From Micromonosporaceae bacterium KJ-029 (GTDB lineage: Bacteria; Actinomycetota; Actinomycetes; Mycobacteriales; Micromonosporaceae), in contig BIFP01000002.1 of the NCBI GenBank assembly GCA_005402585.1, positions 1-64,000 on the forward strand: a DNA stretch of 64,000 bases, in the 5' to 3' direction. The translations under genes and the position numbers were made by a program. The first letter of the stretch is position 1. Each line of letters starts with the position of its first letter. Below the pieces are notes generated by a model. The model did not search any database. It saw nothing but the letters and a program-made list of their open reading frames with translations, and had not been told where the DNA came from. This document shows, piece after piece, positions 1 through 64,000 of the stretch.

Positions 1-1
1 C

Positions 2-70
2 GAGATCCTCACCAAGGTCCGCTGGGTCCACACCGAGGTCCGCAAACTCCTCACCAACAACGACAAGTAA
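2..70 (+). CDS. C-terminal end of an unidentified protein (partial)
   Basis: Only the last 22 codons and a TAA stop (68-70) are present; the gene begins upstream of the window. The readable tail ends VRKLLTNNDK, basic and helical in character. Codons are GC-rich at third positions, as in neighbouring genes, and a strong hairpin follows about 40 bp after the stop, which supports a genuine gene end. No family can be named from so short a tail. Confidence 0.6.
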   Translation, partial: EILTKVRWVHTEVRKLLTNNDK

Positions 71-110
71 ACGATCTCAATTACACGACACTAGGGCCTC
101 GACGGCTCGC

Positions 111-140
111 GGGGCCGCCGGCAACGATGCCGGCGGCCCC
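111..140 (+). terminator. Strong hairpin after the partial gene
   Basis: The arms GGGGCCGCCGGCA (111-123) and TGCCGGCGGCCCC (128-140) are perfectly complementary, giving 13 bp with a 4-nt loop. No long U run follows, which is usual for actinobacterial terminators. It lies downstream of the stop at 70 and probably ends that transcript. Confidence 0.65.
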
Positions 141-304
141 GTCGTCGTCCATTGCCGACCCCGGTGACCAGGCATCGGATGATCGGGCGGGGCTTTCCAC
201 CAATGGGCGCGTTTCACTTGCTGGGAAACCGGCCAGGCGTACGATGGCGGGGTATTGACATGGAACTTCCACGGGTTCCACTCGCGGCACATCCGGAGAC
301 CGAC

Positions 305-577
305 ATGCGGTTCCTGATCGTACGCACCGACATTCGCACCGCCGGCGAGACCGACATCACGGCCGCCTGGGCCTGCGGTAACCGGCTACGGGACGAGACC
401 ACCCGCCCCGAGCCGCGCCGCCAGGTCGTCCACGCCGACGATCGCGACGCCGCGCTACTGCTCGCCCGGGCGCTCGCCACGGTCGGCGCCGTACGGTCCG
501 GCAAGCAGCGGGTCAAGGTGCTGCCGCTGGGCGATCCGGGGTACGGACCGGCCGGCACGGACTGGCCCGGCACCTGA
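305..577 (+). CDS. Small hypothetical protein (90 aa)
   Basis: I do not recognise this family. The frame has strong GC bias at the third codon position. The start at 305 (MRFLIVRTDIRT) is chosen because GGAGA at 295-299 gives a well-spaced ribosome binding site; an in-frame ATG at 260 would add 15 residues. The sequence reads as a soluble alpha/beta protein with a beta strand at the N terminus and a Gly/Pro-rich tail (GDPGYGPAGTDWPGT). It is convergent with nudC, and a 12-bp inverted repeat lies between the two stops. Possibly a short conserved hypothetical; no function is assigned. Confidence 0.55.
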   Translation: MRFLIVRTDIRTAGETDITAAWACGNRLRDETTRPEPRRQVVHADDRDAALLLARALATVGAVRSGKQRVKVLPLGDPGYGPAGTDWPGT

Positions 578-589
578 CCCACCCGACGT

Positions 590-644
590 CCGTCGTGGTC
601 GACCGGCTCCCCCGCCGTGTTCCTCCCCCAGCCGACCACGACGG
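590..644. terminator. Inverted repeat between convergent genes
   Basis: The arms CCGTCGTGGTCG (590-601) and CGACCACGACGG (633-644) are perfect 12-bp complements around a 31-nt loop. They sit between the stop of the small hypothetical gene (577) and the nudC stop (706), so they could serve both strands as a bidirectional terminator. Confidence 0.5.
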
Positions 645-705
645 CCCGTGTCCCCGGCCCGTGGCCGCCGCGGCAACGACGGTCACGGGTCGGGGCCGCA
701 CTCGC

Positions 706-1662
706 TCAGCAGTGCCCGTCGAACCAGCGGTGGATCAGGAACAACGCGATCGACGACGGCGGGGGTAGCAACAGCCGGGCACCATCCACGTCGACCGGCC
801 GGCCCGCCAACGCCACGCCGATCTCCTGCCGGGTGAACCAGCGGGCCTGGGCGATCTCGGCGGGATCGACCCGCAGCGGGTGCTCCGGGTCGGCGACGGC
901 CAGGAAGCCGAGCATCAGCGAGCCGGGAAACGGCCATGCCTGGCTGCCCGCGTACGCGACGTCGGCCACCGGGACGCCGACCTCCTCGTGTACCTCCCGC
1001 AGCACCGTGGCCTCGGCCGACTCCCCCGGCTCGACGTACCCGGCCAGGCAGGAGAACCGCCGCTTCCCCTCGGCGCTGGGCCAGGTGGCGTTGTTGCCCA
1101 GCAGGCACCGCCCATCGATGCCGTCGACCCCGTCGTGCACGAGGACGATCATCGCCGGGTCGGTACGCGGCCACACCCGCTCGCCCCGGGCGTCCACCCT
1201 GGACCAGCCGGCCTCGTCCGCCCGGGTCGGCTCGCCGGTGACCGGGTGGTAGAGGTGGCGCAGGTGCCAGTTGGTCAGCGCCAGTGCCGTGGTGAACAGA
1301 CCGGCGTCCCGGTCGCCGAGCAGGTGCCCGACCTCGCGCAGATGCGCCGGGCGGGTGTCCGGTACCGCCGCCAGCGCGGTGTGCACGCAGAAGACCGGCA
1401 CCCCGTCCGGTTCCACGCCGAGGAACATCGCCTCGGTGGCGAGCGCCGGCGGCAGGTCGTCCGCCTCCGTCAGGACCAGTGCCGGCACCGGGGTGTCGGT
1501 ACGCACCAACGCCCGCCCACCGGCCTCGACGTCGAGCACCAGCACCCGCGCCCCGGCCCACGCCTGCGCCAGCCACTCCGGGTCGGCACGCCGGTGCGCG
1601 GCCCGGTCCAGTGTGGAGCGGGCCAGCGGCGGGTTGACCTCGCCCCCGCTGCGATCGCTCAT
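706..1662 (-). CDS. nudC: NAD(+) diphosphatase NudC (Nudix hydrolase)
   Basis: Product of 318 aa in the NudC family, which hydrolyses NADH/NAD+ and NAD-capped RNA ends. The Nudix box is complete: GYVEPGESAEATVLREVHEE followed by VGV, giving GX5EX7REVHEEVGV, at about residues 200-225. The adenylate-recognition region SQAWPFPGSLMLGF, typical of NudC, follows. The four zinc-ribbon cysteines of the E. coli enzyme are absent: the matching stretch reads RHLYHPVTGEPTRADEAGW. The ATG (1660-1662) overlaps the TGA of a repeat-encoded leader ORF (family A), which is itself chained to the upstream M16 gene, so nudC is probably translated by coupling at the end of the M16 operon. adnB and adnA lie close by, recalling the nudC-adnB-adnA neighbourhood of mycobacteria. 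Confidence 0.93.
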   Translation of the reverse strand: MSDRSGGEVNPPLARSTLDRAAHRRADPEWLAQAWAGARVLVLDVEAGGRALVRTDTPVPALVLTEADDLPPALATEAMFLGVEPDGVPVFCVHTALAAVPDTRPAHLREVGHLLGDRDAGLFTTALALTNWHLRHLYHPVTGEPTRADEAGWSRVDARGERVWPRTDPAMIVLVHDGVDGIDGRCLLGNNATWPSAEGKRRFSCLAGYVEPGESAEATVLREVHEEVGVPVADVAYAGSQAWPFPGSLMLGFLAVADPEHPLRVDPAEIAQARWFTRQEIGVALAGRPVDVDGARLLLPPPSSIALFLIHRWFDGHC

Positions 1663-1742
1663 GCCGGCGCTCCGCTACGCTCCGCGCCGCCATGAGGCAC
1701 CAACGCACTACGCTGATGATTCGCTCGCTGACGCTCGCTCAT
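1659..1742 (-). CDS. Repeat-encoded 27-aa leader ORF (family A, copy next to nudC)
   Basis: The ORF starts at ATG 1742-1740 and stops at TGA 1661-1659, which overlaps the nudC start as ATGA. It encodes a 27-residue peptide starting MSERQRANHQRSALVPH and ending ERSGAPA. GGAG seven bases before the end of the unit is placed as a ribosome binding site for nudC. It is identical to the neighbouring copy (1739-1822). The same peptide, diverged, is encoded at 40786-40869 and 42695-42778. Whether the peptide itself matters or only its translation is unknown. Confidence 0.55.
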   Translation of the reverse strand: MSERQRANHQRSALVPHGGAERSGAPA

Positions 1743-1820
1743 GCCGGCGCTCCGCTACGCTCCGCGCCGCCATGAGGCACCAACGCACTACGCTGATGAT
1801 TCGCTCGCTGACGCTCGCTC
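1661..1820 (-). repeat. Family A start-codon repeat, two perfect 80-bp tandem units
   Basis: Bases 1661-1740 and 1741-1820 are identical over 80 bp. Read on the minus strand, each unit runs from ATGAGCGAG to a GGAG-containing end, immediately before the next ATGAGCG. The perfect identity points to a recent duplication or continuing homogenisation. Confidence 0.95.
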
Positions 1821-1822
1821 AT
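1739..1822 (-). CDS. Repeat-encoded 27-aa leader ORF (family A, copy next to M16 gene)
   Basis: This is the first of two identical tandem units. Its ATG (1822-1820) overlaps the TGA of the M16 gene (1821-1819) as ATGA, and its own TGA overlaps the ATG of the second copy. A ribosome finishing the M16 subunit could therefore pass through two mini-ORFs before reaching nudC, with every junction a 4-nt overlap. Confidence 0.55.
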   Translation of the reverse strand: MSERQRANHQRSALVPHGGAERSGAPA

Positions 1823-3156
1823 GGCCGCACCGGCACGGTCTCGACCGACGTCAGGGTGCCCAGCGATGCCGCGATCCGCTCAGCGTCGCCGAGCACGACG
1901 GTGACCGCCCGCGCCGGGGCGAGGTACCGGGCCGCCGCCTCGGCGACGTCGTCGACGCTCGCCTTGGCCAGCCGGGCCGCGTGCTCGGGCAGGAAGTCCA
2001 GCCGCAGCCCGTTGCCGGCGTACGCGCTGACGAAGGACGCCAACCCCGCCTGGGTGGAGATGCCGAGCTGGAGCGTGCCGAGGGCGTATTGGCGGGCCTG
2101 CTCCAACTCGTCCGGACCGGGCGGCAGGGTGGCCAGCCGGCCCAGCTCGTAGCTGGTCTCCAGCAGTGCCGGCGCGGTCACCTCGGTGGCCACCTCGGCG
2201 GTGGCCACCAGCAGCGAGCCGGCCACCGAGTGCTCGACCAGCGAGTGCGGCCCGTACGTGTAGCCCTTGTCCTCGCGGATGTTCTCCACCCACCGGGAGG
2301 AGAAGTACCCGCCGAAGATCAGGTTGGCCAGTTGCAGCGCGGCATGGTCGGGGTGGGTACGCGGCACCGCCGGCAACGCCACCCGGACCGACGACTGCAC
2401 CGACCCGGGCCGGTCGACCAGCAGCAGCGGGCCGGGCTCCAGCGGCGGGGCGGGCGGCAGTTCGGCGGCGTGCCCGTCGCCGTTCCAGCCGCCGAGGGCC
2501 TTCTCGGCCGCGTCCAGCGCCCGCTCCGGGCGTACGTCGCCGACCAGCACAAGCACCGCGCCGGCCGGATGCACCCGCTGGGCGTGCAGCGTCCGCAGTG
2601 CCGCCGGCCGGACTGCCCGGACCTGCTCCGGGTCCGGCGTCTGCACCGCGTACGGGTGCCGGCCGTAGATCCGTTTGAGTAGCGCGGTACGGGCCAGATG
2701 CGCCGGCTGGCTCTGGGCGACCTGGATCCCGTCGACCAACCGGTCCCGCTCGACGCCGACCCACTCGGCCGGATAACTGGCGCCGGTGAGCACCTCGGCG
2801 AGGATCTCCAGCATCCGGTCCAGCCCGGTGGCCAGGCTGGCGCCGGAGAGCATCAGCCGGTCCGGGTCGAGCCCGGCGGAGAGCCCACCGCCAATCTTCT
2901 GCAGCTCGGCGGCGATCTGCACGCTGGACATCGTGTCCGTGCCGGACAGCATGGTCTGCGCGAGCAGGTGCCCACGGGCCAGGTGGGCCCGACCGAACGG
3001 CATCCAGAGCCGCAGCTCCACCAGCGGGACCGCCGGGCGGCGTACCGCGATCACGGTGAGCCCGTTGTCGAGCGTGCGCTCGGCCTGGCTCGGCAACTTG
3101 AGCCGACGGGTCGGGCCGAGCGGCGGCAGGGGTCGCGGCCCCACGGTCGCGGTCAC
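1819..3156 (-). CDS. M16 family peptidase-like protein, non-catalytic partner subunit
   Basis: Product of 445 aa resembling M16 (pitrilysin/processing-peptidase) proteins: an N-terminal ERTLDNGLTVIAVRRPAVPLVE strand region in the family pattern, and the C-terminal half with the typical IREDKGYTYG motif. It lacks the HXXEH zinc site; the expected place reads RGHLLAQTMLSG. It is therefore probably the non-catalytic partner of the adjacent HLFEH-containing protein, as in two-subunit M16B pairs. The start is GTG 3156 with AAGGAGGG just upstream. An upstream in-frame GTG (3216) would add 20 residues, all encoded by a family B repeat unit, so that extension is probably repeat-derived. The gene is cotranscribed with the upstream peptidase. 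Confidence 0.88.
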   Translation of the reverse strand: MTATVGPRPLPPLGPTRRLKLPSQAERTLDNGLTVIAVRRPAVPLVELRLWMPFGRAHLARGHLLAQTMLSGTDTMSSVQIAAELQKIGGGLSAGLDPDRLMLSGASLATGLDRMLEILAEVLTGASYPAEWVGVERDRLVDGIQVAQSQPAHLARTALLKRIYGRHPYAVQTPDPEQVRAVRPAALRTLHAQRVHPAGAVLVLVGDVRPERALDAAEKALGGWNGDGHAAELPPAPPLEPGPLLLVDRPGSVQSSVRVALPAVPRTHPDHAALQLANLIFGGYFSSRWVENIREDKGYTYGPHSLVEHSVAGSLLVATAEVATEVTAPALLETSYELGRLATLPPGPDELEQARQYALGTLQLGISTQAGLASFVSAYAGNGLRLDFLPEHAARLAKASVDDVAEAAARYLAPARAVTVVLGDAERIAASLGTLTSVETVPVRP

Positions 3157-3275
3157 GAGGCCCTCCTTCGTTCGCGACTGCGGGGCTCGCAAAACCGGCT
3201 CACTCCTCGCGGTCACAGAGCCTCCTTCGTTCGCGACTGCGGGGCTCGCAAAACCGGCTCACTCCTCGCGCTCAC
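3157..3275 (-). repeat. Family B start-codon repeat, two tandem units
   Basis: Two closely similar units (59 and 60 bp) lie between the M16 genes. Each holds, on the minus strand, a GTG start, GAGGAGTGAGCC, the shared core GCGAGCCCCGCAGTCGCGAA and an AAGGAGG ribosome binding site just before the next GTG. The first unit starts GTGAGCGCGAGG. The second starts GTGACCGCGAGG, matching the first nine bases of the downstream gene (GTGACCGCG). Confidence 0.92.
3213..3275 (-). CDS. Repeat-encoded 20-aa leader ORF (family B)
   Basis: The ORF starts at GTG 3275-3273, which overlaps the TGA of the upstream peptidase (GTGA), and stops at TGA 3215-3213, which overlaps the next GTG (3216). The peptide is MSARSEPVLRAPQSRTKEAL. 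The AAGGAGG inside its last codons can serve the next start. The second unit (3216-3157) has one extra base relative to this one, lacks a stop, and runs in frame into the downstream M16 gene. Confidence 0.5.
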   Translation of the reverse strand: MSARSEPVLRAPQSRTKEAL

Positions 3276-4582
3276 CGGGCACCTCCGGGGATGACCTCGA
3301 CGGATGCGCGGTGCTCGGGGCGCAGGGTGGCGGCGGCGGCGCGGACCTGATCGTCGGTGACCGCGCCGACCAGCCGGGGCAGCTCACCCAGCAGGCCCGG
3401 CTCGCCGCGTTGCTGTTCCAGCACCGCCATCCGAAGCGCGCGACCGAGCACGGCGTCGGTGTCGCGTAGCAGTTGGGTGGCCATCCGGGCCTGGGTGCGG
3501 GCCAGTTCGCCGTCGGTGAGCCCGTCGGTGGCGAGCCGGTCCAGCTCCTCGTCGACGGTGCGCAGCACCTTGTCGACGTCGCCACCCGGCGGCAGGTGGG
3601 ACTGGAGCAGCAGGGCGGTGGGGTCGCGTACGTCGAACGGGTCGCCCATGAACCCCAGGTAGCCACCCACGCTGGTGACCACGCGGTCCCGGTGCACCAG
3701 CCGTTCGACCAGTCGGGAGGCGTCGCCGTCGGTGAGCACCTCGGCCAGCACCACGTACGGCAGGTAGGCGGCGAAGTCGCCGACCGGGTCGGGCACCCGC
3801 CACGCGGAGGCCACCGCCGGCAGCGGGGCCAACTGGTCGGTGTACGCGATGCGCCGCTCGGCGGTCAGCCCGGGCTCGGCGAAGTCCGGCCGCTCGGGCG
3901 CCGGGCGGGCCGGCACGTCGCCGAAGTGCCGCTCGATCAGCGTGACCGCCTCGGTGGTGTCGATGTCGCCGCTGACCGCGAGCACCGCGTTGCCGCTGGC
4001 GTAGTAGCGCCGGAAGAAGTCGGCGGCGTCCGCGACGCTGGCCGACTCCAGGTCGTCGAAGGAGCCGTACCCGTCGTGGGCGTTGGGGAAGGTGTCGAAC
4101 ATGACCGGCGGCAGCCTCAGCCAAGGGAACCCGCCGTACGGCCGGTTCAGCACGTTGACCCGGATCTCCTCCTTGACCACGTCGACCTGGTTGCGCAGGT
4201 TCTCCTCGGTCAGCCGGGGGCCGCGCATCCGATCGGCCTCCAGGAACAGCGCCCGTTCCAGGGCGTTGCTCGGCAGCGTCTCGAAGTAGTCGGTGTAGTC
4301 CAGGTGGGTGGAACCGTTGAAGGTGCCACCCGCGCCCTGCACGTGCCGGAAGTGGGCGAGCTTCTCCAGATTCTCCGAGCCCTGGAACATCAGGTGCTCG
4401 AAGAGGTGGGCGAAGCCGGTGCGTCCCTCGGGTTCGGAACGTATGCCGACGTCGTAGACGACAGCCACCCCGATGACCGGGGCGCTGCGGTCGGGGGTGA
4501 GGACCACCCGTAGGCCGTTGTCGAGGGTGAACCGCTCGACCGGATGGCTCGTCGCTGGGATTCTCGCTCTGCGGGTCGGCAC
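3272..4582 (-). CDS. M16 family zinc metallopeptidase, catalytic subunit
   Basis: Product of 436 aa. The inverted zinc motif HLFEH is at residues 59-63, with the downstream glutamate region (VKEEIRVNVLNRPYGG) expected for M16 enzymes. Family members degrade peptides or act as processing peptidases; no signal peptide is visible, so a cytoplasmic role is likely. The sequence FTLDNGLRVVLTPDRSAPVIGVAVVYDVGIRSE follows the family pattern closely in the N-terminal domain. Its stop overlaps the first start codon of the family B repeat, and the non-catalytic M16 partner follows, so the pair probably forms a heterodimer. About 240 bp of divergent promoter region separates it from the Rrf2 regulator. 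Confidence 0.93.
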   Translation of the reverse strand: MPTRRARIPATSHPVERFTLDNGLRVVLTPDRSAPVIGVAVVYDVGIRSEPEGRTGFAHLFEHLMFQGSENLEKLAHFRHVQGAGGTFNGSTHLDYTDYFETLPSNALERALFLEADRMRGPRLTEENLRNQVDVVKEEIRVNVLNRPYGGFPWLRLPPVMFDTFPNAHDGYGSFDDLESASVADAADFFRRYYASGNAVLAVSGDIDTTEAVTLIERHFGDVPARPAPERPDFAEPGLTAERRIAYTDQLAPLPAVASAWRVPDPVGDFAAYLPYVVLAEVLTDGDASRLVERLVHRDRVVTSVGGYLGFMGDPFDVRDPTALLLQSHLPPGGDVDKVLRTVDEELDRLATDGLTDGELARTQARMATQLLRDTDAVLGRALRMAVLEQQRGEPGLLGELPRLVGAVTDDQVRAAAATLRPEHRASVEVIPGGAR

Positions 4583-4672
4583 GGATCCGACCCTAACGTC
4601 TCGGCGCCCCCGGGACGGCCACCTGCCGGCAGCCAGCCGACCGGGATCGGCCTCCCGTCATGTGAACGGGTC

Positions 4673-4702
4673 TTGACACTCCCGGTCAACTCATCCCATT
4701 AT
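4673..4702 (+). promoter_or_regulatory. Predicted sigma70-type promoter of the Rrf2 gene
   Basis: TTGACA (4673-4678) is a perfect -35 match. It is followed after 18 bp by CATTAT (4697-4702) as a possible -10. The start codon at 4825 implies a 5' leader of roughly 115 nt, which contains a possible 19-codon ORF starting MRRSPARR at 4743. Confidence 0.5.
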
Positions 4703-4723
4703 TCCTACCAAGTAAGTTGGAAT
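4701..4723. promoter_or_regulatory. Inverted repeat overlapping the Rrf2 promoter (putative operator)
   Basis: The outer arms ATTCC and GGAAT (4701-4705, 4719-4723) and the inner arms CCAA and TTGG (4708-4711, 4717-4720) form an imperfect palindrome that overlaps the proposed -10. TTGGAAT half-sites are familiar from the CymR group of Rrf2 regulators, so autoregulation is a reasonable inference. Confidence 0.45.
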
Positions 4724-4824
4724 ACTGCGGATTGGATGGACGATGAGACGGTCACCCGCACGCCGGCCGAGCCTCCTGGCCACGGTCACCGCCGCCGGGT
4801 AGCGGGCGCGGACCGGTCAGCGAC

Positions 4825-5262
4825 ATGTACGTTTCCGCGCGCAGTGACTACGCACTCCGGGCCATGCTCGCCGTCGCCGCGCACCGCGACGGTGGCGAGT
4901 TGGTCAAGGCGGCGGCGCTGGCCGAGCGTCAACAGATCCCGCTCAGCTTCCTGCAGGGAATCCTGGTCGACCTCCGCCGGGCCGACCTGCTGATCAGCCA
5001 TCGGGGCAATGACGGCGGGTACGCGCTCGCCCGGCGAGCCGACACGATCAGCGTCGGTGACATCCTCCGCGCCGTCGGCGGCTCCCTCGCGACCGTGCGG
5101 GGCCTACCGGTCGAGCTGGCCGACTACCACGGCGCGGCCACCGGGCTCCGCGACGTCTGGCTCGCCGTGCACGGCGCGATCGCCCTGGTGGTCGACCGGG
5201 CAACCCTCGCCGACCTGCTGCCCGTCGAAAGCCGTTCGGACGACGCCGACGCACCCGGGTAG
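4825..5262 (+). CDS. Rrf2 family transcriptional regulator without cluster cysteines
   Basis: Product of 145 aa with the Rrf2 winged-helix start MYVSARSDYALRAMLAVAAH, recognition-helix region QQIPLSFLQGILVDLRRADLL and wing SHRGNDGGYALAR. Members of this family (IscR, NsrR, RsrR, CymR) repress genes for iron-sulfur, nitric oxide or cysteine metabolism. This protein has no cysteine at all, so it cannot ligate a cluster in the NsrR/IscR manner and should resemble the cluster-free CymR/YwnA type that senses a small molecule or protein. It stands alone, divergent from the M16 pair, with an inverted repeat over its own promoter. The regulon cannot be deduced from the window. Confidence 0.88.
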   Translation: MYVSARSDYALRAMLAVAAHRDGGELVKAAALAERQQIPLSFLQGILVDLRRADLLISHRGNDGGYALARRADTISVGDILRAVGGSLATVRGLPVELADYHGAATGLRDVWLAVHGAIALVVDRATLADLLPVESRSDDADAPG

Positions 5263-5404
5263 CGCCGCCCCGGGCTGGCAGGTGGTGTGGTCGACGTGAT
5301 GCCCCGCCGACGCCGACCACACCGGCCAGCGGTCGCGCCCGTGGGCACGACCGTCGTGGAGCCACGGCCCGCAGCGCCACCCCCGCCCCGCGGACCGGGC
5401 GCGG

Positions 5405-5593
5405 TCAGCCGACCGCGCTGCCCGGCCGCTCGGTCGGAACCGGCGGCCCGTGCAGTTCCACCAGGCCGGACGGGGCGGCCCCGCCCGGCGTGACCGGCCA
5501 GGGCGTGAACGCCGCCGCCATCGCGAGCAGCAGTCCGACGGCCGCCACCGCGACCACCAGGAGCAGTTCGCGCGCCGTCGCGGAACCCACCAT
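5405..5593 (-). CDS. Small single-pass membrane protein (62 aa)
   Basis: The start at 5593 (MVGSATARELLLVV) is preceded by GGAGGG at good spacing, which favours it over a longer frame beginning at 5680. Residues about 8-29 form one hydrophobic segment (ELLLVVAVAAVGLLLAMAAA), followed by a short extracytoplasmic Pro/Gly-rich tail. I do not recognise the family. It is convergent with the Rrf2 gene and lies downstream of the cold-shock gene, from which it is separated by a large hairpin. Confidence 0.6.
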   Translation of the reverse strand: MVGSATARELLLVVAVAAVGLLLAMAAAFTPWPVTPGGAAPSGLVELHGPPVPTERPGSAVG

Positions 5594-5739
5594 GGTCGTC
5601 CCTCCCGCACCGAGCCGATCCCCCCGGCTCATCCCCCAGGCCCAGCGTTCCCCAACCGGGCAGTGGTGACAGTCACCCACCCGACGTTTGGACGACTGAT
5701 TACCGACTCAGGGTTCCGCCGCCCGGCGCGAATGTGCGG

Positions 5740-5788
5740 ACGGCCGGGCCACCGCCGGCCGAACGTGCACCGGCGGTGGCCCGGCCGT
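5740..5788 (-). terminator. 19-bp hairpin downstream of the cold-shock gene
   Basis: The arms at 5740-5758 and 5770-5788 are perfect 19-bp complements (ACGGCCGGGCCACCGCCGG and its reverse complement) with an 11-nt loop. They lie 20 bp past the csp stop codon. No U tract is present, but the stem is strong enough to be a probable terminator. Confidence 0.7.
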
Positions 5789-5807
5789 CGCGGGCGATCC
5801 TCAGGAA

Positions 5808-6011
5808 TCAGAGCGGACGGATGTTCTCCGCCTGCGGGCCCTTCTGGCCCTGGACGACCTCGAACTCCACCCGCTGGTTCTCGTCCAGGCTGCGGTAGCC
5901 GGAGGACTGGATCGCCGAGAAGTGGGCGAAGACGTCGGCGCCGCCGCCGTCCGGGGTGATGAAGCCGAAGCCCTTGTCAGCGTTGAACCACTTGACGGTG
6001 CCAATAGCCAT
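5808..6011 (-). CDS. Cold-shock protein, CspA family
   Basis: Product of 67 aa, the standard family length. A single OB fold carries both nucleic-acid-binding motifs, KGFGFITP (RNP1) and VFAHFSAI (RNP2), and begins [17 protein letters not shown]. Such proteins bind single-stranded RNA/DNA and act as RNA chaperones. The ATG at 6011 is preceded by AAGGAGA; the longer frame to 6239 reads through untranslated leader. The 230-bp upstream region up to the adnB stop probably holds the promoter and a long 5' untranslated region, as is common for csp genes. Confidence 0.95.
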
Positions 6012-6145
6012 GCTTGTTTCGTCTCCTTGACGGAACGTCGGACCCGCAGCTGTTGCGGGCCGAAAGAGGAATGTCCCCGGCGTACCTGCCGGAAACGCCT
6101 GTCGCTTCTGGTCGCCCCGCCGGAGAGATCCGGACATAACAAAGA

Positions 6146-6173
6146 GCGCCTGGGGCCACAATCCGCCAGGCGC
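6146..6173 (-). terminator. Hairpin with U-rich tail after adnB, in the csp leader region
   Basis: The arms GCGCCTGG and CCAGGCGC (6166-6173 and 6146-6153, minus-strand sense) enclose a 12-nt loop and are followed on the minus strand by TCTTTGTTATG (6145-6135). This is the most canonical intrinsic terminator in the window. It either ends the adnA-adnB transcript or acts as an attenuator upstream of the cold-shock gene. Confidence 0.6.
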
Positions 6174-6240
6174 AAACAGAGCTGGTAACCAAAACTGCAA
6201 CGCGGGCACAATACCACGGATCTGGCTGAGCGCCACCAAC

Positions 6241-9200
6241 TCAGGACAGCTCCGGTACCGAGGTGATCAACACCGTCAGCCCGTCCACGTCGAGCAGGTC
6301 CGTCGGCCGTACGGTCACCGCGTCCCGTACGTAGTGGAAGGCCGCGCCGACCCGGTCGACCGGTACGCCGGCCAGCTCCGCCCAGGCCAGCCGGTAGACC
6401 GCCAGCTGGACCGCGGCGACCTCGGCCGACGCGCCGACCGGTCGGGCACCGGTCTTCCAGTCGACCACGTCGAAGCGATCGCCGGGGCGGCGGAACACGG
6501 CGTCCATCCGGCCGCGTACCACCACGCCGCCGATCACGGTGGCGAACGGCACCTCCACCTCGATCGGCGTCCGGTCGGCCCACTCACTGGCCAGGAAGCG
6601 CCGCTGAAGCTCGGCCAGCGCCTCGTCCGGCGCGGCGTCGGCATCCGCCGCGCCGGGCAACTCGTCGGTGTCGAGGAGCCGGTCCGCCCCGAACCGCTGC
6701 TCCAGCCAGGCGTGGAAGGCGGTGCCCCGGCGGGCGTACGGGCTGGGCTCGGTGGGCAGCGGACGGCGCAGTGCCCGGGCCAGCGCCGCCGGGTCCCGGC
6801 GCAGCGCGACCAGCTGCGTCACCGACAGGTGCTCGGGCAGCGCCACGTCGATCGGACCGGACAGTCGGCTCAGCTCCGCCCGCTCGGCCAGCAACAGGTC
6901 GGCCTCCCGCCGCCACCTGGCCACCTCCGGGTCCGGCGCCGCCGCGTCGTCTCCCCCGGCGGCCTCGCCGCCGTCGCTGCTGTTGTCGGTGCCGCCTTCG
7001 GCGCCAACGACGGTGCCGCCGTCGGTCAGGAAACGGCGGACCAGTGCCGCCGCCTCGGTCAGCGTCGGCCGGCGTACGCCGAGCGGGTCCGCCGGCCACT
7101 CGGCCCGCAACACCACCTCCGTGGTCGGGTTCACCGCGTCCGGCGTCGGTTCCGGCGCCCACTCGTCGACCAGGTGACCGTCCCCGGCGTCCAGACACGC
7201 GTCGTGTACCTCGCGCAGCAGCGCCGACGGCCCGCGCGGCCGCTTGGTGCCCTCACCCCACCAGTGGCCGGAGCAGAGCAGCAGCCGGCGCGGGCGGGTC
7301 ACCGCGACGTACGCCAGCCGCCGTTCCTCCCGCTCGTCGTGGGCCCGCCAGGCGTCGGTGAAGTCCTCCACCGCCCGGGCCACACCACGCTGGTCATCGG
7401 CCTCGGCCAGGGCCAGCTCGGGCAGGCCGTCGGCGTCACCACGCAGCGGGAACGGCAGCACGCCCAGCCCGCCGAGCCAGTGGTCGGAGTTGCGCACCGG
7501 TCCCGGCCACACTCCCCGGCTCAGCCCGGCCACCGCGACCACGTCCCACTCCAGCCCCTTGGCGGCGTGCGCGGTGAGGATCTGCACCGCGCCCTCGACC
7601 ACCTCCACCTCGCCCGGGGCGAGGCCGCGCTCCTCGTCCTCGGCGGCGGCGAGGTAGGCCAGGAAACCGGCGAGGGTGGCGCCGGGGGTCTCCCCGCTGA
7701 ACCGGGCGGCCACGTCACCCAACGCGTCCAGGTGCCCCCGGGCCAGGCCGGCGTCGCCGGCACCGTCCCGGCCGGCCCGCACCGCCACCTCCACGTCCAG
7801 GCCGGTGGTCCGCTCGACGTCCGCGATCAGTTCCGGCAACGACTGGTCCAGCCGATACCGGAGCAGGCCCAGTTCCCTGGCGTACGCGCGCAACCGCGCG
7901 TAGCCCTCGGCCGAGTACGCCTGCGCGGGGCCCAGGTCGGCCAGCGCCTCCACCAGGGTCGCCTCGTCGAGCCGGTCCGGGGTGATCTCCGGGGTGCCGT
8001 CGTCGGCGAGTTGGCGGCGGGCCGCGGCGATGGCCTTGGCCCGGCGGTGCAGGGCGACCAGGTCCCGGGGCCCGATCCGCCACCGGGCACCGGTCAGCAG
8101 GCGCAGCAGCGCCGCGCCGTCGGTCGGGTCGGCCAGCACCCGCAGCGTGCACACCACGTCGCGCACCTCCGGGGTGTCCAGCAGGCCGCCCAGCCCCACC
8201 ACCTCGACCGGCAGCCCGCGTTCGCGCAACGCGGCGGCGATCGCCGGGATCTGGCTGCGCAGCCGGACCAGCACGGCCGTGGTCGGGCGCAACGCGACCG
8301 GTATCTGCTCGGGCAGCGCGCCGGACATCCCGGCGGCGCCCCGCCAGGCGGCCAGCAGGCTGTCGGCGATCCAGTCGGCCTCGTCGGCGTACGTCGGCAG
8401 CAGCGCGCAGTGCACAGTGCCGGCGGCGGCGCCGCGCGGGCTGCGGTGCGGGACCGGGTCGTCGACGCTGAGCGCCGCGTGCAGCTCGGGTACCCGGGCG
8501 CCGGCGGCCCGCAGCGGGGTGGCCAGCGCATTCGCCACCGCCAGGATCTCCGGCCGGTTGCGCCAGCTGGTGGTCAGCCCCAGCACCCGTGCCGGTTCGC
8601 CGTCGGCGCGGGCAAACTCGGTCGGGAAACGGTCGAGGGTGCCGGCGCTGGCGCCCCGCCAGCCGTAGATGGACTGGCACGGGTCGCCCACGGCGGTCAC
8701 CGGATGACCGCCGCCGAACAGCGCGCCGAGCAGCACCACCTGGGCGTGGCTGGTGTCCTGGTACTCGTCGAGCAGTACCACGCGGTAGCGGTCCCGCTCG
8801 ATCTCGCCGACCCCCGGGTGGTCGCGGGCCACCCGCGCGGCCCGGGCGAGCTGGTCGGCGAAGTCCATCGCCTCGAAGTCGTCCTTGCGTCGGGCGTACG
8901 CGCGAACCAGTGGCAGCAGCTTCAGCCGGGTCTGCTGCAACGCGAGAGCCCGGCGCACGTCGGCGTAGACCCGCCCCGGACGGGACTGCACGTCGGCGAA
9001 GAACCGGCCGGTAAAGGCGGCCAGTTCGGCCGGGTCGACCAGGTGTTCGTCCAGCTCGCCGGCGAGCGCCAGCACCGCGTCGGTGACGGTGCTGGGCATC
9101 CGGTCCACCTCGGACATGTCCCCGTCGTAGTTACGCACGATCAGGTCGACGAGCTGCCAGCGGGACGCCTCGGTGAGCAGCCTGGTGGAGGGTTCGTAGC

Positions 9201-9654
9201 CGGCGCGCAGGCCGTGCTCGGTGACGATCCGCCCGGCGTACGAGTGATAGGTGGCCACCGTCGGCTCGCCCGCGAGGGGATCGTCGAGCGGGTCCCGCCC
9301 GCGCCGGCCCAGCCGGCGGACCAACTGGTCGAGTCGGGTACGTACCCGGTGGGCCAGCTCACCGGCGGCCTTGCGGGTGAAGGTCAGGCCGAGCACCTGC
9401 TCCGGCCGGACGTACGAGTTGGCCACCAGCCAGACCACCCGGGCGGCCATCGTCTCGGTCTTGCCCGAGCCGGCGCCCGCGACCACCAGCAGTGGCTCGA
9501 CCGGCGCGGCGATGATCGCCGCCTGCTCCCGGGTCGGCGCCGGCAGGCGCAGCAGCCTCGCCAGCTCCACCGGGGTGTACCGGGGACCGGCGTCGGCCGC
9601 GCGGGGCGCCGGTGCGCCGGGGTTGAACAGGGCCGGCTGGGTGGGCACGCTCAC
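6241..9654 (-). CDS. adnB: AdnB-like ATP-dependent helicase-nuclease, active motor subunit
   Basis: Product of about 1137 aa. The N-terminal UvrD-type SF1 motor has [11 protein letters not shown] (Q motif), GAGSGKT (Walker A, near residue 60), [16 protein letters not shown] (motif Ia) and LLDEYQDTS (Walker B/DEXQ, near residue 296). The C-terminal RecB-type nuclease carries DVVDWKTG (near residue 1065) followed by [13 protein letters not shown]. With AdnA this forms the end-resecting heterodimer that replaces RecBCD in actinobacteria. The start is taken as GTG 9654, overlapping the AdnA TGA (GTGA) with GGAG eight bases upstream; GTG 9648 with GAGGAG is an alternative. It is cotranscribed with adnA. 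Confidence 0.92.
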
Positions 9655-12600
9655 TCCTCGTGCTCCGGACGACGGACGGTCGGCGGCTCGACCACCTGCC
9701 GCCCCTGGCCGGACACCGGGCAACTCGCCCGCACAGGGCACACCCGGCACTTGGAGTTGACGACCGCGGCGAAGGTGGCGGCGGCCATCGTATCGGCGGT
9801 GCGACGGACCAGCGCGGTCGCCCAGCCGGCCTCAGGCCCGTCGGTGGACGGTGGCTGGGCCTGCTCCCGGGCATCCTTCGCACCGGTGCCGAGCTGGACC
9901 AGGGCGGCCCCGCCGGGCTCCTCGCCGAACTCGGCGAAGGCCCCCGCCTCCACCGCCGCCTGGTACGCGCCCAGCTGTGGATGTTCGGCCAGGTCACGCT
10001 CGGTGACGGCGGTGGACTTGCCGGTCTTCAGGTCCACCACCACGAGCCGGCCGTCCGCGTCCACCTCCAGCCGGTCCACCCGGCCGACCAGGTCGACCGG
10101 CCGGTGCGGATCGTCGAGACGTACCGCGAACTCGTGCTCGATGGCGAGTAGCCGGCGCGGGTTGGCGGCCAGCCAGCGCAGCAGCTTGTCGACCATCGCC
10201 TCGGCGCGGGCCCGCTCCGGCCCGACCATCCAGCGGGCGGCCAGCTCGATCGCGTCGAACCGGGCGGCGACGTAGTCCAGCAGCGCGCCCCGGTCGGTGC
10301 TGGCATCCTCGGCGAGCATCGCCGCCGCGTGCACCAGGTTGCCGACGCCCTGCGCCGTGCTGGCCGGCGCACTGCCGCCGTGCCGCTCCAGCAGCCAGCG
10401 CAGGCTGCACCGCAGCGCACTCTCCATCGCCGACGGAGTGACCCGGACCGGATCGCCCTCGTCCACCAACGGCCGGTCGTCCGAGAGCGGTCGCAGCCCC
10501 CACCAGTCGTCGGGGTGCGCGCCGGAGACCCCGGCGGCGGCCAGCCGGGCCAACTCCCCCGCCGCCGCCCGCCGCCGGGCGGGCGACGCCGCCGGGTCGG
10601 CCACCGCGGAACGCAGCTCCGCCACCAGCGCGGGCAGGGTGAGCGCCCGTGGCGGCCGACTCAACGGCAGGGTGCGCGGCGTCCCGCCCGGGTCGGCGTC
10701 GGGTTCGCCCCCCGGGCCGTCTGCACCGTCCGGGGCAGTCCGGCGGTCCCGGCCATCCGGCCCCGGCGACCCAACGTCCGGGCTGTCCGCGTCGGGCGGC
10801 CCCGGCGACCCGGCGGGCGGATCGCCTGGGCCCGGCGACCCGGCGACCGGAGCGGACGGGTCGGGCGGTCCGTCACCCGAGACTCCCGGGGCGCTGGGGG
10901 CCGGCGGCTCGTCGGCGGGCGCCGTGGCGCCGAGTTCGTAAAGAAAGCGGCTGGGCTGTTCCTCGTGGTCGTCGCCGCCGACGGCCGCCGAGGCGACCGC
11001 GCTGACCAGCAGTCGGCGGCGGGCCCGGGTCACCGCGACGTGGAACAGTCGCCGCTCCTCGTCGAGCAGCGCGGAGGTCTGCCCGACCAGGGTGGCGACC
11101 CCGCCGGCGGCGTCCGCCCGGCCGGCCAGCACGTCGACCAGGCGTTCCGAGCCGAGCAGGCTGCCGCGCAGCCGCAGGTCCGGCCAGACGCCCTCCTGCA
11201 CCCCGACCACGGCGACCAGGTCCCACTCCAGGCCCTTGGCGGCGTGCGCGGTGAGCAGCCGGACGGCGTCCCCGCGGTCGGCGGTCGGGGCGAGGGTGTC
11301 GGCGGGCAACTCCTGGCCGAGCACGTGGTCGAGGAAGACCTCGGTACGTGCACCCGGTAGCCGGTCGGTGAACCGGGCGGCGGCGTCGAAGAGGACCATC
11401 ACCGCGTCCAGGTCACGGTCGGCCGCCTCGGCCCGGCGGCGCCGGGCGAGGTCGCCCTCGCCGGCCACGGCCGGGCCCCGGGTCAGCGCGGCGGACCACA
11501 GCTCGGCCAGCCCGCTGGCCCGCCACACGGCCCACAGCACGTCCTCGACGGTGGCGCCAGGACGGTCGGCCGTCTCCCGGGCCACGGCCAGCAATCCGGC
11601 CACGGTCTGCGCCGGCTCGGCCCAGCGCCGTTCGACGCCGGCCAGCTCGGCCGGGTCGCGCAGCGCCTCGACGATCAGCTCGCCGGAGGGCCGGCGGTCG
11701 CCGCCGGCCAGGGCGAGGGCCCGCAGGCCCTGCCGCAGCCGCCGTTCGGCCAGCGGGTCGGCGCCGCCGAGCGGCGAGTGCAGCAGCGCGACGGCAGCCT
11801 CCTCGTCGAGCCGCTCCGGCTCCAGCGCGCACCGCAGCAGAAGCAGCAGCGGCGCGACCGCCGGTTGAAGATGCAGTGGCAGGTCCTCGCCGTGCACCAC
11901 GGTTGGTACGCCGGCCGCGTGCAACGCCCGACGCAACCCGGGCAACTGCCGGCCGGTGGAGCGGACCAGCACCGCCATCCGCGCCCACGGCACCCCGCCG
12001 AGCAGGTGCGCCTCGCGCAGGGCGTGGGCCAGCCAGGCCGCTTCGCTGGTGGCCGAGCGGAACGTACGCACCTCCACCGCGCCCGGTGGCGCGCCGGGCA
12101 GGACACGCAGCCGGCGATGTGCCGCCGGGCCGCGTAGCCGACGGGCCAGCCGGGCGAAGGCGGCCAGCAGTCGTTCCCCGGAGCGGTAGCTGGTGGTCAG
12201 CAGCACCTGCGCGGCGGGCGCGCCGGACGCGGTGCGGAACCGGTGCGGGAAGGCCGTCACGCCGGCGGGGTCGGCGCCCCGGAAGGCGTACGTGGACGAG
12301 TCGGGATCGGCGAAGGCGACCAGCGGGGTGCCACCCCCGGCGACGGTCTCCAACAGGTCGACCTGGGCGGGATCGGTGTCGGCCATCTCGTCGACGTAGA
12401 CGTACGCCAGCCGGCGTCGCTCGGCCGCCAGCAGCTCCGGGTCGTCGCGCAGCATCCCGGTGGCCGCCCGGACCAGCTCCGCCGGGTCGTACGCGACCGA
12501 GCCGCGGTTGGCGACGTCACGCAGGGCCAGCACGGCGACGTACTCCCGAAGGAACCGGGCGGCGGCCGGCCAGTCGGCCCGGCCGAGTTTCTCGCCGAGC

Positions 12601-13268
12601 CGGGCCAGCTCGACCGGACCGACCCCACGCTCGGCGGCACGCATCAGCAGGTCACGCAGCTGGGCGGCGAAGGCCCGGGTACGCAACGCCGGGCGCAGAT
12701 CCTCCGGCCAGCCGACCGGGTCGTCGCCGGGTTCCTCGCCAACCACGTCCAGCAGCTCACGGATGATCAGATCCTGCTCCGGACCGGTGAGCAGCCGGGG
12801 CGACGGCTCGCCCCGCTCGGCGGCGGCGCGCCGCAGCAGCCCGAAGGCGTACGCCGGAAAGGTACGCACCAGCGGCTCGCGCAGCACCCGCTGCCCGACC
12901 ACGGCGATCCGCGCCTCGATCCGGTGCCGTAGGTCGGCGGCACCCCTCCGGCTGAAGGTGAGGACCAGGATGCGCTCCGGGTCGACTCCCTCGGCGACCC
13001 GGGTGGCGACCGCCTCGACGAGCGTGCGTGTCTTCCCCGTGCCCGGTCCACCGAGGACGAGCATCGGCCCGTCGGTGTGCGCGACGACCTCGGCCTGCCC
13101 AGGATCCTCCCGCGGGTCGGTTCCACCGGCCGACTCCGCCGCCGCTACGCCCGGCAGAACCTGGCTCGGAACGGCCTCCGGTCGGGCCTCGCCCGGGGAC
13201 TGGTCGGCGGACGGACCGCTCCCCTGGGTCGGCCCGCCGGGCCGACGCACCAACCGGTACGCCTGCAT
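9651..13268 (-). CDS. adnA: AdnA-like helicase-nuclease subunit with iron-sulfur nuclease domain
   Basis: Product of 1205 aa with the same two-part plan as its neighbour. The motor has GGPGTGKT (Walker A, near residue 74) and LTFSRRGAADLRHRI. The Walker B segment reads VDEMADTDPAQ, so the usual DEXQD is altered, in keeping with AdnA being the weaker motor. The C-terminal nuclease has VVVDLKTGKST (near residue 1078). One cysteine lies in ALRCSLRW (near residue 954), and CRVCPVRASCP closes the domain, giving the four ligands of an AddB/AdnA-type 4Fe-4S staple. A Pro/Gly/Asp-rich stretch of low complexity (about residues 780-860) separates motor and nuclease. It is the first gene of the adnA-adnB operon. 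Confidence 0.92.
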   Translation of the reverse strand: MQAYRLVRRPGGPTQGSGPSADQSPGEARPEAVPSQVLPGVAAAESAGGTDPREDPGQAEVVAHTDGPMLVLGGPGTGKTRTLVEAVATRVAEGVDPERILVLTFSRRGAADLRHRIEARIAVVGQRVLREPLVRTFPAYAFGLLRRAAAERGEPSPRLLTGPEQDLIIRELLDVVGEEPGDDPVGWPEDLRPALRTRAFAAQLRDLLMRAAERGVGPVELARLGEKLGRADWPAAARFLREYVAVLALRDVANRGSVAYDPAELVRAATGMLRDDPELLAAERRRLAYVYVDEMADTDPAQVDLLETVAGGGTPLVAFADPDSSTYAFRGADPAGVTAFPHRFRTASGAPAAQVLLTTSYRSGERLLAAFARLARRLRGPAAHRRLRVLPGAPPGAVEVRTFRSATSEAAWLAHALREAHLLGGVPWARMAVLVRSTGRQLPGLRRALHAAGVPTVVHGEDLPLHLQPAVAPLLLLLRCALEPERLDEEAAVALLHSPLGGADPLAERRLRQGLRALALAGGDRRPSGELIVEALRDPAELAGVERRWAEPAQTVAGLLAVARETADRPGATVEDVLWAVWRASGLAELWSAALTRGPAVAGEGDLARRRRAEAADRDLDAVMVLFDAAARFTDRLPGARTEVFLDHVLGQELPADTLAPTADRGDAVRLLTAHAAKGLEWDLVAVVGVQEGVWPDLRLRGSLLGSERLVDVLAGRADAAGGVATLVGQTSALLDEERRLFHVAVTRARRRLLVSAVASAAVGGDDHEEQPSRFLYELGATAPADEPPAPSAPGVSGDGPPDPSAPVAGSPGPGDPPAGSPGPPDADSPDVGSPGPDGRDRRTAPDGADGPGGEPDADPGGTPRTLPLSRPPRALTLPALVAELRSAVADPAASPARRRAAAGELARLAAAGVSGAHPDDWWGLRPLSDDRPLVDEGDPVRVTPSAMESALRCSLRWLLERHGGSAPASTAQGVGNLVHAAAMLAEDASTDRGALLDYVAARFDAIELAARWMVGPERARAEAMVDKLLRWLAANPRRLLAIEHEFAVRLDDPHRPVDLVGRVDRLEVDADGRLVVVDLKTGKSTAVTERDLAEHPQLGAYQAAVEAGAFAEFGEEPGGAALVQLGTGAKDAREQAQPPSTDGPEAGWATALVRRTADTMAAATFAAVVNSKCRVCPVRASCPVSGQGRQVVEPPTVRRPEHEE

Positions 13269-13375
13269 CCCGCCATCCCATCACGGCCCTGCGACACTCC
13301 CCGACCCGCCACACCCCCCGGAGCGCAGTTCACGCGCGAACCCGATGAATGCGGACCGGCGGCGCCGAGGCCGGA

Positions 13376-13921
13376 TCAGGTGAGGCGGGATTCGAGGACG
13401 TCGAGGGCGGCGGGGACGGTGTCGGCGAGCCGGAGGAGATCGAAGCCGGCAGGCTTGAGGAAGGTCTGGTCGGTCAGGTTGCGCAGCCAGTCCAGCAACG
13501 GGCCGTAGAAGCCGTCGGTGTCCACCAGCACCATCGGCTTGTGGTGCAGGGCCAGCGTGGCGGTGGTCCAGACCTCGAAGAGTTCGTCCAGGGTGCCGAG
13601 TCCACCGGGCAGGGTGAGGAAGGCGTCCGACTTGTCGATCATGAGGATCTTCCGGCTGGCCATCGACTCGGTGACCAGCAACTCGTCGGAGGCGAGGTCG
13701 GCCACTTCCAGGTCCACCAGCGACTGCGGAATCACGCCGATCGTACGGCCGCCCGCCGAACGCGCCCCGTCCACCAGCGCGCCCATCATCCCGACACAGC
13801 CACCGCCGCTGACCAGGGTGTGACCGCGACGGGCGATCTCCGCGCCGGTGGCCGTGGCGAGGTCGAGCCAGCGCTGGTCGAGCGTACGGGAGGAGGCACA
13901 GAACACGCAGATGGCGGCCAT
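13376..13921 (-). CDS. LOG family (TIGR00730) Rossmann-fold protein, short form
   Basis: Product of 181 aa with the LOG hallmark LPGGLGTLDEL and the MASRKILMIDKSDAF segment just before it. The family is best known as cytokinin riboside 5'-monophosphate phosphoribohydrolase, a nucleoside-monophosphate N-glycosidase; the bacterial substrate is often unclear. The N terminus MAAICVFCASSRTLDQRW and the GGGCVGMMGALVDGA loop fit the family. It ends a two-gene unit with a longer paralogue directly upstream (4-nt gap). dapE and dapD lie nearby; a LOG gene close to these is also seen in mycobacteria. Confidence 0.92.
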   Translation of the reverse strand: MAAICVFCASSRTLDQRWLDLATATGAEIARRGHTLVSGGGCVGMMGALVDGARSAGGRTIGVIPQSLVDLEVADLASDELLVTESMASRKILMIDKSDAFLTLPGGLGTLDELFEVWTTATLALHHKPMVLVDTDGFYGPLLDWLRNLTDQTFLKPAGFDLLRLADTVPAALDVLESRLT

Positions 13922-13925
13922 CTCC

Positions 13926-14762
13926 TCAGCGCTCCGCCTCGTCGGCCGCCGCCTGCTGGTCGGCGGCGGTGCGGGCGACGGCGTCCTCGCGTATCGCCTC
14001 CTGCTCGGTGCTCAGCGCCGCCTCGGCCTCGACGATGTGCCGCACCGCCGCGGCCACGTCGTCGGTGACGCAGATCAGCTCCAGGTCCACCGGTCCGATC
14101 TTGCCCTCCCCGGCCATGGTGTCCCGCAGCCAGTCGAGCAGTCCCTGCCAGTAGTCGACGCCCATCAGCACCACCGGGAACCGGGTGACCTTGCCGGTCT
14201 GCACCAGGGTGAGCGCCTCGAAAAGCTCGTCCATCGTGCCGAAGCCGCCGGGCAGCACGACGAACGCCTGGGCGTACTTGACGAACATGGTCTTGCGGGC
14301 GAAGAAGTAACGGAAATCGATCGCCAGGTCGACCCAGTCGTTGATGCCCTGCTCGAAGGGAAGTTCGATGCCGAGGCCGACAGAGAGCCCGCCGGCCTCG
14401 CTCGCACCGCGGTTGGCCGCCTCCATCACGCCGGGACCGCCGCCAGTGATCACCGCGTACCCGGCCCGGGCCAGCGCCGCGCCGAGCGCCTCGGCAAGTT
14501 GGCACTCCGGACTGTCCGGCTTGCTCCGAGCGGAGCCGAAGACGCTGACCGCCGGCGGCAGGTCGGCGAGGGTGTCGAAGCCCTCCACGAACTCGGAGAG
14601 GATACGCAGCGCCCGCCAGGCGTCCCTGGTCTTCCAGTCGGCGCGCGCCCGCGAGTCCAGCAGCCGCTGGTCGGCAGTGCTGGCGGGGATCGCCTGTCGG
14701 CGCAGTGTGACGGCACCGCGATGCCGCTCCTGTCCCGGTTCGCGGCGGTTGCTCTGGCTCAT
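13926..14762 (-). CDS. LOG family (TIGR00730) protein, long form
   Basis: Product of 278 aa with ITGGGPGVMEAANRGA and LPGGFGTMDELFEALTLVQTGK, the nucleotide-binding and catalytic motifs of the LOG/TIGR00730 family. About 70 extra N-terminal residues, rich in Arg and Gln, and an acidic Ala/Glu-rich tail extend it beyond the short paralogue that follows. TACGGT (14775-14770) ends seven bases before the ATG, so the mRNA may be leaderless. The pair reads as an operon pointing away from the small basic-protein gene. Confidence 0.9.
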   Translation of the reverse strand: MSQSNRREPGQERHRGAVTLRRQAIPASTADQRLLDSRARADWKTRDAWRALRILSEFVEGFDTLADLPPAVSVFGSARSKPDSPECQLAEALGAALARAGYAVITGGGPGVMEAANRGASEAGGLSVGLGIELPFEQGINDWVDLAIDFRYFFARKTMFVKYAQAFVVLPGGFGTMDELFEALTLVQTGKVTRFPVVLMGVDYWQGLLDWLRDTMAGEGKIGPVDLELICVTDDVAAAVRHIVEAEAALSTEQEAIREDAVARTAADQQAAADEAER

Positions 14763-14769
14763 GGGAGCA

Positions 14770-14775
14770 ACCGTA
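14770..14775 (-). promoter_or_regulatory. Possible -10 element for a leaderless LOG transcript
   Basis: TACGGT on the minus strand fits the actinobacterial TANNNT -10 pattern. It lies seven bases upstream of ATG 14762, which places the transcription start at or next to the start codon. No good -35 hexamer is visible. Confidence 0.35.
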
Positions 14776-14855
14776 GTGGAGTCAGGCCGGTGAACCCGGC
14801 AAACACTTCGTGATCTTGTGCAACCAAATCGCTTTCCCGTACGTCTTACTATTCA

Positions 14856-14868
14856 CATACCGGGTATG
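14856..14868. promoter_or_regulatory. 13-bp perfect palindrome in a divergent intergenic region
   Basis: CATACCGGGTATG is a perfect inverted repeat about 33 bp upstream of the small basic-protein start and next to an AT-rich stretch (CTTACTATTCA). It is a candidate operator or promoter-overlapping site for an unidentified regulator. Confidence 0.4.
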
Positions 14869-14901
14869 CCCCGGCACGCGGGCTTCGGGGGAGGAGACAG
14901 C

Positions 14902-15054
14902 GTGATCACCAACAACGAACGAATCCGGATCCGGCGCCAGATGCAGCGGCGCATCCGCGACGTGGTGGCCGAGCGCCGCCGCACCCGCCTGCTCGAAACC
15001 CCACCCGAACCCCCCACCGACCCGACCCCCGACCCCCACCTCTCCCCCCTCTAA
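14902..15054 (+). CDS. Small basic protein (50 aa), unknown function
   Basis: GTG 14902 is preceded by an excellent ribosome binding site (GGGGGAGGAGA). The first 35 residues, starting VITNNERIRIRRQMQRRIRD, are very rich in Arg and predicted helical. The last 15 are a Pro/Asp tail (PPEPPTDPTPDP). The charge suggests nucleic-acid or ribosome association, but no family is recognised. It sits alone between divergent and convergent neighbours, with a palindrome in its promoter region. Confidence 0.6.
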   Translation: MITNNERIRIRRQMQRRIRDVVAERRRTRLLETPPEPPTDPTPDPHLSPL

Positions 15055-15083
15055 CCACCCACCACGCCGCGTCGCGTCGCGTC

Positions 15084-15138
15084 GATCATGAAGTTGACGG
15101 GATCTTCGATCTTCAACACACCCGCCAACTTCATGATC
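15084..15138. repeat. Family D palindromic repeat (18-bp arms, 19-nt loop)
   Basis: GATCATGAAGTTGACGGG (15084-15101) pairs with CCCGCCAACTTCATGATC (15121-15138) with one G-T wobble. The element lies between the convergent small basic-protein gene and dapE, where it could act as a terminator. The same 55-bp layout recurs at 57752-57806 inside a coding sequence. In both places the plus strand is C-rich before the element and G-rich after it. Confidence 0.9.
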
Positions 15139-15176
15139 AACGGGGATGGGCGGGGTGGCGCTCGGCTGGGGCGGGG

Positions 15177-16250
15177 TTAGGCGGGGGCGAGCCAGCGGTG
15201 GAGGGTGGCGGCGCCGTCGCGGATCTTGCCTATCTCAACGTGCTCGTCGGGGTGGTGGGCCAGGTTGGGGTCGCCGGGGCCGAAGTTCAGCGCGGGAATC
15301 CCCATGGCCGCGAACCGGGCCACGTCGGTCCAGCCCAGCTTGCCGATCGGGGCGGCGCCCACCGCGGCCAGGAACTCCCGCGCGGGCGGGGCGCCCAGCC
15401 CGGGCAGCGCGCCGGCCGCGCAGTCGGTCACCGCCAGTTCGTAGCCCGCGAAGACCTCGCGCAGGTGCGCCTCGGCCTCGGCCGGGGTACGGTCCGGCGC
15501 GAAGCGGTAGTTCACCTCGATCTCGCACCGGTCCGGCACCACGTTCCCGGCGACTCCGCCGTGGATCCGCACCGCGTTCATGCCCTCGCGGTACTCGCAC
15601 CCGTCGATGGTGACCCGCCGCGCCTGGTACGCCGAGAGCCGGCGGAGCACCTCACCGGCACCGTGCACGGCGTTGACACCGTGCCAGGAACGGGCCGAGT
15701 GCGCCCGAACCCCGGTGGTGACCACCGTCGCCCGCATGGTGCCCTGGCAGCCGGCCTCCACGATGCCGTACGTCGGTTCCAGCAACACCGCGAAGTCGGC
15801 CTGGAGCCACTCCGGATGAGCCTCGGAGACGAGGGTGAGACCGTTGTACTTGGACTCGATCTCCTCCGCCTCGTAGAAGAAGTACGTGATGTCGTAGCGG
15901 GGATCGGGCAGGGTAGCCGCGAGGTGCAGCGCGAAGGCGACGCCGGACTTCATGTCCGAGGTGCCGCAGCCGTACATCAGGTCGCCGCGCATGGTCGACG
16001 GGAAGTTGTTGTTAAGCGGGACGGTGTCCAGGTGCCCGGCCAGCACCACCCGGGAGGCCCGGCCCAGGTCGGTACGCGCCATCACCGTGTTGCCGTGCCG
16101 GTAGGTGGCCAGGTGCGGCACCGTGCGCAGGACCTCCTCGACGCAGTCGGCGATGGCCTTCTCGTTGAGGGACACGGACTCTATGTCGACCAGCGCGCGG
16201 GTCAACGCCACCGGATCGGCGAGGACCTCGGGGGTAAGCGGGTTCTCCAT
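15177..16250 (-). CDS. dapE: Succinyl-diaminopimelate desuccinylase DapE
   Basis: M20 family metallopeptidase of about 357 aa. It hydrolyses N-succinyl-LL-diaminopimelate, the last step of the succinylase branch before epimerisation in lysine and peptidoglycan precursor synthesis. The metal-binding and catalytic motifs are present: VLAGHLDTVPLNNN, GCGTSDMKSGVA and the EAEEIESKYNGL glutamates. The dimerisation domain (GVRAHSARSWHGVNAVH) follows. ATG 16250 is preferred; an in-frame GTG at 16259 would add three residues. It is divergent from dapD, which acts earlier in the same pathway, so a shared control region is likely. Confidence 0.95.
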   Translation of the reverse strand: MENPLTPEVLADPVALTRALVDIESVSLNEKAIADCVEEVLRTVPHLATYRHGNTVMARTDLGRASRVVLAGHLDTVPLNNNFPSTMRGDLMYGCGTSDMKSGVAFALHLAATLPDPRYDITYFFYEAEEIESKYNGLTLVSEAHPEWLQADFAVLLEPTYGIVEAGCQGTMRATVVTTGVRAHSARSWHGVNAVHGAGEVLRRLSAYQARRVTIDGCEYREGMNAVRIHGGVAGNVVPDRCEIEVNYRFAPDRTPAEAEAHLREVFAGYELAVTDCAAGALPGLGAPPAREFLAAVGAAPIGKLGWTDVARFAAMGIPALNFGPGDPNLAHHPDEHVEIGKIRDGAATLHRWLAPA

Positions 16251-16312
16251 GGTCCGCACGGTACCGTCACAACCGGCGACCGCGAGACGCGAGCCCGCGA
16301 GCCCTTCGGCGA

Positions 16313-16349
16313 AGCGCGAGGAGTGAGCTTGCGAGCCCCGCAGTCACGA
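16313..16349 (+). repeat. Decayed family B repeat upstream of dapD
   Basis: The bases AGCGCGAGGAGTGAGC, then TTGCGAGCCCCGCAGTCACGA, match the family B core with a six-base gap and one substitution. The unit start codon is lost (GAAGCG in place of RTGAGCG), so no leader ORF remains. The copy still points at the dapD start codon. Confidence 0.75.
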
Positions 16350-16386
16350 GCAGCAGCCAGCCCAGCTGGGAACGAGAGGTGAGTAA

Positions 16387-17346
16387 GTGACGTCCACACA
16401 ATCCGCGTGGGGCATCGGCCTGGCCACCGTCACCGCCGACGACCAGGTGCTCGACACCTGGTACCCGACCGGCAAGCTCGGTCTCGGCGAACTGCCGCTG
16501 GTGCCCGGCGAGGACGAGGCCGACGTACTGGACCTGCCGCCGGGTGCGATCGGCGATCGGGTCCTGTCGGGTCTGCGTACCGTCCAGGTGGTCACCGTGA
16601 TCGGCTCGCTGGACGACCCGATCAAGGACGCGGGTGACGCGTACCTCCGGCTGCACCTGCTCTCCCACCGTCTGGTCCGGCCCAACGAGCTGAACCTCGA
16701 CGGCATCTTCGGCAAGCTGGCCAACGTGGCCTGGACCTCCGCCGGGCCGTGCCCGCCGGAGCGGGTGGACGAGCTGCGCGTGATCGAGCGGGCCGCCGGC
16801 CGCCACCTGGCCGTGTACGGGGTGGACAAGTTCCCCCGGATGACCGACTACGTGGTGCCCTCCGGGGTACGTATCGCCGACGCCGACCGGGTCCGCCTCG
16901 GCGCGCACCTGGCCGCCGGCACCACCGTCATGCACGAGGGCTTCGTCAACTTCAACGCCGGCACGCTCGGCACCTCCATGGTCGAGGGCCGGATCGTGCA
17001 GGGCGTGGTGGTCGGCGACGGCTCGGACATCGGCGGCGGCGCCTCCATCATGGGCACCCTCTCCGGCGGCGGCACCGACAAGGTACGCATCGGCGAGCGC
17101 AGCCTGATCGGGGCGAACGCCGGTGTCGGCATCTCGCTCGGCGACGACTGCGTGGTCGAGGCGGGCTGCTACATCACCGCCGCCTCGAAGATCAGCCTGC
17201 CGGACGGCCGGGTGGTCAAGGCCCGTGAGCTGTCCGGTGTCGACGGGCTGCTGTTCTGGCGCAACTCGGTCAACGGCGCGCTGGAGGCCCGGCCGCGTAC
17301 CGGTCGGGGCATCGAGCTGAACGCCGCCCTGCACGCCAACGACTGA
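16387..17346 (+). CDS. dapD: Tetrahydrodipicolinate N-succinyltransferase DapD
   Basis: Product of 319 aa, matching the actinobacterial DapD type, a trimeric left-handed beta-helix enzyme that transfers succinyl from succinyl-CoA to tetrahydrodipicolinate. Hexapeptide-repeat sequence ([18 protein letters not shown], then the [19 protein letters not shown] region) and the C-terminal [19 protein letters not shown] are characteristic. The start is GTG 16387 with AGAGGTGAG upstream. It is divergent from dapE; a decayed family B repeat lies in the shared promoter region and a family C palindrome follows the stop. Confidence 0.96.
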
Positions 17347-17351
17347 CCTGC

Positions 17352-17406
17352 AAGGAAGGGCCCCTTCTTAACGCCTGGCGTATAGGAAGGGGCCCTTATT
17401 AACACC
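17352..17406. repeat. Family C GGGCCC palindromic repeat
   Basis: The arms AAGGGCCCCTTC (17356-17367) and GAAGGGGCCCTT (17386-17397) are perfect 12-bp complements around TTAACGCCTGGCGTATAG. It occupies the gap between the convergent dapD and subtilase stops and may double as a terminator. Related copies lie at 35540-35650 (a head-to-head pair) and 56579-56633. Confidence 0.9.
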
Positions 17407-17454
17407 CGCGCCCAGGCGGGCCCGGCGCTGCGGCGCCGGGCCCGCCGGTACGGC

Positions 17455-20400
17455 TCACCGCAGGCGGTACGCCTGGATGATCCGGTGGGTCACCGTGTTG
17501 CCGTCGGTGTCCCGGGCACTGGCCCGCAGCGACACGTGGCCGGCCGCCCGCGGATGTTCCACCGTGGCCTTCCACTCGCCGCCGGTCTTCTGCACCCGGG
17601 CACTCCGCCAGGTCTTCCCGCCGTCGTAGGAGACCTCCACGGTCAGCGACGCGACCCGCGCGGCCGGGGCACCGGGCTGGCTCTCCACCCGGACCGGGAT
17701 GTGGAAGGACCGGCCCGTCGGCGCGGTCTGCCGCGCGTCCAGCTTCGGCGCGAACCTGATCGCCGAGGCGGGTAGCCGGACGAAGTCGTCGCCCCGGACG
17801 TGCCCGGACCGGAAGGTCCACGTGCTGGCGACCTCCGTGCTCAGGTCGGTGAAGCTCCGCTTCGCCGACGTCTCCAACCGGTACGTCGCGTTACCGGCCG
17901 GCACCTCGAACTGCCCCCAGCCGTGCTCCGGGCTCTCCCCGACCAGCCTGCCGTTGCGGTACAACGCGGTACGCCCGCTGTCCACGACCGACCCGCCGGC
18001 GTGCCCTGCGGCGTCACTGTGCAACGGGACCGCCAAGGTGATCACGTCGCCCTGGCGGGTGAGGCCCTGGTCAGGCCAGCGCGGCGCCGGGAACGACGGC
18101 CCGTAGGGTGCGCCGTTCCAGGTGTCCTGGTATCTCCGGCCGCCCTGGTACGCCGTCGGCGCCGACGAGAACGCGGCGACCAGGTCCAGCCACGGCGAGT
18201 CCTCGACCGGCTTGCCGAACGCCACTTCGGTGGTCCAGCGCACCCCCTTGGTGTTGTAGTGCTCGACCCGCTGCCCCGGCGCCGCGACCCGCAGGCCGAT
18301 CGCCCAGCCACCCAGGTCGGGCTCGAAGACGGGGAAGGCCAGCCGCTCGGCGAGCGTGCCCGGGTAGCCACCCTGGAACGTCTGCGTCACGGTGGCCAGG
18401 TCGCTGCTGCGGTAGTGCTTCGTCAGGCCATTGGGCACCCGGCCCGGGAACTTCTCGGCCAGCCCGTAGAAGTACGGACTGCTGGCCGCCCCCAGGTCGG
18501 CGAACTGGCTCGCGACCGTGCTCCCGAAGCTCTCAGCCGACACCGAGCGGCCGACCTGCCCCATGAGGACGCCATCGAAGTCGGAGCCGAGCACGCCGAA
18601 GCTGGCCTGACCGAGATCGCCCAGCACGAACGTCGCCTCGGCGACGACCAACGCCGGCTTCGCCGACCGGTCCGGCACCGTCATCAGCACCCGCCCCGCC
18701 GTGCGCGCGTCGAGGGTGATTTCGGCATCCTCCTCCACCACCAGTTCGGGCTGGACCAGCATCGCCACGCGCTCGTCTTCCGGATCGAACATGTAGCTGG
18801 CCAGCCCGTACCGGCCCTTGGGCACGCGTACCTCGGCGGTGCCCGACGGGTCGTACACGAAGATGTCGGTGAAGTCCGCCAGCCCGAGCAGGAAGGTGAT
18901 GTGGTCGCCCGACGCGGCGCCGTCGAGACCCAGGTGCCGGACGGTCAGTGTGTAGCTCTCCACCTCCTTGTTGACGGCCAGCGGGGTGCTCGCCACGGTG
19001 TCACCGGAGCGGGCGACGATCCGGCCGGTGTAGTGACCGTCCGGGCCGTCGACGCTGGTGTCGGCCGTGACGGTGGCCGACGCCGTGCCCCCGGCCGGTA
19101 CCACGACCTGCTGGGTGCTCAGCACGAACATGCCGGCCGGCGCCGGTACGCCGCCGGGCCCGGTGGCCTCGATGGCGAGGTCCACGGTGAGCGGTTGCGA
19201 TCCGCTGTTGCGCCAGCTCAGCTCCCGGATGACCGGCTCGTCGTCGTCGTGCGGCCAGAGCGTGCGGCCGAACGAGACGCTGGCCGGCTCGCTGACCACG
19301 TACTGGGTGACCGCCCGCGCCACGTCGACCCGGCCGGCTCCCTGCTGGAACGCGGTCAGTTCCGGGTGGGGCTGGGCCGAGGCCATCAGGGTGGCCTTGA
19401 GCTGCTCCGCCGTCGCGTCGCCGCGCTGCTGGGCGAGCAGTGCCGCCGCTCCGGCGACGTGCGGCGCGGACATTGAGGTGCCGGAGAGCGAGACGTACTG
19501 CTCCCCGACCGGTTCACCGAGCAGCGTGCCCTGACCCCGGGCGGCGACGATGTCCAGCCCGGGAGCAGTGATCTCCGGCTTGAGCGCGTCGTCACCGACC
19601 CGCGGGCCCTGGCTGGAGAAGTAGGCGAGCTCGTCGTCACGGTCGACCGCGCCGACCGCGAGCGCCGCGTCCGCGCTGGCCGGCGAGCCTACCGAGCCGA
19701 CCGTGCCGTCGTTGCCGGCCGAGATCACGAAGAGTGCGCCGGTCTGCTCGGTCAGCGTGTTGACCGCCTCCTCCAGCGGGTCGACCTCCGGCGTGTCCAT
19801 CCCACCCAGGCTCAGGTTGATCACGTCGGCCCCCGCTTCGACGGCCGCCCACTGCATGCCGGCGAGGATCGCCGACTCGGTGCAGCCGAAGTCCTCGCAG
19901 ACCTTGCCGGAGAGCAGGGCGACGTCCGGCGCCACGCCCCGGTACCGGCCGCCTGAGGCCGCACCGCTGCCGGCGATGATGGAGGCCACGTGGGTGCCGT
20001 GCCCCACCGTGTCGCCCGCGTCCGGCGCCTCGGAGAAGTTCCGTGCCTCGGCGACCCGGCCGGCCAGGTCCGGATGGGCGGCGTCGACCCCACTGTCCAG
20101 CACCGCCACCCGTACGCCCTGACCGGTGAAGCCGGCCTGGTGGGCGGCGGGCGCGCCGATCTGGGGCACGCTGTGCTCCAGCGTCAGCTGCCGTCTGCCG
20201 TCGAGCCAGATCCGCTCGACACCCCCCGCCGCGTCGAACCGGGCGCCGGTTCCGGCGACGGTGGCCCAGACCTGACCCGCGTGCTGCTTGTCGGCGTTGG
20301 CCGCGACACCGCCGATGGCCGCCAGGTCGCGGGTGACCGTCACCCCGCCGGGTGCGCCGGCCCGCCGTGCCGCGCCCGCCTGGTACTTCATGATCAGAGG

Positions 20401-20787
20401 CAGATCGTCGCGGCGGGCGTCGTCATAACCGGCCGCGATCAGCCCGGCCACGTCGAAGAGGCGGAGGTCGACCCGGCCGGTGCGGATCAGTGGTAGAGCG
20501 TCCTGCGGCACCACCCAGAGATGGTCCCCTTCCCGCAGGGTGAGGAAGCGGACGCCGGAACGTCCGTCGGCCGGGCGTACGGACGCCGCGCCGGCCGCGG
20601 TGACGGTCACCCGGTCACCGGTGAGCAGGGTGACGGTCGACTGGCCGGTCGGCGACGGCCGAGCGGTGGACGGGTGGACGGACTGGGGTGCTGTGGGTCG
20701 GGACGGGGCGGCCGTGGCGGCGCCCGGCACCCCGAGCACCAGACCCAGCACGAGCCCGATGGCGGTCAGTTTGCGCCTTGGTTGCAA
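17455..20787 (-). CDS. Secreted subtilisin-like (S8) serine peptidase
   Basis: Product of about 1110 aa. A signal peptide (RRKLTAIGLVLGLVLGVPGA then ATAA) leads into a propeptide. The S8 domain has the full triad: VAVLDSGVD (near residue 230), GHGTHVASI (near 264) and SLSGTSMSAPHVAGAAAL (near 437). ISAGNDG provides the oxyanion asparagine. Some 600 C-terminal residues form beta-rich accessory domains with an Ig-like segment near the end (LTVEVSYDGGKTWRSA). TTG 20787 is chosen because GAAGGAGG lies five bases upstream; an in-frame ATG at 20814 would put extra polar residues before the signal peptide. The promoter is overlaid by a perfect palindrome, so expression is probably repressor-controlled. 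Confidence 0.92.
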   Translation of the reverse strand: MQPRRKLTAIGLVLGLVLGVPGAATAAPSRPTAPQSVHPSTARPSPTGQSTVTLLTGDRVTVTAAGAASVRPADGRSGVRFLTLREGDHLWVVPQDALPLIRTGRVDLRLFDVAGLIAAGYDDARRDDLPLIMKYQAGAARRAGAPGGVTVTRDLAAIGGVAANADKQHAGQVWATVAGTGARFDAAGGVERIWLDGRRQLTLEHSVPQIGAPAAHQAGFTGQGVRVAVLDSGVDAAHPDLAGRVAEARNFSEAPDAGDTVGHGTHVASIIAGSGAASGGRYRGVAPDVALLSGKVCEDFGCTESAILAGMQWAAVEAGADVINLSLGGMDTPEVDPLEEAVNTLTEQTGALFVISAGNDGTVGSVGSPASADAALAVGAVDRDDELAYFSSQGPRVGDDALKPEITAPGLDIVAARGQGTLLGEPVGEQYVSLSGTSMSAPHVAGAAALLAQQRGDATAEQLKATLMASAQPHPELTAFQQGAGRVDVARAVTQYVVSEPASVSFGRTLWPHDDDEPVIRELSWRNSGSQPLTVDLAIEATGPGGVPAPAGMFVLSTQQVVVPAGGTASATVTADTSVDGPDGHYTGRIVARSGDTVASTPLAVNKEVESYTLTVRHLGLDGAASGDHITFLLGLADFTDIFVYDPSGTAEVRVPKGRYGLASYMFDPEDERVAMLVQPELVVEEDAEITLDARTAGRVLMTVPDRSAKPALVVAEATFVLGDLGQASFGVLGSDFDGVLMGQVGRSVSAESFGSTVASQFADLGAASSPYFYGLAEKFPGRVPNGLTKHYRSSDLATVTQTFQGGYPGTLAERLAFPVFEPDLGGWAIGLRVAAPGQRVEHYNTKGVRWTTEVAFGKPVEDSPWLDLVAAFSSAPTAYQGGRRYQDTWNGAPYGPSFPAPRWPDQGLTRQGDVITLAVPLHSDAAGHAGGSVVDSGRTALYRNGRLVGESPEHGWGQFEVPAGNATYRLETSAKRSFTDLSTEVASTWTFRSGHVRGDDFVRLPASAIRFAPKLDARQTAPTGRSFHIPVRVESQPGAPAARVASLTVEVSYDGGKTWRSARVQKTGGEWKATVEHPRAAGHVSLRASARDTDGNTVTHRIIQAYRLR

Positions 20788-20844
20788 CTGATCCTCCTTC
20801 TGGAGCGTCTTCATCGATGAGCAACACATCGATATCCGCTAGGA

Positions 20845-20863
20845 TTGCATACTGAGTATGCAA
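20845..20863. promoter_or_regulatory. Perfect palindromic operator over the subtilase promoter
   Basis: TTGCATACTGAGTATGCAA has 8-bp perfect arms and a 3-bp centre. On the minus strand it overlaps a promoter formed by TTGACT (20874-20869) and TATGCA (20851-20846) with a 17-bp spacer. The acetyltransferase starts about 50 bp away on the other strand, so the site may control both genes. The regulator is not in the immediate neighbourhood. Confidence 0.6.
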
Positions 20864-20915
20864 AAAGGAGTCAAGAATTCGACGAAGTTGATTCCGGAGC
20901 GAAACCGGCAGCGGC

Positions 20916-21485
20916 ATGATCAGACGGATGAGATCCATGAAGGAACGCATGCTGGCCGGAGAGCCGTACATCGCCGAGGGACCGGAGATCCTCGCCGACC
21001 TCGACCGCGCCGCGCGGCTGATGGAGCGGTTCAACGCCAGCTCCGCCGGCGACCCGGACGGCCGGTTGAGCGCGCTACGCAAACTGCTCGGCGAACTCGG
21101 CGAGGAAACCTTCATCCGCCCACCGTTCTACTGCGACTACGGCTTCAATATCCGGATCGGCCCGCGCAGCTTCGTCAACTACCACGCGGTCTTCCTGGAC
21201 GTCGCGCCGATCACGCTCGGCGCCGACGTGCAGGTCGGCCCCAACGTGCAGTTGCTCACCCCGACGCACCCGGTGGACCCGGAGCAGCGCCGGGCAAAGT
21301 GGGAGGCGGCCCAGCCCATCACCATCGGTGACAACGTCTGGCTGGGCGGCGGCGCGATCGTCCTAGCGGGAGTCACAGTGGGTGAGAACACCGTAGTCGG
21401 CGCGAACGCCGTGGTGACCCGGGACCTTCCGGCCAACGTCGTCGCCGTCGGCAACCCAGCTCGCCCGGTACGCCAGATCGGCTGA
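20916..21485 (+). CDS. Sugar O-acetyltransferase (maltose acetyltransferase/NodL family)
   Basis: Product of up to 189 aa. The N-terminal Mac domain (MKERMLAGEPYIAEGPEILADLD) is followed by a left-handed beta-helix of hexapeptide repeats (RPPFYCDYGFNIRIGPRSF, then VGENTVVGANAVVTRD). The catalytic histidine region TPTHPVDPEQRR is present. The enzyme transfers acetyl from acetyl-CoA to a sugar hydroxyl; the exact acceptor cannot be read from sequence. In-frame ATGs at 20916, 20928 and 20937 are all possible; the last gives the usual family start MKERML. It is divergent from the subtilase across the palindromic operator. Confidence 0.9.
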   Translation: MIRRMRSMKERMLAGEPYIAEGPEILADLDRAARLMERFNASSAGDPDGRLSALRKLLGELGEETFIRPPFYCDYGFNIRIGPRSFVNYHAVFLDVAPITLGADVQVGPNVQLLTPTHPVDPEQRRAKWEAAQPITIGDNVWLGGGAIVLAGVTVGENTVVGANAVVTRDLPANVVAVGNPARPVRQIG

Positions 21486-21588
21486 CCCACACACCCCTTT
21501 TCACCTGCACAAACGCCCTCTCGACGGGTGGCACTCAGCCCAGAAATCAAGCACCCTGGGTAGCAGAGTCATCACCGGGAGGCTTCGC

Positions 21589-24213
21589 ATGAGCGGCCGG
21601 ATCCTCGAACTGCGTGTACACGGAGTGTCCAACACGCCGCCTGCCGAGACCCTGGGACTGACGCCGGAACCCGGTGGCGAGACACCACAGCCACGGCTGG
21701 TCGCCGGTGGCCCGGTCACCGGCTTCTACCGCTCCGCCACCGCCTCGCCGCTCGACCCGATCGCGGTGGAGGCGTACAGCTGGGGGCAGTTGACCTCGGG
21801 CGCGCGGACCGCGCGCGACGTGGAGCGGGCCCTGTGGACACTGCTGCTGCCGTTCACCCTGGCCAACGTGGCGCTGCACGCCCGGCCCGGGATACCGGCC
21901 GACCCGACCACCGAGCGGCTGGCCAGCCGCTCCGGGATCACGGCCTGGCTGATCCGGCTGTTCTGCCTGAGTCTGACCAGCACCCCGGTGCTGGCACTGA
22001 CCGGTGTCGGCGTCGACCTCATCGGTTGGCAGTGCGTGGACGAGACCTGCCTGAGCCGGATTCCCGGGTCCTGGGAGTTCCTCGCCAACTCCTGGTGGCA
22101 GCAGGGCGGGCGGGCGCTCGCCGCCGGCCTGACCGTGCCACTCGCCCTGATCGTGACCCTCGGCCTGGTCGCCTGGCGTACCTACCAGTACGAGGCGGTG
22201 ATGCCCGCCGACCCGACGAACCCGCCGGTGAGCGACGCCCCCACGCCGGTCGACGCCGACCTGCCGACCGGCCAGCCGGCGCAGGAGCCGCCACCGGCGC
22301 CGGAGCCACCACCCGGTCCGCTGCGCAACCCCCTCGAAGACCCGACCTTCTGGTGTGGCGAGGGTCAACTGCGGCGCGCCGCCGTGCTCCACCTGTGCAC
22401 CGGCACGGTGGTGGCGGCGGCGGTGCCGCTCGGCACCGTCCTCGTGCTGGACCCACCGCACGGGGCCCGGGCGCTGGCCGCCTGGACCACCGTGGCCGTA
22501 CTCGTCGCCGTCGTGGTGATCACACTGGTCGCCATCGGCCGGCCCTTCCTGACCCGGCGCGACGGGGCCACCCCGCTCGGACGGTGGGCATCGCGGTCAT
22601 CGCGCTCACCGGCGTCGGATTGACCGGCACCGTCCTGCTCCTGATGCTGCCCGACGGCTCGGCCGGCACCTCGCTGGGCGCGCTGCGCCCACCGGCGGGC
22701 TGCGGCGACCACCCGTCCGTGCCCGGGTGTCTGGAGGACCGTTCGCTGCCAGGCTTCGACCGGGCCGTCGCCTGGCTGGTAACCGGCCAGTTGCTGCTGC
22801 TCGTCGCAATCGGGGCGACCGCCCGGTCCGGACGCAGAGGCGGCGCCGCGCCCGCCGCCGCCACGGTGCTGATCGCCGTCGGCGCCGCCTGGTGCTACGG
22901 CTGGCTGCCCGCCGTCCCGCCCGCACCGCTGGACGTGTGGCAGCTCGCCCTGGCCCTGCTGGCCATCGCCGCGATCGGCCTGCTGCTGCCCCGGACCCGG
23001 CCCACCGCCGTGAAGCAACCGCTCGGACCGTACACCGACCTGGCGTGGCGGGGCCGGGCTCCGGCAGTCATCGCCGGCTTCGGATGGCTGCTCTGCCTCG
23101 CCTACTGCACGGGACTGCTCTACTGGGTCACCGACCGGCTCAACAGCGCCACGCCCAACGGCCGTTCGGTGGTGGCCCAGCCGCTCCCGGTGACCTGGGC
23201 CGGGCTGTGCTTCGGCGTCGCGCTGCTGATCCTCGCCCTGGTCGCGGTGCGCGGCGTCGTACTCTTCCGCCGGCTGCGTCAGGAGGAGTACGCCCGCCTG
23301 AAGGCCCACGGCGGGCCGCTGTCCGCGCACGACCTGCGCCGTGGGCGGGACGTGAGTACGCACCGGGCGATCCACCGGCTGGTCGGCGAGCACGCGCTAC
23401 GCCTGATCGGCTGGTACGCCGGCGCGATGGCCGTGCTGGCCGCCCTCAGTTGCGTCGCCGTTCTCTCCCCGCTCCGTCCGCACTCGATGTCGGCGACCGG
23501 CGGCGCCGCCGTGATCAAGGTCGTCGCCGACGTGGGTGGCGCGCTGCTCGGCTGGCTGCCGGTGGCGGTCGCCGCCGTCGGCCTGCTCGTCTACCGCAAC
23601 GACACGGTCCGGCGGTCGGTCGGGGTGATCTGGGACGTGGGAACGTTCTGGCCCCGCGCCGCACACCCGCTCGCCCCGCCGAGCTACGCCGAGCGGGCCG
23701 TACCCGAACTGCTCACGCGTACCGCCGGTCTGCTCGCGTTGACCGAGCACGATCCCCGCCGGATGGACGGCATCATTCTGTCCGGGCACAGCCAGGGCAC
23801 GGTGATCTGCACCGCGGTCATCCTCCAACTGCCCAACCGGTGGCGGCACCGGATCTGGTACTTCTCCTACGGCTGCCAGCTGACCCGGCTGTACGGCCGG
23901 ATCTTCCCCGCGTACTTCGGGCCGGACCGGTTGCCGGTGCTGACCCGGGCGCTGACCCGCCCCCCCCGGCGGAACCGGCTGGACGAACTTCTGGCGGGAC
24001 ACCGACCCGCTCGGCTGGCCGGTCACCGCCGGGGAACGCGATATCGCCGTGGCCGACCCCGAGGCGCTGCATCCCAGCGACGGGGAGGTGGCCGACCCGC
24101 CGATCCGCAGCCACAGCGGCTACCCGCAGGCCGCCGAGTTCCAGAGGGAACGGTCCCGGGTGGCCTGGATGCTCCGGCGGGCGGTCCCGTCACCCCGGCG
24201 GGGGCTCGGCTAG
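21589..24213 (+). pseudogene. Multi-pass membrane protein with hydrolase-like GHSQG motif, two compensating frameshifts
   Basis: Reading starts at ATG 21589 (RILELRVHGVSNTPPAE) and stays in one frame to about 22585. The transmembrane-rich sequence then continues in another frame (GIAVIALTGVGLTGTVLLL) until a run of eight C at 23960-23967. After this the original frame resumes (GWTNFWRDTDPLGWPV) to TAG 24213. The net frame is restored, giving about 874 aa. The protein has many membrane segments and an ILSGHSQGTVICTAV nucleophile elbow typical of alpha/beta hydrolases. One missing base near 22580 and one extra C would make the frame continuous, so sequencing error, slippage and true decay all remain possible. 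Its end overlaps the convergent kinase gene by 24 bp. Confidence 0.75.
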
Positions 24214-24837
24214 ACGTACCACCAGGTCGGCGCGGGCGGCGGTGCCGGTGACCTGCGCCGCGTTGACCTCGTCGCTGCCCAGCGCCCAGGTGCGGGCCTC
24301 GTCCGTTGACCGCCCGTACGCGACGTGCCGCGCGACCAGCCGGCGGTGCCGCAGGTCGGCGTCCAGATCCAGGAACCACGCGTCGTGCAGCAGGGCCCGC
24401 ACCTCGTCCCAGGGCCACTCCGGGATCAGCAGGTAGTTTCCCTCGGTCACCACCAGCCGGATCTCCGGCGGCACCTCGATCGCCCCGGCGATCGGCTCCT
24501 CCACGTCCCGGCGGAACTCCGGCGCCCAGACCGAGGTCGGCTCCTTGCGTCGCAGCCGGCGCAGCAGCGAGACGTAGCCGTTGGCATCGAAGGTGTCGAT
24601 CGCGCCCTTGCGGGCGGCCCGGCCCAACCGGTGCAGCTCCGCCTGAGCGAGGTGGAAGCCGTCCATCGGCACCAGCCGGGCGGCGGGACCGACCGCCGCC
24701 ACCACCTGCGCGGCCAGCGTGGACTTGCCCGCCCCGGGGGCACCGGTGATGCCGAGCAGTTGCCGAGGGCCGGCGTCGGCGAGCGCGCGGGCGCGCTCCA
24801 GCAGCTCCTCGACGGGCAACACCCGGGCGGCGGACAT
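24190..24837 (-). CDS. P-loop nucleoside/nucleotide kinase family protein
   Basis: Product of 215 aa with the Walker A motif GITGAPGAGKST near residue 30, then LVPMDGFHLAQAELHRLG and GAIDTFDANGYVSLLRRL, the pattern of the uridine kinase/phosphoribulokinase-like group that includes YggC and FrcK relatives. VVTEGNYLLIPEWPWD is the Walker B-adjacent segment. The substrate is probably a sugar, nucleoside or pantothenate-like compound and cannot be fixed. The ATG overlaps the TGA of the SIMPL-domain gene (TGATG), so the two are translationally coupled. Confidence 0.85.
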   Translation of the reverse strand: MSAARVLPVEELLERARALADAGPRQLLGITGAPGAGKSTLAAQVVAAVGPAARLVPMDGFHLAQAELHRLGRAARKGAIDTFDANGYVSLLRRLRRKEPTSVWAPEFRRDVEEPIAGAIEVPPEIRLVVTEGNYLLIPEWPWDEVRALLHDAWFLDLDADLRHRRLVARHVAYGRSTDEARTWALGSDEVNAAQVTGTAARADLVVRLAEPPPG

Positions 24838-25484
24838 CAGGACAGGACCGGCCGGCTGATCGTGAACCGGGCCCGCACCGCCGCATGCACGCCCTGCGGT
24901 TGCGGGTCGAGTTCCAGCTCGGGCGGACCACCGGCCTCGGCGCCCCGGGCGTCGAACGCCATCTGGGCCATCATCGGCTGCGCGGAGCCACCCTCGTCGG
25001 CCAGCTCGATCAGTTCCGTGACCTGGGCGCCGAGCGCCTCGGCGTACTCGCGGGCCCGCTGTAACGCGTCGGCGATCGCGGCGTGCCGGGCCTCGCGGTA
25101 GGCCGGACTGTCGGGGCGCAGCGACCACCACGGCCCGGCCACCTCGACCTGCTCCTGGTCGGCCAGGCGCAGCATCAGCTCACCGAGCGCGCTGAAGTCG
25201 CTGACCGTCACGGTGGTGACCACCGAACCATGCCAGGCCACCACCCGCTCGCCGGAGCGTCGCGTCTCGGGCCGCACACGCAGGTCGCCGGTCTCCCGGC
25301 GCTCGATCATCGGGCCGGACGAGTCGAGCAGCACCCGGACGGCGGCGGCCCGCTCGGCCAGCCGGGTCAGGGTGGGCTCCCGTTCCCGGTCCCGGGCGAG
25401 CGCGGCCACCGTGAATCGGGCGACCTCCGGAGCGACCTCGCGGTACGCCTCGCCGCGCACCGTCACCACCGGTCCGTCCACCAT
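24837..25484 (-). CDS. SIMPL domain-containing protein (DUF541)
   Basis: Product of 215 aa. The sequence VTVRGEAYREVAPEVARFTV at the start and the C-terminal QRAREYAEALGAQVTELIEL are typical of SIMPL/DUF541 proteins. Many relatives are periplasmic, but no signal peptide is seen here, so this one appears cytoplasmic. The function is unknown; the family has been linked to oxidative stress and signalling. It is the first gene of a two-gene unit with the P-loop kinase. Confidence 0.85.
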   Translation of the reverse strand: MVDGPVVTVRGEAYREVAPEVARFTVAALARDREREPTLTRLAERAAAVRVLLDSSGPMIERRETGDLRVRPETRRSGERVVAWHGSVVTTVTVSDFSALGELMLRLADQEQVEVAGPWWSLRPDSPAYREARHAAIADALQRAREYAEALGAQVTELIELADEGGSAQPMMAQMAFDARGAEAGGPPELELDPQPQGVHAAVRARFTISRPVLS

Positions 25485-25607
25485 GCCCTCACCCTAGCGG
25501 CGGGTCCCCCGCCGCGCCCACCGATGCGCGGGGGCGATCAACCGGCGCCGCAACGCCGGCGCTCGGAGGTTGTCGGGTACCCGGGGGCGAGGTTTCCCGG
25601 CAGCCGC

Positions 25608-26624
25608 TCAGGCGGCGTGCGGAAGGTGGGCGGTGTAGGAGACGGTGCCGGCGTCCGTCCGGCACGCGCTCAGGTGCCCGCCCGCCGCCCCGAGCCCGCA
25701 CAGCCAGGTCACCTCGTCGACCGGCTCGCCGTCGGTGGGGAACGTCCGGACCCGCTCGTCGTACGGGCGGCCGGCCAGCGCCACGCGGGCGGTGCCAGCC
25801 TCCGCGTACCGGGCGGTGAGGGTGTCGCCGTCGCCGGCCCGCAGCGCGCCGGCGAGTTCGTCGAGGAACGCGGTGACCCCGGCCAGCGCGGCCAGCACCT
25901 CGTCACGGTTGCCGCGCAACATGTTCGCGGTGCGCTGCGGCGGAGTACCGGCGACCCGGGTGCCGTCCCGGAAACTGCCGGCGGCCAGGGTGAGGACCGC
26001 GTCGCGCAACGGCGACCGCTCGGCCGCACCGGCCAGCGCCCCGGCGAGCAGGTGCGGTACGTGCGAGGCGAGCGCCACCACGGCGTCGTGCCGATCGGCC
26101 GCCATCGGCACCACCCGGGCGGCGAAGACCTCGGTGACCAGGGCGGCGAGCCGACGGAACGCGGCCAGCCCGTCCGGTACGGGGCAGAGCACCCAGGCGG
26201 CGCCGGCGAACAGCTCCGGAAGCGCCGCAGTGAGGCCCGCCCGGTCGGTGCCGGCCATCGGGTGGCCGGGGACGAACCGGCGGGTCAACCCGTGCGCCGC
26301 CGCGAACGCCGCCAGCTCCGCCTTGGTGCTGCCGACGTCGGTGAGCAGGCAGTCCTCGCCGGTCGCCGTGGCGACCTCGACCAGGGTCGCCGGCAGCGTG
26401 GGCAGCGGCCCGCCGAGGAAGACCACGTCCCGGTCGGCCACCGCGTCGACCAGCCGCTCCGCCGTCGGTACGCCGGCCAGCCGGGCCTGCCGGCGGGTCG
26501 CCTCGTCCGGGTCCCAGCCGGTCACGTCCAGCCCGGCGGCACGCAGTCGGAGCAGCACCGAACCGCCGATCAGACCGGTGCCGACCACCGCTGCCCGCAG
26601 GCGTGCACCGGCCCTGACCACCAT
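25608..26624 (-). CDS. tyrA: Prephenate dehydrogenase
   Basis: Product of 338 aa. The N-terminal NAD-binding fold carries AAVVGTGLIGGSVLLRLRAAG. The catalytic region has PGHPMAGTDRAGL, with the histidine expected in TyrA, and SHVPHLLAGAL. The enzyme oxidatively decarboxylates prephenate to 4-hydroxyphenylpyruvate in tyrosine synthesis. No complete C-terminal ACT domain is seen; the last 90 residues are shorter and diverged. ATG 26624 is the first canonical start that fits the Rossmann start. The gene is monocistronic and divergent from the M48 peptidase. Confidence 0.93.
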   Translation of the reverse strand: MVVRAGARLRAAVVGTGLIGGSVLLRLRAAGLDVTGWDPDEATRRQARLAGVPTAERLVDAVADRDVVFLGGPLPTLPATLVEVATATGEDCLLTDVGSTKAELAAFAAAHGLTRRFVPGHPMAGTDRAGLTAALPELFAGAAWVLCPVPDGLAAFRRLAALVTEVFAARVVPMAADRHDAVVALASHVPHLLAGALAGAAERSPLRDAVLTLAAGSFRDGTRVAGTPPQRTANMLRGNRDEVLAALAGVTAFLDELAGALRAGDGDTLTARYAEAGTARVALAGRPYDERVRTFPTDGEPVDEVTWLCGLGAAGGHLSACRTDAGTVSYTAHLPHAA

Positions 26625-26890
26625 CCGCGTACCTCGGCGTCCCGTCTCGGTCGCGAAGCCGGCCGGCCCCGCGCAGTCGCGCCGAGGATATCGCCCGACC
26701 CGGCCGGCGCCCCGGCCCGCTTGGCCCGGCACTGGAACCGCCACACCTGATCTCCGTCTCCGGTGCTGGTCCCGCGGATCCCAGCCGGGCGAGGTCGGAC
26801 CAGAAGGGGGATGTCCACACCGGAGGTGCAACCTTTACCGTGCCCTCCGCCCCGCCACCACAGGCGGATTCTCACGGGGAGGGACAAACC

Positions 26891-28735
26891 ATGGCCGCGA
26901 CGTACCGGGCACTCGCCTCGGTGGTCATGTTGATCGGTTTCTACGTGGTCGCGCTGCTCCAGCTCGCCGCCGTCGGCGCGCTCTTCTACTGGATCGCCGG
27001 CCAGACCAACGGCCTGGCGGCCACCAAGCTGCTGCTGCCGCTGGTCGTCGCGCTGGGCGCGGTGGCCGTCGGACTCTGGCGGGCGATCCGGACCAGGCAC
27101 GAGCCGGCACCGGGCCTGGTGCTCGACGAGCGGGAGGCACCGCAGCTGTGGGCCACCGTCCGCGAGCTGGCCACGGCGGTCGGCACCCGCGCCCCGGACG
27201 AGATCCGGCTGGTGCCCGAGGTGAACGCGGCGGTCAGTGAGCAGAGCCAGATGCTCGGCCTGGTCGGCGGGCGGCGCACCCTGTACGTCGGCCTGCCGCT
27301 GCTCCAGGGACTGCGGGTCGACCAGCTCCGCTCGGTGCTGGCGCACGAGCTGGGCCACTACTCGGGCAAGCACACCCGGCTCGGCGAGGTCGCCTACCGG
27401 GGCCGGTTGGCGATCGGGAGCACGATCGAGCGGATCAAGCCGCGCAACCCGATCGGCCTGGTCTTCAGGGGCTACGCGAAGCTCTACCTACTGGTCGACA
27501 ATGCCGCCTCGCGGCGCCAGGAGCTGGAGGCGGACCGGGCGTCCGTGCAGCTGGCCGGTCACGAGGCGGCCACCTCCGCGCTGCGCAGCCTGCCGGCGCT
27601 CGACGCGGCCTGGAACTTCTACATGGGACAGTACGTTCACTCGGGCTGGCAGGCCGGCCTCGCCCCGGACGACCTGTTCGGCGGGTTCGGTCAGCTGCTC
27701 CAGGGCCGCCGGAACGAGATCGCCCAGCTCAGTACGGAGGCGCCTGACCGGGAGCCCTCGCGGTGGGACACCCACCCGCCGATCGGCATCCGGATCGACG
27801 CGATGGCGCAACTGCCCGCCGGCACGGTGACTGCGGACGACCGCCCCGCCGGGATCCTGCTAGCCGACCTTGACGGCGCCGGCCGGCGGTTGCAGGGCCT
27901 CGTGGTGGACCACGGCAACCGCCAGGTGCTGTCCTGGCCGGAGTTCACCCACGCGTCGATCGCCGCCGCGATGCAACGCCGGGTCGACGGGATCTACCGG
28001 GCCGCCGGCCGCTTCACCGGCACCGCGGAGCCGGGCCTGACCACGATCCTGGACCTGGTCCGGCAGCGCCGGCTCGGCGAGTTCGCCGAGCAGTTCTTCG
28101 GTGACGCCACCCGCAAGGAGGCGGCGGTCCGCTTCGCCGGGCCGATGGAGCTGCTGCTGGACAACGCGGCAGTCCGGGCCGGCCGGGCCCGCTACCAGCT
28201 GTCCTGGACCGGCCCGGCCCAGTTCGTCGGCGCCGACGGCGAGCCGCTCGACCTCGCCGAGATCGCCAAGCTCGCGGTCGACCCGCAGACCCTGGACGAG
28301 GCGCTGGCCCGGCTGACCGAAATGGGTGTCGACCCGGCCGGCGCGACCGTCGTACACAAGCGGGCCACCGCCGACAACGCCGGCGTGATCGGCGCCATCG
28401 GCAACGTGAAGATCGACGACGTGGAGCACGACCTGGTGATCCTCGACCGCGGTCTGATCATGGTCGGCGGTCCGGGCAAGGCCGGCGACGGCGAGGAGCG
28501 GCTCAAGGGCCTGCTCGAGTCGACACCGGTGGCCAAGCTGGCCGCCCGGCACCAGTACCTGCCGTACGAGGAGGTGGTGTCGGTGTCGGTGACCAAGCAG
28601 ATCCCGCTGCGGGCCGAACTGACGCTGCACGACGGCCGGGTGGTCGCGATGAAGGAGCTGTTCGGCAGCGTGCTGCTGGAGCGGCGCAGCCGGGACAACC
28701 TGCTGCGGGTGTTCGAACGGATCAACGAGGACTGA
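26891..28735 (+). CDS. M48 family membrane zinc metallopeptidase
   Basis: Product of 614 aa. Two N-terminal membrane segments (VVMLIGFYVVALLQLAAVGA and a LLLPLVVALGAVAVGLW stretch) are followed by the gluzincin motif HELGH (about residues 152-156) and the third-ligand region RQELEADRASV. HtpX/Ste24-like peptidases of this class act in membrane protein quality control. The C-terminal 250 residues include a PH-like segment (DLVILDRGLIMVGGPGKAG) not found in plain HtpX. ATG 26891 is chosen because GGGGAGGG precedes it; the frame could open at 26840. A bidirectional hairpin lies beyond the stop. Confidence 0.9.
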   Translation: MAATYRALASVVMLIGFYVVALLQLAAVGALFYWIAGQTNGLAATKLLLPLVVALGAVAVGLWRAIRTRHEPAPGLVLDEREAPQLWATVRELATAVGTRAPDEIRLVPEVNAAVSEQSQMLGLVGGRRTLYVGLPLLQGLRVDQLRSVLAHELGHYSGKHTRLGEVAYRGRLAIGSTIERIKPRNPIGLVFRGYAKLYLLVDNAASRRQELEADRASVQLAGHEAATSALRSLPALDAAWNFYMGQYVHSGWQAGLAPDDLFGGFGQLLQGRRNEIAQLSTEAPDREPSRWDTHPPIGIRIDAMAQLPAGTVTADDRPAGILLADLDGAGRRLQGLVVDHGNRQVLSWPEFTHASIAAAMQRRVDGIYRAAGRFTGTAEPGLTTILDLVRQRRLGEFAEQFFGDATRKEAAVRFAGPMELLLDNAAVRAGRARYQLSWTGPAQFVGADGEPLDLAEIAKLAVDPQTLDEALARLTEMGVDPAGATVVHKRATADNAGVIGAIGNVKIDDVEHDLVILDRGLIMVGGPGKAGDGEERLKGLLESTPVAKLAARHQYLPYEEVVSVSVTKQIPLRAELTLHDGRVVAMKELFGSVLLERRSRDNLLRVFERINED

Positions 28736-28746
28736 CGGCACACGAA

Positions 28747-28783
28747 CGAGGCCCGCTCTTCCGACATCGGGGAGCGGGCCTCG
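28747..28783. terminator. Bidirectional hairpin between M48 gene and dapC
   Basis: CGAGGCCCGCTC (28747-28758) and GAGCGGGCCTCG (28772-28783) are perfect 12-bp complements with a 13-nt loop. They lie between two convergent stop codons and probably terminate both transcripts. Confidence 0.7.
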
Positions 28784-28794
28784 GCGTGGTCGGG

Positions 28795-29904
28795 TCAGGC
28801 TTGCGCGAGCCGGGCGGCGACCGCCGCGATCCGCTCGTCGGACTCGGTCAACGCCGCCCGGACGTACTGCCGGGCGCCGGGGCCGTAGAAGACACCGGCG
28901 GCGACCAGGATCCCCCGTCGGGCCAGCCAGTCGACGGTGTCCCAGCAGTCCTCGCCACGGGTGAGCCAGAGGTAGAGCCCGGCCTCGGAGTGTTCCACGG
29001 TGAAGCCGGCGCCGGTGAACGCCGCCCGCAGCACCTCGCGCCGCGCGCGGTAGCGCTCCCGCTGCTCGTCGGCGTGCCGATCGTCGGCCAGGGCGGCGAC
29101 CATGGCCGCCTGCACCGGCGCGGGCACGATCATCCCCGCGTGCTTACGGATCTTGAGCAGCTCGGCCACCAGAGCCGGGTCACCGGCGACGAACCCGGCC
29201 CGGTAACCGGCGAGGTTGGACCGCTTGGACAGCGAGTGCACCGCCAGCACCGAGTCGTACGAGCCGCCGCAGACCTCGGGCGAGAGCACCGAGACCGGCT
29301 CGGCGTCCCAGCCCAGCGGCAGGTAGCACTCGTCGCTGGCGACCACCGCGCCGCGCTCCCGAGCCCAGTCCACCACCTTCCGCAGGTGGGTCGCGGGCAA
29401 CACCCGGCCGGTCGGGTTGCCCGGCGAGTTGACCCAGACGAGGCGTACCCGGGAGGTCGGACCGACGGCGGTCAGTGAGTCGGCGCGTACCGTCGTGGCC
29501 CCGGCCAGCCGCGCCCCGTCCTCATACGTCGGGTAGGCGACCGACGGCACCACCACCACATCGCCGGGGCCCAACCCGAGCAGGGTGGGCAACCAGGCGA
29601 CCAGTTCCTTGGAGCCGATCGTCGGCAGCACCCCGAGCCCGTCGACGCCGGCGCCGCAGGCCCGGGCCACCCAGGCCGCGATCGCGTCGCGCAGCGCCGG
29701 GGTGCCAGCGGTCAGCGGGTAACCCGGCGCGTCCGACGCGTCGGCCAGGGCCGCCCGGATCACCTCCGGCACCGGGTCGACCGGCGTGCCCATGGAGAGG
29801 TTGACCAGGCCGTCCGGATGCGCCGCGGCCAGGGCCGCCGCGGCGTCCAGGGTGTCCCAGGTGAACTCGGGCAGCCGCGACGAGACCGGCGCGGGCCGGT
29901 TCAG
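28795..29904 (-). CDS. dapC: Succinyldiaminopimelate transaminase DapC, apparent CTG start
   Basis: Fold-type I PLP aminotransferase of 369 aa. The lysine site is SLSKRSNLAGYRAGF and the PLP-phosphate region VWVNSPGNPTGRVLP is present. It forms N-succinyl-LL-diaminopimelate from the keto acid made after DapD. The family start (VSSRLPEFTWDTLDAA) lies immediately after the fdxA stop. No ATG, GTG or TTG exists in frame between 30036, deep inside fdxA, and the internal ATG of NLSMGTP. CTG at 29904, overlapping the fdxA TGA as CTGA with GAGGG upstream, is therefore the best start. The fdxA-dapC pairing matches known actinobacterial synteny. Confidence 0.9.
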   Translation of the reverse strand: MNRPAPVSSRLPEFTWDTLDAAAALAAAHPDGLVNLSMGTPVDPVPEVIRAALADASDAPGYPLTAGTPALRDAIAAWVARACGAGVDGLGVLPTIGSKELVAWLPTLLGLGPGDVVVVPSVAYPTYEDGARLAGATTVRADSLTAVGPTSRVRLVWVNSPGNPTGRVLPATHLRKVVDWARERGAVVASDECYLPLGWDAEPVSVLSPEVCGGSYDSVLAVHSLSKRSNLAGYRAGFVAGDPALVAELLKIRKHAGMIVPAPVQAAMVAALADDRHADEQRERYRARREVLRAAFTGAGFTVEHSEAGLYLWLTRGEDCWDTVDWLARRGILVAAGVFYGPGARQYVRAALTESDERIAAVAARLAQA

Positions 29905-30227
29905 TGGCCCTCGCCGCGCGGCGGCTGCGCGGCGACGAAGGTGGCGTCCTTCTCCACCTTGCCGACCTTCGAGGCGCCGCCGGGCGAGCCCAGGTCCTCG
30001 AAGAACTCGTAGTTGGCGCCGGTGTAGTCCTTCCACTGCTCCGGCACGTCGTCCTCGTAGAAGATCGCCTCCACTGGGCAGACAGGCTCACAGGCACCAC
30101 AGTCGACGCACTCGTCGGGGTGGATGTAGAGCATCCGGTTGCCCTCGTAAATGCAGTCGACCGGGCATTCCTCGATGCATGCCTTGTCGAGCACATCCAC
30201 GCACGGCTCGGCGATGATGTAGGTCAC
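29901..30227 (-). CDS. fdxA: Seven-iron ferredoxin FdxA
   Basis: Product of 108 aa with two cluster-binding stretches: PCVDVLDKACIEECPVDCIYEG and DECVDCGACEPVCPVEAIFYEDD. They give the cysteine pattern of actinobacterial 3Fe-4S/4Fe-4S ferredoxins, small electron carriers. The start is GTG 30227 with GAGGAGAAG upstream; six upstream codons in the open frame are probably not translated. It is the first gene of the fdxA-dapC pair, with the two coding regions meeting in a 4-nt overlap. Confidence 0.95.
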   Translation of the reverse strand: MTYIIAEPCVDVLDKACIEECPVDCIYEGNRMLYIHPDECVDCGACEPVCPVEAIFYEDDVPEQWKDYTGANYEFFEDLGSPGGASKVGKVEKDATFVAAQPPRGEGH

Positions 30228-30306
30228 CGGTCTTCTCCTCCGCAAGACGCGCCGCGATCACCCGCGACGGTAAGAGCCTAGTATCTCGCCGGGGAGGAGG
30301 TCGATC

Positions 30307-31350
30307 GTGCTCCGAGAGCAGGACGTGGGACACCGGATCGTGGTCCGGCGCGTGGTGGGACATCGCGGCGGTCGCCCGGTGTACTCCGACTCCCTCGGCG
30401 AGCTGGTCGAGCTGACCGAGACCCACCTCACACTGACCACCCGGCAGGGACGGCTGCGCGTACCGATGGCCGAGGTGCACCGGGCCAAGCGGGTCCCCGC
30501 CGCCCGGCGGCCCACCGCCGCCGCCGTGGTCGAGTTGGAACTCGCCGCCGATGAGGCGTGGCCGGCGCCCACCCGCGCCCGCCTCGGCGACTGGCTGCTG
30601 CGCGCCGCCGACGGCTGGACCGGCCGGGCCAACTCGGCCCTGCCGGTCGGCGACCCGGACCGGCCGCTGGAGGCCGCGCTGGACGCGGTCGAGCGCTGGT
30701 ACGCCGACCGGGGTCAGCCGGCGTTGGTCAACACGCCGCTGCCGCTGGCCGCGCCGGTCGGCGCCGAAATCGACCTTCGCGGCTGGGACAGCCGCCCGCC
30801 GGTGCTGGTGCAGACCACCCCGCTTTCCACCCTGGCCGGGTCGCGACCGCCGTTGGCCACAGCGCCCGGCGCCGGCCCGTCTGGATCCGGCTTGCCCGGG
30901 TTGGGTGGCGGGCCGGAGCTGGGCGCGGGAGCGGTACCGGCCGGCGGGCCGGTGGTCGAGCTGGCGGCCGCGCCGTCAGCGGACTGGCTCGCGGTGGCGG
31001 CCGGCCGCAAGGGCGAGCTGCCGGAGGCCGCCCGGCATGTGCTCACCGCCGTGGACCAGGTCCGCTTCGCCCACGTGTACGCCGACGGCGCGCTCGTCGC
31101 GATCGGCCGTGGGACGGTGACCGGCCGGGGGCGCTGGCTCGGGTTGTCCCTGATCGAGGTGCTGCCCGCCGCGCGCCGGCAGGGACTGGCCGCCAGGCTG
31201 ATCCGGGGGCTCGCCGACTGGGCCGCCGGCGCCGGGGCGACCGACGCGTTCCTCCAGGTGGAGCAGAGCAACGCCGCCGCAGTCGCGCTCTACCGCAAGC
31301 TGGGCTTCACCACCCACCACACCTACCTGACCCGGGTAGCGCCACACTGA
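30307..31350 (+). CDS. GNAT N-acetyltransferase, cg3035/Rv0428c-like
   Basis: Product of 347 aa. The N-terminal 60 residues form a small beta domain (DVGHRIVVRRVVGHRGGRPV, LTTRQGRLRVPMAEVHRAKRV). The C-terminal GNAT fold has the acetyl-CoA loop VLPAARRQGLAARLIRGLADWA and the closing motif NAAAVALYRKLGFTTHHTY. A Gly/Pro-rich linker of low complexity lies near residues 180-215. The arrangement matches the cg3035/Rv0428c group; the substrate is unknown. The start is GTG 30307 behind GGGGAGGAGG, with TAGTAT (30279-30284) as a possible -10. Confidence 0.88.
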   Translation: MLREQDVGHRIVVRRVVGHRGGRPVYSDSLGELVELTETHLTLTTRQGRLRVPMAEVHRAKRVPAARRPTAAAVVELELAADEAWPAPTRARLGDWLLRAADGWTGRANSALPVGDPDRPLEAALDAVERWYADRGQPALVNTPLPLAAPVGAEIDLRGWDSRPPVLVQTTPLSTLAGSRPPLATAPGAGPSGSGLPGLGGGPELGAGAVPAGGPVVELAAAPSADWLAVAAGRKGELPEAARHVLTAVDQVRFAHVYADGALVAIGRGTVTGRGRWLGLSLIEVLPAARRQGLAARLIRGLADWAAGAGATDAFLQVEQSNAAAVALYRKLGFTTHHTYLTRVAPH

Positions 31351-31391
31351 CCGAGCCCACGACGGATCGACGGACGCGACCCCGACCGGCG

Positions 31392-31856
31392 TCAGCGGCG
31401 GACGATTCGGCGGGGCTTGGCCGCGCTGGTCTCGGCGTACCGCTTGAGGCTCTGCGAGCGGTGGTCGCGTCCCAGCGTGGTGAGCAGCAGGTAGCCCAGG
31501 AACACCCCGGCGCTGGTCGCCGCCAGGTAGAGCACCACCTGCCAGAAGAAGGTGGCGCTACCGCCGGCGAACGGGCTCGTGCCGACCAGCAGCGGCGCGA
31601 TGAGCATGGTCAGCCCGAGCGCGATGCCGATCGCGCCGGCCACCTCGGCGCCCCACTGGGCGACCGGGTACCGCCGGCCCCTGCTGAAGGCGACCCAGGC
31701 CAGGATCAGCCCGACAACCACGAACATCCCGAGGGTCACCCTGTCGGCGGCGGCTTCGTCACCGTCGAAGCCGAACCGGATGACCAGCCGGGCGACCACG
31801 TTGACCACGAACAACGCGATCGCGAGTACCCCGACCGCGCGCCACCGCTCCCTCAT
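31392..31856 (-). CDS. Four-helix membrane protein, unknown function
   Basis: Product of 154 aa with four clear hydrophobic segments (AVGVLAIALFVVNVVARLVI; VTLGMFVVVGLILAWVAF; GAIGIALGLTMLIAPLLVG; VVLYLAATSAGVFLGYLLL) and a basic C-terminal tail (KRYAETSAAKPRRIVRR). The family is not recognised by name. It follows another small membrane protein and mshB on the same strand with a gap of about 80 bp, so it may belong to the same transcript. Confidence 0.7.
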   Translation of the reverse strand: MRERWRAVGVLAIALFVVNVVARLVIRFGFDGDEAAADRVTLGMFVVVGLILAWVAFSRGRRYPVAQWGAEVAGAIGIALGLTMLIAPLLVGTSPFAGGSATFFWQVVLYLAATSAGVFLGYLLLTTLGRDHRSQSLKRYAETSAAKPRRIVRR

Positions 31857-31934
31857 TTCACGCCTCCCGCCGTACCGCCCGCTCCGATGGCGAGCCTCCT
31901 GGCAGGAATGTCTACCACTCGTCGCTGTGCCTCG

Positions 31935-32387
31935 TCAGTACCGACCGGGCGCCGGCGGCGGTGCCAGGATCGAACGGAACGCCATCACCGCGAAGGTCAT
32001 CGCGCCGGCCACCACCAGGGTGAGCCCGACCCAGTTGCCGACGAGCAGCACGTCGCCCTCGGTGGTCCGGTCGGCGGCGGCCACCATGATCACCACCCAC
32101 GGCAGCGCCGGCAACGCCACCGCCCAGCGGCGGCCGACCGACTCGACGGCGAACCAGCTGAGCACGATGTTCGCGCCGACCGCCACGAGCACCGCCAACC
32201 CGACCAGGTACCCGCCGACCCGCAACGGGGCGAGCAGCAGCTCCAGCACCGCGGTCACCGCCCCGGCGACGAACGCGACCAGTCCACCGGCCACCCGCAA
32301 CCCGATGTCGAGGGGCCGCCACACCCGGGCGGGCGGCGGCGGATCCTGCTCCTGCGGGGCGACCGGCATCGCGGCGGGGAGGGTCAC
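31935..32387 (-). CDS. Membrane protein encoded next to mshB
   Basis: Product of 150 aa with about four hydrophobic segments ([74 protein letters not shown]) after a Pro-rich cytoplasmic start. GTG 32387 overlaps the mshB TGA (GTGA), so the two are coupled. A membrane protein at this position beside mshB is also found in mycobacteria (Rv1171 neighbourhood). Its function is unknown. Confidence 0.75.
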
Positions 32388-33310
32388 CGGAGACCGGCCG
32401 AGCCGACCGGGATGGGATCCGGGCCGGCGGCGACCTCCAGCCCGGCGAACAGGTCCGACTCCCAGCCGTACGGGCCGCTGCCCGGCCCCTTCGTCCCGAC
32501 CGCGAGGGTGAAGTACTCCACCCCCATGAACTCCGCGCCGAAGTTGCCGGCGATCGAGTAGAGCCAGGACGTGGCCGGAATCTGGGTGGCGTGCGCGCGC
32601 ATCGCCGCCTCCTTGGCGGCGTGCTGCTCGGTCGCGTCGATCCGCGCCGCGATCTCCTTGTCCGGCGTGCAGAAGGGCAGCTCGGTCGCGTCGGAGATGC
32701 CGGCGAAGGGGTTGTCCGACGTCTCCTCGAAGTGCGTCATGCCCGCCTCCAGCACGCTCTGCGGCATCGCCGTCCAGTAGACCTTCGCGGGGGCGAGACC
32801 CTCGCGGGCGGCCAGCTCGACGGCGCGCATCGTTACCCGGTGCGCCTGGATGTGGTCGGGGTGGCCGTAGAAGCCGTTGTCGTCGTAGGTGATCACCACC
32901 TGCGGGCGTACCTCCCGGATGACCTCCAGCAGGTACCCGGCCGCCTCGTCCAGGTCGGCCCGCCAGAACGCCCGGGGGTGCCCGTTGGTGGGCAGGCCCA
33001 TCATCCCCGAGTCACGGTAGCGCCCCGCGCCGCCGAGGAAGCGGTGATCGGTGACGCCCAGCTCGACGCAGGCCGCGGCCAGCTCGGCGATCCGGTACCC
33101 GCCGAGCTGGTCGGCGTGGGCGGCGGCGAGACCGGTCAACTCCGGTACGTGGATCTCGCCCTCCTCGCCCAATGTGCAGGTGACCAGGGTGACGTGGGCA
33201 CCGGTGGCCACGTAGTGGGCCATGGTCGAGCCGGTGCCGATGGACTCGTCGTCGGGGTGCGCGTGGACCAGCAGCAGGCGGCGGTCAGGCAGCGTCGTCA
33301 CGACGGTCAC
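32384..33310 (-). CDS. mshB: Mycothiol biosynthesis deacetylase MshB
   Basis: Product of about 308 aa in the LmbE-like metal-dependent deacetylase family. It removes acetyl from GlcNAc-inositol, the second dedicated enzymatic step to mycothiol. The zinc motif AHPDDE near the N terminus, [12 protein letters not shown], and [15 protein letters not shown] with the third ligand are all present. GTG 33310 gives the expected start [22 protein letters not shown]; longer in-frame starts exist. A coupled membrane protein follows, and the S9 peptidase diverges from it. Confidence 0.93.
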
Positions 33311-33383
33311 TCTAACCGGCGGTTCTTCCGTACCGGCCCTGACGCGTCCGCCCAGGTCGGTCACATCCCGCTCGGCACCGGCC

Positions 33384-33389
33384 TACGAT
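33384..33389 (+). promoter_or_regulatory. Possible -10 element for a leaderless S9 peptidase mRNA
   Basis: TACGAT fits the TANNNT pattern and ends seven bases before GTG 33397. This places the predicted transcription start at the start codon. No Shine-Dalgarno sequence is present, consistent with a leaderless message. Confidence 0.4.
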
Positions 33390-33396
33390 CTGGCCT

Positions 33397-35541
33397 GTGG
33401 ACTTTCCCGAGCTGGCCGCCCGGACCCGCCGGTTCAGCCACGGGGCGCCGCGCGCCGTCACCGTGGCCGACGACGGCGGCCGGGTGGTCTTCCTGCGCTC
33501 CGCCGGACCGGAGGACCCGGCAGACGCACTCTGGCTCCTGGACGTCACCACCGGCGAGGAGCGGCTGATCGCCTGTCCGGCCACCCTGCTCGGCGCGGAC
33601 GCCGACCTCGGCGCGCTCAGCCCCGGGGAACGCGCCCGGCGCGAGCGGCTGCGGCTGAGCGCCTCGGGCATCGGCTCGTACGCCCTCGACGGCGCGGGCC
33701 GGGTGGCGGTGTTCGCGCTGGCCGGCCGGTTGTTCCGGGCCGACCTGGTGCACGGTGACGTGATCGAGGTGCCCGCCGTCGGGCCGGTGCTCGATCCCCG
33801 ACCCGACCCGACCGGCCAGCGGCTGGCGTACGTGACCGACGCCGCCGAGGGAGTCCGCCGGGGCCAGCTACGGGTGGTGGACATCGACGGCGACGACACC
33901 ATCCTGGCCGGCGAGGACTCCGGGGTGGTGTGGGGCCTGGCCGAGCACATCGCGGCGGAGGAGTTCGGGCGGCACCGCGGCTACTGGTGGGCGCCGGACG
34001 GGCGGTCGGTGCTGGCCGCCCGGGTCGACGAGTCCCGGTTGCCCCGCTGGCACCTGCACGACCCGGCGGAGCCGGCGAGCCCGCCGGTCAGCGTCGCGTA
34101 CCCGGTGGCGGGCGGACCGAATGCTGAGGTCAGCCTGCACCTGCTCGACCTCGACGGCGGCTGGGTCGACGTGCACTGGGACCGGGAGACCTATCCGTAC
34201 CTGACCGCGGTGCACTGGGCCGAGGGTGCCCCGCTGATCACCGTGCTGCGCCGGTCGCAGCAGCACGGACTGGTGCTCGCCGTCGACCCACGCACCGGCG
34301 AGACCCAGGTACACGCCGAACTGGCCGACCCGCGCTGGGTGGAGCCGATCCCGGGTACGCCCGCGCATCTGCCCGACGGGCGGGTGCTGGTCGGCGGTGA
34401 GTTGGCCCACGACGGGTACGACGCCCGCTGTCTCTTCGCCGACGGCACGCTGCTCACCCCGCCCTCGCTGTACGTACGTCGGGTGGTCGGCCGGCTGGTT
34501 GCCGGCACCGGGCCGGCGGACCTGCTGGTGGAGGCCAGCGACGGCGAGCCGAGCGAGCAGCACCTGTTCCGGGTACGGACCAGCATCGGCGGTGGCGTCG
34601 ACGCCCGCCGGCTCACCACCGACCCGGGCTGGCACAGCGCCGCGGTCGGCGGTGACGTGCTGGTCGTCGGCAGCGCCTCGCTGGACCACGCGGGCACCCG
34701 GTGGACGGTGCGGCAGGGCGATCGCGAGGTGGGCACGCTGCGCTCGCTGGCGGCAACCCCGGCGTACTCCCCGTTGCCGCTGCTGGAGCGGGTGACCGAC
34801 CGGCGGCTGCCCTCGGCGGTGCTCTACCCGGACAACCACGTCACCGGGCGACGGCTGCCGGTGCTGCTGGACATCTACGGCGGGCCGGGGCACCAGGAGG
34901 TGCTCGCCGCGCGGGCGGCCTGGCTGGAACGGCAGTGGTGGGCCGACGCCGGCTTCGCGGTGGTGGTCGTCGACAACCGGGGTACGCCGGGCGTCGCCCC
35001 GTCGTACGAGAAGGCCATCCACCGGCGGGTGGCCGACGTGATCCTGCTGGACCAGGTGGAGGCGCTCACCGCGCTCGCCGACAAGCATCCGGACCTGGAC
35101 CTCGGCCGGGTCGGGGTGCGCGGCTGGTCGTTCGGCGGCTGGCTGGCCGGCCTGGCGGTGCTGCGCCATCCGGAGCTGTTCCGGTGCGGGATCGTCGGCG
35201 CGCCGGTCACCGACTGGGCCCTCTACGACACCGCGTACGCCGAGCGTTATCTCGGCCTGCCCGACGACGGCCTGGACGTGTACGCGCACCACTCGCTGGT
35301 GGAGTTGGCGGCCGAGCCGGTCACGGGCCCGGAGCAGGCCCGGCCGCTGCTGCTGGTGCACGGCATGGTCGACGACAACGTGGTGGCCGCGCACACGCTG
35401 CGGTTGTCGGCGGCGCTGCTGGCCACCGGCCGGCCGCACTCGGTGCTACCGCTGACCGGGGCGACCCACATGGCCGCCGGCGGCCTCGCCGAACGCCTGC
35501 TCCGCCTGGAACTCGACTTCCTCCGCACCCACCTGATGTAA
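33397..35541 (+). CDS. S9 family prolyl oligopeptidase (dipeptidyl peptidase IV-like)
   Basis: Product of 714 aa. A beta-propeller N-terminal domain (AEEFGRHRGYWWAPDGRSVL with the family AEE/WAPDG pattern) precedes the alpha/beta hydrolase domain. The nucleophile is in GVRGWSFGGWLAGL (near residue 578), the aspartate in LVHGMVDDNV (near 661) and the histidine in GATHMAAGG (near 690). It cleaves dipeptides from peptide N termini; no signal sequence is evident. The TAA stop is shared with the first bases of a family C palindrome. The convergent neighbour is the peptide importer, a plausible partner in peptide use. Confidence 0.93.
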   Translation: MDFPELAARTRRFSHGAPRAVTVADDGGRVVFLRSAGPEDPADALWLLDVTTGEERLIACPATLLGADADLGALSPGERARRERLRLSASGIGSYALDGAGRVAVFALAGRLFRADLVHGDVIEVPAVGPVLDPRPDPTGQRLAYVTDAAEGVRRGQLRVVDIDGDDTILAGEDSGVVWGLAEHIAAEEFGRHRGYWWAPDGRSVLAARVDESRLPRWHLHDPAEPASPPVSVAYPVAGGPNAEVSLHLLDLDGGWVDVHWDRETYPYLTAVHWAEGAPLITVLRRSQQHGLVLAVDPRTGETQVHAELADPRWVEPIPGTPAHLPDGRVLVGGELAHDGYDARCLFADGTLLTPPSLYVRRVVGRLVAGTGPADLLVEASDGEPSEQHLFRVRTSIGGGVDARRLTTDPGWHSAAVGGDVLVVGSASLDHAGTRWTVRQGDREVGTLRSLAATPAYSPLPLLERVTDRRLPSAVLYPDNHVTGRRLPVLLDIYGGPGHQEVLAARAAWLERQWWADAGFAVVVVDNRGTPGVAPSYEKAIHRRVADVILLDQVEALTALADKHPDLDLGRVGVRGWSFGGWLAGLAVLRHPELFRCGIVGAPVTDWALYDTAYAERYLGLPDDGLDVYAHHSLVELAAEPVTGPEQARPLLLVHGMVDDNVVAAHTLRLSAALLATGRPHSVLPLTGATHMAAGGLAERLLRLELDFLRTHLM

Positions 35542-35650
35542 GGAAGGGCCCCTTGTTAACGCCTGCGGTATAGCAGGGGCCCCCTGTTAACAGTGCTGTT
35601 AACAGGGGGCCCCTGCTATGCACGAGGCGTTAAGAGGGGGCCCTTCCTTT
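35540..35650. repeat. Head-to-head pair of family C repeats forming a ~110-bp palindrome
   Basis: The left copy runs from AAGGAAGGGCCCCTTGTTAA to CTGTTAACAG; the right copy is its near-perfect reverse complement, with the centre at about 35594-35595. The first two bases coincide with the stop codon of the S9 peptidase, and the last lie a few bases from the stop of the substrate-binding protein gene. The whole intergenic gap is thus repeat. Confidence 0.93.
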
Positions 35651-35654
35651 CACA

Positions 35655-37397
35655 TCAGGGCTTGACGTGGGCGTCGACGAGGGATGGGTAGCCGAAGACG
35701 CTGGAGACGAAGATCCCGCCGGCCTTCGAGCCGTGGACCAGGTACGCCACGTCGACGTAGAGCGGGACCACCGGGGCCTGCTCCCTCATGATCCGCTCGT
35801 CGAGCTTCGCCCACTCGGGGCCCTGCTCGGCCGGAGGCAGCGCGAGGACGCGGTCGAACTCGGCGTTGATCGTCGGGTCGTTGAAGTACGCCTGGTTGCT
35901 GTTGCCCTCGGCCCTGATGCTGCGGCCGTCGTAGAGCACCGGCAGGATCGACGCGCCGCTCGGCCAGTCGGCGGCCCAGGAGCCCAGGTACAGGTCCCAG
36001 GGGTTGTCCTTCTTCTTGATCTCGTCGAGCTTCGCGTCGTCCGGAATGTTCCGGACCGTGATCTTGAAGCCGGCCCGCTCCAGGTTGCCCTTGATCTGCG
36101 TCGCCACCTGCTGCTCGACCGAACTGTCGGCCGCACCGAGGACCAGCTCCGGGGTCTGCCCGCCGAGCAGTTCCCGGGCCTTGTCCAGATCGCCGTTCGG
36201 CCCCGCCGGATACGCGTCGTACGCCTGGTAGCCGATGGTGGCCGGCGGCATCAGCGTGGTCATCGGCGCGGCGACGTGCTGCCCACCGAGCACCTTGACC
36301 AGGCCCTCCCGGTCGATGGCGTAGTTCAGCGCCTGGCGCACCCTCAGGTCGGTGACCCGCTGGTTGTTGATGACCAGCTGGTTGGCGCTGGGCGTCGGGG
36401 ACAGGATGGTCCGGGACCGCAACGCGGCGTCGCCCGCGACCCGGGCCACCAGCGAGGCGGGCACGTAGTTCCACGACAGGGCGCTCTGGTCGGCGCCATT
36501 GTCGGCGATCACCCGGTTGCTCGCCGCGTCCGGGGTCGGGCCGAAGCTCCACACGAACCGGTCCGGATACTGGTGGCGTACCGGGTCGGTGGCGGCATCC
36601 CAGTGCTCGTTGCGCTCCATCACGATCTCGACGCCCGCCTGGTACCGGGTGACCTTGTACGGCCCGGACGAGAAGGGCGCGTTGCCGAGGTTGACCCCGG
36701 TGTCCTTGTCCGGCGGCAGCGGCGCGGTGGCCGGCAGGGAGACCGCGAACGGCAGGTCGCAGCGCGGCCGGGCGAACTCGAAGCGCAACGTCCGGTCGTC
36801 CGGCGTGGTCAGGCCCGGCGGCAGTGCCGTCCGGTTGGCCTTAAAGTCCCACTTGGTGTCGTACTGCGGGGTGTCGGCCAGCCACTCCTGCAGGTAGGTG
36901 GGGCCGCCGGCGAGGTCCGGGTCGAAGGAGCGGGCGATGCCGTACGCGATCTCCTTCGCGGTGACCGGCCGGCCGTCCTCGAACTTCACCCCGTCCTTGA
37001 TCTTGAATTCCCACACCTTGCAGTCGCCGTTGACGTTGTTGCCCGGCGTCTCGGCGAGATCACCGACCAGCACCAGGTTGCCGTCGCCGTCGTCCTTGAA
37101 GGTGGTGAGGAAGCGCGCGAACAACGGCGCGGCCAGCAGGCCCGCGAACGAGTACGTCCGCTGCGGATCCAGGTGGGAGATAGGGGTCTCCCGGATGATG
37201 GTGAAGGTGCCGCCGGGCTGGGCGCCCTCCACCGCGGGTGCCGGCCCCATCGAGTCCTTCGGGTCGGTGGCGATGACCCCGGTCTGCTGTCGGCCGGTGT
37301 CGACCGTGGCGCCCTCGCCGGTGTTCTTCGTGCAAGCACCCAGGGCCACCACCAGTGCGATCGCGCCGCTCGCCGCGGCCACCACGCGTGGTCTCAT
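35655..37397 (-). CDS. Peptide ABC transporter substrate-binding lipoprotein
   Basis: Family 5 extracellular solute-binding protein of 580 aa. A lipoprotein signal with lipobox (ALVVALGAC) anchors it outside the membrane. SBP_bac_5 features include PISHLDPQRTYSFAGLL, WEFKIKDGVKFEDGRPVTAKEI and QALNYAIDREGLVKVLGG. It captures oligopeptides or similar ligands for the DppBCDF genes upstream. It is the last gene of the five-gene importer; about 150 bp separates it from the permease gene, including an AT-rich stretch (around 37450-37500) that may hold an internal promoter giving extra binding protein. Confidence 0.93.
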   Translation of the reverse strand: MRPRVVAAASGAIALVVALGACTKNTGEGATVDTGRQQTGVIATDPKDSMGPAPAVEGAQPGGTFTIIRETPISHLDPQRTYSFAGLLAAPLFARFLTTFKDDGDGNLVLVGDLAETPGNNVNGDCKVWEFKIKDGVKFEDGRPVTAKEIAYGIARSFDPDLAGGPTYLQEWLADTPQYDTKWDFKANRTALPPGLTTPDDRTLRFEFARPRCDLPFAVSLPATAPLPPDKDTGVNLGNAPFSSGPYKVTRYQAGVEIVMERNEHWDAATDPVRHQYPDRFVWSFGPTPDAASNRVIADNGADQSALSWNYVPASLVARVAGDAALRSRTILSPTPSANQLVINNQRVTDLRVRQALNYAIDREGLVKVLGGQHVAAPMTTLMPPATIGYQAYDAYPAGPNGDLDKARELLGGQTPELVLGAADSSVEQQVATQIKGNLERAGFKITVRNIPDDAKLDEIKKKDNPWDLYLGSWAADWPSGASILPVLYDGRSIRAEGNSNQAYFNDPTINAEFDRVLALPPAEQGPEWAKLDERIMREQAPVVPLYVDVAYLVHGSKAGGIFVSSVFGYPSLVDAHVKP

Positions 37398-37551
37398 CTG
37401 CTACCTCCTCCACCCAGATGCCGCCGGCCGCACGCCGACGTTCCCGAGGATCGTAAAGAAGAAAACCTTCGGATTGTGTAACAGTTGTCGATAAATTCCA
37501 CCAGTGCCCGGCGACCGCCGCCGGTAGCGGCCGTGGCAGCTGCCGGCCGTT

Positions 37552-38538
37552 TCAGCCGAGCCGGACCCGCGGGTCGATGGCCGCGTAGAGCAGGTCCACC
37601 AGGACGTTCGCCAGTACCACGAAGACCGCCGCGATCAGCACCGTGGCCATGATGGTCGGCAGGTCACCGGCGCGTACCGCGTCGACCGCCGTCCGGCCGA
37701 GCCCCCGGATGCCGAAGGTCGTCTCGGTGATCACCGTGCCACCCAGCGCCGCGCCCACGTCCAGCCCGGCCACTGTGACCACCGGCGTGATCGCGGCGCG
37801 CAGCGCGTGCCGCCCGTACACCCTCGTCCTGGTCAGGCCCTTGGCCCGCGCGGTACGGACGAAGTCCTCGCTCAACGTCTCCAGCATCTGCGCCCGGAAC
37901 AGCCGGGCGTAGATCGCGGAGAACAGGAACGCCAACGACACCCAGGCGAGCACCAGCCCACTGGCCCACCGCACCGGATCGTCGAACAGCGACGTGTAGC
38001 CCGGCACCGGCAACCAGCGCAGCGTGTAGACGAAGACCAGCAGCAGCACCGCGCCGACGAAGTACAACTGCATCGACGCGCCGGCCAGCGAGAAGCCGAT
38101 CGCCACCCGGTCCAGCCAGGTACCCCGGCGCAGCGCCGAGAGCATGCCCAGACCCACCCCGAGCAGCAGCCAGAGGATCGCCGCCGGGATGACGATGCTC
38201 AGCGTCACCGGCAGTACCCGGGCCATGGTGTCGGTGACCGCCTCGTTGTTCACGTACGACCAGCCCAGGCAGGGCGCGTCGCAGCGACCGCCCTGGGCGC
38301 TGCCCAGATCCCGCCCGGTGACGATCCCCTTCATGTAGCCCGCGTACTGGCTGACCAGCGGATCACGCAGACCCAACTCCTGGCGTACCCGCTCCAACCG
38401 CTCCGGGTTGCAGTTCTTCGGGCACATGCCGGTGACCGGGTCACGGGGCAGCGCGAAGAACATCAGGAAGGTCAGCACGGTCACCGCGAAGAGGGTGAGC
38501 ACGGCGGAGAGGATCCGCTTGACCAGGAAGCGCAGCAT
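37552..38538 (-). CDS. Peptide ABC transporter permease (DppB type)
   Basis: Product of 328 aa starting MLRFLVKRILSAVLTLFAVTVLTFLMFF, with six predicted membrane segments. The permease signature DFVRTARAKGLTRTRVYGRHALRAA is the EAA loop that contacts the ATPase. It works with the downstream binding protein and the DppC/D/F homologues. ATG 38538 is used; it is preceded by AGGTGGG within a family B repeat unit and overlaps that unit's TGA (TGATG). The repeat pair thus replaces an ordinary intergenic junction with DppC. Confidence 0.93.
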   Translation of the reverse strand: MLRFLVKRILSAVLTLFAVTVLTFLMFFALPRDPVTGMCPKNCNPERLERVRQELGLRDPLVSQYAGYMKGIVTGRDLGSAQGGRCDAPCLGWSYVNNEAVTDTMARVLPVTLSIVIPAAILWLLLGVGLGMLSALRRGTWLDRVAIGFSLAGASMQLYFVGAVLLLVFVYTLRWLPVPGYTSLFDDPVRWASGLVLAWVSLAFLFSAIYARLFRAQMLETLSEDFVRTARAKGLTRTRVYGRHALRAAITPVVTVAGLDVGAALGGTVITETTFGIRGLGRTAVDAVRAGDLPTIMATVLIAAVFVVLANVLVDLLYAAIDPRVRLG

Positions 38539-38597
38539 CAGACCCACCTTTCATTCGCGACTGCGGGGCTCCGCTGCGCTGCACTCCTCGCGCTCAT
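38538..38597 (-). CDS. Repeat-encoded 19-aa leader ORF (family B, proximal to dppB)
   Basis: The ORF starts at ATG 38597-38595 and stops at TGA 38540-38538, sharing one base with the dppB ATG. The peptide is MSARSAAQRSPAVANERWL. A sequence change in the middle of the unit shifts the frame relative to the other family B copies, yet the ORF still ends exactly at the next start codon. Confidence 0.45.
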   Translation of the reverse strand: MSARSAAQRSPAVANERWV

Positions 38598-38656
38598 CAG
38601 AGCCACCTTTCATTCGCGACTGCGGGGCTCCGCTGCGCTGCACTCCTCGCGCTCAT
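38597..38656 (-). CDS. Repeat-encoded 19-aa leader ORF (family B, distal copy)
   Basis: The ORF starts at ATG 38656-38654, ten bases after the dppC stop, and its TGA overlaps the next unit's ATG (TGATG). It encodes the same 19-residue peptide as the adjacent unit. Confidence 0.45.
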   Translation of the reverse strand: MSARSAAQRSPAVANERWL

Positions 38657-38666
38657 TGGGGCACCC

Positions 38667-39686
38667 CTACCTCGACGACTTCGGGTCGAGTGCGTCGCGC
38701 AACGCGTCCCCGAACAGGTTGAAGGCGAACACCAGCGCGAAGATCGTGACGCCGGGGAAGAAGACGAACGCCGGACCGGTCTGCAGGTAGTCCAGGCTCT
38801 GGTAGATCATCCGGCCGAAGCTCGGGGTCTCCTCGGTCAGCCCGACGCCGATGAACGACAGCGCCGCCTCGCTGGTGATGAACTGCGGCACCGCGAGCGA
38901 GAAGGACACCAGGATCGGAGCCCAGGTGTTCGGCAGCAACTGCCGGAAAAGCATGTGGCCGAGCCCGGCCCCGCTGGCCCGGGCCGCCTCCACGAACTCC
39001 CGCTCGCGTAGGGCGATCACCTGGCCGCGGACCAGCCGGGCGGTGCTGGTCCAGCCGAAGACGGCGAAGATCGCGATCAGCACCCCGATCCCGAAGGCCG
39101 GGGGCACCGCGTCCCGCTGACCGTAGAAGCGCAGCGTCAGCGTCGGGGTCAGGGCGAGCGCGATGACCAGGAAGGGCAGCGCGAGGGTCAGATCGGTGAT
39201 CCAGTTGACCACCGCGTCGAGCCAGCCGCCGAGGTAGCCGGCGAGCGCGCCGAGCACCACGCCGATCGCCGCGGTGAGCACCGCCGCCGCGAAGGCGATG
39301 AACAACGAGGTACGCAGGCCGTAGACCAGCCGGATGAAGATGTCCCGCCCCGTCCGGGGCTCCAGCCCGAAGAAGTGCTCGCCGGAGACGCCACCCGCGT
39401 AGCCGAGCGGCATGCTGAAACCATCCAGCTTGTGCTGGAACTGGTCCCGGGGGCCGATCCCGTAGACCAGTTCGATCAACGGTGCGGCGAGCGCCACCAG
39501 CACGAACAGGACCAGCATCGCCCCGCTGATCAGCGCGGTGCGGTCCCGGCGCAGTCGCAGCCAGGCGAGTTGCCCAGGCGAGCGGCCGACGACCCGGCGG
39601 CCCTGGGGCGCACCGGTCGCACCACCGGCCTCCCCACCGGACTCGATCTCGGCCAGTGCCGCACCGTCGACCGGCGACAGACTCAT
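38667..39686 (-). CDS. Peptide ABC transporter permease (DppC type)
   Basis: Product of 339 aa. A cytoplasmic start rich in Gly/Glu is followed by the DppC N-terminal motif [20 protein letters not shown], a large extracytoplasmic loop containing [22 protein letters not shown], and the EAA loop [20 protein letters not shown]. It forms the channel together with DppB. Its ATG overlaps the TGA of the DppF ATPase gene (ATGA) without any repeat, showing the ancestral junction type for this operon. Confidence 0.93.
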
Positions 39687-40789
39687 TCCGGCCCTCCTCC
39701 GTCGGCCACGCCCGTCGGCGCCCCGCCGTCCAGGTCACCCGCTGGCGCCGCACCGCCCGGCACGCCCACCGGCGCCGCGCCGATCGGCCCCGCCTCCGGG
39801 AAGTGGCAGGCGGTGGCCTGGTTACCGCCGTCGCGCCGGACCAGGGCCGGCTCCTCGACGGCGCACCGGTCGCGCGCCTTCGGGCAGCGGGTGCGGAACC
39901 GGCAGCCCGACGGCGGGTCGAGCGGGGTGGGCACGTCACCGGAGAGCCGGACGCGCCCGGCCGGACCGAGCCTGGTCACGTCCGGCACCGCCGACAGCAA
40001 CGCCCGGGTGTACGGGTGCTGCGGGCGCTCGTAGATGTCGTCCCGATCGCCGATCTCGACGATCCGGCCGAGGTACATCACCGCGACCCGCTGGCAGAAG
40101 TGCCGGACCACGGCCAGGTCGTGGGCGATGAAGACGAAGGCCAGCCCCAGCTCGCGTTGCAGGTCCCGCAGCAGGTTGACCACCTGGGCCTGGATCGAGA
40201 CGTCCAGCGCGGAGACCGGCTCGTCGGCCACCACCAGCCGCGGCCCCGGCGCCAGCGCCCGGGCGATGCCGACGCGCTGGCGCTGGCCGCCGGAGAACTC
40301 GTGCGGGTACCGGTTGTAGTGCTCGGGGTTCAGGCCGACCAGTTCCATCAGCTCCCGCACCCGGGCCTTCGTCCCACCGGGCGGGATGGTCCCGTTGACC
40401 TGCAACGGCATCGCGATGATCCGGCCGACCGTGTGGCGGGGATTCAGCGAGGCGTACGGGTCCTGGAAGATGATCTGGAGATCCGACCGCAGCGGGCGCA
40501 GCTCGCGCCGGCCGGCGTGGGTGATGTCGCGCCCGGCGAACTCGATGCTGCCCCCGGTCGGCTCCAGCAGCCGCACGAGCATCCGGCCGGTGGTGGTCTT
40601 GCCGCAGCCGGACTCGCCCACCAGGCCCAGCGTCTCGCCCGGCCGCACCTCGAAGTCCAGCCCGTCCACCGCACGTACCAGCCCCGCTCGGCGCAGGCCG
40701 CCGCGGACCGGGAAGTGCTTGGTCAGGCCACGTACCGCCAGCAGTGGCTCCGCGTCGTCGCCACTCCCCCTGGGCGTGACGATCCTCAT
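39683..40789 (-). CDS. Peptide ABC transporter ATP-binding protein (DppF/OppF type)
   Basis: Product of 368 aa with [20 protein letters not shown] (Walker A), [20 protein letters not shown] (signature) and [19 protein letters not shown] (Walker B). The oligopeptide C-terminal domain has a cysteine cluster ([20 protein letters not shown]). The last 35 residues are an Ala/Gly/Pro-rich low-complexity tail. It powers the importer together with the DppD homologue. The ATG overlaps the TGA of a family A leader ORF. Confidence 0.93.
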
Positions 40790-40869
40790 GCCAGCACTCC
40801 GCCACGCTCCGTGCCGTCGTGGGGCACCAATCCGCTGAGCTGACTATTCGCTCGCTGACGCTCCCTCAT
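40786..40869 (-). CDS. Repeat-encoded 27-aa leader ORF (family A, between the two ATPase genes)
   Basis: This is a single unit. Its ATG (40869-40867) overlaps the DppD TGA (ATGA) and its TGA (40788-40786) overlaps the DppF ATG (ATGA). The peptide begins [17 protein letters not shown] and ends ERGGVLA, with the same length and the same ERQRAN, LVPH and ER-G positions as the other copies. The unit starts ATGAGG, as does the gene after it (ATGAGGATC), whereas other family A units start ATGAGC. Confidence 0.55.
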
Positions 40870-41900
40870 TGGGCCACCCCCACCCGGGCGACGTCCTCGG
40901 CGTAGCACCGGGAACGCTCCTCGCCGGAGAGGTGGCAGGCGAGGCGGTGCCCGGCCGTTCCGGCGGGACGCAGCTCGGGCAGTTCGGTGCGGCACCGGCC
41001 GCCGGTGTGCCCGACGTACCGGCAGCGCGGGTGGAAGGCACAGCCGGCCGGCACGTCGATCAGGCTCGGCGGGTTGCCCGGAATCGGGTTGAGGTCCGCG
41101 TCGGCGTCGCCGTGCAACGACGGCACGCTGGAGAGCAACCCCCAGGTGTACGGGTGCTGCGGGCGGCGCAGCACCCGCTCGACGCTGCCCTGCTCCACCG
41201 CCCGGCCGGCGTACATCACCAGGACCTCGTCGGCGACCTGACTGACCACGCCGAGATCGTGGGTGATCAGGACGATCGCCGTGCCGAACTCGGCCTGCAG
41301 GTCGGCCAGCAGGTCCAGGATCTGCGCCTGCACGGTGACGTCCAGCGCGGTCGTCGGCTCGTCGGCGATGAGCAGGTCCGGATCGTTCACCAGCGCCATC
41401 GCGATCATCGCCCGCTGCCGCATGCCGCCGGAGAACTCGTGCGGGTACTGGTCGTACCGCCGCTCCGGTTGCGGGATCCCGACCCGGTCCAGCATCTCCA
41501 CCACCCGCCGACGTGTCTCGGCCCGCCCGGCCCGGGGATGGTGCACCCGGTACGCCTCGGCGACCTGCCGGCCCACCGGGTAGTACGGGTGCAGCGCCGA
41601 CAGCGGGTCCTGGAAGATCATCGCCATGTCTTGGCCGCGCAGCCGGCGAAGCTCCGCCTCCGTCCGGCCGACCAGCTGGCGCCCGCCGAGGGTGATCTCA
41701 CCGGTGACGGTGGCCCGGCGGGGGTCATGCAGACCGAGGACCGCGAGCGAGGTGACGCTCTTTCCCGAGCCGGACTCGCCGACCACGCCGAGGGTGCGTC
41801 CGCGCTCGACCGAGAACGAGACCCCGTCGACCGCGCGCACCACGCCGTCGGTGGTGGAGAAGCTGACCCGCAGGTCGTCCACTCGCAGATAAGGGTCCAC
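40866..41900 (-). CDS. Peptide ABC transporter ATP-binding protein (DppD/OppD type)
   Basis: Product of 344 aa with GVVGESGSGKSVTSLAVLGL (Walker A), EFSGGMRQRAMIAMALVNDP (signature), LLIADEPTTALDVTVQAQIL (Walker B) and the switch histidine in VLITHDLGVV. The C-terminal oligopeptide domain contains GCAFHPRCRYVGHTGGRC. The start is GTG 41900, with GGAGGGAGG nine bases upstream; the frame is open much further but reads across the divergent promoter. It is the first gene of the importer operon. Confidence 0.93.
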   Translation of the reverse strand: MDPYLRVDDLRVSFSTTDGVVRAVDGVSFSVERGRTLGVVGESGSGKSVTSLAVLGLHDPRRATVTGEITLGGRQLVGRTEAELRRLRGQDMAMIFQDPLSALHPYYPVGRQVAEAYRVHHPRAGRAETRRRVVEMLDRVGIPQPERRYDQYPHEFSGGMRQRAMIAMALVNDPDLLIADEPTTALDVTVQAQILDLLADLQAEFGTAIVLITHDLGVVSQVADEVLVMYAGRAVEQGSVERVLRRPQHPYTWGLLSSVPSLHGDADADLNPIPGNPPSLIDVPAGCAFHPRCRYVGHTGGRCRTELPELRPAGTAGHRLACHLSGEERSRCYAEDVARVGVAQ

Positions 41901-42113
41901 GGCTGCCTCCCTCCGCACCCGACGAAGGGAACCTACAACAGAACCACGATGCTGAAAATAAGCTACAAAGCCCGGCTGCCTCGACAGGGTCCCACGATTC
42001 GCCCTCGACGCACCACCATCCGTCTGCACCGCCTGCCCCGCCCGTCGCACCGACAGTGCGACCGTGGTGACGTTGACCGACGCAGGATCCCGACGGTACG
42101 AGCGGAGGTGACC

Positions 42114-42662
42114 ATGACCGTGGCGGTGTTCGACCACGAGGGCCCGTGGACCGAGGAGGAGTACCTCGCTCTCGGCGAGACCTCCCAGCGCGTTGAACTC
42201 TTCGACGGGAGCCTGCACTTGACACCCGCCCCCACCCCCCGCCATCAGCGGATCTCCCGCAAGCTGGGCAACATCCTGGAAGCCGCGGCCGAGTCCGCCG
42301 GGCTGGAACTGCTGGAGGCGGTGAACGCCCGGCTCCGGCCAGGACGCGTACCTGTTCCGGATCTGGTGGTCACCGGCCCGGCCGACCTCGACGACCCGTA
42401 TGTCGAGGCGGCCGACGTGAGGCTCGTCTGCGAAATCATCTCGCCGAGCAACGCCGCCACGGACAACGTCCTCAAGATGCACTACTACGCCGCCGCGGGC
42501 ATCGAGTGGTACCTGCTCGTCGAGCAGACGACCGGCGCGCTGCGCCTCTACCGGCGACGTGCCCGCCACTACGTCGAACAGCAGGCGGTCAAGCGGGGCG
42601 GGATGCTGAAGCTGGAGACACCCGTCCGCGCCACGATCCGGCCGGAGGATCTCGTCTCCTGA
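42114..42662 (+). CDS. Uma2 family (DUF820) restriction endonuclease-fold protein
   Basis: Product of 182 aa, close to the family norm. The PD-(D/E)XK-like core reads VPVPDLVV, VCEIISPSNAATDNVLKMHYY and GIEWYLLVEQTT. Uma2 proteins are abundant in actinobacteria and cyanobacteria; their substrate is unknown. ATG 42114 follows GGAGGTGACC. It is a single gene divergent from the peptide importer. The tldD promoter overlaps its stop codon. Confidence 0.88.
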   Translation: MTVAVFDHEGPWTEEEYLALGETSQRVELFDGSLHLTPAPTPRHQRISRKLGNILEAAAESAGLELLEAVNARLRPGRVPVPDLVVTGPADLDDPYVEAADVRLVCEIISPSNAATDNVLKMHYYAAAGIEWYLLVEQTTGALRLYRRRARHYVEQQAVKRGGMLKLETPVRATIRPEDLVS

Positions 42663-42688
42663 CGGATGTCAGTGGACTCGCCTAGGGT
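42659..42688 (+). promoter_or_regulatory. Predicted promoter giving a leaderless repeat ORF ahead of tldD
   Basis: CTGACG (42659-42664) and TAGGGT (42683-42688) are separated by 18 bp. The A of the repeat ATG (42695) lies seven bases past the -10, the usual transcription start distance. The message would begin with the leader ORF itself. Confidence 0.45.
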
Positions 42689-42694
42689 CGGCCC

Positions 42695-42778
42695 ATGAGC
42701 GAGCGCCAGCGAGCGAATCATCCGCACGGCGCGTTGGTGCCTCATGACGGCACGGAGCGAAGCGGAGTGCCGGCATGA
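42695..42778 (+). CDS. Repeat-encoded 27-aa leader ORF (family A, upstream of tldD)
   Basis: The ORF starts at ATG 42695 and stops at TGA 42776-42778, overlapping the tldD ATG (42775-42777). The peptide begins MSERQRANHPHGALVPH and ends ERSGVPA. AGCGGAGTG near the end supplies a GGAG ribosome binding site for tldD. Unlike the other family A sites, no gene is joined upstream, so the mini-ORF would be the first coding sequence on the mRNA. Confidence 0.55.
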   Translation: MSERQRANHPHGALVPHDGTERSGVPA

Positions 42779-44211
42779 GCGAGTTCGACGCGGCCGGCGC
42801 CGCCGTGCAGGCCGCGCTGGACGCGGGCGCCCGGTACGCCGACGCCCGGGTGATGCACCGGCGGTACGAGTCGATGTCGGCCCGCAACGGCGAGGTCGAG
42901 GCACTCACCCAGGACGAGAGTGTCGGGCTGGGCGTACGCGCGCTGGTCGGGTCGAGCTGGGGTTTCCACGCCGTACCGGAACTGTCCGACCGGGCCGCCC
43001 GCGACGCCGGCCAGCGCGCCGCGCGGACCGCCACGGCGAGTGGCCTGGTCCCCGGGCCGCCCGTCGACCTGGTCCCCTCCCCACCGGCCATCGCGAGCTG
43101 GTCCTCGCCCTGCGAGGTGGATCCGCTCGGCGTCTCTCTCGCCACCAAGGGCGACCTGCTGGTGACCGCCACCGGTGCGATGGTCGACCACGGCGCTGAC
43201 CTGGCCGAGGGCCTCTACCAGGTCTGGGACACCGCGAAGTGGTTCGTCTCCAGCGAGGGCCACCGCATCGACCAGCACATCCGCGAGTGCGGAGGTGGCA
43301 TCTCGGCCACCTCGATCGGCGACGGCGAGACGCAGCGCCGGTCCTGGCCGAGCTACCGCGGCCAGTACGGCACCACCGGCTGGGAGCTGGTCGACTCCCT
43401 CGACCTGACCGCCCACGCGGCGCGCATCGCCGAGGAGTCGCGGGCGCTGCTGACCGCGCCGCTCTGCCCGGCCGGCGAGACCGACCTGATCCTCGGCGGC
43501 GAGCAGTTGGCGTTGCAGATCCACGAGTCGGTCGGGCACGCGATAGAGCTGGATCGCATCCTCGGCTGGGAGGCCGCCTTCGCGGGCACCTCGTGGCTGG
43601 ATCTCGCCCAGCTCGGCTCGCTGCGGTACGGCTCCGAGCTGATGAACATCACCATCGACCCGACCATTCCGGGCGCGCTGGGCAGCTTCGGCTACGACGA
43701 CGAGGGCTCGCCGGCGGTCAAACGCGACGCGGTACGCGCGGGACGCTGGGTGGGCGTGCTGGCCGGGCGTGACTCGGCCACCGTCGCCGGCCTCGACTAC
43801 GGCGGCAGCGTACGCGCGGACGGCTGGGCGCGGCTGCCGATGGTGCGGATGACCAACGTGGGTCTGGAGCCCGGCCCGCACACCCTGGAGGAGATCGTCG
43901 CCGCCACCGACAATGGGGTGCTGATGGACGTCAACCGTTCCTGGTCCATCGACGACAAGCGGCTGAACTTCCAGTTCGGCTGCGAGATCGGGTGGGAGAT
44001 CCGCAACGGCCGGCGAGGGCGGATGCTGCGCAACCCCACGTACACCGGCATCGGCCCACTGTTCTGGCGCTCGATGGACATGCTCTCTTCCGAGGTCGTC
44101 TCGTGGGGCACGCCGAACTGCGGCAAGGGTCAGCCCGGCCAGGTCGGGCACACCGGCCACCCGGCCGCGCCGGCCCGGTTCCGCAACGTCCGAGTGGGTG
44201 TGCGGGCGTGA
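42775..44211 (+). CDS. tldD: TldD family metalloprotease
   Basis: Product of 478 aa with the TldD zinc site HESVGHAIELD (HEXXXH, near residue 250) and downstream metal-binding region NFQFGCEIGWEIRNGRRG. TldD pairs with TldE/PmbA to trim modified peptides such as microcins and to degrade unfolded peptides. The gene that follows is the TldE partner. Translation is probably coupled to the family A leader ORF, and its TGA overlaps the GTG of the first family B unit, so repeats flank it on both sides. Confidence 0.93.
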   Translation: MSEFDAAGAAVQAALDAGARYADARVMHRRYESMSARNGEVEALTQDESVGLGVRALVGSSWGFHAVPELSDRAARDAGQRAARTATASGLVPGPPVDLVPSPPAIASWSSPCEVDPLGVSLATKGDLLVTATGAMVDHGADLAEGLYQVWDTAKWFVSSEGHRIDQHIRECGGGISATSIGDGETQRRSWPSYRGQYGTTGWELVDSLDLTAHAARIAEESRALLTAPLCPAGETDLILGGEQLALQIHESVGHAIELDRILGWEAAFAGTSWLDLAQLGSLRYGSELMNITIDPTIPGALGSFGYDDEGSPAVKRDAVRAGRWVGVLAGRDSATVAGLDYGGSVRADGWARLPMVRMTNVGLEPGPHTLEEIVAATDNGVLMDVNRSWSIDDKRLNFQFGCEIGWEIRNGRRGRMLRNPTYTGIGPLFWRSMDMLSSEVVSWGTPNCGKGQPGQVGHTGHPAAPARFRNVRVGVRA

Positions 44212-44270
44212 GCGCGAGGAGTGAGCCGGGTTTGCGAGCCCCGCAGTCGCGAACAGAGGTGGCACCGTGA
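44208..44270 (+). CDS. Repeat-encoded 20-aa leader ORF (family B, first unit after tldD)
   Basis: GTG 44208 overlaps the tldD TGA (GTGA), and the TGA at 44268-44270 overlaps the GTG of the second unit (44267). The peptide is MSARSEPGLRAPQSRTEVAP, differing at five of 20 positions from the copy at 3213-3275. Confidence 0.5.
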   Translation: MSARSEPGLRAPQSRTEVAP

Positions 44271-44325
44271 GCGCGAGGAGTGAGCCGGGTTTGCGAGCCC
44301 CGCAGTCGCGAACAGAGGTGGCACC
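44208..44325 (+). repeat. Family B start-codon repeat, two identical 59-bp units
   Basis: Bases 44208-44266 and 44267-44325 are identical. Each runs GTGAGCGCGAGGAGTGAGCC, then the core GCGAGCCCCGCAGTCGCGAA, then AGAGGTGGCACC before the next GTG. The tldE gene itself begins with the first 24 bases of the unit, so it starts with a third, partial copy. Confidence 0.95.
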
Positions 44326-44329
44326 GTGA
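44267..44329 (+). CDS. Repeat-encoded 20-aa leader ORF (family B, second unit before tldE)
   Basis: GTG 44267 overlaps the stop of the first unit, and its TGA (44327-44329) overlaps the tldE GTG (44326). The encoded peptide is identical to that of the preceding unit. Confidence 0.5.
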   Translation: MSARSEPGLRAPQSRTEVAP

Positions 44330-45807
44330 GCGCGAGGAGTGAGCCGGGTGAGCTGGACATCGCCGGTCGGGTGGTGGAACTCGTCGCCCGGCTGGCCGGG
44401 GCGGGTGCCCAGGCCGAGGTGGTGGTGACCCGCGCCGACCTGGCGTTGACCCGGTTCGCCAACTCCGCGATCCACCAGAACGTCGCGGAGTCCGCGGTGG
44501 AGGTCCGGCTGCGGGTGCACGCCGACGGGCGCACCGCCGGCGGCGGCGGGAGCGCGGTCACCGCTGACGGGCTGCGTGCGCTGGTGGAGCGGGTGCTGGC
44601 GGCGGCCCGGCATACCCGGCCCGATCCGGCCTGGCCGGGGCTCACGCCGCCGGTGCCGGCGCCGACCTCGACGGGGTGGGACGCGGCCACCGCGTACGCC
44701 GGGCCGGACGAGCGGGCCATCATGGTCCGGGCGTTCGTGGACGCGGCCGGCGGGCTGGAGACCGCCGGCTACTGCCGCACGGCGTTCCGGGAGGCGGCGT
44801 TCGCGAACTCGGCCGGGCACGCGGCACAGGGGCGGACGGCCGAGGCCGCGATGGACGGGATCGCCCGGGCCGGCGGCGCGGACGGCACGGCCCGGCACTG
44901 CGTCGACCGGCTGGCCGATCTCGACGGTGCCGGTCTCGGGCAGCGGGCCGCCGCGAAGGCCCGAGCCGCGGTCGACCCGGTCGAGCTGGCACCCGGGCGG
45001 TATCCGGTGGTGCTGGAACCGGCCGCCGTCGCCGACCTGCTGCAGAACCTCTCCTGGTACGGCTTCAACGGCAAGCGGTACGTCGAACGGCAGTCGTTCG
45101 CCGAGCCCGGCCTGGCCCAGCTCGACCCGGCGGTGACCCTGGTCGACGACCCGCTCGGCGCCGCCGGGCTGCCGTTCGATCTGGAGGGCACGCCGACCCG
45201 GGCGCTGACCCTGGTGGACGCGGGCACCACGACGGCGGTGGCGCACGACCGGCGCAGCGCCGCCGGGGTCGGCGCCGAGTCGACCGGCCACGCCTCGGTC
45301 GACAGCCCGACCTTCGGCCCGATCCCGCGTAACCTGCGCCTCGTCCCGGCCGGCACGGCGGGCGCAGCCGGCACCGCGGGTGCCACGGGCGCCGGCCCCG
45401 CGGGTGCCACGGGTCCAACCGGTATGAGCGGACCGACGGCGACCGGCGCCGGCCGAGCCGCGCTGGCCGGCGCGGTGGCCGATCCGGACACCGCCGCCCT
45501 GGTCTCGCGGGTGCAGCGGGGCCTGTTGGTCAGCGATTTGTGGTACACCCGGGTGCTCGATCCGAAGAGTCTGGTCATCACCGGCCTGACTCGTAACGGG
45601 CTGTGGCTGGTCGAGGAAGGCCAGGTCACCCGCGCGGTCCGCGACCTGCGTTTCACCGAGTCGTACCCGCGAGCGCTCGCGCCCGGCGCGGTACTGGAGG
45701 TGGGCCGGCGCGCGGTGCGCCAACCGGACCGCACGGACGGCGTGTGGTGGGAGGCGCCGTCGCTGCGGCTGGCCTCCTGGAACTTCACCGGCGGGGCGTC
45801 CGGCTGA
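44326..45807 (+). CDS. tldE: TldE/PmbA family protein, non-catalytic partner of TldD
   Basis: Product of 493 aa lacking a zinc HEXXXH motif, as expected for TldE/PmbA. Family features include NSAIHQNVAESAVEVRLRVH and LLVSDLWYTRVLDPKSLVIT. The first eight residues (MSARSEPG) come from a partial family B repeat. Residues about 345-375 form an unusual Gly-X-Y-like stretch (GTAGAAGTAGATGAGPAGAT and onward) inserted in a conserved region between PRNLRLVP and the DLWYTR block. It is cotranscribed with tldD across two repeat-encoded mini-ORFs. Confidence 0.9.
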   Translation: MSARSEPGELDIAGRVVELVARLAGAGAQAEVVVTRADLALTRFANSAIHQNVAESAVEVRLRVHADGRTAGGGGSAVTADGLRALVERVLAAARHTRPDPAWPGLTPPVPAPTSTGWDAATAYAGPDERAIMVRAFVDAAGGLETAGYCRTAFREAAFANSAGHAAQGRTAEAAMDGIARAGGADGTARHCVDRLADLDGAGLGQRAAAKARAAVDPVELAPGRYPVVLEPAAVADLLQNLSWYGFNGKRYVERQSFAEPGLAQLDPAVTLVDDPLGAAGLPFDLEGTPTRALTLVDAGTTTAVAHDRRSAAGVGAESTGHASVDSPTFGPIPRNLRLVPAGTAGAAGTAGATGAGPAGATGPTGMSGPTATGAGRAALAGAVADPDTAALVSRVQRGLLVSDLWYTRVLDPKSLVITGLTRNGLWLVEEGQVTRAVRDLRFTESYPRALAPGAVLEVGRRAVRQPDRTDGVWWEAPSLRLASWNFTGGASG

Positions 45808-46079
45808 CCGGGTCGTCCACCGCTGGTCGATCTTTTTCGGACGCTCGCATATTGATCATGGCGGGAGGCTTTCCAAAGGGCGGGACACACGGGACACTGC
45901 CTTGCGCGGACGGCCCGCCTAGATCGGCGTAACGTGTGTCACTTAGCTGCTCCGGTACGCCGGGTGCGGTCGTTGGTGTGCGCATGACGTGGCAAGCGGG
46001 TGCGGGTTCGCCGGTCCGCGTGCCGACCGGAAAGTGTTCCGCCGCCCGTGAAGGGCCCCGTCAGGGAGACGACGCGAAA

Positions 46080-46886
46080 ATGACATCATCGGCAACGAAA
46101 CCGCGGGGGGCGCGGGCACGCGCCGCCATCGCGGCGAAGACGTTGCGTACGGACCGTTGGTGGTTCGCCCCGCTGATCACCGTCATCGGGCTCGGTGCGT
46201 GGATCACGTACGCGACGGTCCGGGTCTTCATGCACGACTACTACTGGGTCGAGGAATTCCACTACCTCACCCCGTTCTACTCCCCGTGCGTGACCGACCG
46301 GTGCCTCCCGGAGGCATCCCACTTCGGGCAGTACCTGCCCGGCTGGTGGATCATCCCGGACGCCGCGTTCACCCTGCCGTTCCTGCTGCTGTTCCGGCTG
46401 ACCTGCTACTACTACCGCAAGGCGTACTACCGGTCGTTCTGGCTCTCGCCGCCGGCCTGCGCGGTGCCGGACGGTCACGCCAGCTACGGCGGCGAGACCC
46501 GGTTCCCGCTGCTCGGCCAGAACTCGCACCGGTACTTCTTCTACTTCGCGGTGCTCATCTCGCTGATCAACTCCTGGGACGCGGTCCTGGCCTTCCACAG
46601 CCCCGAGGGCTTCGGGTTCGGCCTGGGCAACCTGATCCTGCTCGGCAACGTGGTCATGCTCTGGGGTTACACCATCTCCTGCCACTCCTGCCGGCACATC
46701 ATCGGCGGGCGGCTGAAGCACTTCTCCAAGCACCCGGTGCGCTACCGGGCCTGGACCTTCGTCTCCTGGCTGAACGTCCGGCACATGCAGCTCGCCTGGA
46801 TCACCCTCGGCACGCTGGCGCTGACCGACTTCTACATCATGGCGGTCGCCGCCGAGTGGATCTCCGACCTGCGGTTCATCAACTAA
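46080..46886 (+). CDS. Succinate dehydrogenase membrane anchor (Sdh1-type)
   Basis: Product of 268 aa with five to six membrane segments (APLITVIGLGAWITYATVRV; IPDAAFTLPFLLLFRLTCYY; YFFYFAVLISLINSWDAVLA; FGLGNLILLGNVVMLWGYTI; MQLAWITLGTLALTDFYIMA). It resembles the single long anchor subunit of the mycobacterial Rv0247c-Rv0249c complex rather than paired SdhC/SdhD. SCHSCRHIIGG and several conserved histidines could serve heme or quinone binding. ATG 46080 follows GGGAGACGACGCG. The 270-bp gap upstream holds no convincing gene and should contain the operon promoter. Confidence 0.88.
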   Translation: MTSSATKPRGARARAAIAAKTLRTDRWWFAPLITVIGLGAWITYATVRVFMHDYYWVEEFHYLTPFYSPCVTDRCLPEASHFGQYLPGWWIIPDAAFTLPFLLLFRLTCYYYRKAYYRSFWLSPPACAVPDGHASYGGETRFPLLGQNSHRYFFYFAVLISLINSWDAVLAFHSPEGFGFGLGNLILLGNVVMLWGYTISCHSCRHIIGGRLKHFSKHPVRYRAWTFVSWLNVRHMQLAWITLGTLALTDFYIMAVAAEWISDLRFIN

Positions 46887-46897
46887 GGGCCCCTGAC

Positions 46898-48856
46898 ATG
46901 ACCAATCCTCACCGTGACCCGAGTGCTACCACTCGGATCGAACGACACCACTACGACGTCGTCGTGATCGGGGCCGGCGGCGCCGGCCTGCGCGCGGCGA
47001 TCGAGGCCCGGCTGGCCGGCAAGAAGACCGCCATCATCTCCAAGTCGCTGTTCGGCAAGGCGCACACGGTGATGGCGGAGGGCGGCGCCGCCGCGGCCAT
47101 GGGGAACGTGAACAGCCGGGACAGCTGGCAGGTGCACTTCCGCGACACCATGCGCGGCGGCAAGTTCCTCAACAACTTCCGGATGGCCGAGCTGCACGCG
47201 AAGGAGTCGCCGCAGCGGATCTGGGAGCTGGAGACGTACGGCGCACTGTTCGACCGCACCAAGGACGGCAAGATCTCCCAGCGCAACTTCGGCGGTCACG
47301 AGTACCCCCGGCTGGCGCACGTGGGCGACCGGACCGGCCTGGAGCTGATCCGTACCCTCCAGCAGAAGATCGTCTCGCTGCAGCAGGAGGACAAGCGCGA
47401 CCACGGCTCGTACGACGCGCGGATCAAGGTCTTCGCCGAGACCACCATCACCGAGCTGCTGCTCGACGGGGACCGGATCGCCGGCGCGTTCGGCTACTAC
47501 CGTGAGTCCGGCGAGTTCATCCTCTTCGAGGCGCCCGCCGTGGTGCTCGCCACCGGGGGCGTCGGCCGCTCCTACAAGGTCACCTCGAACTCGTGGGAGT
47601 ACACCGGGGACGGTCACGCGCTGGCGCTGCGGGCCGGGGCGACTCTGATCAACATGGAGTTCCTCCAGTTCCACCCCACCGGCATGGTCTGGCCGGTCTC
47701 GGTCAAGGGCATCCTGGTCACCGAGTCGGTACGCGGTGACGGCGGCGTCCTGAAGAACACCGAGGGCAAGCGCTTCATGTTCGAGTACGTACCCGACGTC
47801 TTCCGCAAGCAGTACGCGGAGACCGAGGAGGAGGCGGACCGCTGGTACACCGACCCGGACAACAACCGGCGCCCGCCGGAGCTGCTGCCCCGGGACGAGG
47901 TCGCCAGGGCGATCAACAGCGAGGTCAAGGCGGGCCGGGGTACGCCGGCCGGCGGCGTCTACCTGGACATCGCCTCCCGGCTGCCGGCCGAGGAGATCCG
48001 CCGCCGCCTGCCGTCGATGCACCACCAGTTCAAGGGGCTGGCCGACGTCGACATCACGAAGGAGCCGATGGAGGTCGGCCCGACCTGCCACTACGTGATG
48101 GGTGGCGTCGAGGTCGACCCGGACAGCGGCGCCGCGCACGGCGCGGTGCACGGCCTGTTCGCCGCCGGTGAGGTCTCCGGCGGCATGCACGGCTCCAACC
48201 GGCTGGGCGGCAACTCCCTGTCCGACCTGCTGGTGTTCGGCAAGCGGGCGGGTGGCCACGCCGCCACGTACGTCGACCAGCTCGCCGCCCGGCCCCGGGT
48301 GGAGGTGAGCGCGGTGGAGACCGCGGTGGAGACCGCCCTGGCTCCGCTGCAACGGGACACCGGCGAGAACCCGTACACCCTCCAGCAGGACCTCCAGGCG
48401 GTGATGGGGGACCTGGTCGGCATCATCCGGCGGGAGGGCGAGCTTGAGGACGCGTTGGTCCGGCTGGCCGAGCTGCGCGAGCGGGTGGCGAAGGTCAGCG
48501 CGGCCGGCGGCCGGCGCTACAACCCGGGTTGGCACCTCGCGCTGGACCTGCGCAACATGCTGGTCGTCTCGGAGTGCACCGCCAAGGCGGCGCTGGAACG
48601 CCAGGAGTCGCGTGGCGGCCACACCCGGGAGGACTTCCCCACGATGGATCCGCAGTGGCGGCGGGTCAACCTGGTCTGCTCGCTCGACGGCGACACCGTC
48701 CGGCTGGAACGCAAGCCGCTGCCAAAGATGCGCACCGAGTTGATCAGCCTGTTCGACCGCGCGGAACTGGCCAAGTACCTCACCGACGAGGAACTCGCCG
48801 AGTTCGACGCCCTCGCCGCCGCCGATGCCGCCGCCGCCGAGAAGGAGAACCGCTGA
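46898..48856 (+). CDS. sdhA: Succinate dehydrogenase flavoprotein subunit
   Basis: Product of 652 aa. The FAD-binding start is YDVVVIGAGGAGLRAAIEARL, and the flavin-linking histidine region is SLFGKAHTVMAEGGAAAAMG. Substrate-site residues appear in FLQFHPTGMVWPVSVKGILV and TESVRGDGGVLKNTEG, with HGSNRLGGNSLSDLLVFG towards the C-terminal half. It oxidises succinate to fumarate as part of the membrane complex and citric acid cycle. It starts 11 bp after the anchor gene and overlaps sdhB by one base (TGATG). Confidence 0.96.
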   Translation: MTNPHRDPSATTRIERHHYDVVVIGAGGAGLRAAIEARLAGKKTAIISKSLFGKAHTVMAEGGAAAAMGNVNSRDSWQVHFRDTMRGGKFLNNFRMAELHAKESPQRIWELETYGALFDRTKDGKISQRNFGGHEYPRLAHVGDRTGLELIRTLQQKIVSLQQEDKRDHGSYDARIKVFAETTITELLLDGDRIAGAFGYYRESGEFILFEAPAVVLATGGVGRSYKVTSNSWEYTGDGHALALRAGATLINMEFLQFHPTGMVWPVSVKGILVTESVRGDGGVLKNTEGKRFMFEYVPDVFRKQYAETEEEADRWYTDPDNNRRPPELLPRDEVARAINSEVKAGRGTPAGGVYLDIASRLPAEEIRRRLPSMHHQFKGLADVDITKEPMEVGPTCHYVMGGVEVDPDSGAAHGAVHGLFAAGEVSGGMHGSNRLGGNSLSDLLVFGKRAGGHAATYVDQLAARPRVEVSAVETAVETALAPLQRDTGENPYTLQQDLQAVMGDLVGIIRREGELEDALVRLAELRERVAKVSAAGGRRYNPGWHLALDLRNMLVVSECTAKAALERQESRGGHTREDFPTMDPQWRRVNLVCSLDGDTVRLERKPLPKMRTELISLFDRAELAKYLTDEELAEFDALAAADAAAAEKENR

Positions 48857-49926
48857 TGGGTACGAAGCGCCAGTTCCGGATCTGGCGGGGCGACGCCGAC
48901 GGTGGCGACCTGCGGGACTACACGGTCGAGGTCAACGAGGGGGAGGTGGTCCTCGACGTGATCCACCGGTTGCAGGCCACCGAGGCACCCGACCTGGCCT
49001 GCCGGTGGAACTGCAAGGCGGGCAAGTGCGGCTCCTGCTCGATGGAGATCAACGGGATGCCGAAGCTCGGCTGCATGACCCGGATGTCGACGTTCGAGGA
49101 GAACGAGACGGTCACGGTGACCCCGCTGCGGACCTTCCCGGTCATCCGGGATCTGGTCACCGACGTGTCGTTCAACTACGAGAAGGCGCGGGAGACCCCC
49201 GCCTTCGCTCCCCCGGCCGACCTGGCGCCCGGCGACTACCGGATGCAGCAGGTCGACGTGGAGCGCTCGCAGGAGTTCCGCAAGTGCATCGAGTGCTTCC
49301 TGTGCCAGAACGTCTGCCACGTGATCCGTGATCACGACGAGAACAAGCCGGCGTTCTCCGGGCCGCGGTACTTCATCCGCGCCGCCGAGCTGGACATGCA
49401 CCCGCTGGACGCCAAGAGCGACCGCAAGGAGTACGCGCAGGCCGAACAGGGGCTCGGCTTCTGCAACATCACCAAGTGCTGCACCGAGGTCTGCCCCGAG
49501 CACATCAAGATCACCGACAATGGGATCATCCCCATGAAGGAGCGGGTCGTCGACCGCAGGTACGATCCACTCGTATGGCTCGGCAGCAAGATCTTCCGGA
49601 GGGGTCAGGTGCCTCAGACCTTCGTGACCAGCGAACACTCGCCAGGCGCCGTGCGCTCCCACGCCGCTAGTACCGGTGTGCACTCACACGCGGGCGGCTC
49701 GCACGACATCACCTCTGAGACGCAGGCTCAGCAGGGCGTCAACTGGCACCGAGAGGTGCCGCACCCCACCGCCCCGGCGGTCGACGCGAACGGCAGGCTG
49801 CCGCTGACGGAGCTCACCTTCGACCGGGCGGCGGCACCCTCGCCGTTCGGCGACGACGTGACCTTCCCCCTGCCCCCGGAGCACCTGAACTTCGCCCACC
49901 CGGAGCAGGACGAAAAGAAGCACTGA
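48856..49926 (+). CDS. sdhB: Succinate dehydrogenase iron-sulfur subunit with long C-terminal extension
   Basis: Product of 356 aa. The plant-type 2Fe-2S domain carries CRWNCKAGKCGSCSMEING. The 4Fe-4S/3Fe-4S domain carries RKCIECFLCQNVCHV and LGFCNITKCCTEVCPEHIKI. These pass electrons from SdhA to the membrane quinone site. The recognisable SdhB body ends near residue 250. About 105 further residues (from QVPQTFVTSEHSPGAV to HPEQDEKKH) are His/Pro/Ser-rich, charged and apparently unstructured. Translation is coupled to sdhA, and a 16-bp hairpin follows the stop. Confidence 0.95.
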   Translation: MGTKRQFRIWRGDADGGDLRDYTVEVNEGEVVLDVIHRLQATEAPDLACRWNCKAGKCGSCSMEINGMPKLGCMTRMSTFEENETVTVTPLRTFPVIRDLVTDVSFNYEKARETPAFAPPADLAPGDYRMQQVDVERSQEFRKCIECFLCQNVCHVIRDHDENKPAFSGPRYFIRAAELDMHPLDAKSDRKEYAQAEQGLGFCNITKCCTEVCPEHIKITDNGIIPMKERVVDRRYDPLVWLGSKIFRRGQVPQTFVTSEHSPGAVRSHAASTGVHSHAGGSHDITSETQAQQGVNWHREVPHPTAPAVDANGRLPLTELTFDRAAAPSPFGDDVTFPLPPEHLNFAHPEQDEKKH

Positions 49927-49939
49927 CCACCCGTACCAC

Positions 49940-49973
49940 GATGGGGGCCGCGGCATCTGCCGCGGCCCCCATC
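49940..49973 (+). terminator. Terminator hairpin of the sdh operon
   Basis: GATGGGGGCCGCGGCA (49940-49955) and TGCCGCGGCCCCCATC (49958-49973) are perfect 16-bp complements with a minimal loop, 14 bp after the sdhB stop. The convergent MutT gene ends nearby, so it may serve both strands. Confidence 0.75.
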
Positions 49974-50015
49974 CACATCCCCTCCGCAGCCCCGCCAGTC
50001 CCTTCGCCGGTCTCT

Positions 50016-50453
50016 CTACGGGGACAGGAGGGGGCGGAGGGCGGCGACTATGGGGGCGTCGGCGGGAAGCCAGGTGACGGTGTCCAGTTCGGTGGCGGAG
50101 AGCCAGCGCAGGGCGGAGTGCTCCAGCGCCTTGGGCTGATCGCCGTGCAGCAGGCGGGCCGCGTACACCTTGAGCACCGACCGGCCGTGTGCCATCCGGA
50201 CGTTGCGGCCGACCCGCTCGCCGATCTCGACGCGTACGGCGAGTTCCTCGGCGCACTCGCGAACGAGCGCCGCGGTCTCGCTCTCCCCGGGCTCGACCTT
50301 GCCGCCGGGGAACTCCCACCTGCCCGCCACCTCGGGTGGAGCGGACCGGGCGCAGGCCAGCACCCGTCCGTCCTCGATAATGGCCGCACCGACGACGACC
50401 TTCAGGTCCCGCCGGGCGGCCTGTCCGCCGCCGTTCGCCCGTTCGGTCCGCAC
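50016..50453 (-). CDS. MutT-type Nudix hydrolase, (deoxy)nucleoside triphosphate pyrophosphohydrolase
   Basis: Product of 145 aa with VVVGAAIIEDGRVLACARS at the start and a Nudix box GGKVEPGESETAALVRECAE then ELAV. The final Gly of the consensus REUXEEXGU is Ala here. The phrase WEFPGGKVEPGE places it in the MutT/8-oxo-dGTP pyrophosphohydrolase group that sanitises the nucleotide pool. The gene is monocistronic, divergent from the pterin dehydratase-like gene across 180 bp. Confidence 0.88.
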   Translation of the reverse strand: MRTERANGGGQAARRDLKVVVGAAIIEDGRVLACARSAPPEVAGRWEFPGGKVEPGESETAALVRECAEELAVRVEIGERVGRNVRMAHGRSVLKVYAARLLHGDQPKALEHSALRWLSATELDTVTWLPADAPIVAALRPLLSP

Positions 50454-50636
50454 GGCCGTCCAGCGTGCCAGATCAATCGGCGGTTTGGGTACCTTGGCCG
50501 ACCGTCAGGCCAGGAATACCCGGAAGTGTGGGCGTGGACACACCCTCCGTTGCGACGTAAGACTAGAGGCACCGACACGACACGGGGCGGCGACGATTTG
50601 GCCACAAGCCGGCAACGAAGCCTGGGAGGTACGGTG

Positions 50637-50960
50637 ATGCGTGCGCTGTTCGGCGGTCGGGCGAAGCACGACTACCTCAGCGACGCCCTCACCCTACTGA
50701 ACGGATGGACGCGCGAGGGCGAGCAGATTCGGCGCACCCTGGTCATCGACGACACGCAGCACGCAGCGCTGACCGAACGGGTCAAGGTGGTCGCCGACGC
50801 GCTGCACCTGCGGCCGGAGATCAGCCGGCGCGCCGACCACACCCAGATCTGCGTCGGGCACGACGACAGCCCCCTCACTGAGGGTGAGGTTCTGCTCGCC
50901 GCCCGCATCGAGGACGCGTATCGCGCTGTGGCGGAGCCGGGCGACGATCGTCCGAGCTGA
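50637..50960 (+). CDS. Pterin-4a-carbinolamine dehydratase-like protein
   Basis: Product of 107 aa resembling the PCD/DCoH fold: LLNGWTREGEQIRRTLVIDD, then ERVKVVADALHLRPEISRRA, and TEGEVLLAARIEDAYRAVAE. The catalytic HHP-type motif of true dehydratases is replaced by LRPEIS, so activity is uncertain; it could be a structural or regulatory relative. ATG 50637 follows GGGAGGT with a seven-base spacer; GTG 50634 is an alternative. Its 180-bp upstream region is divergent with the MutT gene. Confidence 0.75.
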   Translation: MRALFGGRAKHDYLSDALTLLNGWTREGEQIRRTLVIDDTQHAALTERVKVVADALHLRPEISRRADHTQICVGHDDSPLTEGEVLLAARIEDAYRAVAEPGDDRPS

Positions 50961-50974
50961 CCACGCCGGGCCGG

Positions 50975-51427
50975 TCAGCCCTCGGCGTCCTGCGGGTACC
51001 AGCGCAGCTCGACGGAGTTGCCGTCCGGGTCCCGGACGTAGACCGAGATGGCGTCACCCCGCGCACCGAACCGCCCGACCGGCCCTTCCAGCACGGTGAA
51101 GGCGCCCGAATCGATCACCTGCTGCCAGTCGAGCGGCGCCACGACCAGGCAGAAGTGATCAACGTTGGACTCGCCACGGTCACGGTGGACCAGGTCGATG
51201 ATGGTGTCCGCGGTGACCCGCACCGACGGGAACGGCACCCGCCCGGCCCGCCACTCCGCGACCCGGACCGGGGTCAGGCCGAGTCGACCGCAGTAGAAGT
51301 CCAGGGAACGTTCGACGTCGGCCACGTTGAGCACCAGGTGGTCGAAGCCGGTGACCCGGACCTTGCTCACCTCGCCCGTCGACGGCACGTCCGGCAGGGA
51401 GGCGGAGTGGGTGATGTTCGCGTTCAT
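50975..51427 (-). CDS. VOC family (glyoxalase/dioxygenase-fold) protein
   Basis: Product of 150 aa with the vicinal-oxygen-chelate pattern GFDHLVLNVADVERSLDFY at the start of the fold, VDHFCLVV midway, and YVRDPDGNSVELRWYP at the end. His and Glu ligands are in place for a metal site. The substrate is unknown. The ATG at 51427 is the likely start; a GTG about 19 codons later (VSKVRVTG) is possible. It is divergent from a LysR regulator with a palindromic LysR-type box between them, so it is the probable target of that regulator. Confidence 0.87.
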   Translation of the reverse strand: MNANITHSASLPDVPSTGEVSKVRVTGFDHLVLNVADVERSLDFYCGRLGLTPVRVAEWRAGRVPFPSVRVTADTIIDLVHRDRGESNVDHFCLVVAPLDWQQVIDSGAFTVLEGPVGRFGARGDAISVYVRDPDGNSVELRWYPQDAEG

Positions 51428-51479
51428 GCCTCCACCATCCGCCGGCCGGCAGCGGCGACCAAGCCGGGATCGCACTACG

Positions 51480-51502
51480 ATCGTTGAGCCACGGTCAACG
51501 AT
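51480..51502. promoter_or_regulatory. LysR-type operator between VOC gene and regulator
   Basis: ATCGTTGA (51480-51487) and TCAACGAT (51495-51502) form perfect 8-bp arms with a 7-bp spacer and contain the T-N11-A LysR box. It lies in the 87-bp divergent gap, 12 bp before the regulator's start codon. Confidence 0.7.
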
Positions 51503-51514
51503 GGGAACGGCGGC

Positions 51515-52411
51515 GTGCTGGAGCGATACGAGGTCGAGACCTTCCTGACCCTCGTCGAGGAGCTGCACTTCGGCCGGACCGCCGGGCGGCTCCGGGTCAC
51601 CACCGGGCGGGTCAGCCATGTGGTGAAGAAGCTGGAACGGCGGATCGGCGCGCCGCTGTTCGTCCGGAGCAGCCGCGTCGTGCGACTCACCCCGATCGGT
51701 CGGCAGCTCGCCGACGACCTGGCGCCGCTGGTCGCGGGCGTGGACGAGGCGGTACGCCGGGCCACCGAGGCGGGACGCGGCGTCACCGGGCGGCTGCGGG
51801 TCGCCTTCCTCGGCGAGTGGACCGCACCGGTGCTGCTCCAGGCCGTTGAGCTGTTCACCCGACGGCACCCGGAGTGCACCATCGAGGTACGCGAGGTGCA
51901 GTTGTTCAACTCCCGGCAGAGCCTGGAGGACGGATCAGTCGACATTCTCTTCGCCGCGTACCCCTTCGACGGGATGGTCTGCGGACCGCCGCTGCTGTCC
52001 GAGGCGAGAGTCCTCGCGGTGGGCGCGACCCACCGGCTGGCCCGCGCGGAATCCGTTTCCCTGGAGGTGCTCGCCGACCATCCGGTGGTGCAGTACCCGG
52101 CGATGACCTCGGCGGAGTTCAAGCGCGACCGTACGCCGGAGCGCACCCCGGCCGGTCGTCCGGTGCCCCTCGGCCCGGTGGGCAACACCTTCTCGGAGAT
52201 GCTGACCCTGGTGGCGATGGGCCGTGGCGTACTGCCGGTGGGTGAGCATTCCCGGCGCTACTACCCCCGCCCCGACGTGGCCTACGTGCCGATCCGCGAC
52301 GCGCCGCCGATCCGGCGTGGTCTGGTCTGGCGGGAGGACAACACCACCGCCCGGGTCCGCGCGTTCGTCCAAGCCGCCAGCGATGCCAACCAGCAGGGCC
52401 CCGCCGCCTGA
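51515..52411 (+). CDS. LysR family transcriptional regulator
   Basis: Product of 298 aa. The N-terminal winged helix (YEVETFLTLVEELHFGRTAG) and recognition helix (GRVSHVVKKLERRIGAPLFV) precede the periplasmic-binding-protein-like effector domain (GRLRVAFLGEWTAPVLLQAV and onward). The position next to a divergently transcribed VOC gene and a palindromic box is the classical LysR layout, suggesting control of that gene and autoregulation. The effector is unknown. GTG 51515 is the start. Confidence 0.92.
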   Translation: MLERYEVETFLTLVEELHFGRTAGRLRVTTGRVSHVVKKLERRIGAPLFVRSSRVVRLTPIGRQLADDLAPLVAGVDEAVRRATEAGRGVTGRLRVAFLGEWTAPVLLQAVELFTRRHPECTIEVREVQLFNSRQSLEDGSVDILFAAYPFDGMVCGPPLLSEARVLAVGATHRLARAESVSLEVLADHPVVQYPAMTSAEFKRDRTPERTPAGRPVPLGPVGNTFSEMLTLVAMGRGVLPVGEHSRRYYPRPDVAYVPIRDAPPIRRGLVWREDNTTARVRAFVQAASDANQQGPAA

Positions 52412-52467
52412 TCCGACTGCCCAGAAGCAAGATCGGGTGGTTGGCGCGGGCGGCCTACCGTGGGTCC

Positions 52468-52830
52468 ATGGCCAACGCGACGTACGACCGCAAGGAGCAG
52501 TTCCAGCAGATCCAGAGCGGCCTGCTCGACGGAGAACAGATCATCGCCGTCTACGACGCCGTCGGCACCGGCACCGGATTCATCGGGCTGACCGACCGGC
52601 GCGTGATCATCCAGGACCGCTCGTTCGTCGGCAAGCGGTACGCGATCACCAGCATCCCGTACTCGAAGATCACCAGCGTAAGCGTGGTCAGCAACAAGTC
52701 GTGGGGCGGTTCATTCTTCTCCACCGGCGCCATCGCCATCCACGTCGGCACGCACACCTACGAGGTGGAGTTCCGGGGCGACCAGAAGAGCCACCACGTG
52801 CACAACGTGATCCTGCACTACATCAGCTGA
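52468..52830 (+). CDS. PH domain-containing protein (bacterial PH, YvbH-like)
   Basis: Product of 120 aa forming one bacterial pleckstrin-homology domain: GLLDGEQIIAVYDAVGTGTG, TDRRVIIQDRSFVGKRYAIT, SIPYSKITSVSVV and TYEVEFRGDQKSHHVHNVIL. Such proteins are small and cytosolic, of uncertain role. ATG 52468 is used. The 205 bp after it up to 53035 hold no gene that I can support. Confidence 0.85.
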   Translation: MANATYDRKEQFQQIQSGLLDGEQIIAVYDAVGTGTGFIGLTDRRVIIQDRSFVGKRYAITSIPYSKITSVSVVSNKSWGGSFFSTGAIAIHVGTHTYEVEFRGDQKSHHVHNVILHYIS

Positions 52831-53035
52831 GCAGTCCCCCGCCCGCGCGGCGCGGACCGCGTCCCGCGTGTGCGGTCAGCACGCCGTTCCGGCAGGGCGA
52901 TCCGCGTCCCCGCCTGATTCGGAAGAGGTCGACCTTGCTGCCTCCACCCCCGCTTCGCCGGGTCGCGGAAAGCTGTTGCCGGGTCGCACCGACGCCGGTT
53001 GACTGGCCGACAGCCGACCGAAGGGAGCGAACGAC

Positions 53036-53146
53036 ATGAGGTACGCCACGACGCCCGTGCAGCGAGCAATCATCGTCGACTCCATCGAATCGAGGCTTCG
53101 TGAGTACGTGGACTCCCACGATCGAGGCGCCGTCCGGCGCCGGTAG
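53036..53146 (+). CDS. Possible 36-aa small protein upstream of a methyltransferase
   Basis: ATG 53036 follows a good ribosome binding site (GAAGGGAG, seven-base spacing). The product starts MRYATTPVQRAIIVDSIESR, continues LREYVDSHD and ends RRR, an amphipathic, charged helical peptide. It ends 18 bp before the methyltransferase start and may be cotranscribed. Its third-position GC is lower than that of the neighbours, so coding status is uncertain. Confidence 0.4.
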   Translation: MRYATTPVQRAIIVDSIESRLREYVDSHDRGAVRRR

Positions 53147-53164
53147 CACCAACGGAGGCCGCTG

Positions 53165-53896
53165 ATGTCGGTCTTCGACGACCCGGGACTCTTCGGCCGG
53201 CTCAACGCCGAGAACTACGACGGGCCCGACAATCCCGACCCGGCAGCGGCGGTGGACTTCCTCGCCGACCTTGCCGCTGACGGTCGGGTGCTGGAACTCG
53301 CCATCGGCACCGGCCGGATCGCCCTACCACTCGCCGCCCGCGGCCCCGCCGTCGAAGGGGTGGAGGCGTCACCGGAGATGGTCGCGAAGCTGCGCGCCAA
53401 GCCCGGCGGCGACGCCATCCCGGTGGCGATCGGCGACATGGCAGACGTGCCGGTAACCGGCCCGTACACCATGGCGTACCTGGTCTTCAACACGCTGTTC
53501 AACCTGGTGCGGGCCGAGCGGCAGGCGGACTGCTTCCGTAACGTCGCGCGGGTGCTGGAGCCGGGCGGCGCCTTCGTCATCGAGACGTTCGTGCCCGACC
53601 CGGCGGACTTCGACCGGGACGAACAGGTCCAGCCCTGGTGGGTGGCGGAGGACTCGGCCGCCATCCGGCTGCACCGGTACGACCGCACGGCGCAGACGTT
53701 CCTCCGGCAGACCGTCACCTTCGACGCGGCCGGGGTGCACCTGCACCCGTTCGCGATGCGGTACATGTGGCCCGACCAGATCGACGAGATGGCGGGGCGG
53801 GCCGGGTTCCGCCTCGCCGAGCGGTACGCCGACTGGGACCGCACCCCGTTCGGCCCGGACAGCACCTCGCACGTCTCCGTCTACCGGCTCGGCTAA
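53165..53896 (+). CDS. Class I SAM-dependent methyltransferase
   Basis: Product of 243 aa. SAM-binding motif I is GRVLELAIGTGRIALPLAAR. VEGVEASPEMVAKLRAK (motif II), IGDMADVPVTGPYTMAYLVF and NVARVLEPGGAFVIETFVPD (post-motif III) follow in order. The substrate is probably a small molecule; the C-terminal half does not identify it. The start ATG follows GGAGG. A 36-codon ORF lies directly upstream. Confidence 0.9.
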   Translation: MSVFDDPGLFGRLNAENYDGPDNPDPAAAVDFLADLAADGRVLELAIGTGRIALPLAARGPAVEGVEASPEMVAKLRAKPGGDAIPVAIGDMADVPVTGPYTMAYLVFNTLFNLVRAERQADCFRNVARVLEPGGAFVIETFVPDPADFDRDEQVQPWWVAEDSAAIRLHRYDRTAQTFLRQTVTFDAAGVHLHPFAMRYMWPDQIDEMAGRAGFRLAERYADWDRTPFGPDSTSHVSVYRLG

Positions 53897-54039
53897 CCGC
53901 CGGGCGGAACCGACTCGGGCAGACCGGCTCGGGCCACCACCCGGTGCGGGCACGAATCCATTGACGCGGTTGCGTGCCCGCACCACCGGACCCGAGCGGC
54001 TCGGCGATCCGCTGGCGGTGACCTGGGATAATGATCGAC

Positions 54040-54759
54040 ATGTCGATCCGTACGTCTCTGGTAGCCACACTGCGGCGGGTGCGGGACGGCGGTCGAGGCC
54101 GCTGGCTGCGCCGGGTCGCGCTGGCCGCCGCCATCGGCGCCGTGCTGCTGGTCGCCGGCAGCTGGGCCAGCGTGAGCTGGATCCGGTCCGGCGCCGAGGG
54201 GCGGACGTACACGGCGGAGAGCGTGCCCGAAGCGCCGGTCGCCCTGGTGCTGGGCACCCGGGTCCAGGCGGACGGCACCCCGTCGCCGTTCCTCAGCGCG
54301 CGGCTGGAGATCGCCCGTGAGCTGTACGCCACCGGCAAGGTCCGGGCGATCCTGGTCTCCGGCGACAACATGCGCCACGAGTACAACGAGCCCGAGGCGA
54401 TGCAGCGCTGGCTGGTCGACCGGGGCGTACCGGCCGACAAGGTGGTGCTGGACTACGCCGGCTTCGACACGTACGACTCGTGCGCGCGCGCCAAGCGGGT
54501 CTTCGGCGTGGACCGGGCGACGGTGGTGACCCAGTCGTTCCACCTGGCCCGTGCTGTCACGGTGTGCCGGCATCTCGGCGTCGACGCCATCGGCGTCGGT
54601 GACGACACCGTCCGCGAGTACGGCCGGACCTGGCAGTTCGCCTCCGCCCGCGAGTACGGCGCCAGCATGAAGGCGGCCGTGGACGTAATGTCCGGCCGCG
54701 ACCCGGTGCACCTCGGCCACCGCGAGACCGGCGTCGACGACGCCCTACGCGCCGGCTGA
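54040..54759 (+). CDS. SanA/ElyC-like DUF218 membrane-anchored protein
   Basis: Product of 239 aa. One N-terminal membrane segment (VALAAAIGAVLLVAGSWASV) is followed by a DUF218 domain: VALVLGTRVQADGTPSPFLS, AILVSGDNMRHEYNEPEAMQ, DYAGFDTYDSCARAKRVFG and VTQSFHLARAVTVCRHLGVD. The relatives SanA and ElyC affect cell-envelope integrity and vancomycin sensitivity in E. coli. GATAAT (54027-54032) lies seven bases upstream of ATG 54040, pointing to a leaderless message; an in-frame ATG at 54031 would fall inside that element. Confidence 0.87.
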   Translation: MSIRTSLVATLRRVRDGGRGRWLRRVALAAAIGAVLLVAGSWASVSWIRSGAEGRTYTAESVPEAPVALVLGTRVQADGTPSPFLSARLEIARELYATGKVRAILVSGDNMRHEYNEPEAMQRWLVDRGVPADKVVLDYAGFDTYDSCARAKRVFGVDRATVVTQSFHLARAVTVCRHLGVDAIGVGDDTVREYGRTWQFASAREYGASMKAAVDVMSGRDPVHLGHRETGVDDALRAG

Positions 54760-54810
54760 TCTCACTGTCGCGGTCGGTCCAGCCCCTTGATCAGGCCGAA
54801 CGGGCTGGAT

Positions 54811-55896
54811 TCAGACGTTGAAGCGGAACTCCACGACATCGCCGTCCTGCATGACGTACTCCTTGCCCTCGATGCGGACCTTGCCCGCCGCCTTCGCGGC
54901 GGCCATCGAGCCGGCCTCGACCAGGTCGGCGTAGGAGACGACCTCGGCCTTGATGAAGCCACGCTGGAAGTCGGAGTGGATCACCCCGGCGGCCTCCGGG
55001 GCGGTCGCGCCGACCGGGACGGTCCAGGCCCGCGCCTCCTTGGGGCCGGCGGTGAGGTACGTCTGCAGGCCGAGCGTCCGGAAGCCGACCCGGACCAGCT
55101 GGTCCAGGCCCGGCTCGGACTGCCCGATGGACTCCAGCAGCTCGCGGGCCTCCTCCTCGGGCAGGTCCACCAACTCGGATTCGATCTTGGCGTCCATGAA
55201 GACCGCCTCGGCCGGGGCGACCAGCGCCCGCATCTCGTCGAGGAACTCGGCGTTGTTCAGCTCGGCCTCGTCGACGTTGAACACGTACAGGAACGGCTTG
55301 GTGGTGAGCAGGTGCAGCTCCCGCAGGTGCTCCAGCTCGATCCCGGCCGCCGCCGCGCCGGCGTACAGGGTCGTCCCGCCGTCCAGCACGTCGACGGCCT
55401 GACGGGCGGCGGTCACCGCGGCGGCCCGGTCCTTGCGGAGCTTGGCCTCCTTCTCCAACCGGGGCAGCGCCTTCTCCAAGGTCTGCAGGTCGGCGAGGAT
55501 CAGCTCGGTGTTGATGGTCTCGATGTCGTCCGCCGGGGAGACCTTGCCGTCGACGTGCACCACGTTCGGGTCGGAGAAGGCCCGCACCACCTGGCAGATC
55601 GCGGAGGCGTCGCGGATGTTGGCCAGGAAGGCGTTGCCGCGCCCCTGCCCCTTGGAGGCACCGCGCACCAGGCCGGCGATGTCGACGAACGACACCGGGG
55701 CGGGGATCACCTTCTGCGAGGTGAAGATCTCGGCGAGCTTGTCCAGCCGCTCGTCCGGCAGCCCAACCACTCCGACGTTGGGCTCGATCGTCGCGAACGG
55801 GTAGTTCGCGGCGAGCACGTCGTTCTTGGTCAGCGCGTTGAACAGGGTGCTCTTGCCGACGTTGGGCAGGCCGACAATGCCGATGGTGAGACTCAC
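54811..55896 (-). CDS. ychF: Redox-regulated ATPase YchF
   Basis: Product of 361 aa, the standard length. The OBG-type P loop is GIVGLPNVGKSTLFNALTKN. SFVDIAGLVRGASKGQGRGN (G3) and VFNVDEAEL (the altered G4 that favours ATP over GTP) follow. The C-terminal TGS-like domain ends GSMAAAKAAGKVRIEGKEYV, then MQDGDVVEFRFNV. The protein is a universal translation- and stress-linked ATPase. The start is GTG 55896, giving VSLTIGIVGLPN. Confidence 0.96.
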   Translation of the reverse strand: MSLTIGIVGLPNVGKSTLFNALTKNDVLAANYPFATIEPNVGVVGLPDERLDKLAEIFTSQKVIPAPVSFVDIAGLVRGASKGQGRGNAFLANIRDASAICQVVRAFSDPNVVHVDGKVSPADDIETINTELILADLQTLEKALPRLEKEAKLRKDRAAAVTAARQAVDVLDGGTTLYAGAAAAGIELEHLRELHLLTTKPFLYVFNVDEAELNNAEFLDEMRALVAPAEAVFMDAKIESELVDLPEEEARELLESIGQSEPGLDQLVRVGFRTLGLQTYLTAGPKEARAWTVPVGATAPEAAGVIHSDFQRGFIKAEVVSYADLVEAGSMAAAKAAGKVRIEGKEYVMQDGDVVEFRFNV

Positions 55897-55939
55897 GACG
55901 AGCCAGCTTACGCCGGTGCCCGGCGTCCCGGGGTGCGGG

Positions 55940-56425
55940 TCACCCCCGCCCGGTCGGGTCGGGCTGGCGGGGCACCACCGCGTCGATCCGCAGCGCGCCG
56001 GTCGCCAGTTCGGCAGCGGCGGCCAGCGGCAGCGTGAACCGGGCGTCGGCGGCCGGTCCCGCCGCGTGCGACTCGCGGAGCATCCAGCCGACCTCGTCGG
56101 CCGTCCAGCCCAGCGCCGGACGGCCGGAGATCTCCCGGAGCAGCCGCAGCGCGGACCGGGTGTCGTCGTCGTAGAAGCGCATGCACCAGTGGTGCACCCA
56201 CATGCCCAGCGCCCGGGCGCCGTCGCGATCGAGGGAGCGCAGCAGGCGACCGCAGGCGGTGTCGCCGAAGGCCCGGCCCGGGTCGTCGGCGCGGTCCCGC
56301 TCGATGGCACCGACTGCGGCGGGAGCGACCGCCCGCATCCGGTCGTAGAAGCGCTGGACCACGGCCTCGTCCGGCGGGGGGTGCCCGTCCCTCGACGCCG
56401 CCGCCCGACCCGCCACGCTCGCCAT
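55940..56425 (-). CDS. Conserved-looking hypothetical protein (161 aa)
   Basis: A soluble, mostly helical protein with Trp/His-rich central sequence (ALGMWVHHWCMRFYDDDTRS, then GWTADEVGWMLRES) and strong third-position GC bias. I do not recognise a family. ATG 56425 is preferred (AAGAAGGG lies upstream); the frame is open to 56524. The gap to ychF is 43 bp, so the two may be cotranscribed. Confidence 0.65.
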   Translation of the reverse strand: MASVAGRAAASRDGHPPPDEAVVQRFYDRMRAVAPAAVGAIERDRADDPGRAFGDTACGRLLRSLDRDGARALGMWVHHWCMRFYDDDTRSALRLLREISGRPALGWTADEVGWMLRESHAAGPAADARFTLPLAAAAELATGALRIDAVVPRQPDPTGRG

Positions 56426-56578
56426 CGCCGCACCCTTCTTGAGTTGGTGGCCGCACGCTACCGACCACAACCGACACTTTCCCGCGCGGCCTGGCACCGA
56501 GTCCCGCGCGACCCGCAGTGCCACCCGGCGCGACTCCGCAGCGCCACCCGGCCGCCACTCCGCAGCACCCGACGCCGA

Positions 56579-56633
56579 AGTTAATAAGGGGCCCTTCCTA
56601 TACCGCAGGCGTTAACAGGGGGCCCCTCCTTAC
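56579..56633. repeat. Family C GGGCCC palindromic repeat in a divergent gap
   Basis: The element reads GTTAATAAGGGGCCCTTCCT, then ATACCGCAGGCGTTAA, then CAGGGGGCCCCTCCTTA. It has the same composition and order as the copies at 17352 and 35540 but sits between divergent genes, so it cannot be a simple 3'-end terminator here. Confidence 0.88.
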
Positions 56634-56689
56634 GCCCACGTCCGAATCCCGCCAGCCCGTCGGTCGGGAACAGGCGCATCATCGGTGAC

Positions 56690-58210
56690 GTGGAACTGGA
56701 CTTCGAGCGTTGCTACCGAGCCGTCGACAGCCGCGACCAGCGGTTCGACGGCTGGTTCTACACCGGCGTGACCTCGACCGGGATCTACTGCCGGCCGTCC
56801 TGCCCGGCGGTGACCCCGAAGCGGCAGAACGTCCGGTTCTTCCCCTCGTCCGCGGCGGCCCAGGGTGCGGGTCTGCGCGCCTGCCGGCGCTGCCGCCCGG
56901 ACGCCTCCCCCGGCTCGCCGCAGTGGGACGTCCGCGCCGACGTGGTGGGCCGCGCGATGCGGCTGATCGCGGACGGGGTGGTCGACCGCGACGGCGTGCC
57001 GGGGCTGGCCGCCCGGCTCGGGTACACCGAGCGGCACCTGCACCGGATGCTGCGGGCGGAACTGGGCGCGGGGCCGCTGGCGCTGGCCCGGGCCCAGCGC
57101 GCGCAGACCGCCCGTACCCTGATCGAGACCACCGACCTGGGCCTGGCCGAGGTCGCGTTCGCCGCCGGGTTCGGCAGCGTCCGGCAGTTCAACGACACCG
57201 TCCGCGAGGTCTACGGGGCTGCCCCGTCGCAGTTGCGCACCGGTCGCCGGCCGGCTGCCGTCGGGGCGGGCACGGTCACCCTCCGGCTGGCGTACCGTCC
57301 CCCGCTGCACGCCGCCGCGCTGCTCGACTTCCTCGCCCGGCGCACGCTGCCGGGGGTGGACGAGGTGCGCGACGGGACGTACCGCCGGGGGTTGCGGCTG
57401 CCGCACGGCACCGGCGAGGCGGCCCTGACCCCGGCGGTGGGGTACGTGGCGGCGACGCTGCGGCTCACCGACCTGCGCGACCTGTCCCCGGCCGTGGCCC
57501 GTTGCCGCCGCCTGCTCGACCTCGACGCGGACCCGGTCGCCGTCGACCAGACGCTCGGTGCCGATCCGGCGCTGGCCGCCGCCGTGGCCGCCGAGCCCGG
57601 CGTCCGCGTCCCCCGCGCGGTCGACGGTTTCGAGATGGCCGTCCGCGCCATCGCCACCCAGCAGGTCTCCCTGGCCTCCGCCCGCACCACCCTCACCCAC
57701 CTCCTCACCACCGCCGCCCACTCGGCCCCCCACCCCGCCCCCGAGTCCGTCGATCATGAAGTTGGCGGGGCTTCTGGAGATCAAACCGCCCGCCAACTTC
57801 ATGATCAACCGGGCGAAGGTGGAGGTGGCGGGCTGCGGGGGTTTGTTACGGCGGAGGAGGTGTTGGGGGTGCCGGACGGGGGGTTTCGGATGCCGGTGGG
57901 GCGGCGGGAGACGATCCGGGCGCTGGCGCGGGCGGTGGCCGACGGTGGGCTCGACCTGGCACCGGGTGTGGACCGGGCGGAGACGGCGCGGCAGCTGGCC
58001 GCGATCCCGGGCATCGGCCCCTGGACGGCGGGCTACGTGGCGATGCGTGCGCTCGGCGACCCGGACGTGTTCATCGCCACCGACCTCGCGGTACGCCGGG
58101 GCGCCGGCGCCCTCGGCCTGCCCGACGACCCGAAGACCCTCGACGCGTACGCCGCCCGCTGGCGCCCCTGGCGGTCGTACGCGGTGATCCGACTCTGGAG
58201 AGCAGCGTGA
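56690..58210 (+). CDS. Ada-AlkA fusion: alkylation-repair regulator with DNA glycosylase domain
   Basis: Product of 506 aa. The N-terminal zinc/methyl-acceptor domain has GIYCRPSCPA and RACRRCRPD (four cysteines). An AraC-type HTH follows (GLAARLGYTERHLHRMLRAE and VAFAAGFGSVRQFNDTVREV). The AlkA domain has GFEMAVRAIATQQVSLASAR, the helix-hairpin-helix LAAIPGIGPWTAGYVAMRAL and catalytic Asp in FIATDLAVRRGA. It senses methyl phosphotriesters and excises 3-methyladenine-type lesions. A family D palindrome (57752-57806) is read through in frame in the loop after THLLTTAA, adding about 20 unusual residues. GTG 56690 is the start. ogt follows with a GTGA overlap. Confidence 0.93.
   Translation: MELDFERCYRAVDSRDQRFDGWFYTGVTSTGIYCRPSCPAVTPKRQNVRFFPSSAAAQGAGLRACRRCRPDASPGSPQWDVRADVVGRAMRLIADGVVDRDGVPGLAARLGYTERHLHRMLRAELGAGPLALARAQRAQTARTLIETTDLGLAEVAFAAGFGSVRQFNDTVREVYGAAPSQLRTGRRPAAVGAGTVTLRLAYRPPLHAAALLDFLARRTLPGVDEVRDGTYRRGLRLPHGTGEAALTPAVGYVAATLRLTDLRDLSPAVARCRRLLDLDADPVAVDQTLGADPALAAAVAAEPGVRVPRAVDGFEMAVRAIATQQVSLASARTTLTHLLTTAAHSAPHPAPESVDHEVGGASGDQTARQLHDQPGEGGGGGLRGFVTAEEVLGVPDGGFRMPVGRRETIRALARAVADGGLDLAPGVDRAETARQLAAIPGIGPWTAGYVAMRALGDPDVFIATDLAVRRGAGALGLPDDPKTLDAYAARWRPWRSYAVIRLWRAA
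57752..57806. repeat. Family D palindromic repeat inserted in the Ada-AlkA coding sequence
   Basis: GATCATGAAGTTGGCGGG (57752-57769) and CCCGCCAACTTCATGATC (57789-57806) are perfect 18-bp arms with a 19-nt loop, the same layout as 15084-15138. Here it is translated (VDHEVGGASGDQTARQLHDQ) between the AlkA helix THLLTTAA and the FVTAEEVLGVPDGGFRMP segment. Confidence 0.95.
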
Positions 58211-58746
58211 ATCCGACCCGGGAGAACAGCGTGCCCAACACGATCATCGACAGCGCCCACATCGACACACCCGTCGGCGCGTTCACCGTCCTCGCCGGCC
58301 CGGACGGCGCGGTGCGGGCCGCCGGTTTCACGGCCGATCCGGCGAACCTGCTGCCGCTGGTCCACCCCAGCCTCCGCGGTGAGCTGCGCCAACGCCGTGA
58401 ACTCGGCCCGATCACCGCCGCCGTCGCCGCGTACCTCGACGGCGAGCTGACCGCGATCGACATGGTTCCGGTCGAGCAGCACAGCGGCGGGACGTTCCTG
58501 CCCCACGCGTGGCGGGTGCTACGCGAGGTGAAGCCGGGCGAGCCGGTCACCTACACCGCGTACGCCGGGCTGGCCGGCCGCCCCGCCGCGGTGCGCGCCG
58601 CCGCGGCGGCCTGCGCCCGCAACGCCGCCGCCCTCTTCGTCCCCTGCCACCGGGTGCTGCGTACCGACGGGACGCTGGGCGGCTACCGCTGGGGGCTGCC
58701 GGTGAAGGAGTGGCTCCTCGGTCACGAGCGGGGCGGCCGGTCCTGA
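58207..58746 (+). CDS. ogt: Methylated-DNA-[protein]-cysteine S-methyltransferase
   Basis: Product of 179 aa with the active-site motif LFVPCHRVLRTDGTLGGYRW, and PGEPVTYTAYAGLAGRPAAV as the DNA-binding helix region. It removes O6-methylguanine lesions by suicide methyl transfer. GTG 58207 overlaps the Ada-AlkA TGA, so both repair genes form a coupled adaptive-response unit. Its end overlaps the convergent MFS gene by 25 bp. Confidence 0.95.
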   Translation: MNPTRENSVPNTIIDSAHIDTPVGAFTVLAGPDGAVRAAGFTADPANLLPLVHPSLRGELRQRRELGPITAAVAAYLDGELTAIDMVPVEQHSGGTFLPHAWRVLREVKPGEPVTYTAYAGLAGRPAAVRAAAAACARNAAALFVPCHRVLRTDGTLGGYRWGLPVKEWLLGHERGGRS

Positions 58747-59900
58747 GGTGTACGGCGCAGCAGGTCGGGTCGGGCCCACAGGAAGGCGGCCACGATCAAC
58801 ACCACGGTCGCGGTGAGCACGAACGCCGTACCGGTTCCGGCTCGGTCGACGGCGACGCCGGCCAGTGCGCCGCCCAGGCCGAAGCCGGCGGTGTTCGCCG
58901 CGCCCAGCCAGGTGAAGGACTCCGCGGTACGGCCCGGCGTGGCGATCTCGTCGCAGACGAGGAAGGTGACCGCGAAGGCCGGTGCCATGGCCAGACCCGC
59001 GACCACCGCCAGTCCGGCCATGACGACGATGCTGCCCGCCAGGGACAGCAGCGCGACTCCCACGGCGATGGCCGGTAGCAGCACGCGCAACTGGCGCTCG
59101 TTGCTCCACCGCCAGTGCCCGCCGCCGTAGGCGCCTCCCCCGAGCAGGCTGCCGACGGCGAACGCCGCCAACAACACCCCGGACAGCTGGGCGGCGTCCC
59201 GATCCGCGGCGAAGGCCGGGAAGACGACCTGGACGACGCCGAGGACCACGCTGACGGCCACCACCACGGTCATGAGCGCCCACATCGCCGACGAACGCAG
59301 GGCCGCCGACCGTGGGGGCGTACCGGCGACACCGCGCGAGTCGCCCACGGCCGACGCGGTCGCGTACCAGACGGTGCCGGCGAACCCGACCACCGCCAGC
59401 GCGGCGAGTGCCCCGCCGGGAGGCAGCAGCGCCACCAGCACCGCCACGATCAGCGGACCGGCGATCGCGGTCAACTCCTGGGCGTTGGCCTCCACGGCGT
59501 AGGCCGCCGGCCGGAGCTGTCGACCGGCCAGCTCCGGCAGCAGGGCCCGCAGCGCCGCCGCCTGGGCCGGCAGCAGCAATCCGATGATCGCCGCGACCGC
59601 GACGATCACCGGCGGCGGCGCGCCGAGTTGGACGGCCGCGACGAAACTGAGCGTCGCCAGGCTGTTCGCCCCGGCGGTGGAGATCAGTACGCGTTGGCCG
59701 AGCCGGTCGAGCAACCGACCGTGCACCGGTCGGGACAGTGCGGCGGCGAGGCCGAACGCCCCGGTGGCGAAACCGGCCACCGCGAACGAGCCGGTGCCGT
59801 GTTCCGCCGTCAGCACCAGGGCCAGCGGGGTCCCGCCGTCGCGCAGGCGGGCCACGAACGCCGCCGCGACGGGCCTGGCGATCGCCGGGCGGCCGAACAT
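58722..59900 (-). CDS. MFS transporter
   Basis: About 392 aa with around 12 hydrophobic segments and the loop motif GRLLDRLGQRVLIS between helices 2 and 3 that marks the major facilitator superfamily. The substrate is unknown; this type is often annotated as a drug or sugar efflux carrier. ATG 59900 (MFGRPAIARPVAAAF) is the only canonical start close to the conserved beginning, but homologous-looking sequence (FIDNYRQ) continues upstream in frame. A non-canonical start or small error there is possible. Confidence 0.85.
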   Translation of the reverse strand: MFGRPAIARPVAAAFVARLRDGGTPLALVLTAEHGTGSFAVAGFATGAFGLAAALSRPVHGRLLDRLGQRVLISTAGANSLATLSFVAAVQLGAPPPVIVAVAAIIGLLLPAQAAALRALLPELAGRQLRPAAYAVEANAQELTAIAGPLIVAVLVALLPPGGALAALAVVGFAGTVWYATASAVGDSRGVAGTPPRSAALRSSAMWALMTVVVAVSVVLGVVQVVFPAFAADRDAAQLSGVLLAAFAVGSLLGGGAYGGGHWRWSNERQLRVLLPAIAVGVALLSLAGSIVVMAGLAVVAGLAMAPAFAVTFLVCDEIATPGRTAESFTWLGAANTAGFGLGGALAGVAVDRAGTGTAFVLTATVVLIVAAFLWARPDLLRRTPQDRPPRS

Positions 59901-60109
59901 CTGGCGGTAGTTGTCGATGAAGGCGATGCCACCATCCTGGCATCGAGGCGGGAGCCGGCACGACCGCCATCGGGGCGGGAGCCGGCACGAACGGCACCGG
60001 TAGGGAGATCCCCAAGCCTGTCGGACCGGGGATGGCCCGCCGAGAAAGGCAACGCGGCTGACAACAAACCGACACTGGCAACGCTCCCGTTTGCCGCTAC
60101 CGTCGGGTA

Positions 60110-61954
60110 GTGCCTGCGGGGAGCGACGGCGGCCCGGCCGACCGGGGCGAGATCCGTCGACATCCGCTGCGCAACCTCTGGCGGCTGCGCCACTATCTGC
60201 GTCCACACGCCGTGGAATTCAGCTGGCTGATGCTGGCCGGGCTGGCCGCCACCGCGGCGGGCATCGCCGTACCCCTGGTGGCGCAGCGGGTGGTCGACGG
60301 GCCGGTGGCCGAGCGGGACCTGACCGGGCTGTTCCAGCTGGCCGGGCTCGCGCTGGCGTTCGGCCTGGCCGAAGCCCTGCTGATCTTCATCCGCCGGTGG
60401 GTGCAGTCGTCGTCCTCGGTGGCCATGGAGGCGGCCATCCGCGACGACGTCTACGCCCACCTGCAACGGCTGCCGGCCAGCTTCCACGACCGGTGGCCCT
60501 CCGGGCAGTTGCTCTCCCGGATCACCAGCGATCTGTCGGTGCTGCGCCGTTTCCTCTCCTTCGGCCTGTTCTTCCTCGTCCTCAACCTGGTCACCTACCT
60601 GGGCGTGGTGGTGCTGCTGATCCGGCTGCACCCGGCGCTGGGCCTGCTGGTGGCAGCCAGCGCGGTGCCGCTGTTCCTGATCGCCCGCCGCTTCGGCCGG
60701 CACTACCACGCCGCGTCCCGGCGGATGCAGGACCAGCAGGGCGACGTGGCCACGCTGGTCGAGGAGACCGCGCAGGGCCTGCGCACCATGAAGGCGTACG
60801 GGCGGGGGCCGCAACTGACCGCCCGGTTCACCGCCGGAACCCGGGCGCTGCACGACACCGGAGTCGGCAAGGGACGGCTGCTCGCCCGTACCTCCGCACT
60901 GCTCGACCTGGTGCCCAACCTGACGCTCGGCATCGTGCTGGTGGCCGGCGCCGCGGCGGTCGCCACCGGGCGGCTCACCATCGGCCAGCTCGTCGCGTTC
61001 GTCAGCCTCCAGCTGATGCTGATCTGGCCGGTGCAGTCCCTGGGCTGGATCATCGCCAACGGGCAGGAGGCGGCCACCGCCGCCGACCGGATCCAGGAGG
61101 TGCTGGACACTCCGCCGGCCATCGTCGACTCCCCCGGCGCCGTCGCCCTGGCCCGCTCGGCGGTACGCGGCCGGCTCCGTTTCGACGCGGTCACCTTCCG
61201 CTACCCGGGCTCCGCCGTCCCGGTGTTGCGGGGGGTCGACCTGACCGTCGAACCGGGCGAGACCCTGGCCGTGGTCGGCGCCACCGGCAGCGGCAAGAGC
61301 ACCCTGCTGTCCCTGGTGCCCCGGTTGCACGACGTCGAGGCAGGCCGGATCACCCTGGACGGGCACGACCTGCGCGACCTGCGGCTGGCGTCGCTGCGCC
61401 GGCTGGTCGGGGTGGCCTTCGAGGAGCCGACGCTGTTCTCCATGTCGGTGTGGGAGAACCTCACCCTGGGCCGGCCCGACGCCACCGAGGACGAGGTCCG
61501 GGCGGCCCTCGCGCTGGCCCGGGCCGAGTTCGCGTACGACCTGCCGTGGGGCCTGCGGACCCGGCTGGGCGAGCAGGGACTGTCGCTCTCCGGCGGGCAG
61601 CGGCAGCGGTTGGCGCTGGCCCGGGTGGTGCTCGTCCGACCCGCGGTGCTCGTGCTCGACGATCCGCTGTCCGCGCTCGACGTGCACACCGAGGCGGCGG
61701 TGGAGTCGGCGTTGAAGCGGGTGCTGCGGGACATGACCGCGCTGCTGGTGGTGCACCGGCCGTCCACCATCGCCCTCGCCGACCGGGTCGCGCTGCTGGA
61801 GCACGGCCGGATCTCCGCCGTCGGCCCGCACGCCGAACTGCTGGCCACCGTGCCGGCGTACCGCGCGCTGCTCTCGGCCGAGCCGGCCGTCGTGCCACAC
61901 CCACGGACGCCGGCCGACCCGCAGCCCGACGGTTCCCCGTTGGTGCGCTCGTGA
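60110..61954 (+). CDS. ABC exporter half-transporter with degenerate Walker B
   Basis: Product of 614 aa: six membrane segments (about residues 35-330), then an ATPase domain with VVGATGSGKSTLLSLVPRLH (Walker A), LSLSGGQRQRLALARVVLVR (signature) and VLVLDDPLSALD (Walker B). The catalytic Glu after Walker B is Asp, and the Q-loop reads FEEPTLFS. These are marks of the degenerate half of a heterodimeric exporter such as TM287/288. It overlaps the next half-transporter gene by four bases (GTGA). GTG 60110 is the start. Exported substrate unknown (lipid or drug). Confidence 0.92.
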   Translation: MPAGSDGGPADRGEIRRHPLRNLWRLRHYLRPHAVEFSWLMLAGLAATAAGIAVPLVAQRVVDGPVAERDLTGLFQLAGLALAFGLAEALLIFIRRWVQSSSSVAMEAAIRDDVYAHLQRLPASFHDRWPSGQLLSRITSDLSVLRRFLSFGLFFLVLNLVTYLGVVVLLIRLHPALGLLVAASAVPLFLIARRFGRHYHAASRRMQDQQGDVATLVEETAQGLRTMKAYGRGPQLTARFTAGTRALHDTGVGKGRLLARTSALLDLVPNLTLGIVLVAGAAAVATGRLTIGQLVAFVSLQLMLIWPVQSLGWIIANGQEAATAADRIQEVLDTPPAIVDSPGAVALARSAVRGRLRFDAVTFRYPGSAVPVLRGVDLTVEPGETLAVVGATGSGKSTLLSLVPRLHDVEAGRITLDGHDLRDLRLASLRRLVGVAFEEPTLFSMSVWENLTLGRPDATEDEVRAALALARAEFAYDLPWGLRTRLGEQGLSLSGGQRQRLALARVVLVRPAVLVLDDPLSALDVHTEAAVESALKRVLRDMTALLVVHRPSTIALADRVALLEHGRISAVGPHAELLATVPAYRALLSAEPAVVPHPRTPADPQPDGSPLVRS

Positions 61955-63840
61955 CCGCCGGAGGTGGCACCGGCCCGGCCCACCGGCCACCCGGCGCGGG
62001 ATCCGACCCGGCCTACTGGCGAGGGGTCGCCGCCGACCCACACGCCGATCGCAGCCTCGCCGAGGACACCAGCCCCGAGGCGGTGGCCCGGTTGCGCGTC
62101 CGCAGCCGGGCGCTGTTGCGCGATGTGCTGCGCCCGCACCGGGCCCGGTTGGGCGCGGCCGTGGCGCTGCTGCTGGCCCAGAACGCCGCGGCCATGTCCG
62201 GGCCGTACCTGGTCATGCTGGGCATCGACCGGGCGATCGAGCCGCTGCGGGCCGGGCGGCCCGGTCCGCTGATCGCCGTCGCCGTGTCGTTCGCCGCCGC
62301 GACCGGAATCGAGTACGCGGCCCGGCGCGGCTTCCTCACCGTCTCCGCCCGGATCGGCCAGGCCGTCCTGCTCGATCTCCGGCAGCGGGTGTACGCGCAC
62401 TTCCTGCGCCTGCCGGTGGCCTTCCACGAGCGGTACACCTCGGGCCGGATGATCTCGCGCCTGACCAGCGACATCGACTCGATCGCCGAACTGGTCGACG
62501 GCGGCGTCGAGTCTCTGGTGATGGCCGCCCTGACGATCGTGTCCGTGGCCGGCATCCTGCTCTGGCTGGACCTGCCGCTGGCCGCGGTCACCCTGCTCGC
62601 CTTCCCGTTGCTGTTCTGGCTGTCCCGTTGGTTCGCTCGGGCGTCGGCCGCCGCGTACCGGCGCACCCGGGAGGCGATGGCCCTGGTCATCGTCCACTTC
62701 GTCGAGTCGATGCGGGGCATCCGGGCCGTGCAGGCGTACCGCCGGGAGCCGCGCAACCAGCACATATTCGCCTCGGTCAACGACGACTACCGCCGGTCCA
62801 GCCGGCACGCGTTCCACCTGATCGCGACGTACTCGCCGGGGATCAAGCTGATCGGCAATGTCACCGTGGCGATGGTGCTCTGCTACGGCGGCGCCCGGGT
62901 ACTGGGCGGCGACACCGGCGTCGGGGTACTCGCCGCCTTCCTCCTCTACCTGCGTCGGTTCTTCGAGCCGATGCAGGAGCTGAGCCAGTTCTACAACTCC
63001 CTGCAGTCCGCGACGGCGGCCCTCGAGAAGCTGGCCGGGGTTCTCGACGAGCGGCCCGCGGTCGCCGAGCCGGCGCGTCCCGTACCGCTGCCCCGTGGCC
63101 CGACCCGGGGCGCGGTCACCTTCCGGGCGGTCTCGTTCGGCTACCGCCCGGACGCCCCGATCCTGACCGGGCTGGACCTCACCGTCCCCGCCGGGCAGAC
63201 GGTGGCGCTGATCGGGCCGACCGGGGCCGGCAAGTCCACCGTCGCCAAGCTGCTCGCCCGGTTCCACGACCCGGACACCGGCACGGTCACCCTCGACGGT
63301 GTGGACCTGCGCCAGGTGGCCGACGCGGAGCTGCGCCGGACGGTGGTGCTGGTGACCCAGGAGACCCACCTGTTCGGCGGCACCGTGGCGGAGAACATCC
63401 GGTTCGGCCGCCCGGACGCCGACGACGCCACCGTCGAGGCCGCCGCCCGGGCGATCGGGGCGCACGACTTCATCGCGGCGCTGCCCGACGGGTACGACAC
63501 CGAGGTGCACCGGCGCGGCGGGCGGCTCTCCGCCGGGCAGCGGCAGCTGGTCGCGTTCGCCCGCGCCTTCCTGGCCGATCCGGCGGTGCTGATCCTGGAC
63601 GAGGCCACCTCGTCGCTCGACGTACCGACCGAGCGCCTGGTGCAGCACGCGCTCGGCACCATCCTGCGGGACCGGACCGCGGTGGTGATCGCACACCGGC
63701 TCTCCACCGTGGAGACCGCCGACCGGGTGCTGGTCCTCGACGGCGGCCGGCTCGTCGAGGACGGCTCGCCGGCCGAGCTGATCGCCGACGGTGGCCGGTA
63801 CGCCGCCCTGCACCGCCAGTGGCGCGACTCGCTGCTGTAG
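61951..63840 (+). CDS. ABC exporter half-transporter with canonical Walker B
   Basis: Product of 629 aa. After an N-terminal cytoplasmic stretch (PAYWRGVAADPHADRSLAED) come six membrane segments and an ATPase domain with LIGPTGAGKSTVAKLLARFH (Walker A), LSAGQRQLVAFARAFLADP (signature, Ala replacing the first Gly) and VLILDEATSSLD (complete Walker B). VVIAHRLSTVETADR provides the switch His. With the preceding protein it should form one competent and one degenerate ATP site, the normal state for heterodimeric exporters. It ends the pair, 43 bp before valS. Confidence 0.93.
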   Translation: MTAGGGTGPAHRPPGAGSDPAYWRGVAADPHADRSLAEDTSPEAVARLRVRSRALLRDVLRPHRARLGAAVALLLAQNAAAMSGPYLVMLGIDRAIEPLRAGRPGPLIAVAVSFAAATGIEYAARRGFLTVSARIGQAVLLDLRQRVYAHFLRLPVAFHERYTSGRMISRLTSDIDSIAELVDGGVESLVMAALTIVSVAGILLWLDLPLAAVTLLAFPLLFWLSRWFARASAAAYRRTREAMALVIVHFVESMRGIRAVQAYRREPRNQHIFASVNDDYRRSSRHAFHLIATYSPGIKLIGNVTVAMVLCYGGARVLGGDTGVGVLAAFLLYLRRFFEPMQELSQFYNSLQSATAALEKLAGVLDERPAVAEPARPVPLPRGPTRGAVTFRAVSFGYRPDAPILTGLDLTVPAGQTVALIGPTGAGKSTVAKLLARFHDPDTGTVTLDGVDLRQVADAELRRTVVLVTQETHLFGGTVAENIRFGRPDADDATVEAAARAIGAHDFIAALPDGYDTEVHRRGGRLSAGQRQLVAFARAFLADPAVLILDEATSSLDVPTERLVQHALGTILRDRTAVVIAHRLSTVETADRVLVLDGGRLVEDGSPAELIADGGRYAALHRQWRDSLL

Positions 63841-63883
63841 GTAATCGGGTGCCCGTCGACAACTCGCTGCCTACCATCGACGG

Positions 63884-64000
63884 ATGACTGATACGGCGAG
63901 GACGGCCCGCACCGGCGTCCCCGAGCGTCCGACCCTGGACGGGCTCGAGGAGACCTGGTCGCGCCGCTGGCAGGAGGAGGGCACGTACGCGTTCGACCGC
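63884..64000 (+). CDS. valS: Valyl-tRNA synthetase, N-terminal fragment (runs off window)
   Basis: The 39 codons from ATG 63884 read MTDTARTARTGVPERPTLDG, then LEETWSRRWQEEGTYAFDR. The phrase ERPTLDGLEETWSRRWQEEGTY is typical of the beginning of actinobacterial ValRS, which charges tRNA-Val. TACCAT (63872-63877) ends six bases before the ATG, so the transcript may be leaderless. The rest lies outside the window, so identification rests on this short start. Confidence 0.75.
   Translation, partial: MTDTARTARTGVPERPTLDGLEETWSRRWQEEGTYAFDR

Follow-up and report, generated by a model that had tools for sequence, protein, structure and literature searches.

A probable mobile repeat with a coupling frame on gene start codons of Micromonosporaceae bacterium KJ-029, resembling mycobacterial MIRUs

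An 80-bp repeat of Micromonosporaceae bacterium KJ-029 (designated family A) is very probably an interspersed element, mobile or spread by copy-and-paste, which docks on gene start codons and carries a coupling frame, in the manner of the mycobacterial interspersed repetitive units (MIRUs), reportedly described by Supply et al. in 1997. It was found in the window, a stretch of 64,000 nucleotides (contig BIFP01000002.1, positions 1 to 64,000) from a genome of 7.2 Mb in 81 contigs. The tldD of the window was closest to named Micromonospora (M. craterilacus, 96%; very near records may be left out of this comparison).

Family A units on start codons

The window held four family A units, with the following features.

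1743..1822, minus strand: family A unit, first of a tandem pair; 27-codon ORF, 80 bp; ATGA overlapping the stop of the M16 peptidase gene
1663..1742, minus strand: second family A unit of the pair, with the same sequence as the unit at 1743..1822
1659..1662, minus strand: ATGA junction; TGA of the last unit overlaps the nudC ATG (ORF 706-1662)
40790..40869, minus strand: family A unit lying between the genes of two oligopeptide ABC ATPases
40786..40789, minus strand: ATGA junction; unit TGA overlaps the start codon of the second of these ATPase genes (ORF 39683-40789)
42695..42774, plus strand: family A unit upstream of tldD, without a coupled upstream gene
42775..42778, plus strand: ATGA junction; unit TGA overlaps the tldD start (ORF 42775-44211)

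Each unit was 80 bp, began with ATGA and was open for 27 codons; its closing TGA overlapped the next ATG as ATGA, and GGAG lay 7 nt upstream of the ATG of the junction. By Pfam, the genes started by these units encoded a NUDIX/NADH-pyrophosphatase-like protein (nudC), an oligopeptide ABC ATPase and a TldD/PmbA peptidase, and the upstream neighbour of the tandem pair (1663-1822) was an M16 peptidase gene. There were two TldD/PmbA peptidase genes, and which of them is called tldD and which pmbA is our choice. A sequence-only reading of the window had described these four 80-bp units, two of them identical and in tandem, each a 27-codon ORF ending in an ATGA overlap with GGAG at ribosome-binding distance; it had the pair bridging the M16 peptidase stop and the nudC start through ATGA junctions, and the cassette recurring at 40786-40869 and 42695-42778 on start codons in coding orientation. 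All of this was borne out by the window sequence and the Pfam assignments.

The unit at 42695 showed that a stop/start overlap was not required, as no upstream gene was coupled to it. This unit was inserted between a TAGGGT motif (42683-42688), which ended six bases before it, and the tldD ATG. TAGGGT was kept before tldD in many aligned species, and its distance of six bases from the ATG suggests that tldD is perhaps a leaderless gene.

A blastn search of the same genome with the unit, in which 40 of 78 candidates were scored, gave at least 40 matches; a sequence-only model built from 31 units gave 92, some of them partial. Fifty-seven stretches of the genome were fetched, 52 picked by sequence match and five as background. 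Together with the window they yielded 60 arrays with 73 units, a subset of the 92 model matches; the five background stretches contained no family A array. By an automatic check, the right end of 54 of the 60 arrays lay on a coding start codon; in 53 of these it fell on the base expected, and in L025 it was one base away. "Coding" was here judged by GC-by-position and not by annotation, except at the M. terminaliae site described below. The other six were a mixed group: L013 and L017 had a partial last unit fused to the gene, L279 had a shortened second unit of 50 bp that was still coupled to a coding start, L028 was fused in frame, its right end lacking DTGA, and L036 and L042 were remnants that were not on a coding start.

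An intact left end was kept by 47 arrays and was lost or decayed in 13. From the unit frame a DTGA-coupled chain led into a coding ORF in 45 of these 47, and the remaining two (L025 and L028) were in-frame fusions to the gene. All 55 coupling steps were DTGA. Shifted-frame controls reached a coding ORF via DTGA in 6/47 (+2) and 8/47 (+4) arrays; earlier frame controls were dropped as unsuited, since shifted frames stay open too and shift +1 begins on the TGA. These counts confirmed that the position on start codons, which is not random, and the DTGA coupling lie beyond chance. In the first 36 arrays with an intact left end, an upstream coding ORF ended on the first ATGA in 13 and was absent in 23, indicating that the target was the start codon and not only a stop/start overlap.

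Orthologous junctions and a second repeat family

A second family of tandem repeats at gene starts (family B, 59-62 bp), coupled like family A, was present at three places in the window.

44208..44325, plus strand: two 59-bp family B units between tldD and pmbA; architecture of family A, other sequence
3158..3275, minus strand: pair of family B units ahead of the M16 peptidase gene; the frame of the second runs open into the M16 ORF (1819-3216)
38536..38653, minus strand: tandem family B units at an ABC permease junction; TGATG in place of DTGA ends the first of them

The family B set comprised 42 arrays with 71 units in 87 sources, and 31 arrays were DTGA-coupled into coding ORFs. The other 11 were five breaks without a coupled step, one break after one step, two contig edges, one direct coding frame, one long frame unscored as coding and one array without a left DTGA. 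Exceptions were also read individually: L101 and the array at 38536 of the window used TGATG, and L115 and L122 were in-frame fusions. Of 121 genomes sampled from the order, 14 contained family B: 11 were of the same genus (the genome of the window included), one came from a different genus of the family, and two, elsewhere, gave weak matches. Profiles of families A and B gave no clear mutual match (the best E was 1.2 when B was run on 31 A units and 0.03 when A was run on 28 B units; these sets were small and had a short shared motif). The first 21 nt of pmbA (44326-44346) were the same as those at the left end of family B units and were read as a putative B remnant fused as an N-terminal extension of pmbA.

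Orthologues of these junctions were compared across species. Upstream of tldD, where 80 of 81 rows were scored (window included), family A was found in 10 of the 80; the other rows included clean empty sites (e.g. TAGGGTCGGTCC followed directly by ATGACC) and decayed remnants left unscored by the model. Filled and empty species differed at this site by the insert. At the tldD-pmbA junction (78/81 scored), family B was found in 15 rows and family A in three, and the remaining 60 were empty or carried diverged A-like inserts (L090, L091, L096 and L156) or another insert (L145), all unscored by the models. The fewest changes were 8 upstream of tldD and 13 at the tldD-pmbA junction, counted on a quick tldD tree in which, of 78 inner branches, 27 had good support and 31 had weak support. 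The insert of L145 (Hamadaea) was ~74 bp (2 mod 3, by hand count) with ATGA at both ends, and it perhaps represents a further repeat family.

The M16-nudC junction was read in 50 of 61 genomes: family A in 12, family B in 4, empty in 17, other in 16 and unresolved in one. Several of the "other" rows looked like plain differences at the nudC start. Copy number at this junction ranged across species from one to two A units and from one to four B units. At the acyltransferase-gpsA junction, the genome of the window had two A-like units (L017), and in M. terminaliae a single 59-bp B unit filled the exact interval from the annotated stop of the acyltransferase gene to the annotated start of the glycerol-3-phosphate dehydrogenase gene. 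The same junctions were reused by different families.

The occurrence of empty, A-filled and B-filled orthologous junctions indicated that the units were mobile or copied elements and not gene sequence. A mis-annotated 5′ part of the gene, or an inherited leader gene, would fit one observation, namely that the gene's own frame (frame +2) was open straight through the unit into the gene in 22/47 arrays, but it is refuted by the empty sites, by the two different families at one site and by the annotated stop and start that flank the B unit in M. terminaliae, and we regard it as practically out of the question.

Frame, ribosome-binding site and fold of the unit

Unit length was measured between borders in the 56 of 73 units that had both; the 17 without two borders, L028 among them, were left out, as were lengths from frame walks, which are 2 mod 3 by construction. 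The length was 2 mod 3 in 55 of the 56, the sole exception being the 81-bp unit of L025, an in-frame fusion. The earlier claim that length is kept at exactly 80 bp did not hold, because 80 bp was found in 49/56 units and the others measured 71, 71, 74, 74, 59, 68 and 81 bp; the rule was 2 mod 3.

The unit frame contained a stop in 0/56 units, against 14 and 21 in the other two frames. When the consensus was mutated with the observed spectrum, 8.65 ± 2.61 units with a stop were expected among the 49 full-length units and none was observed; none of the 1000 simulation runs reached zero. The proposal that the frame is kept uninterrupted despite divergence was therefore strongly supported. A substitution test of the units gave changes by codon position of 144:173:186, and two sub-groups read different peptides (MSERQRANHQ and MSERSERIIR) through compensating indels. 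Taken together, the lack of in-frame stops, the changes by codon position and the differing peptides indicated that the reading frame of family A is kept and the peptide is not conserved.

A Shine-Dalgarno (SD) sequence preceded the junction in the 31 aligned units (GGAG in 27, GAGG in 3 and GGGG in 1). It was enclosed by a 3′ hairpin (columns 55-79), in which 96.8% of 248 cells were paired. The paired share and the covariation score of this hairpin were reached by 0/500 shuffles, and the paired share was also above slid controls. One pair was changed on both sides, a value as high in 333/500 shuffles, and further pair types were not above shuffles (110/500 as high). Folding of six single units was no stronger than that of shuffles (z -1.37 to +0.81).

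From these features we infer that the unit frame is translated and the gene start re-initiated. The ATG of an inserted unit would be served by the target's own ribosome-binding site, by a leaderless promoter or by an upstream stop/start overlap. Ribosomes would then read the 27-codon frame, terminate at the TGA inside ATGA and restart on the overlapping gene ATG, aided by the GGAG of the unit 7 nt upstream. With a length of 2 mod 3 and an open frame, one, two or more tandem units could be added without silencing the gene. The gain would lie in the harmlessness of the insertion and not in a benefit to the host.

A benefit to the host is what the opposite explanation proposes, namely a regulatory cassette whose unit number tunes translation of the downstream gene, or which supplies a promoter, so that the repeats are domesticated beyond mere tolerance. 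The conserved SD and the hairpin around it speak for such a role, as do two mycobacterial cases: according to PMC2734929 the fpg1 transcript of M. tuberculosis falls with shorter repeat regions, and according to PMC4213456 a MIRU-bearing senX3-regX3 region can drive regX3. Against it stand the uneven occupation of the sites, which certain species have filled and their relatives have empty and for which the tree requires no fewer than 8 and 13 changes, the unconserved peptide, and the two-sided changes and further pair types of the hairpin, which did not exceed shuffles. We consider a regulatory cassette unlikely.

Spread of family A and comparison with MIRUs

The right flank of family A began RTGAGC in 43/54 arrays, against 9/56 coupled junctions without units, and it matched the left end of the unit over at least 8 bases in 13/54 arrays, against 1/56 junctions without units. 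Either starts that read RTGAGC are favoured as targets, or the left end of the unit is brought along with the copy. At L108 and L125, which were filled, the bases were AGC and AGT, and in their kin ACC and ACG, a hint that the copy carries its left end across. At the tldD site, AG at codon 2 was found in 9/10 filled and 18/68 empty rows, and with four supported independent pairs the sign test was not significant. Given the likeness between the right junction and the left end of the unit itself, our guess is that family A spreads by copying through short homology at RTGAGC. The same data bear on an untargeted insertion, in which units land anywhere and selection purges all but the start-codon copies. 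In a gene-dense genome insertion within genes would be costly, but selection alone would permit intergenic copies away from starts, in conflict with 54/60 arrays on a start and 53 to the base, and it does not account for the excess of RTGAGC flanks; untargeted insertion thus appears improbable.

Docking on start codons recalls MIRUs, which are best known as typing markers of mycobacteria. A MIRU core sequence was used as a query. It was found in 71/148 genomes of genus g2, with 0 for the reversed control in the rows listed, and g2 was on this basis taken as Mycobacterium. In six mycobacterial arrays the spacing was 53 bp in three, 52 bp in two and 51 bp in one, so the 2-mod-3 rule is less strict there than in family A. 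L283, L232 and L284 were MIRU-like arrays with spacings of 52 and 51 bp, L284 being the one of 51 bp and lacking DTGA.

MIRUs are mobile, insert at start codons and have an internal ORF coupled at -4 nt (PMC12548453), and their units of 40-100 bp lie at 41 places in M. tuberculosis, while the rnc-fpg1 junctions are short (1-54 bp) in species outside the M. tuberculosis complex (PMC2734929). At senX3-regX3 MIRUs are confined to M. leprae and the M. tuberculosis complex (PMC4213456), a narrower range than that of the MIRU core in the g2 sample. Family A matched this description in several respects. Its units of 59-81 bp (56 with both borders) and its 92 model matches fit interspersed repeats of 40-100 bp; its coupling frame overlapped the next start by 4 nt (45/47 arrays, all steps DTGA); its sites were empty and filled among orthologues, from which its mobility would follow; its tandem copies, like those of family B, varied in number across species at one junction; and its length was 2 mod 3, as are the published MIRU lengths of 77 and 53 bp. 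The opinion of the sequence-only reading that no described element behaves in this way could therefore not be upheld. Family A differed from MIRUs in genus and had no detectable sequence homology to them: the best match of its profile to mycobacterial loci had E 0.14, the profiles of family A, its relatives in genus g3 and MIRU gave no mutual match (best E 0.12, for the relatives against MIRU; further values 0.15 and 0.34), and the family B profile did not match g3 or MIRU loci. Family A thus shows a MIRU-type behaviour that is already known, in a different genus and with a different sequence, and family B accompanies it as a second family of this kind. In the open-access literature, by title and start of abstract among the best matches listed, no account of such repeats in Micromonospora or Nocardia was recognised.

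A search across Micromonosporaceae, proposed in the sequence-only reading, matched the family A model to 23 of 39 genomes (22 of 38 genera) of the family sample at E <= 0.001, some by a single weak match. In a phylum sample with stricter filters, 8/296 genomes matched, four of them weakly. The matches outside the order (L191, L193, L194 and L195) were off ATGA starts and were rejected as noise, and two of the four remaining belonged to a different genus (g3, perhaps Nocardia) in a different family (f2) of the same order. Within g3, 26/30 genomes matched, with up to 64 matches, and among the 19 best loci, which were fetched, 17 were coupled into coding ORFs, one broke and one was direct. The coupled units were of 77 bp (12, the commonest) and 80 bp (4), with one 161-bp stretch. 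Genera g2 and g3 belong to the same family f2, so relatives of family A occur in a MIRU-bearing family.

Other small repeats were also compared. REP elements with RAYT (Y1) transposases are small palindromic interspersed repeats with many copies. Family A is also small, interspersed and numerous, but it is bound to start codons, and six single units of it fold no better than shuffles; a Y1 transposase as its mover was rejected, as a Y1_Tnp search of the genome gave one partial match. MITEs are small mobile repeats without a transposase of their own, with terminal inverted repeats and a target duplication. Family A resembles them in size and in lacking its own transposase, but its unit ends are not inverted repeats (alignment, by eye), and no separate target duplication larger than ATGA was seen (two sites, by eye), where one that coincided with the unit's own ATGA would be indistinguishable. 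The synthetic nfORF booster (PMC13255528) is a short nonsense ORF with an internal ribosome-binding site by its stop that raises translation of the next gene. This arrangement resembles that of family A, but the booster was engineered in E. coli and is not mobile. Plasmid or phage carriage was rejected, since the family A unit of the window had no match in plasmid and phage collections; a relative of A had no match in the plasmid collection, and family B gave one match there, an M. terminaliae record.

Families A and B in Micromonospora, together with the relatives of A in a further genus, suggest that inserting at a start codon without silencing the gene is a problem which repeats of a parasitic or neutral kind can solve time and again. 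A broader idea is put forward tentatively, as one that we hold to be rather doubtful: docking on start codons with a coupling frame may be a widespread way of life that arose independently in no fewer than three repeat families of actinobacteria, namely A (including its relatives in a second bacterial family), B and MIRU, which share no detectable homology. A single host process, so far unrecognised and acting at RTGA(GC) starts via short homology, might move them all. Natural pairs of empty and filled operons outside mycobacteria offer material for testing translational coupling and movement, and such repeats bear on the annotation of start codons.

The window also contained a ~56-bp interspersed palindromic repeat (17349-17404, 35537-35652 and 56580-56633) with cores AAGGGGCCC and GTTAAC.
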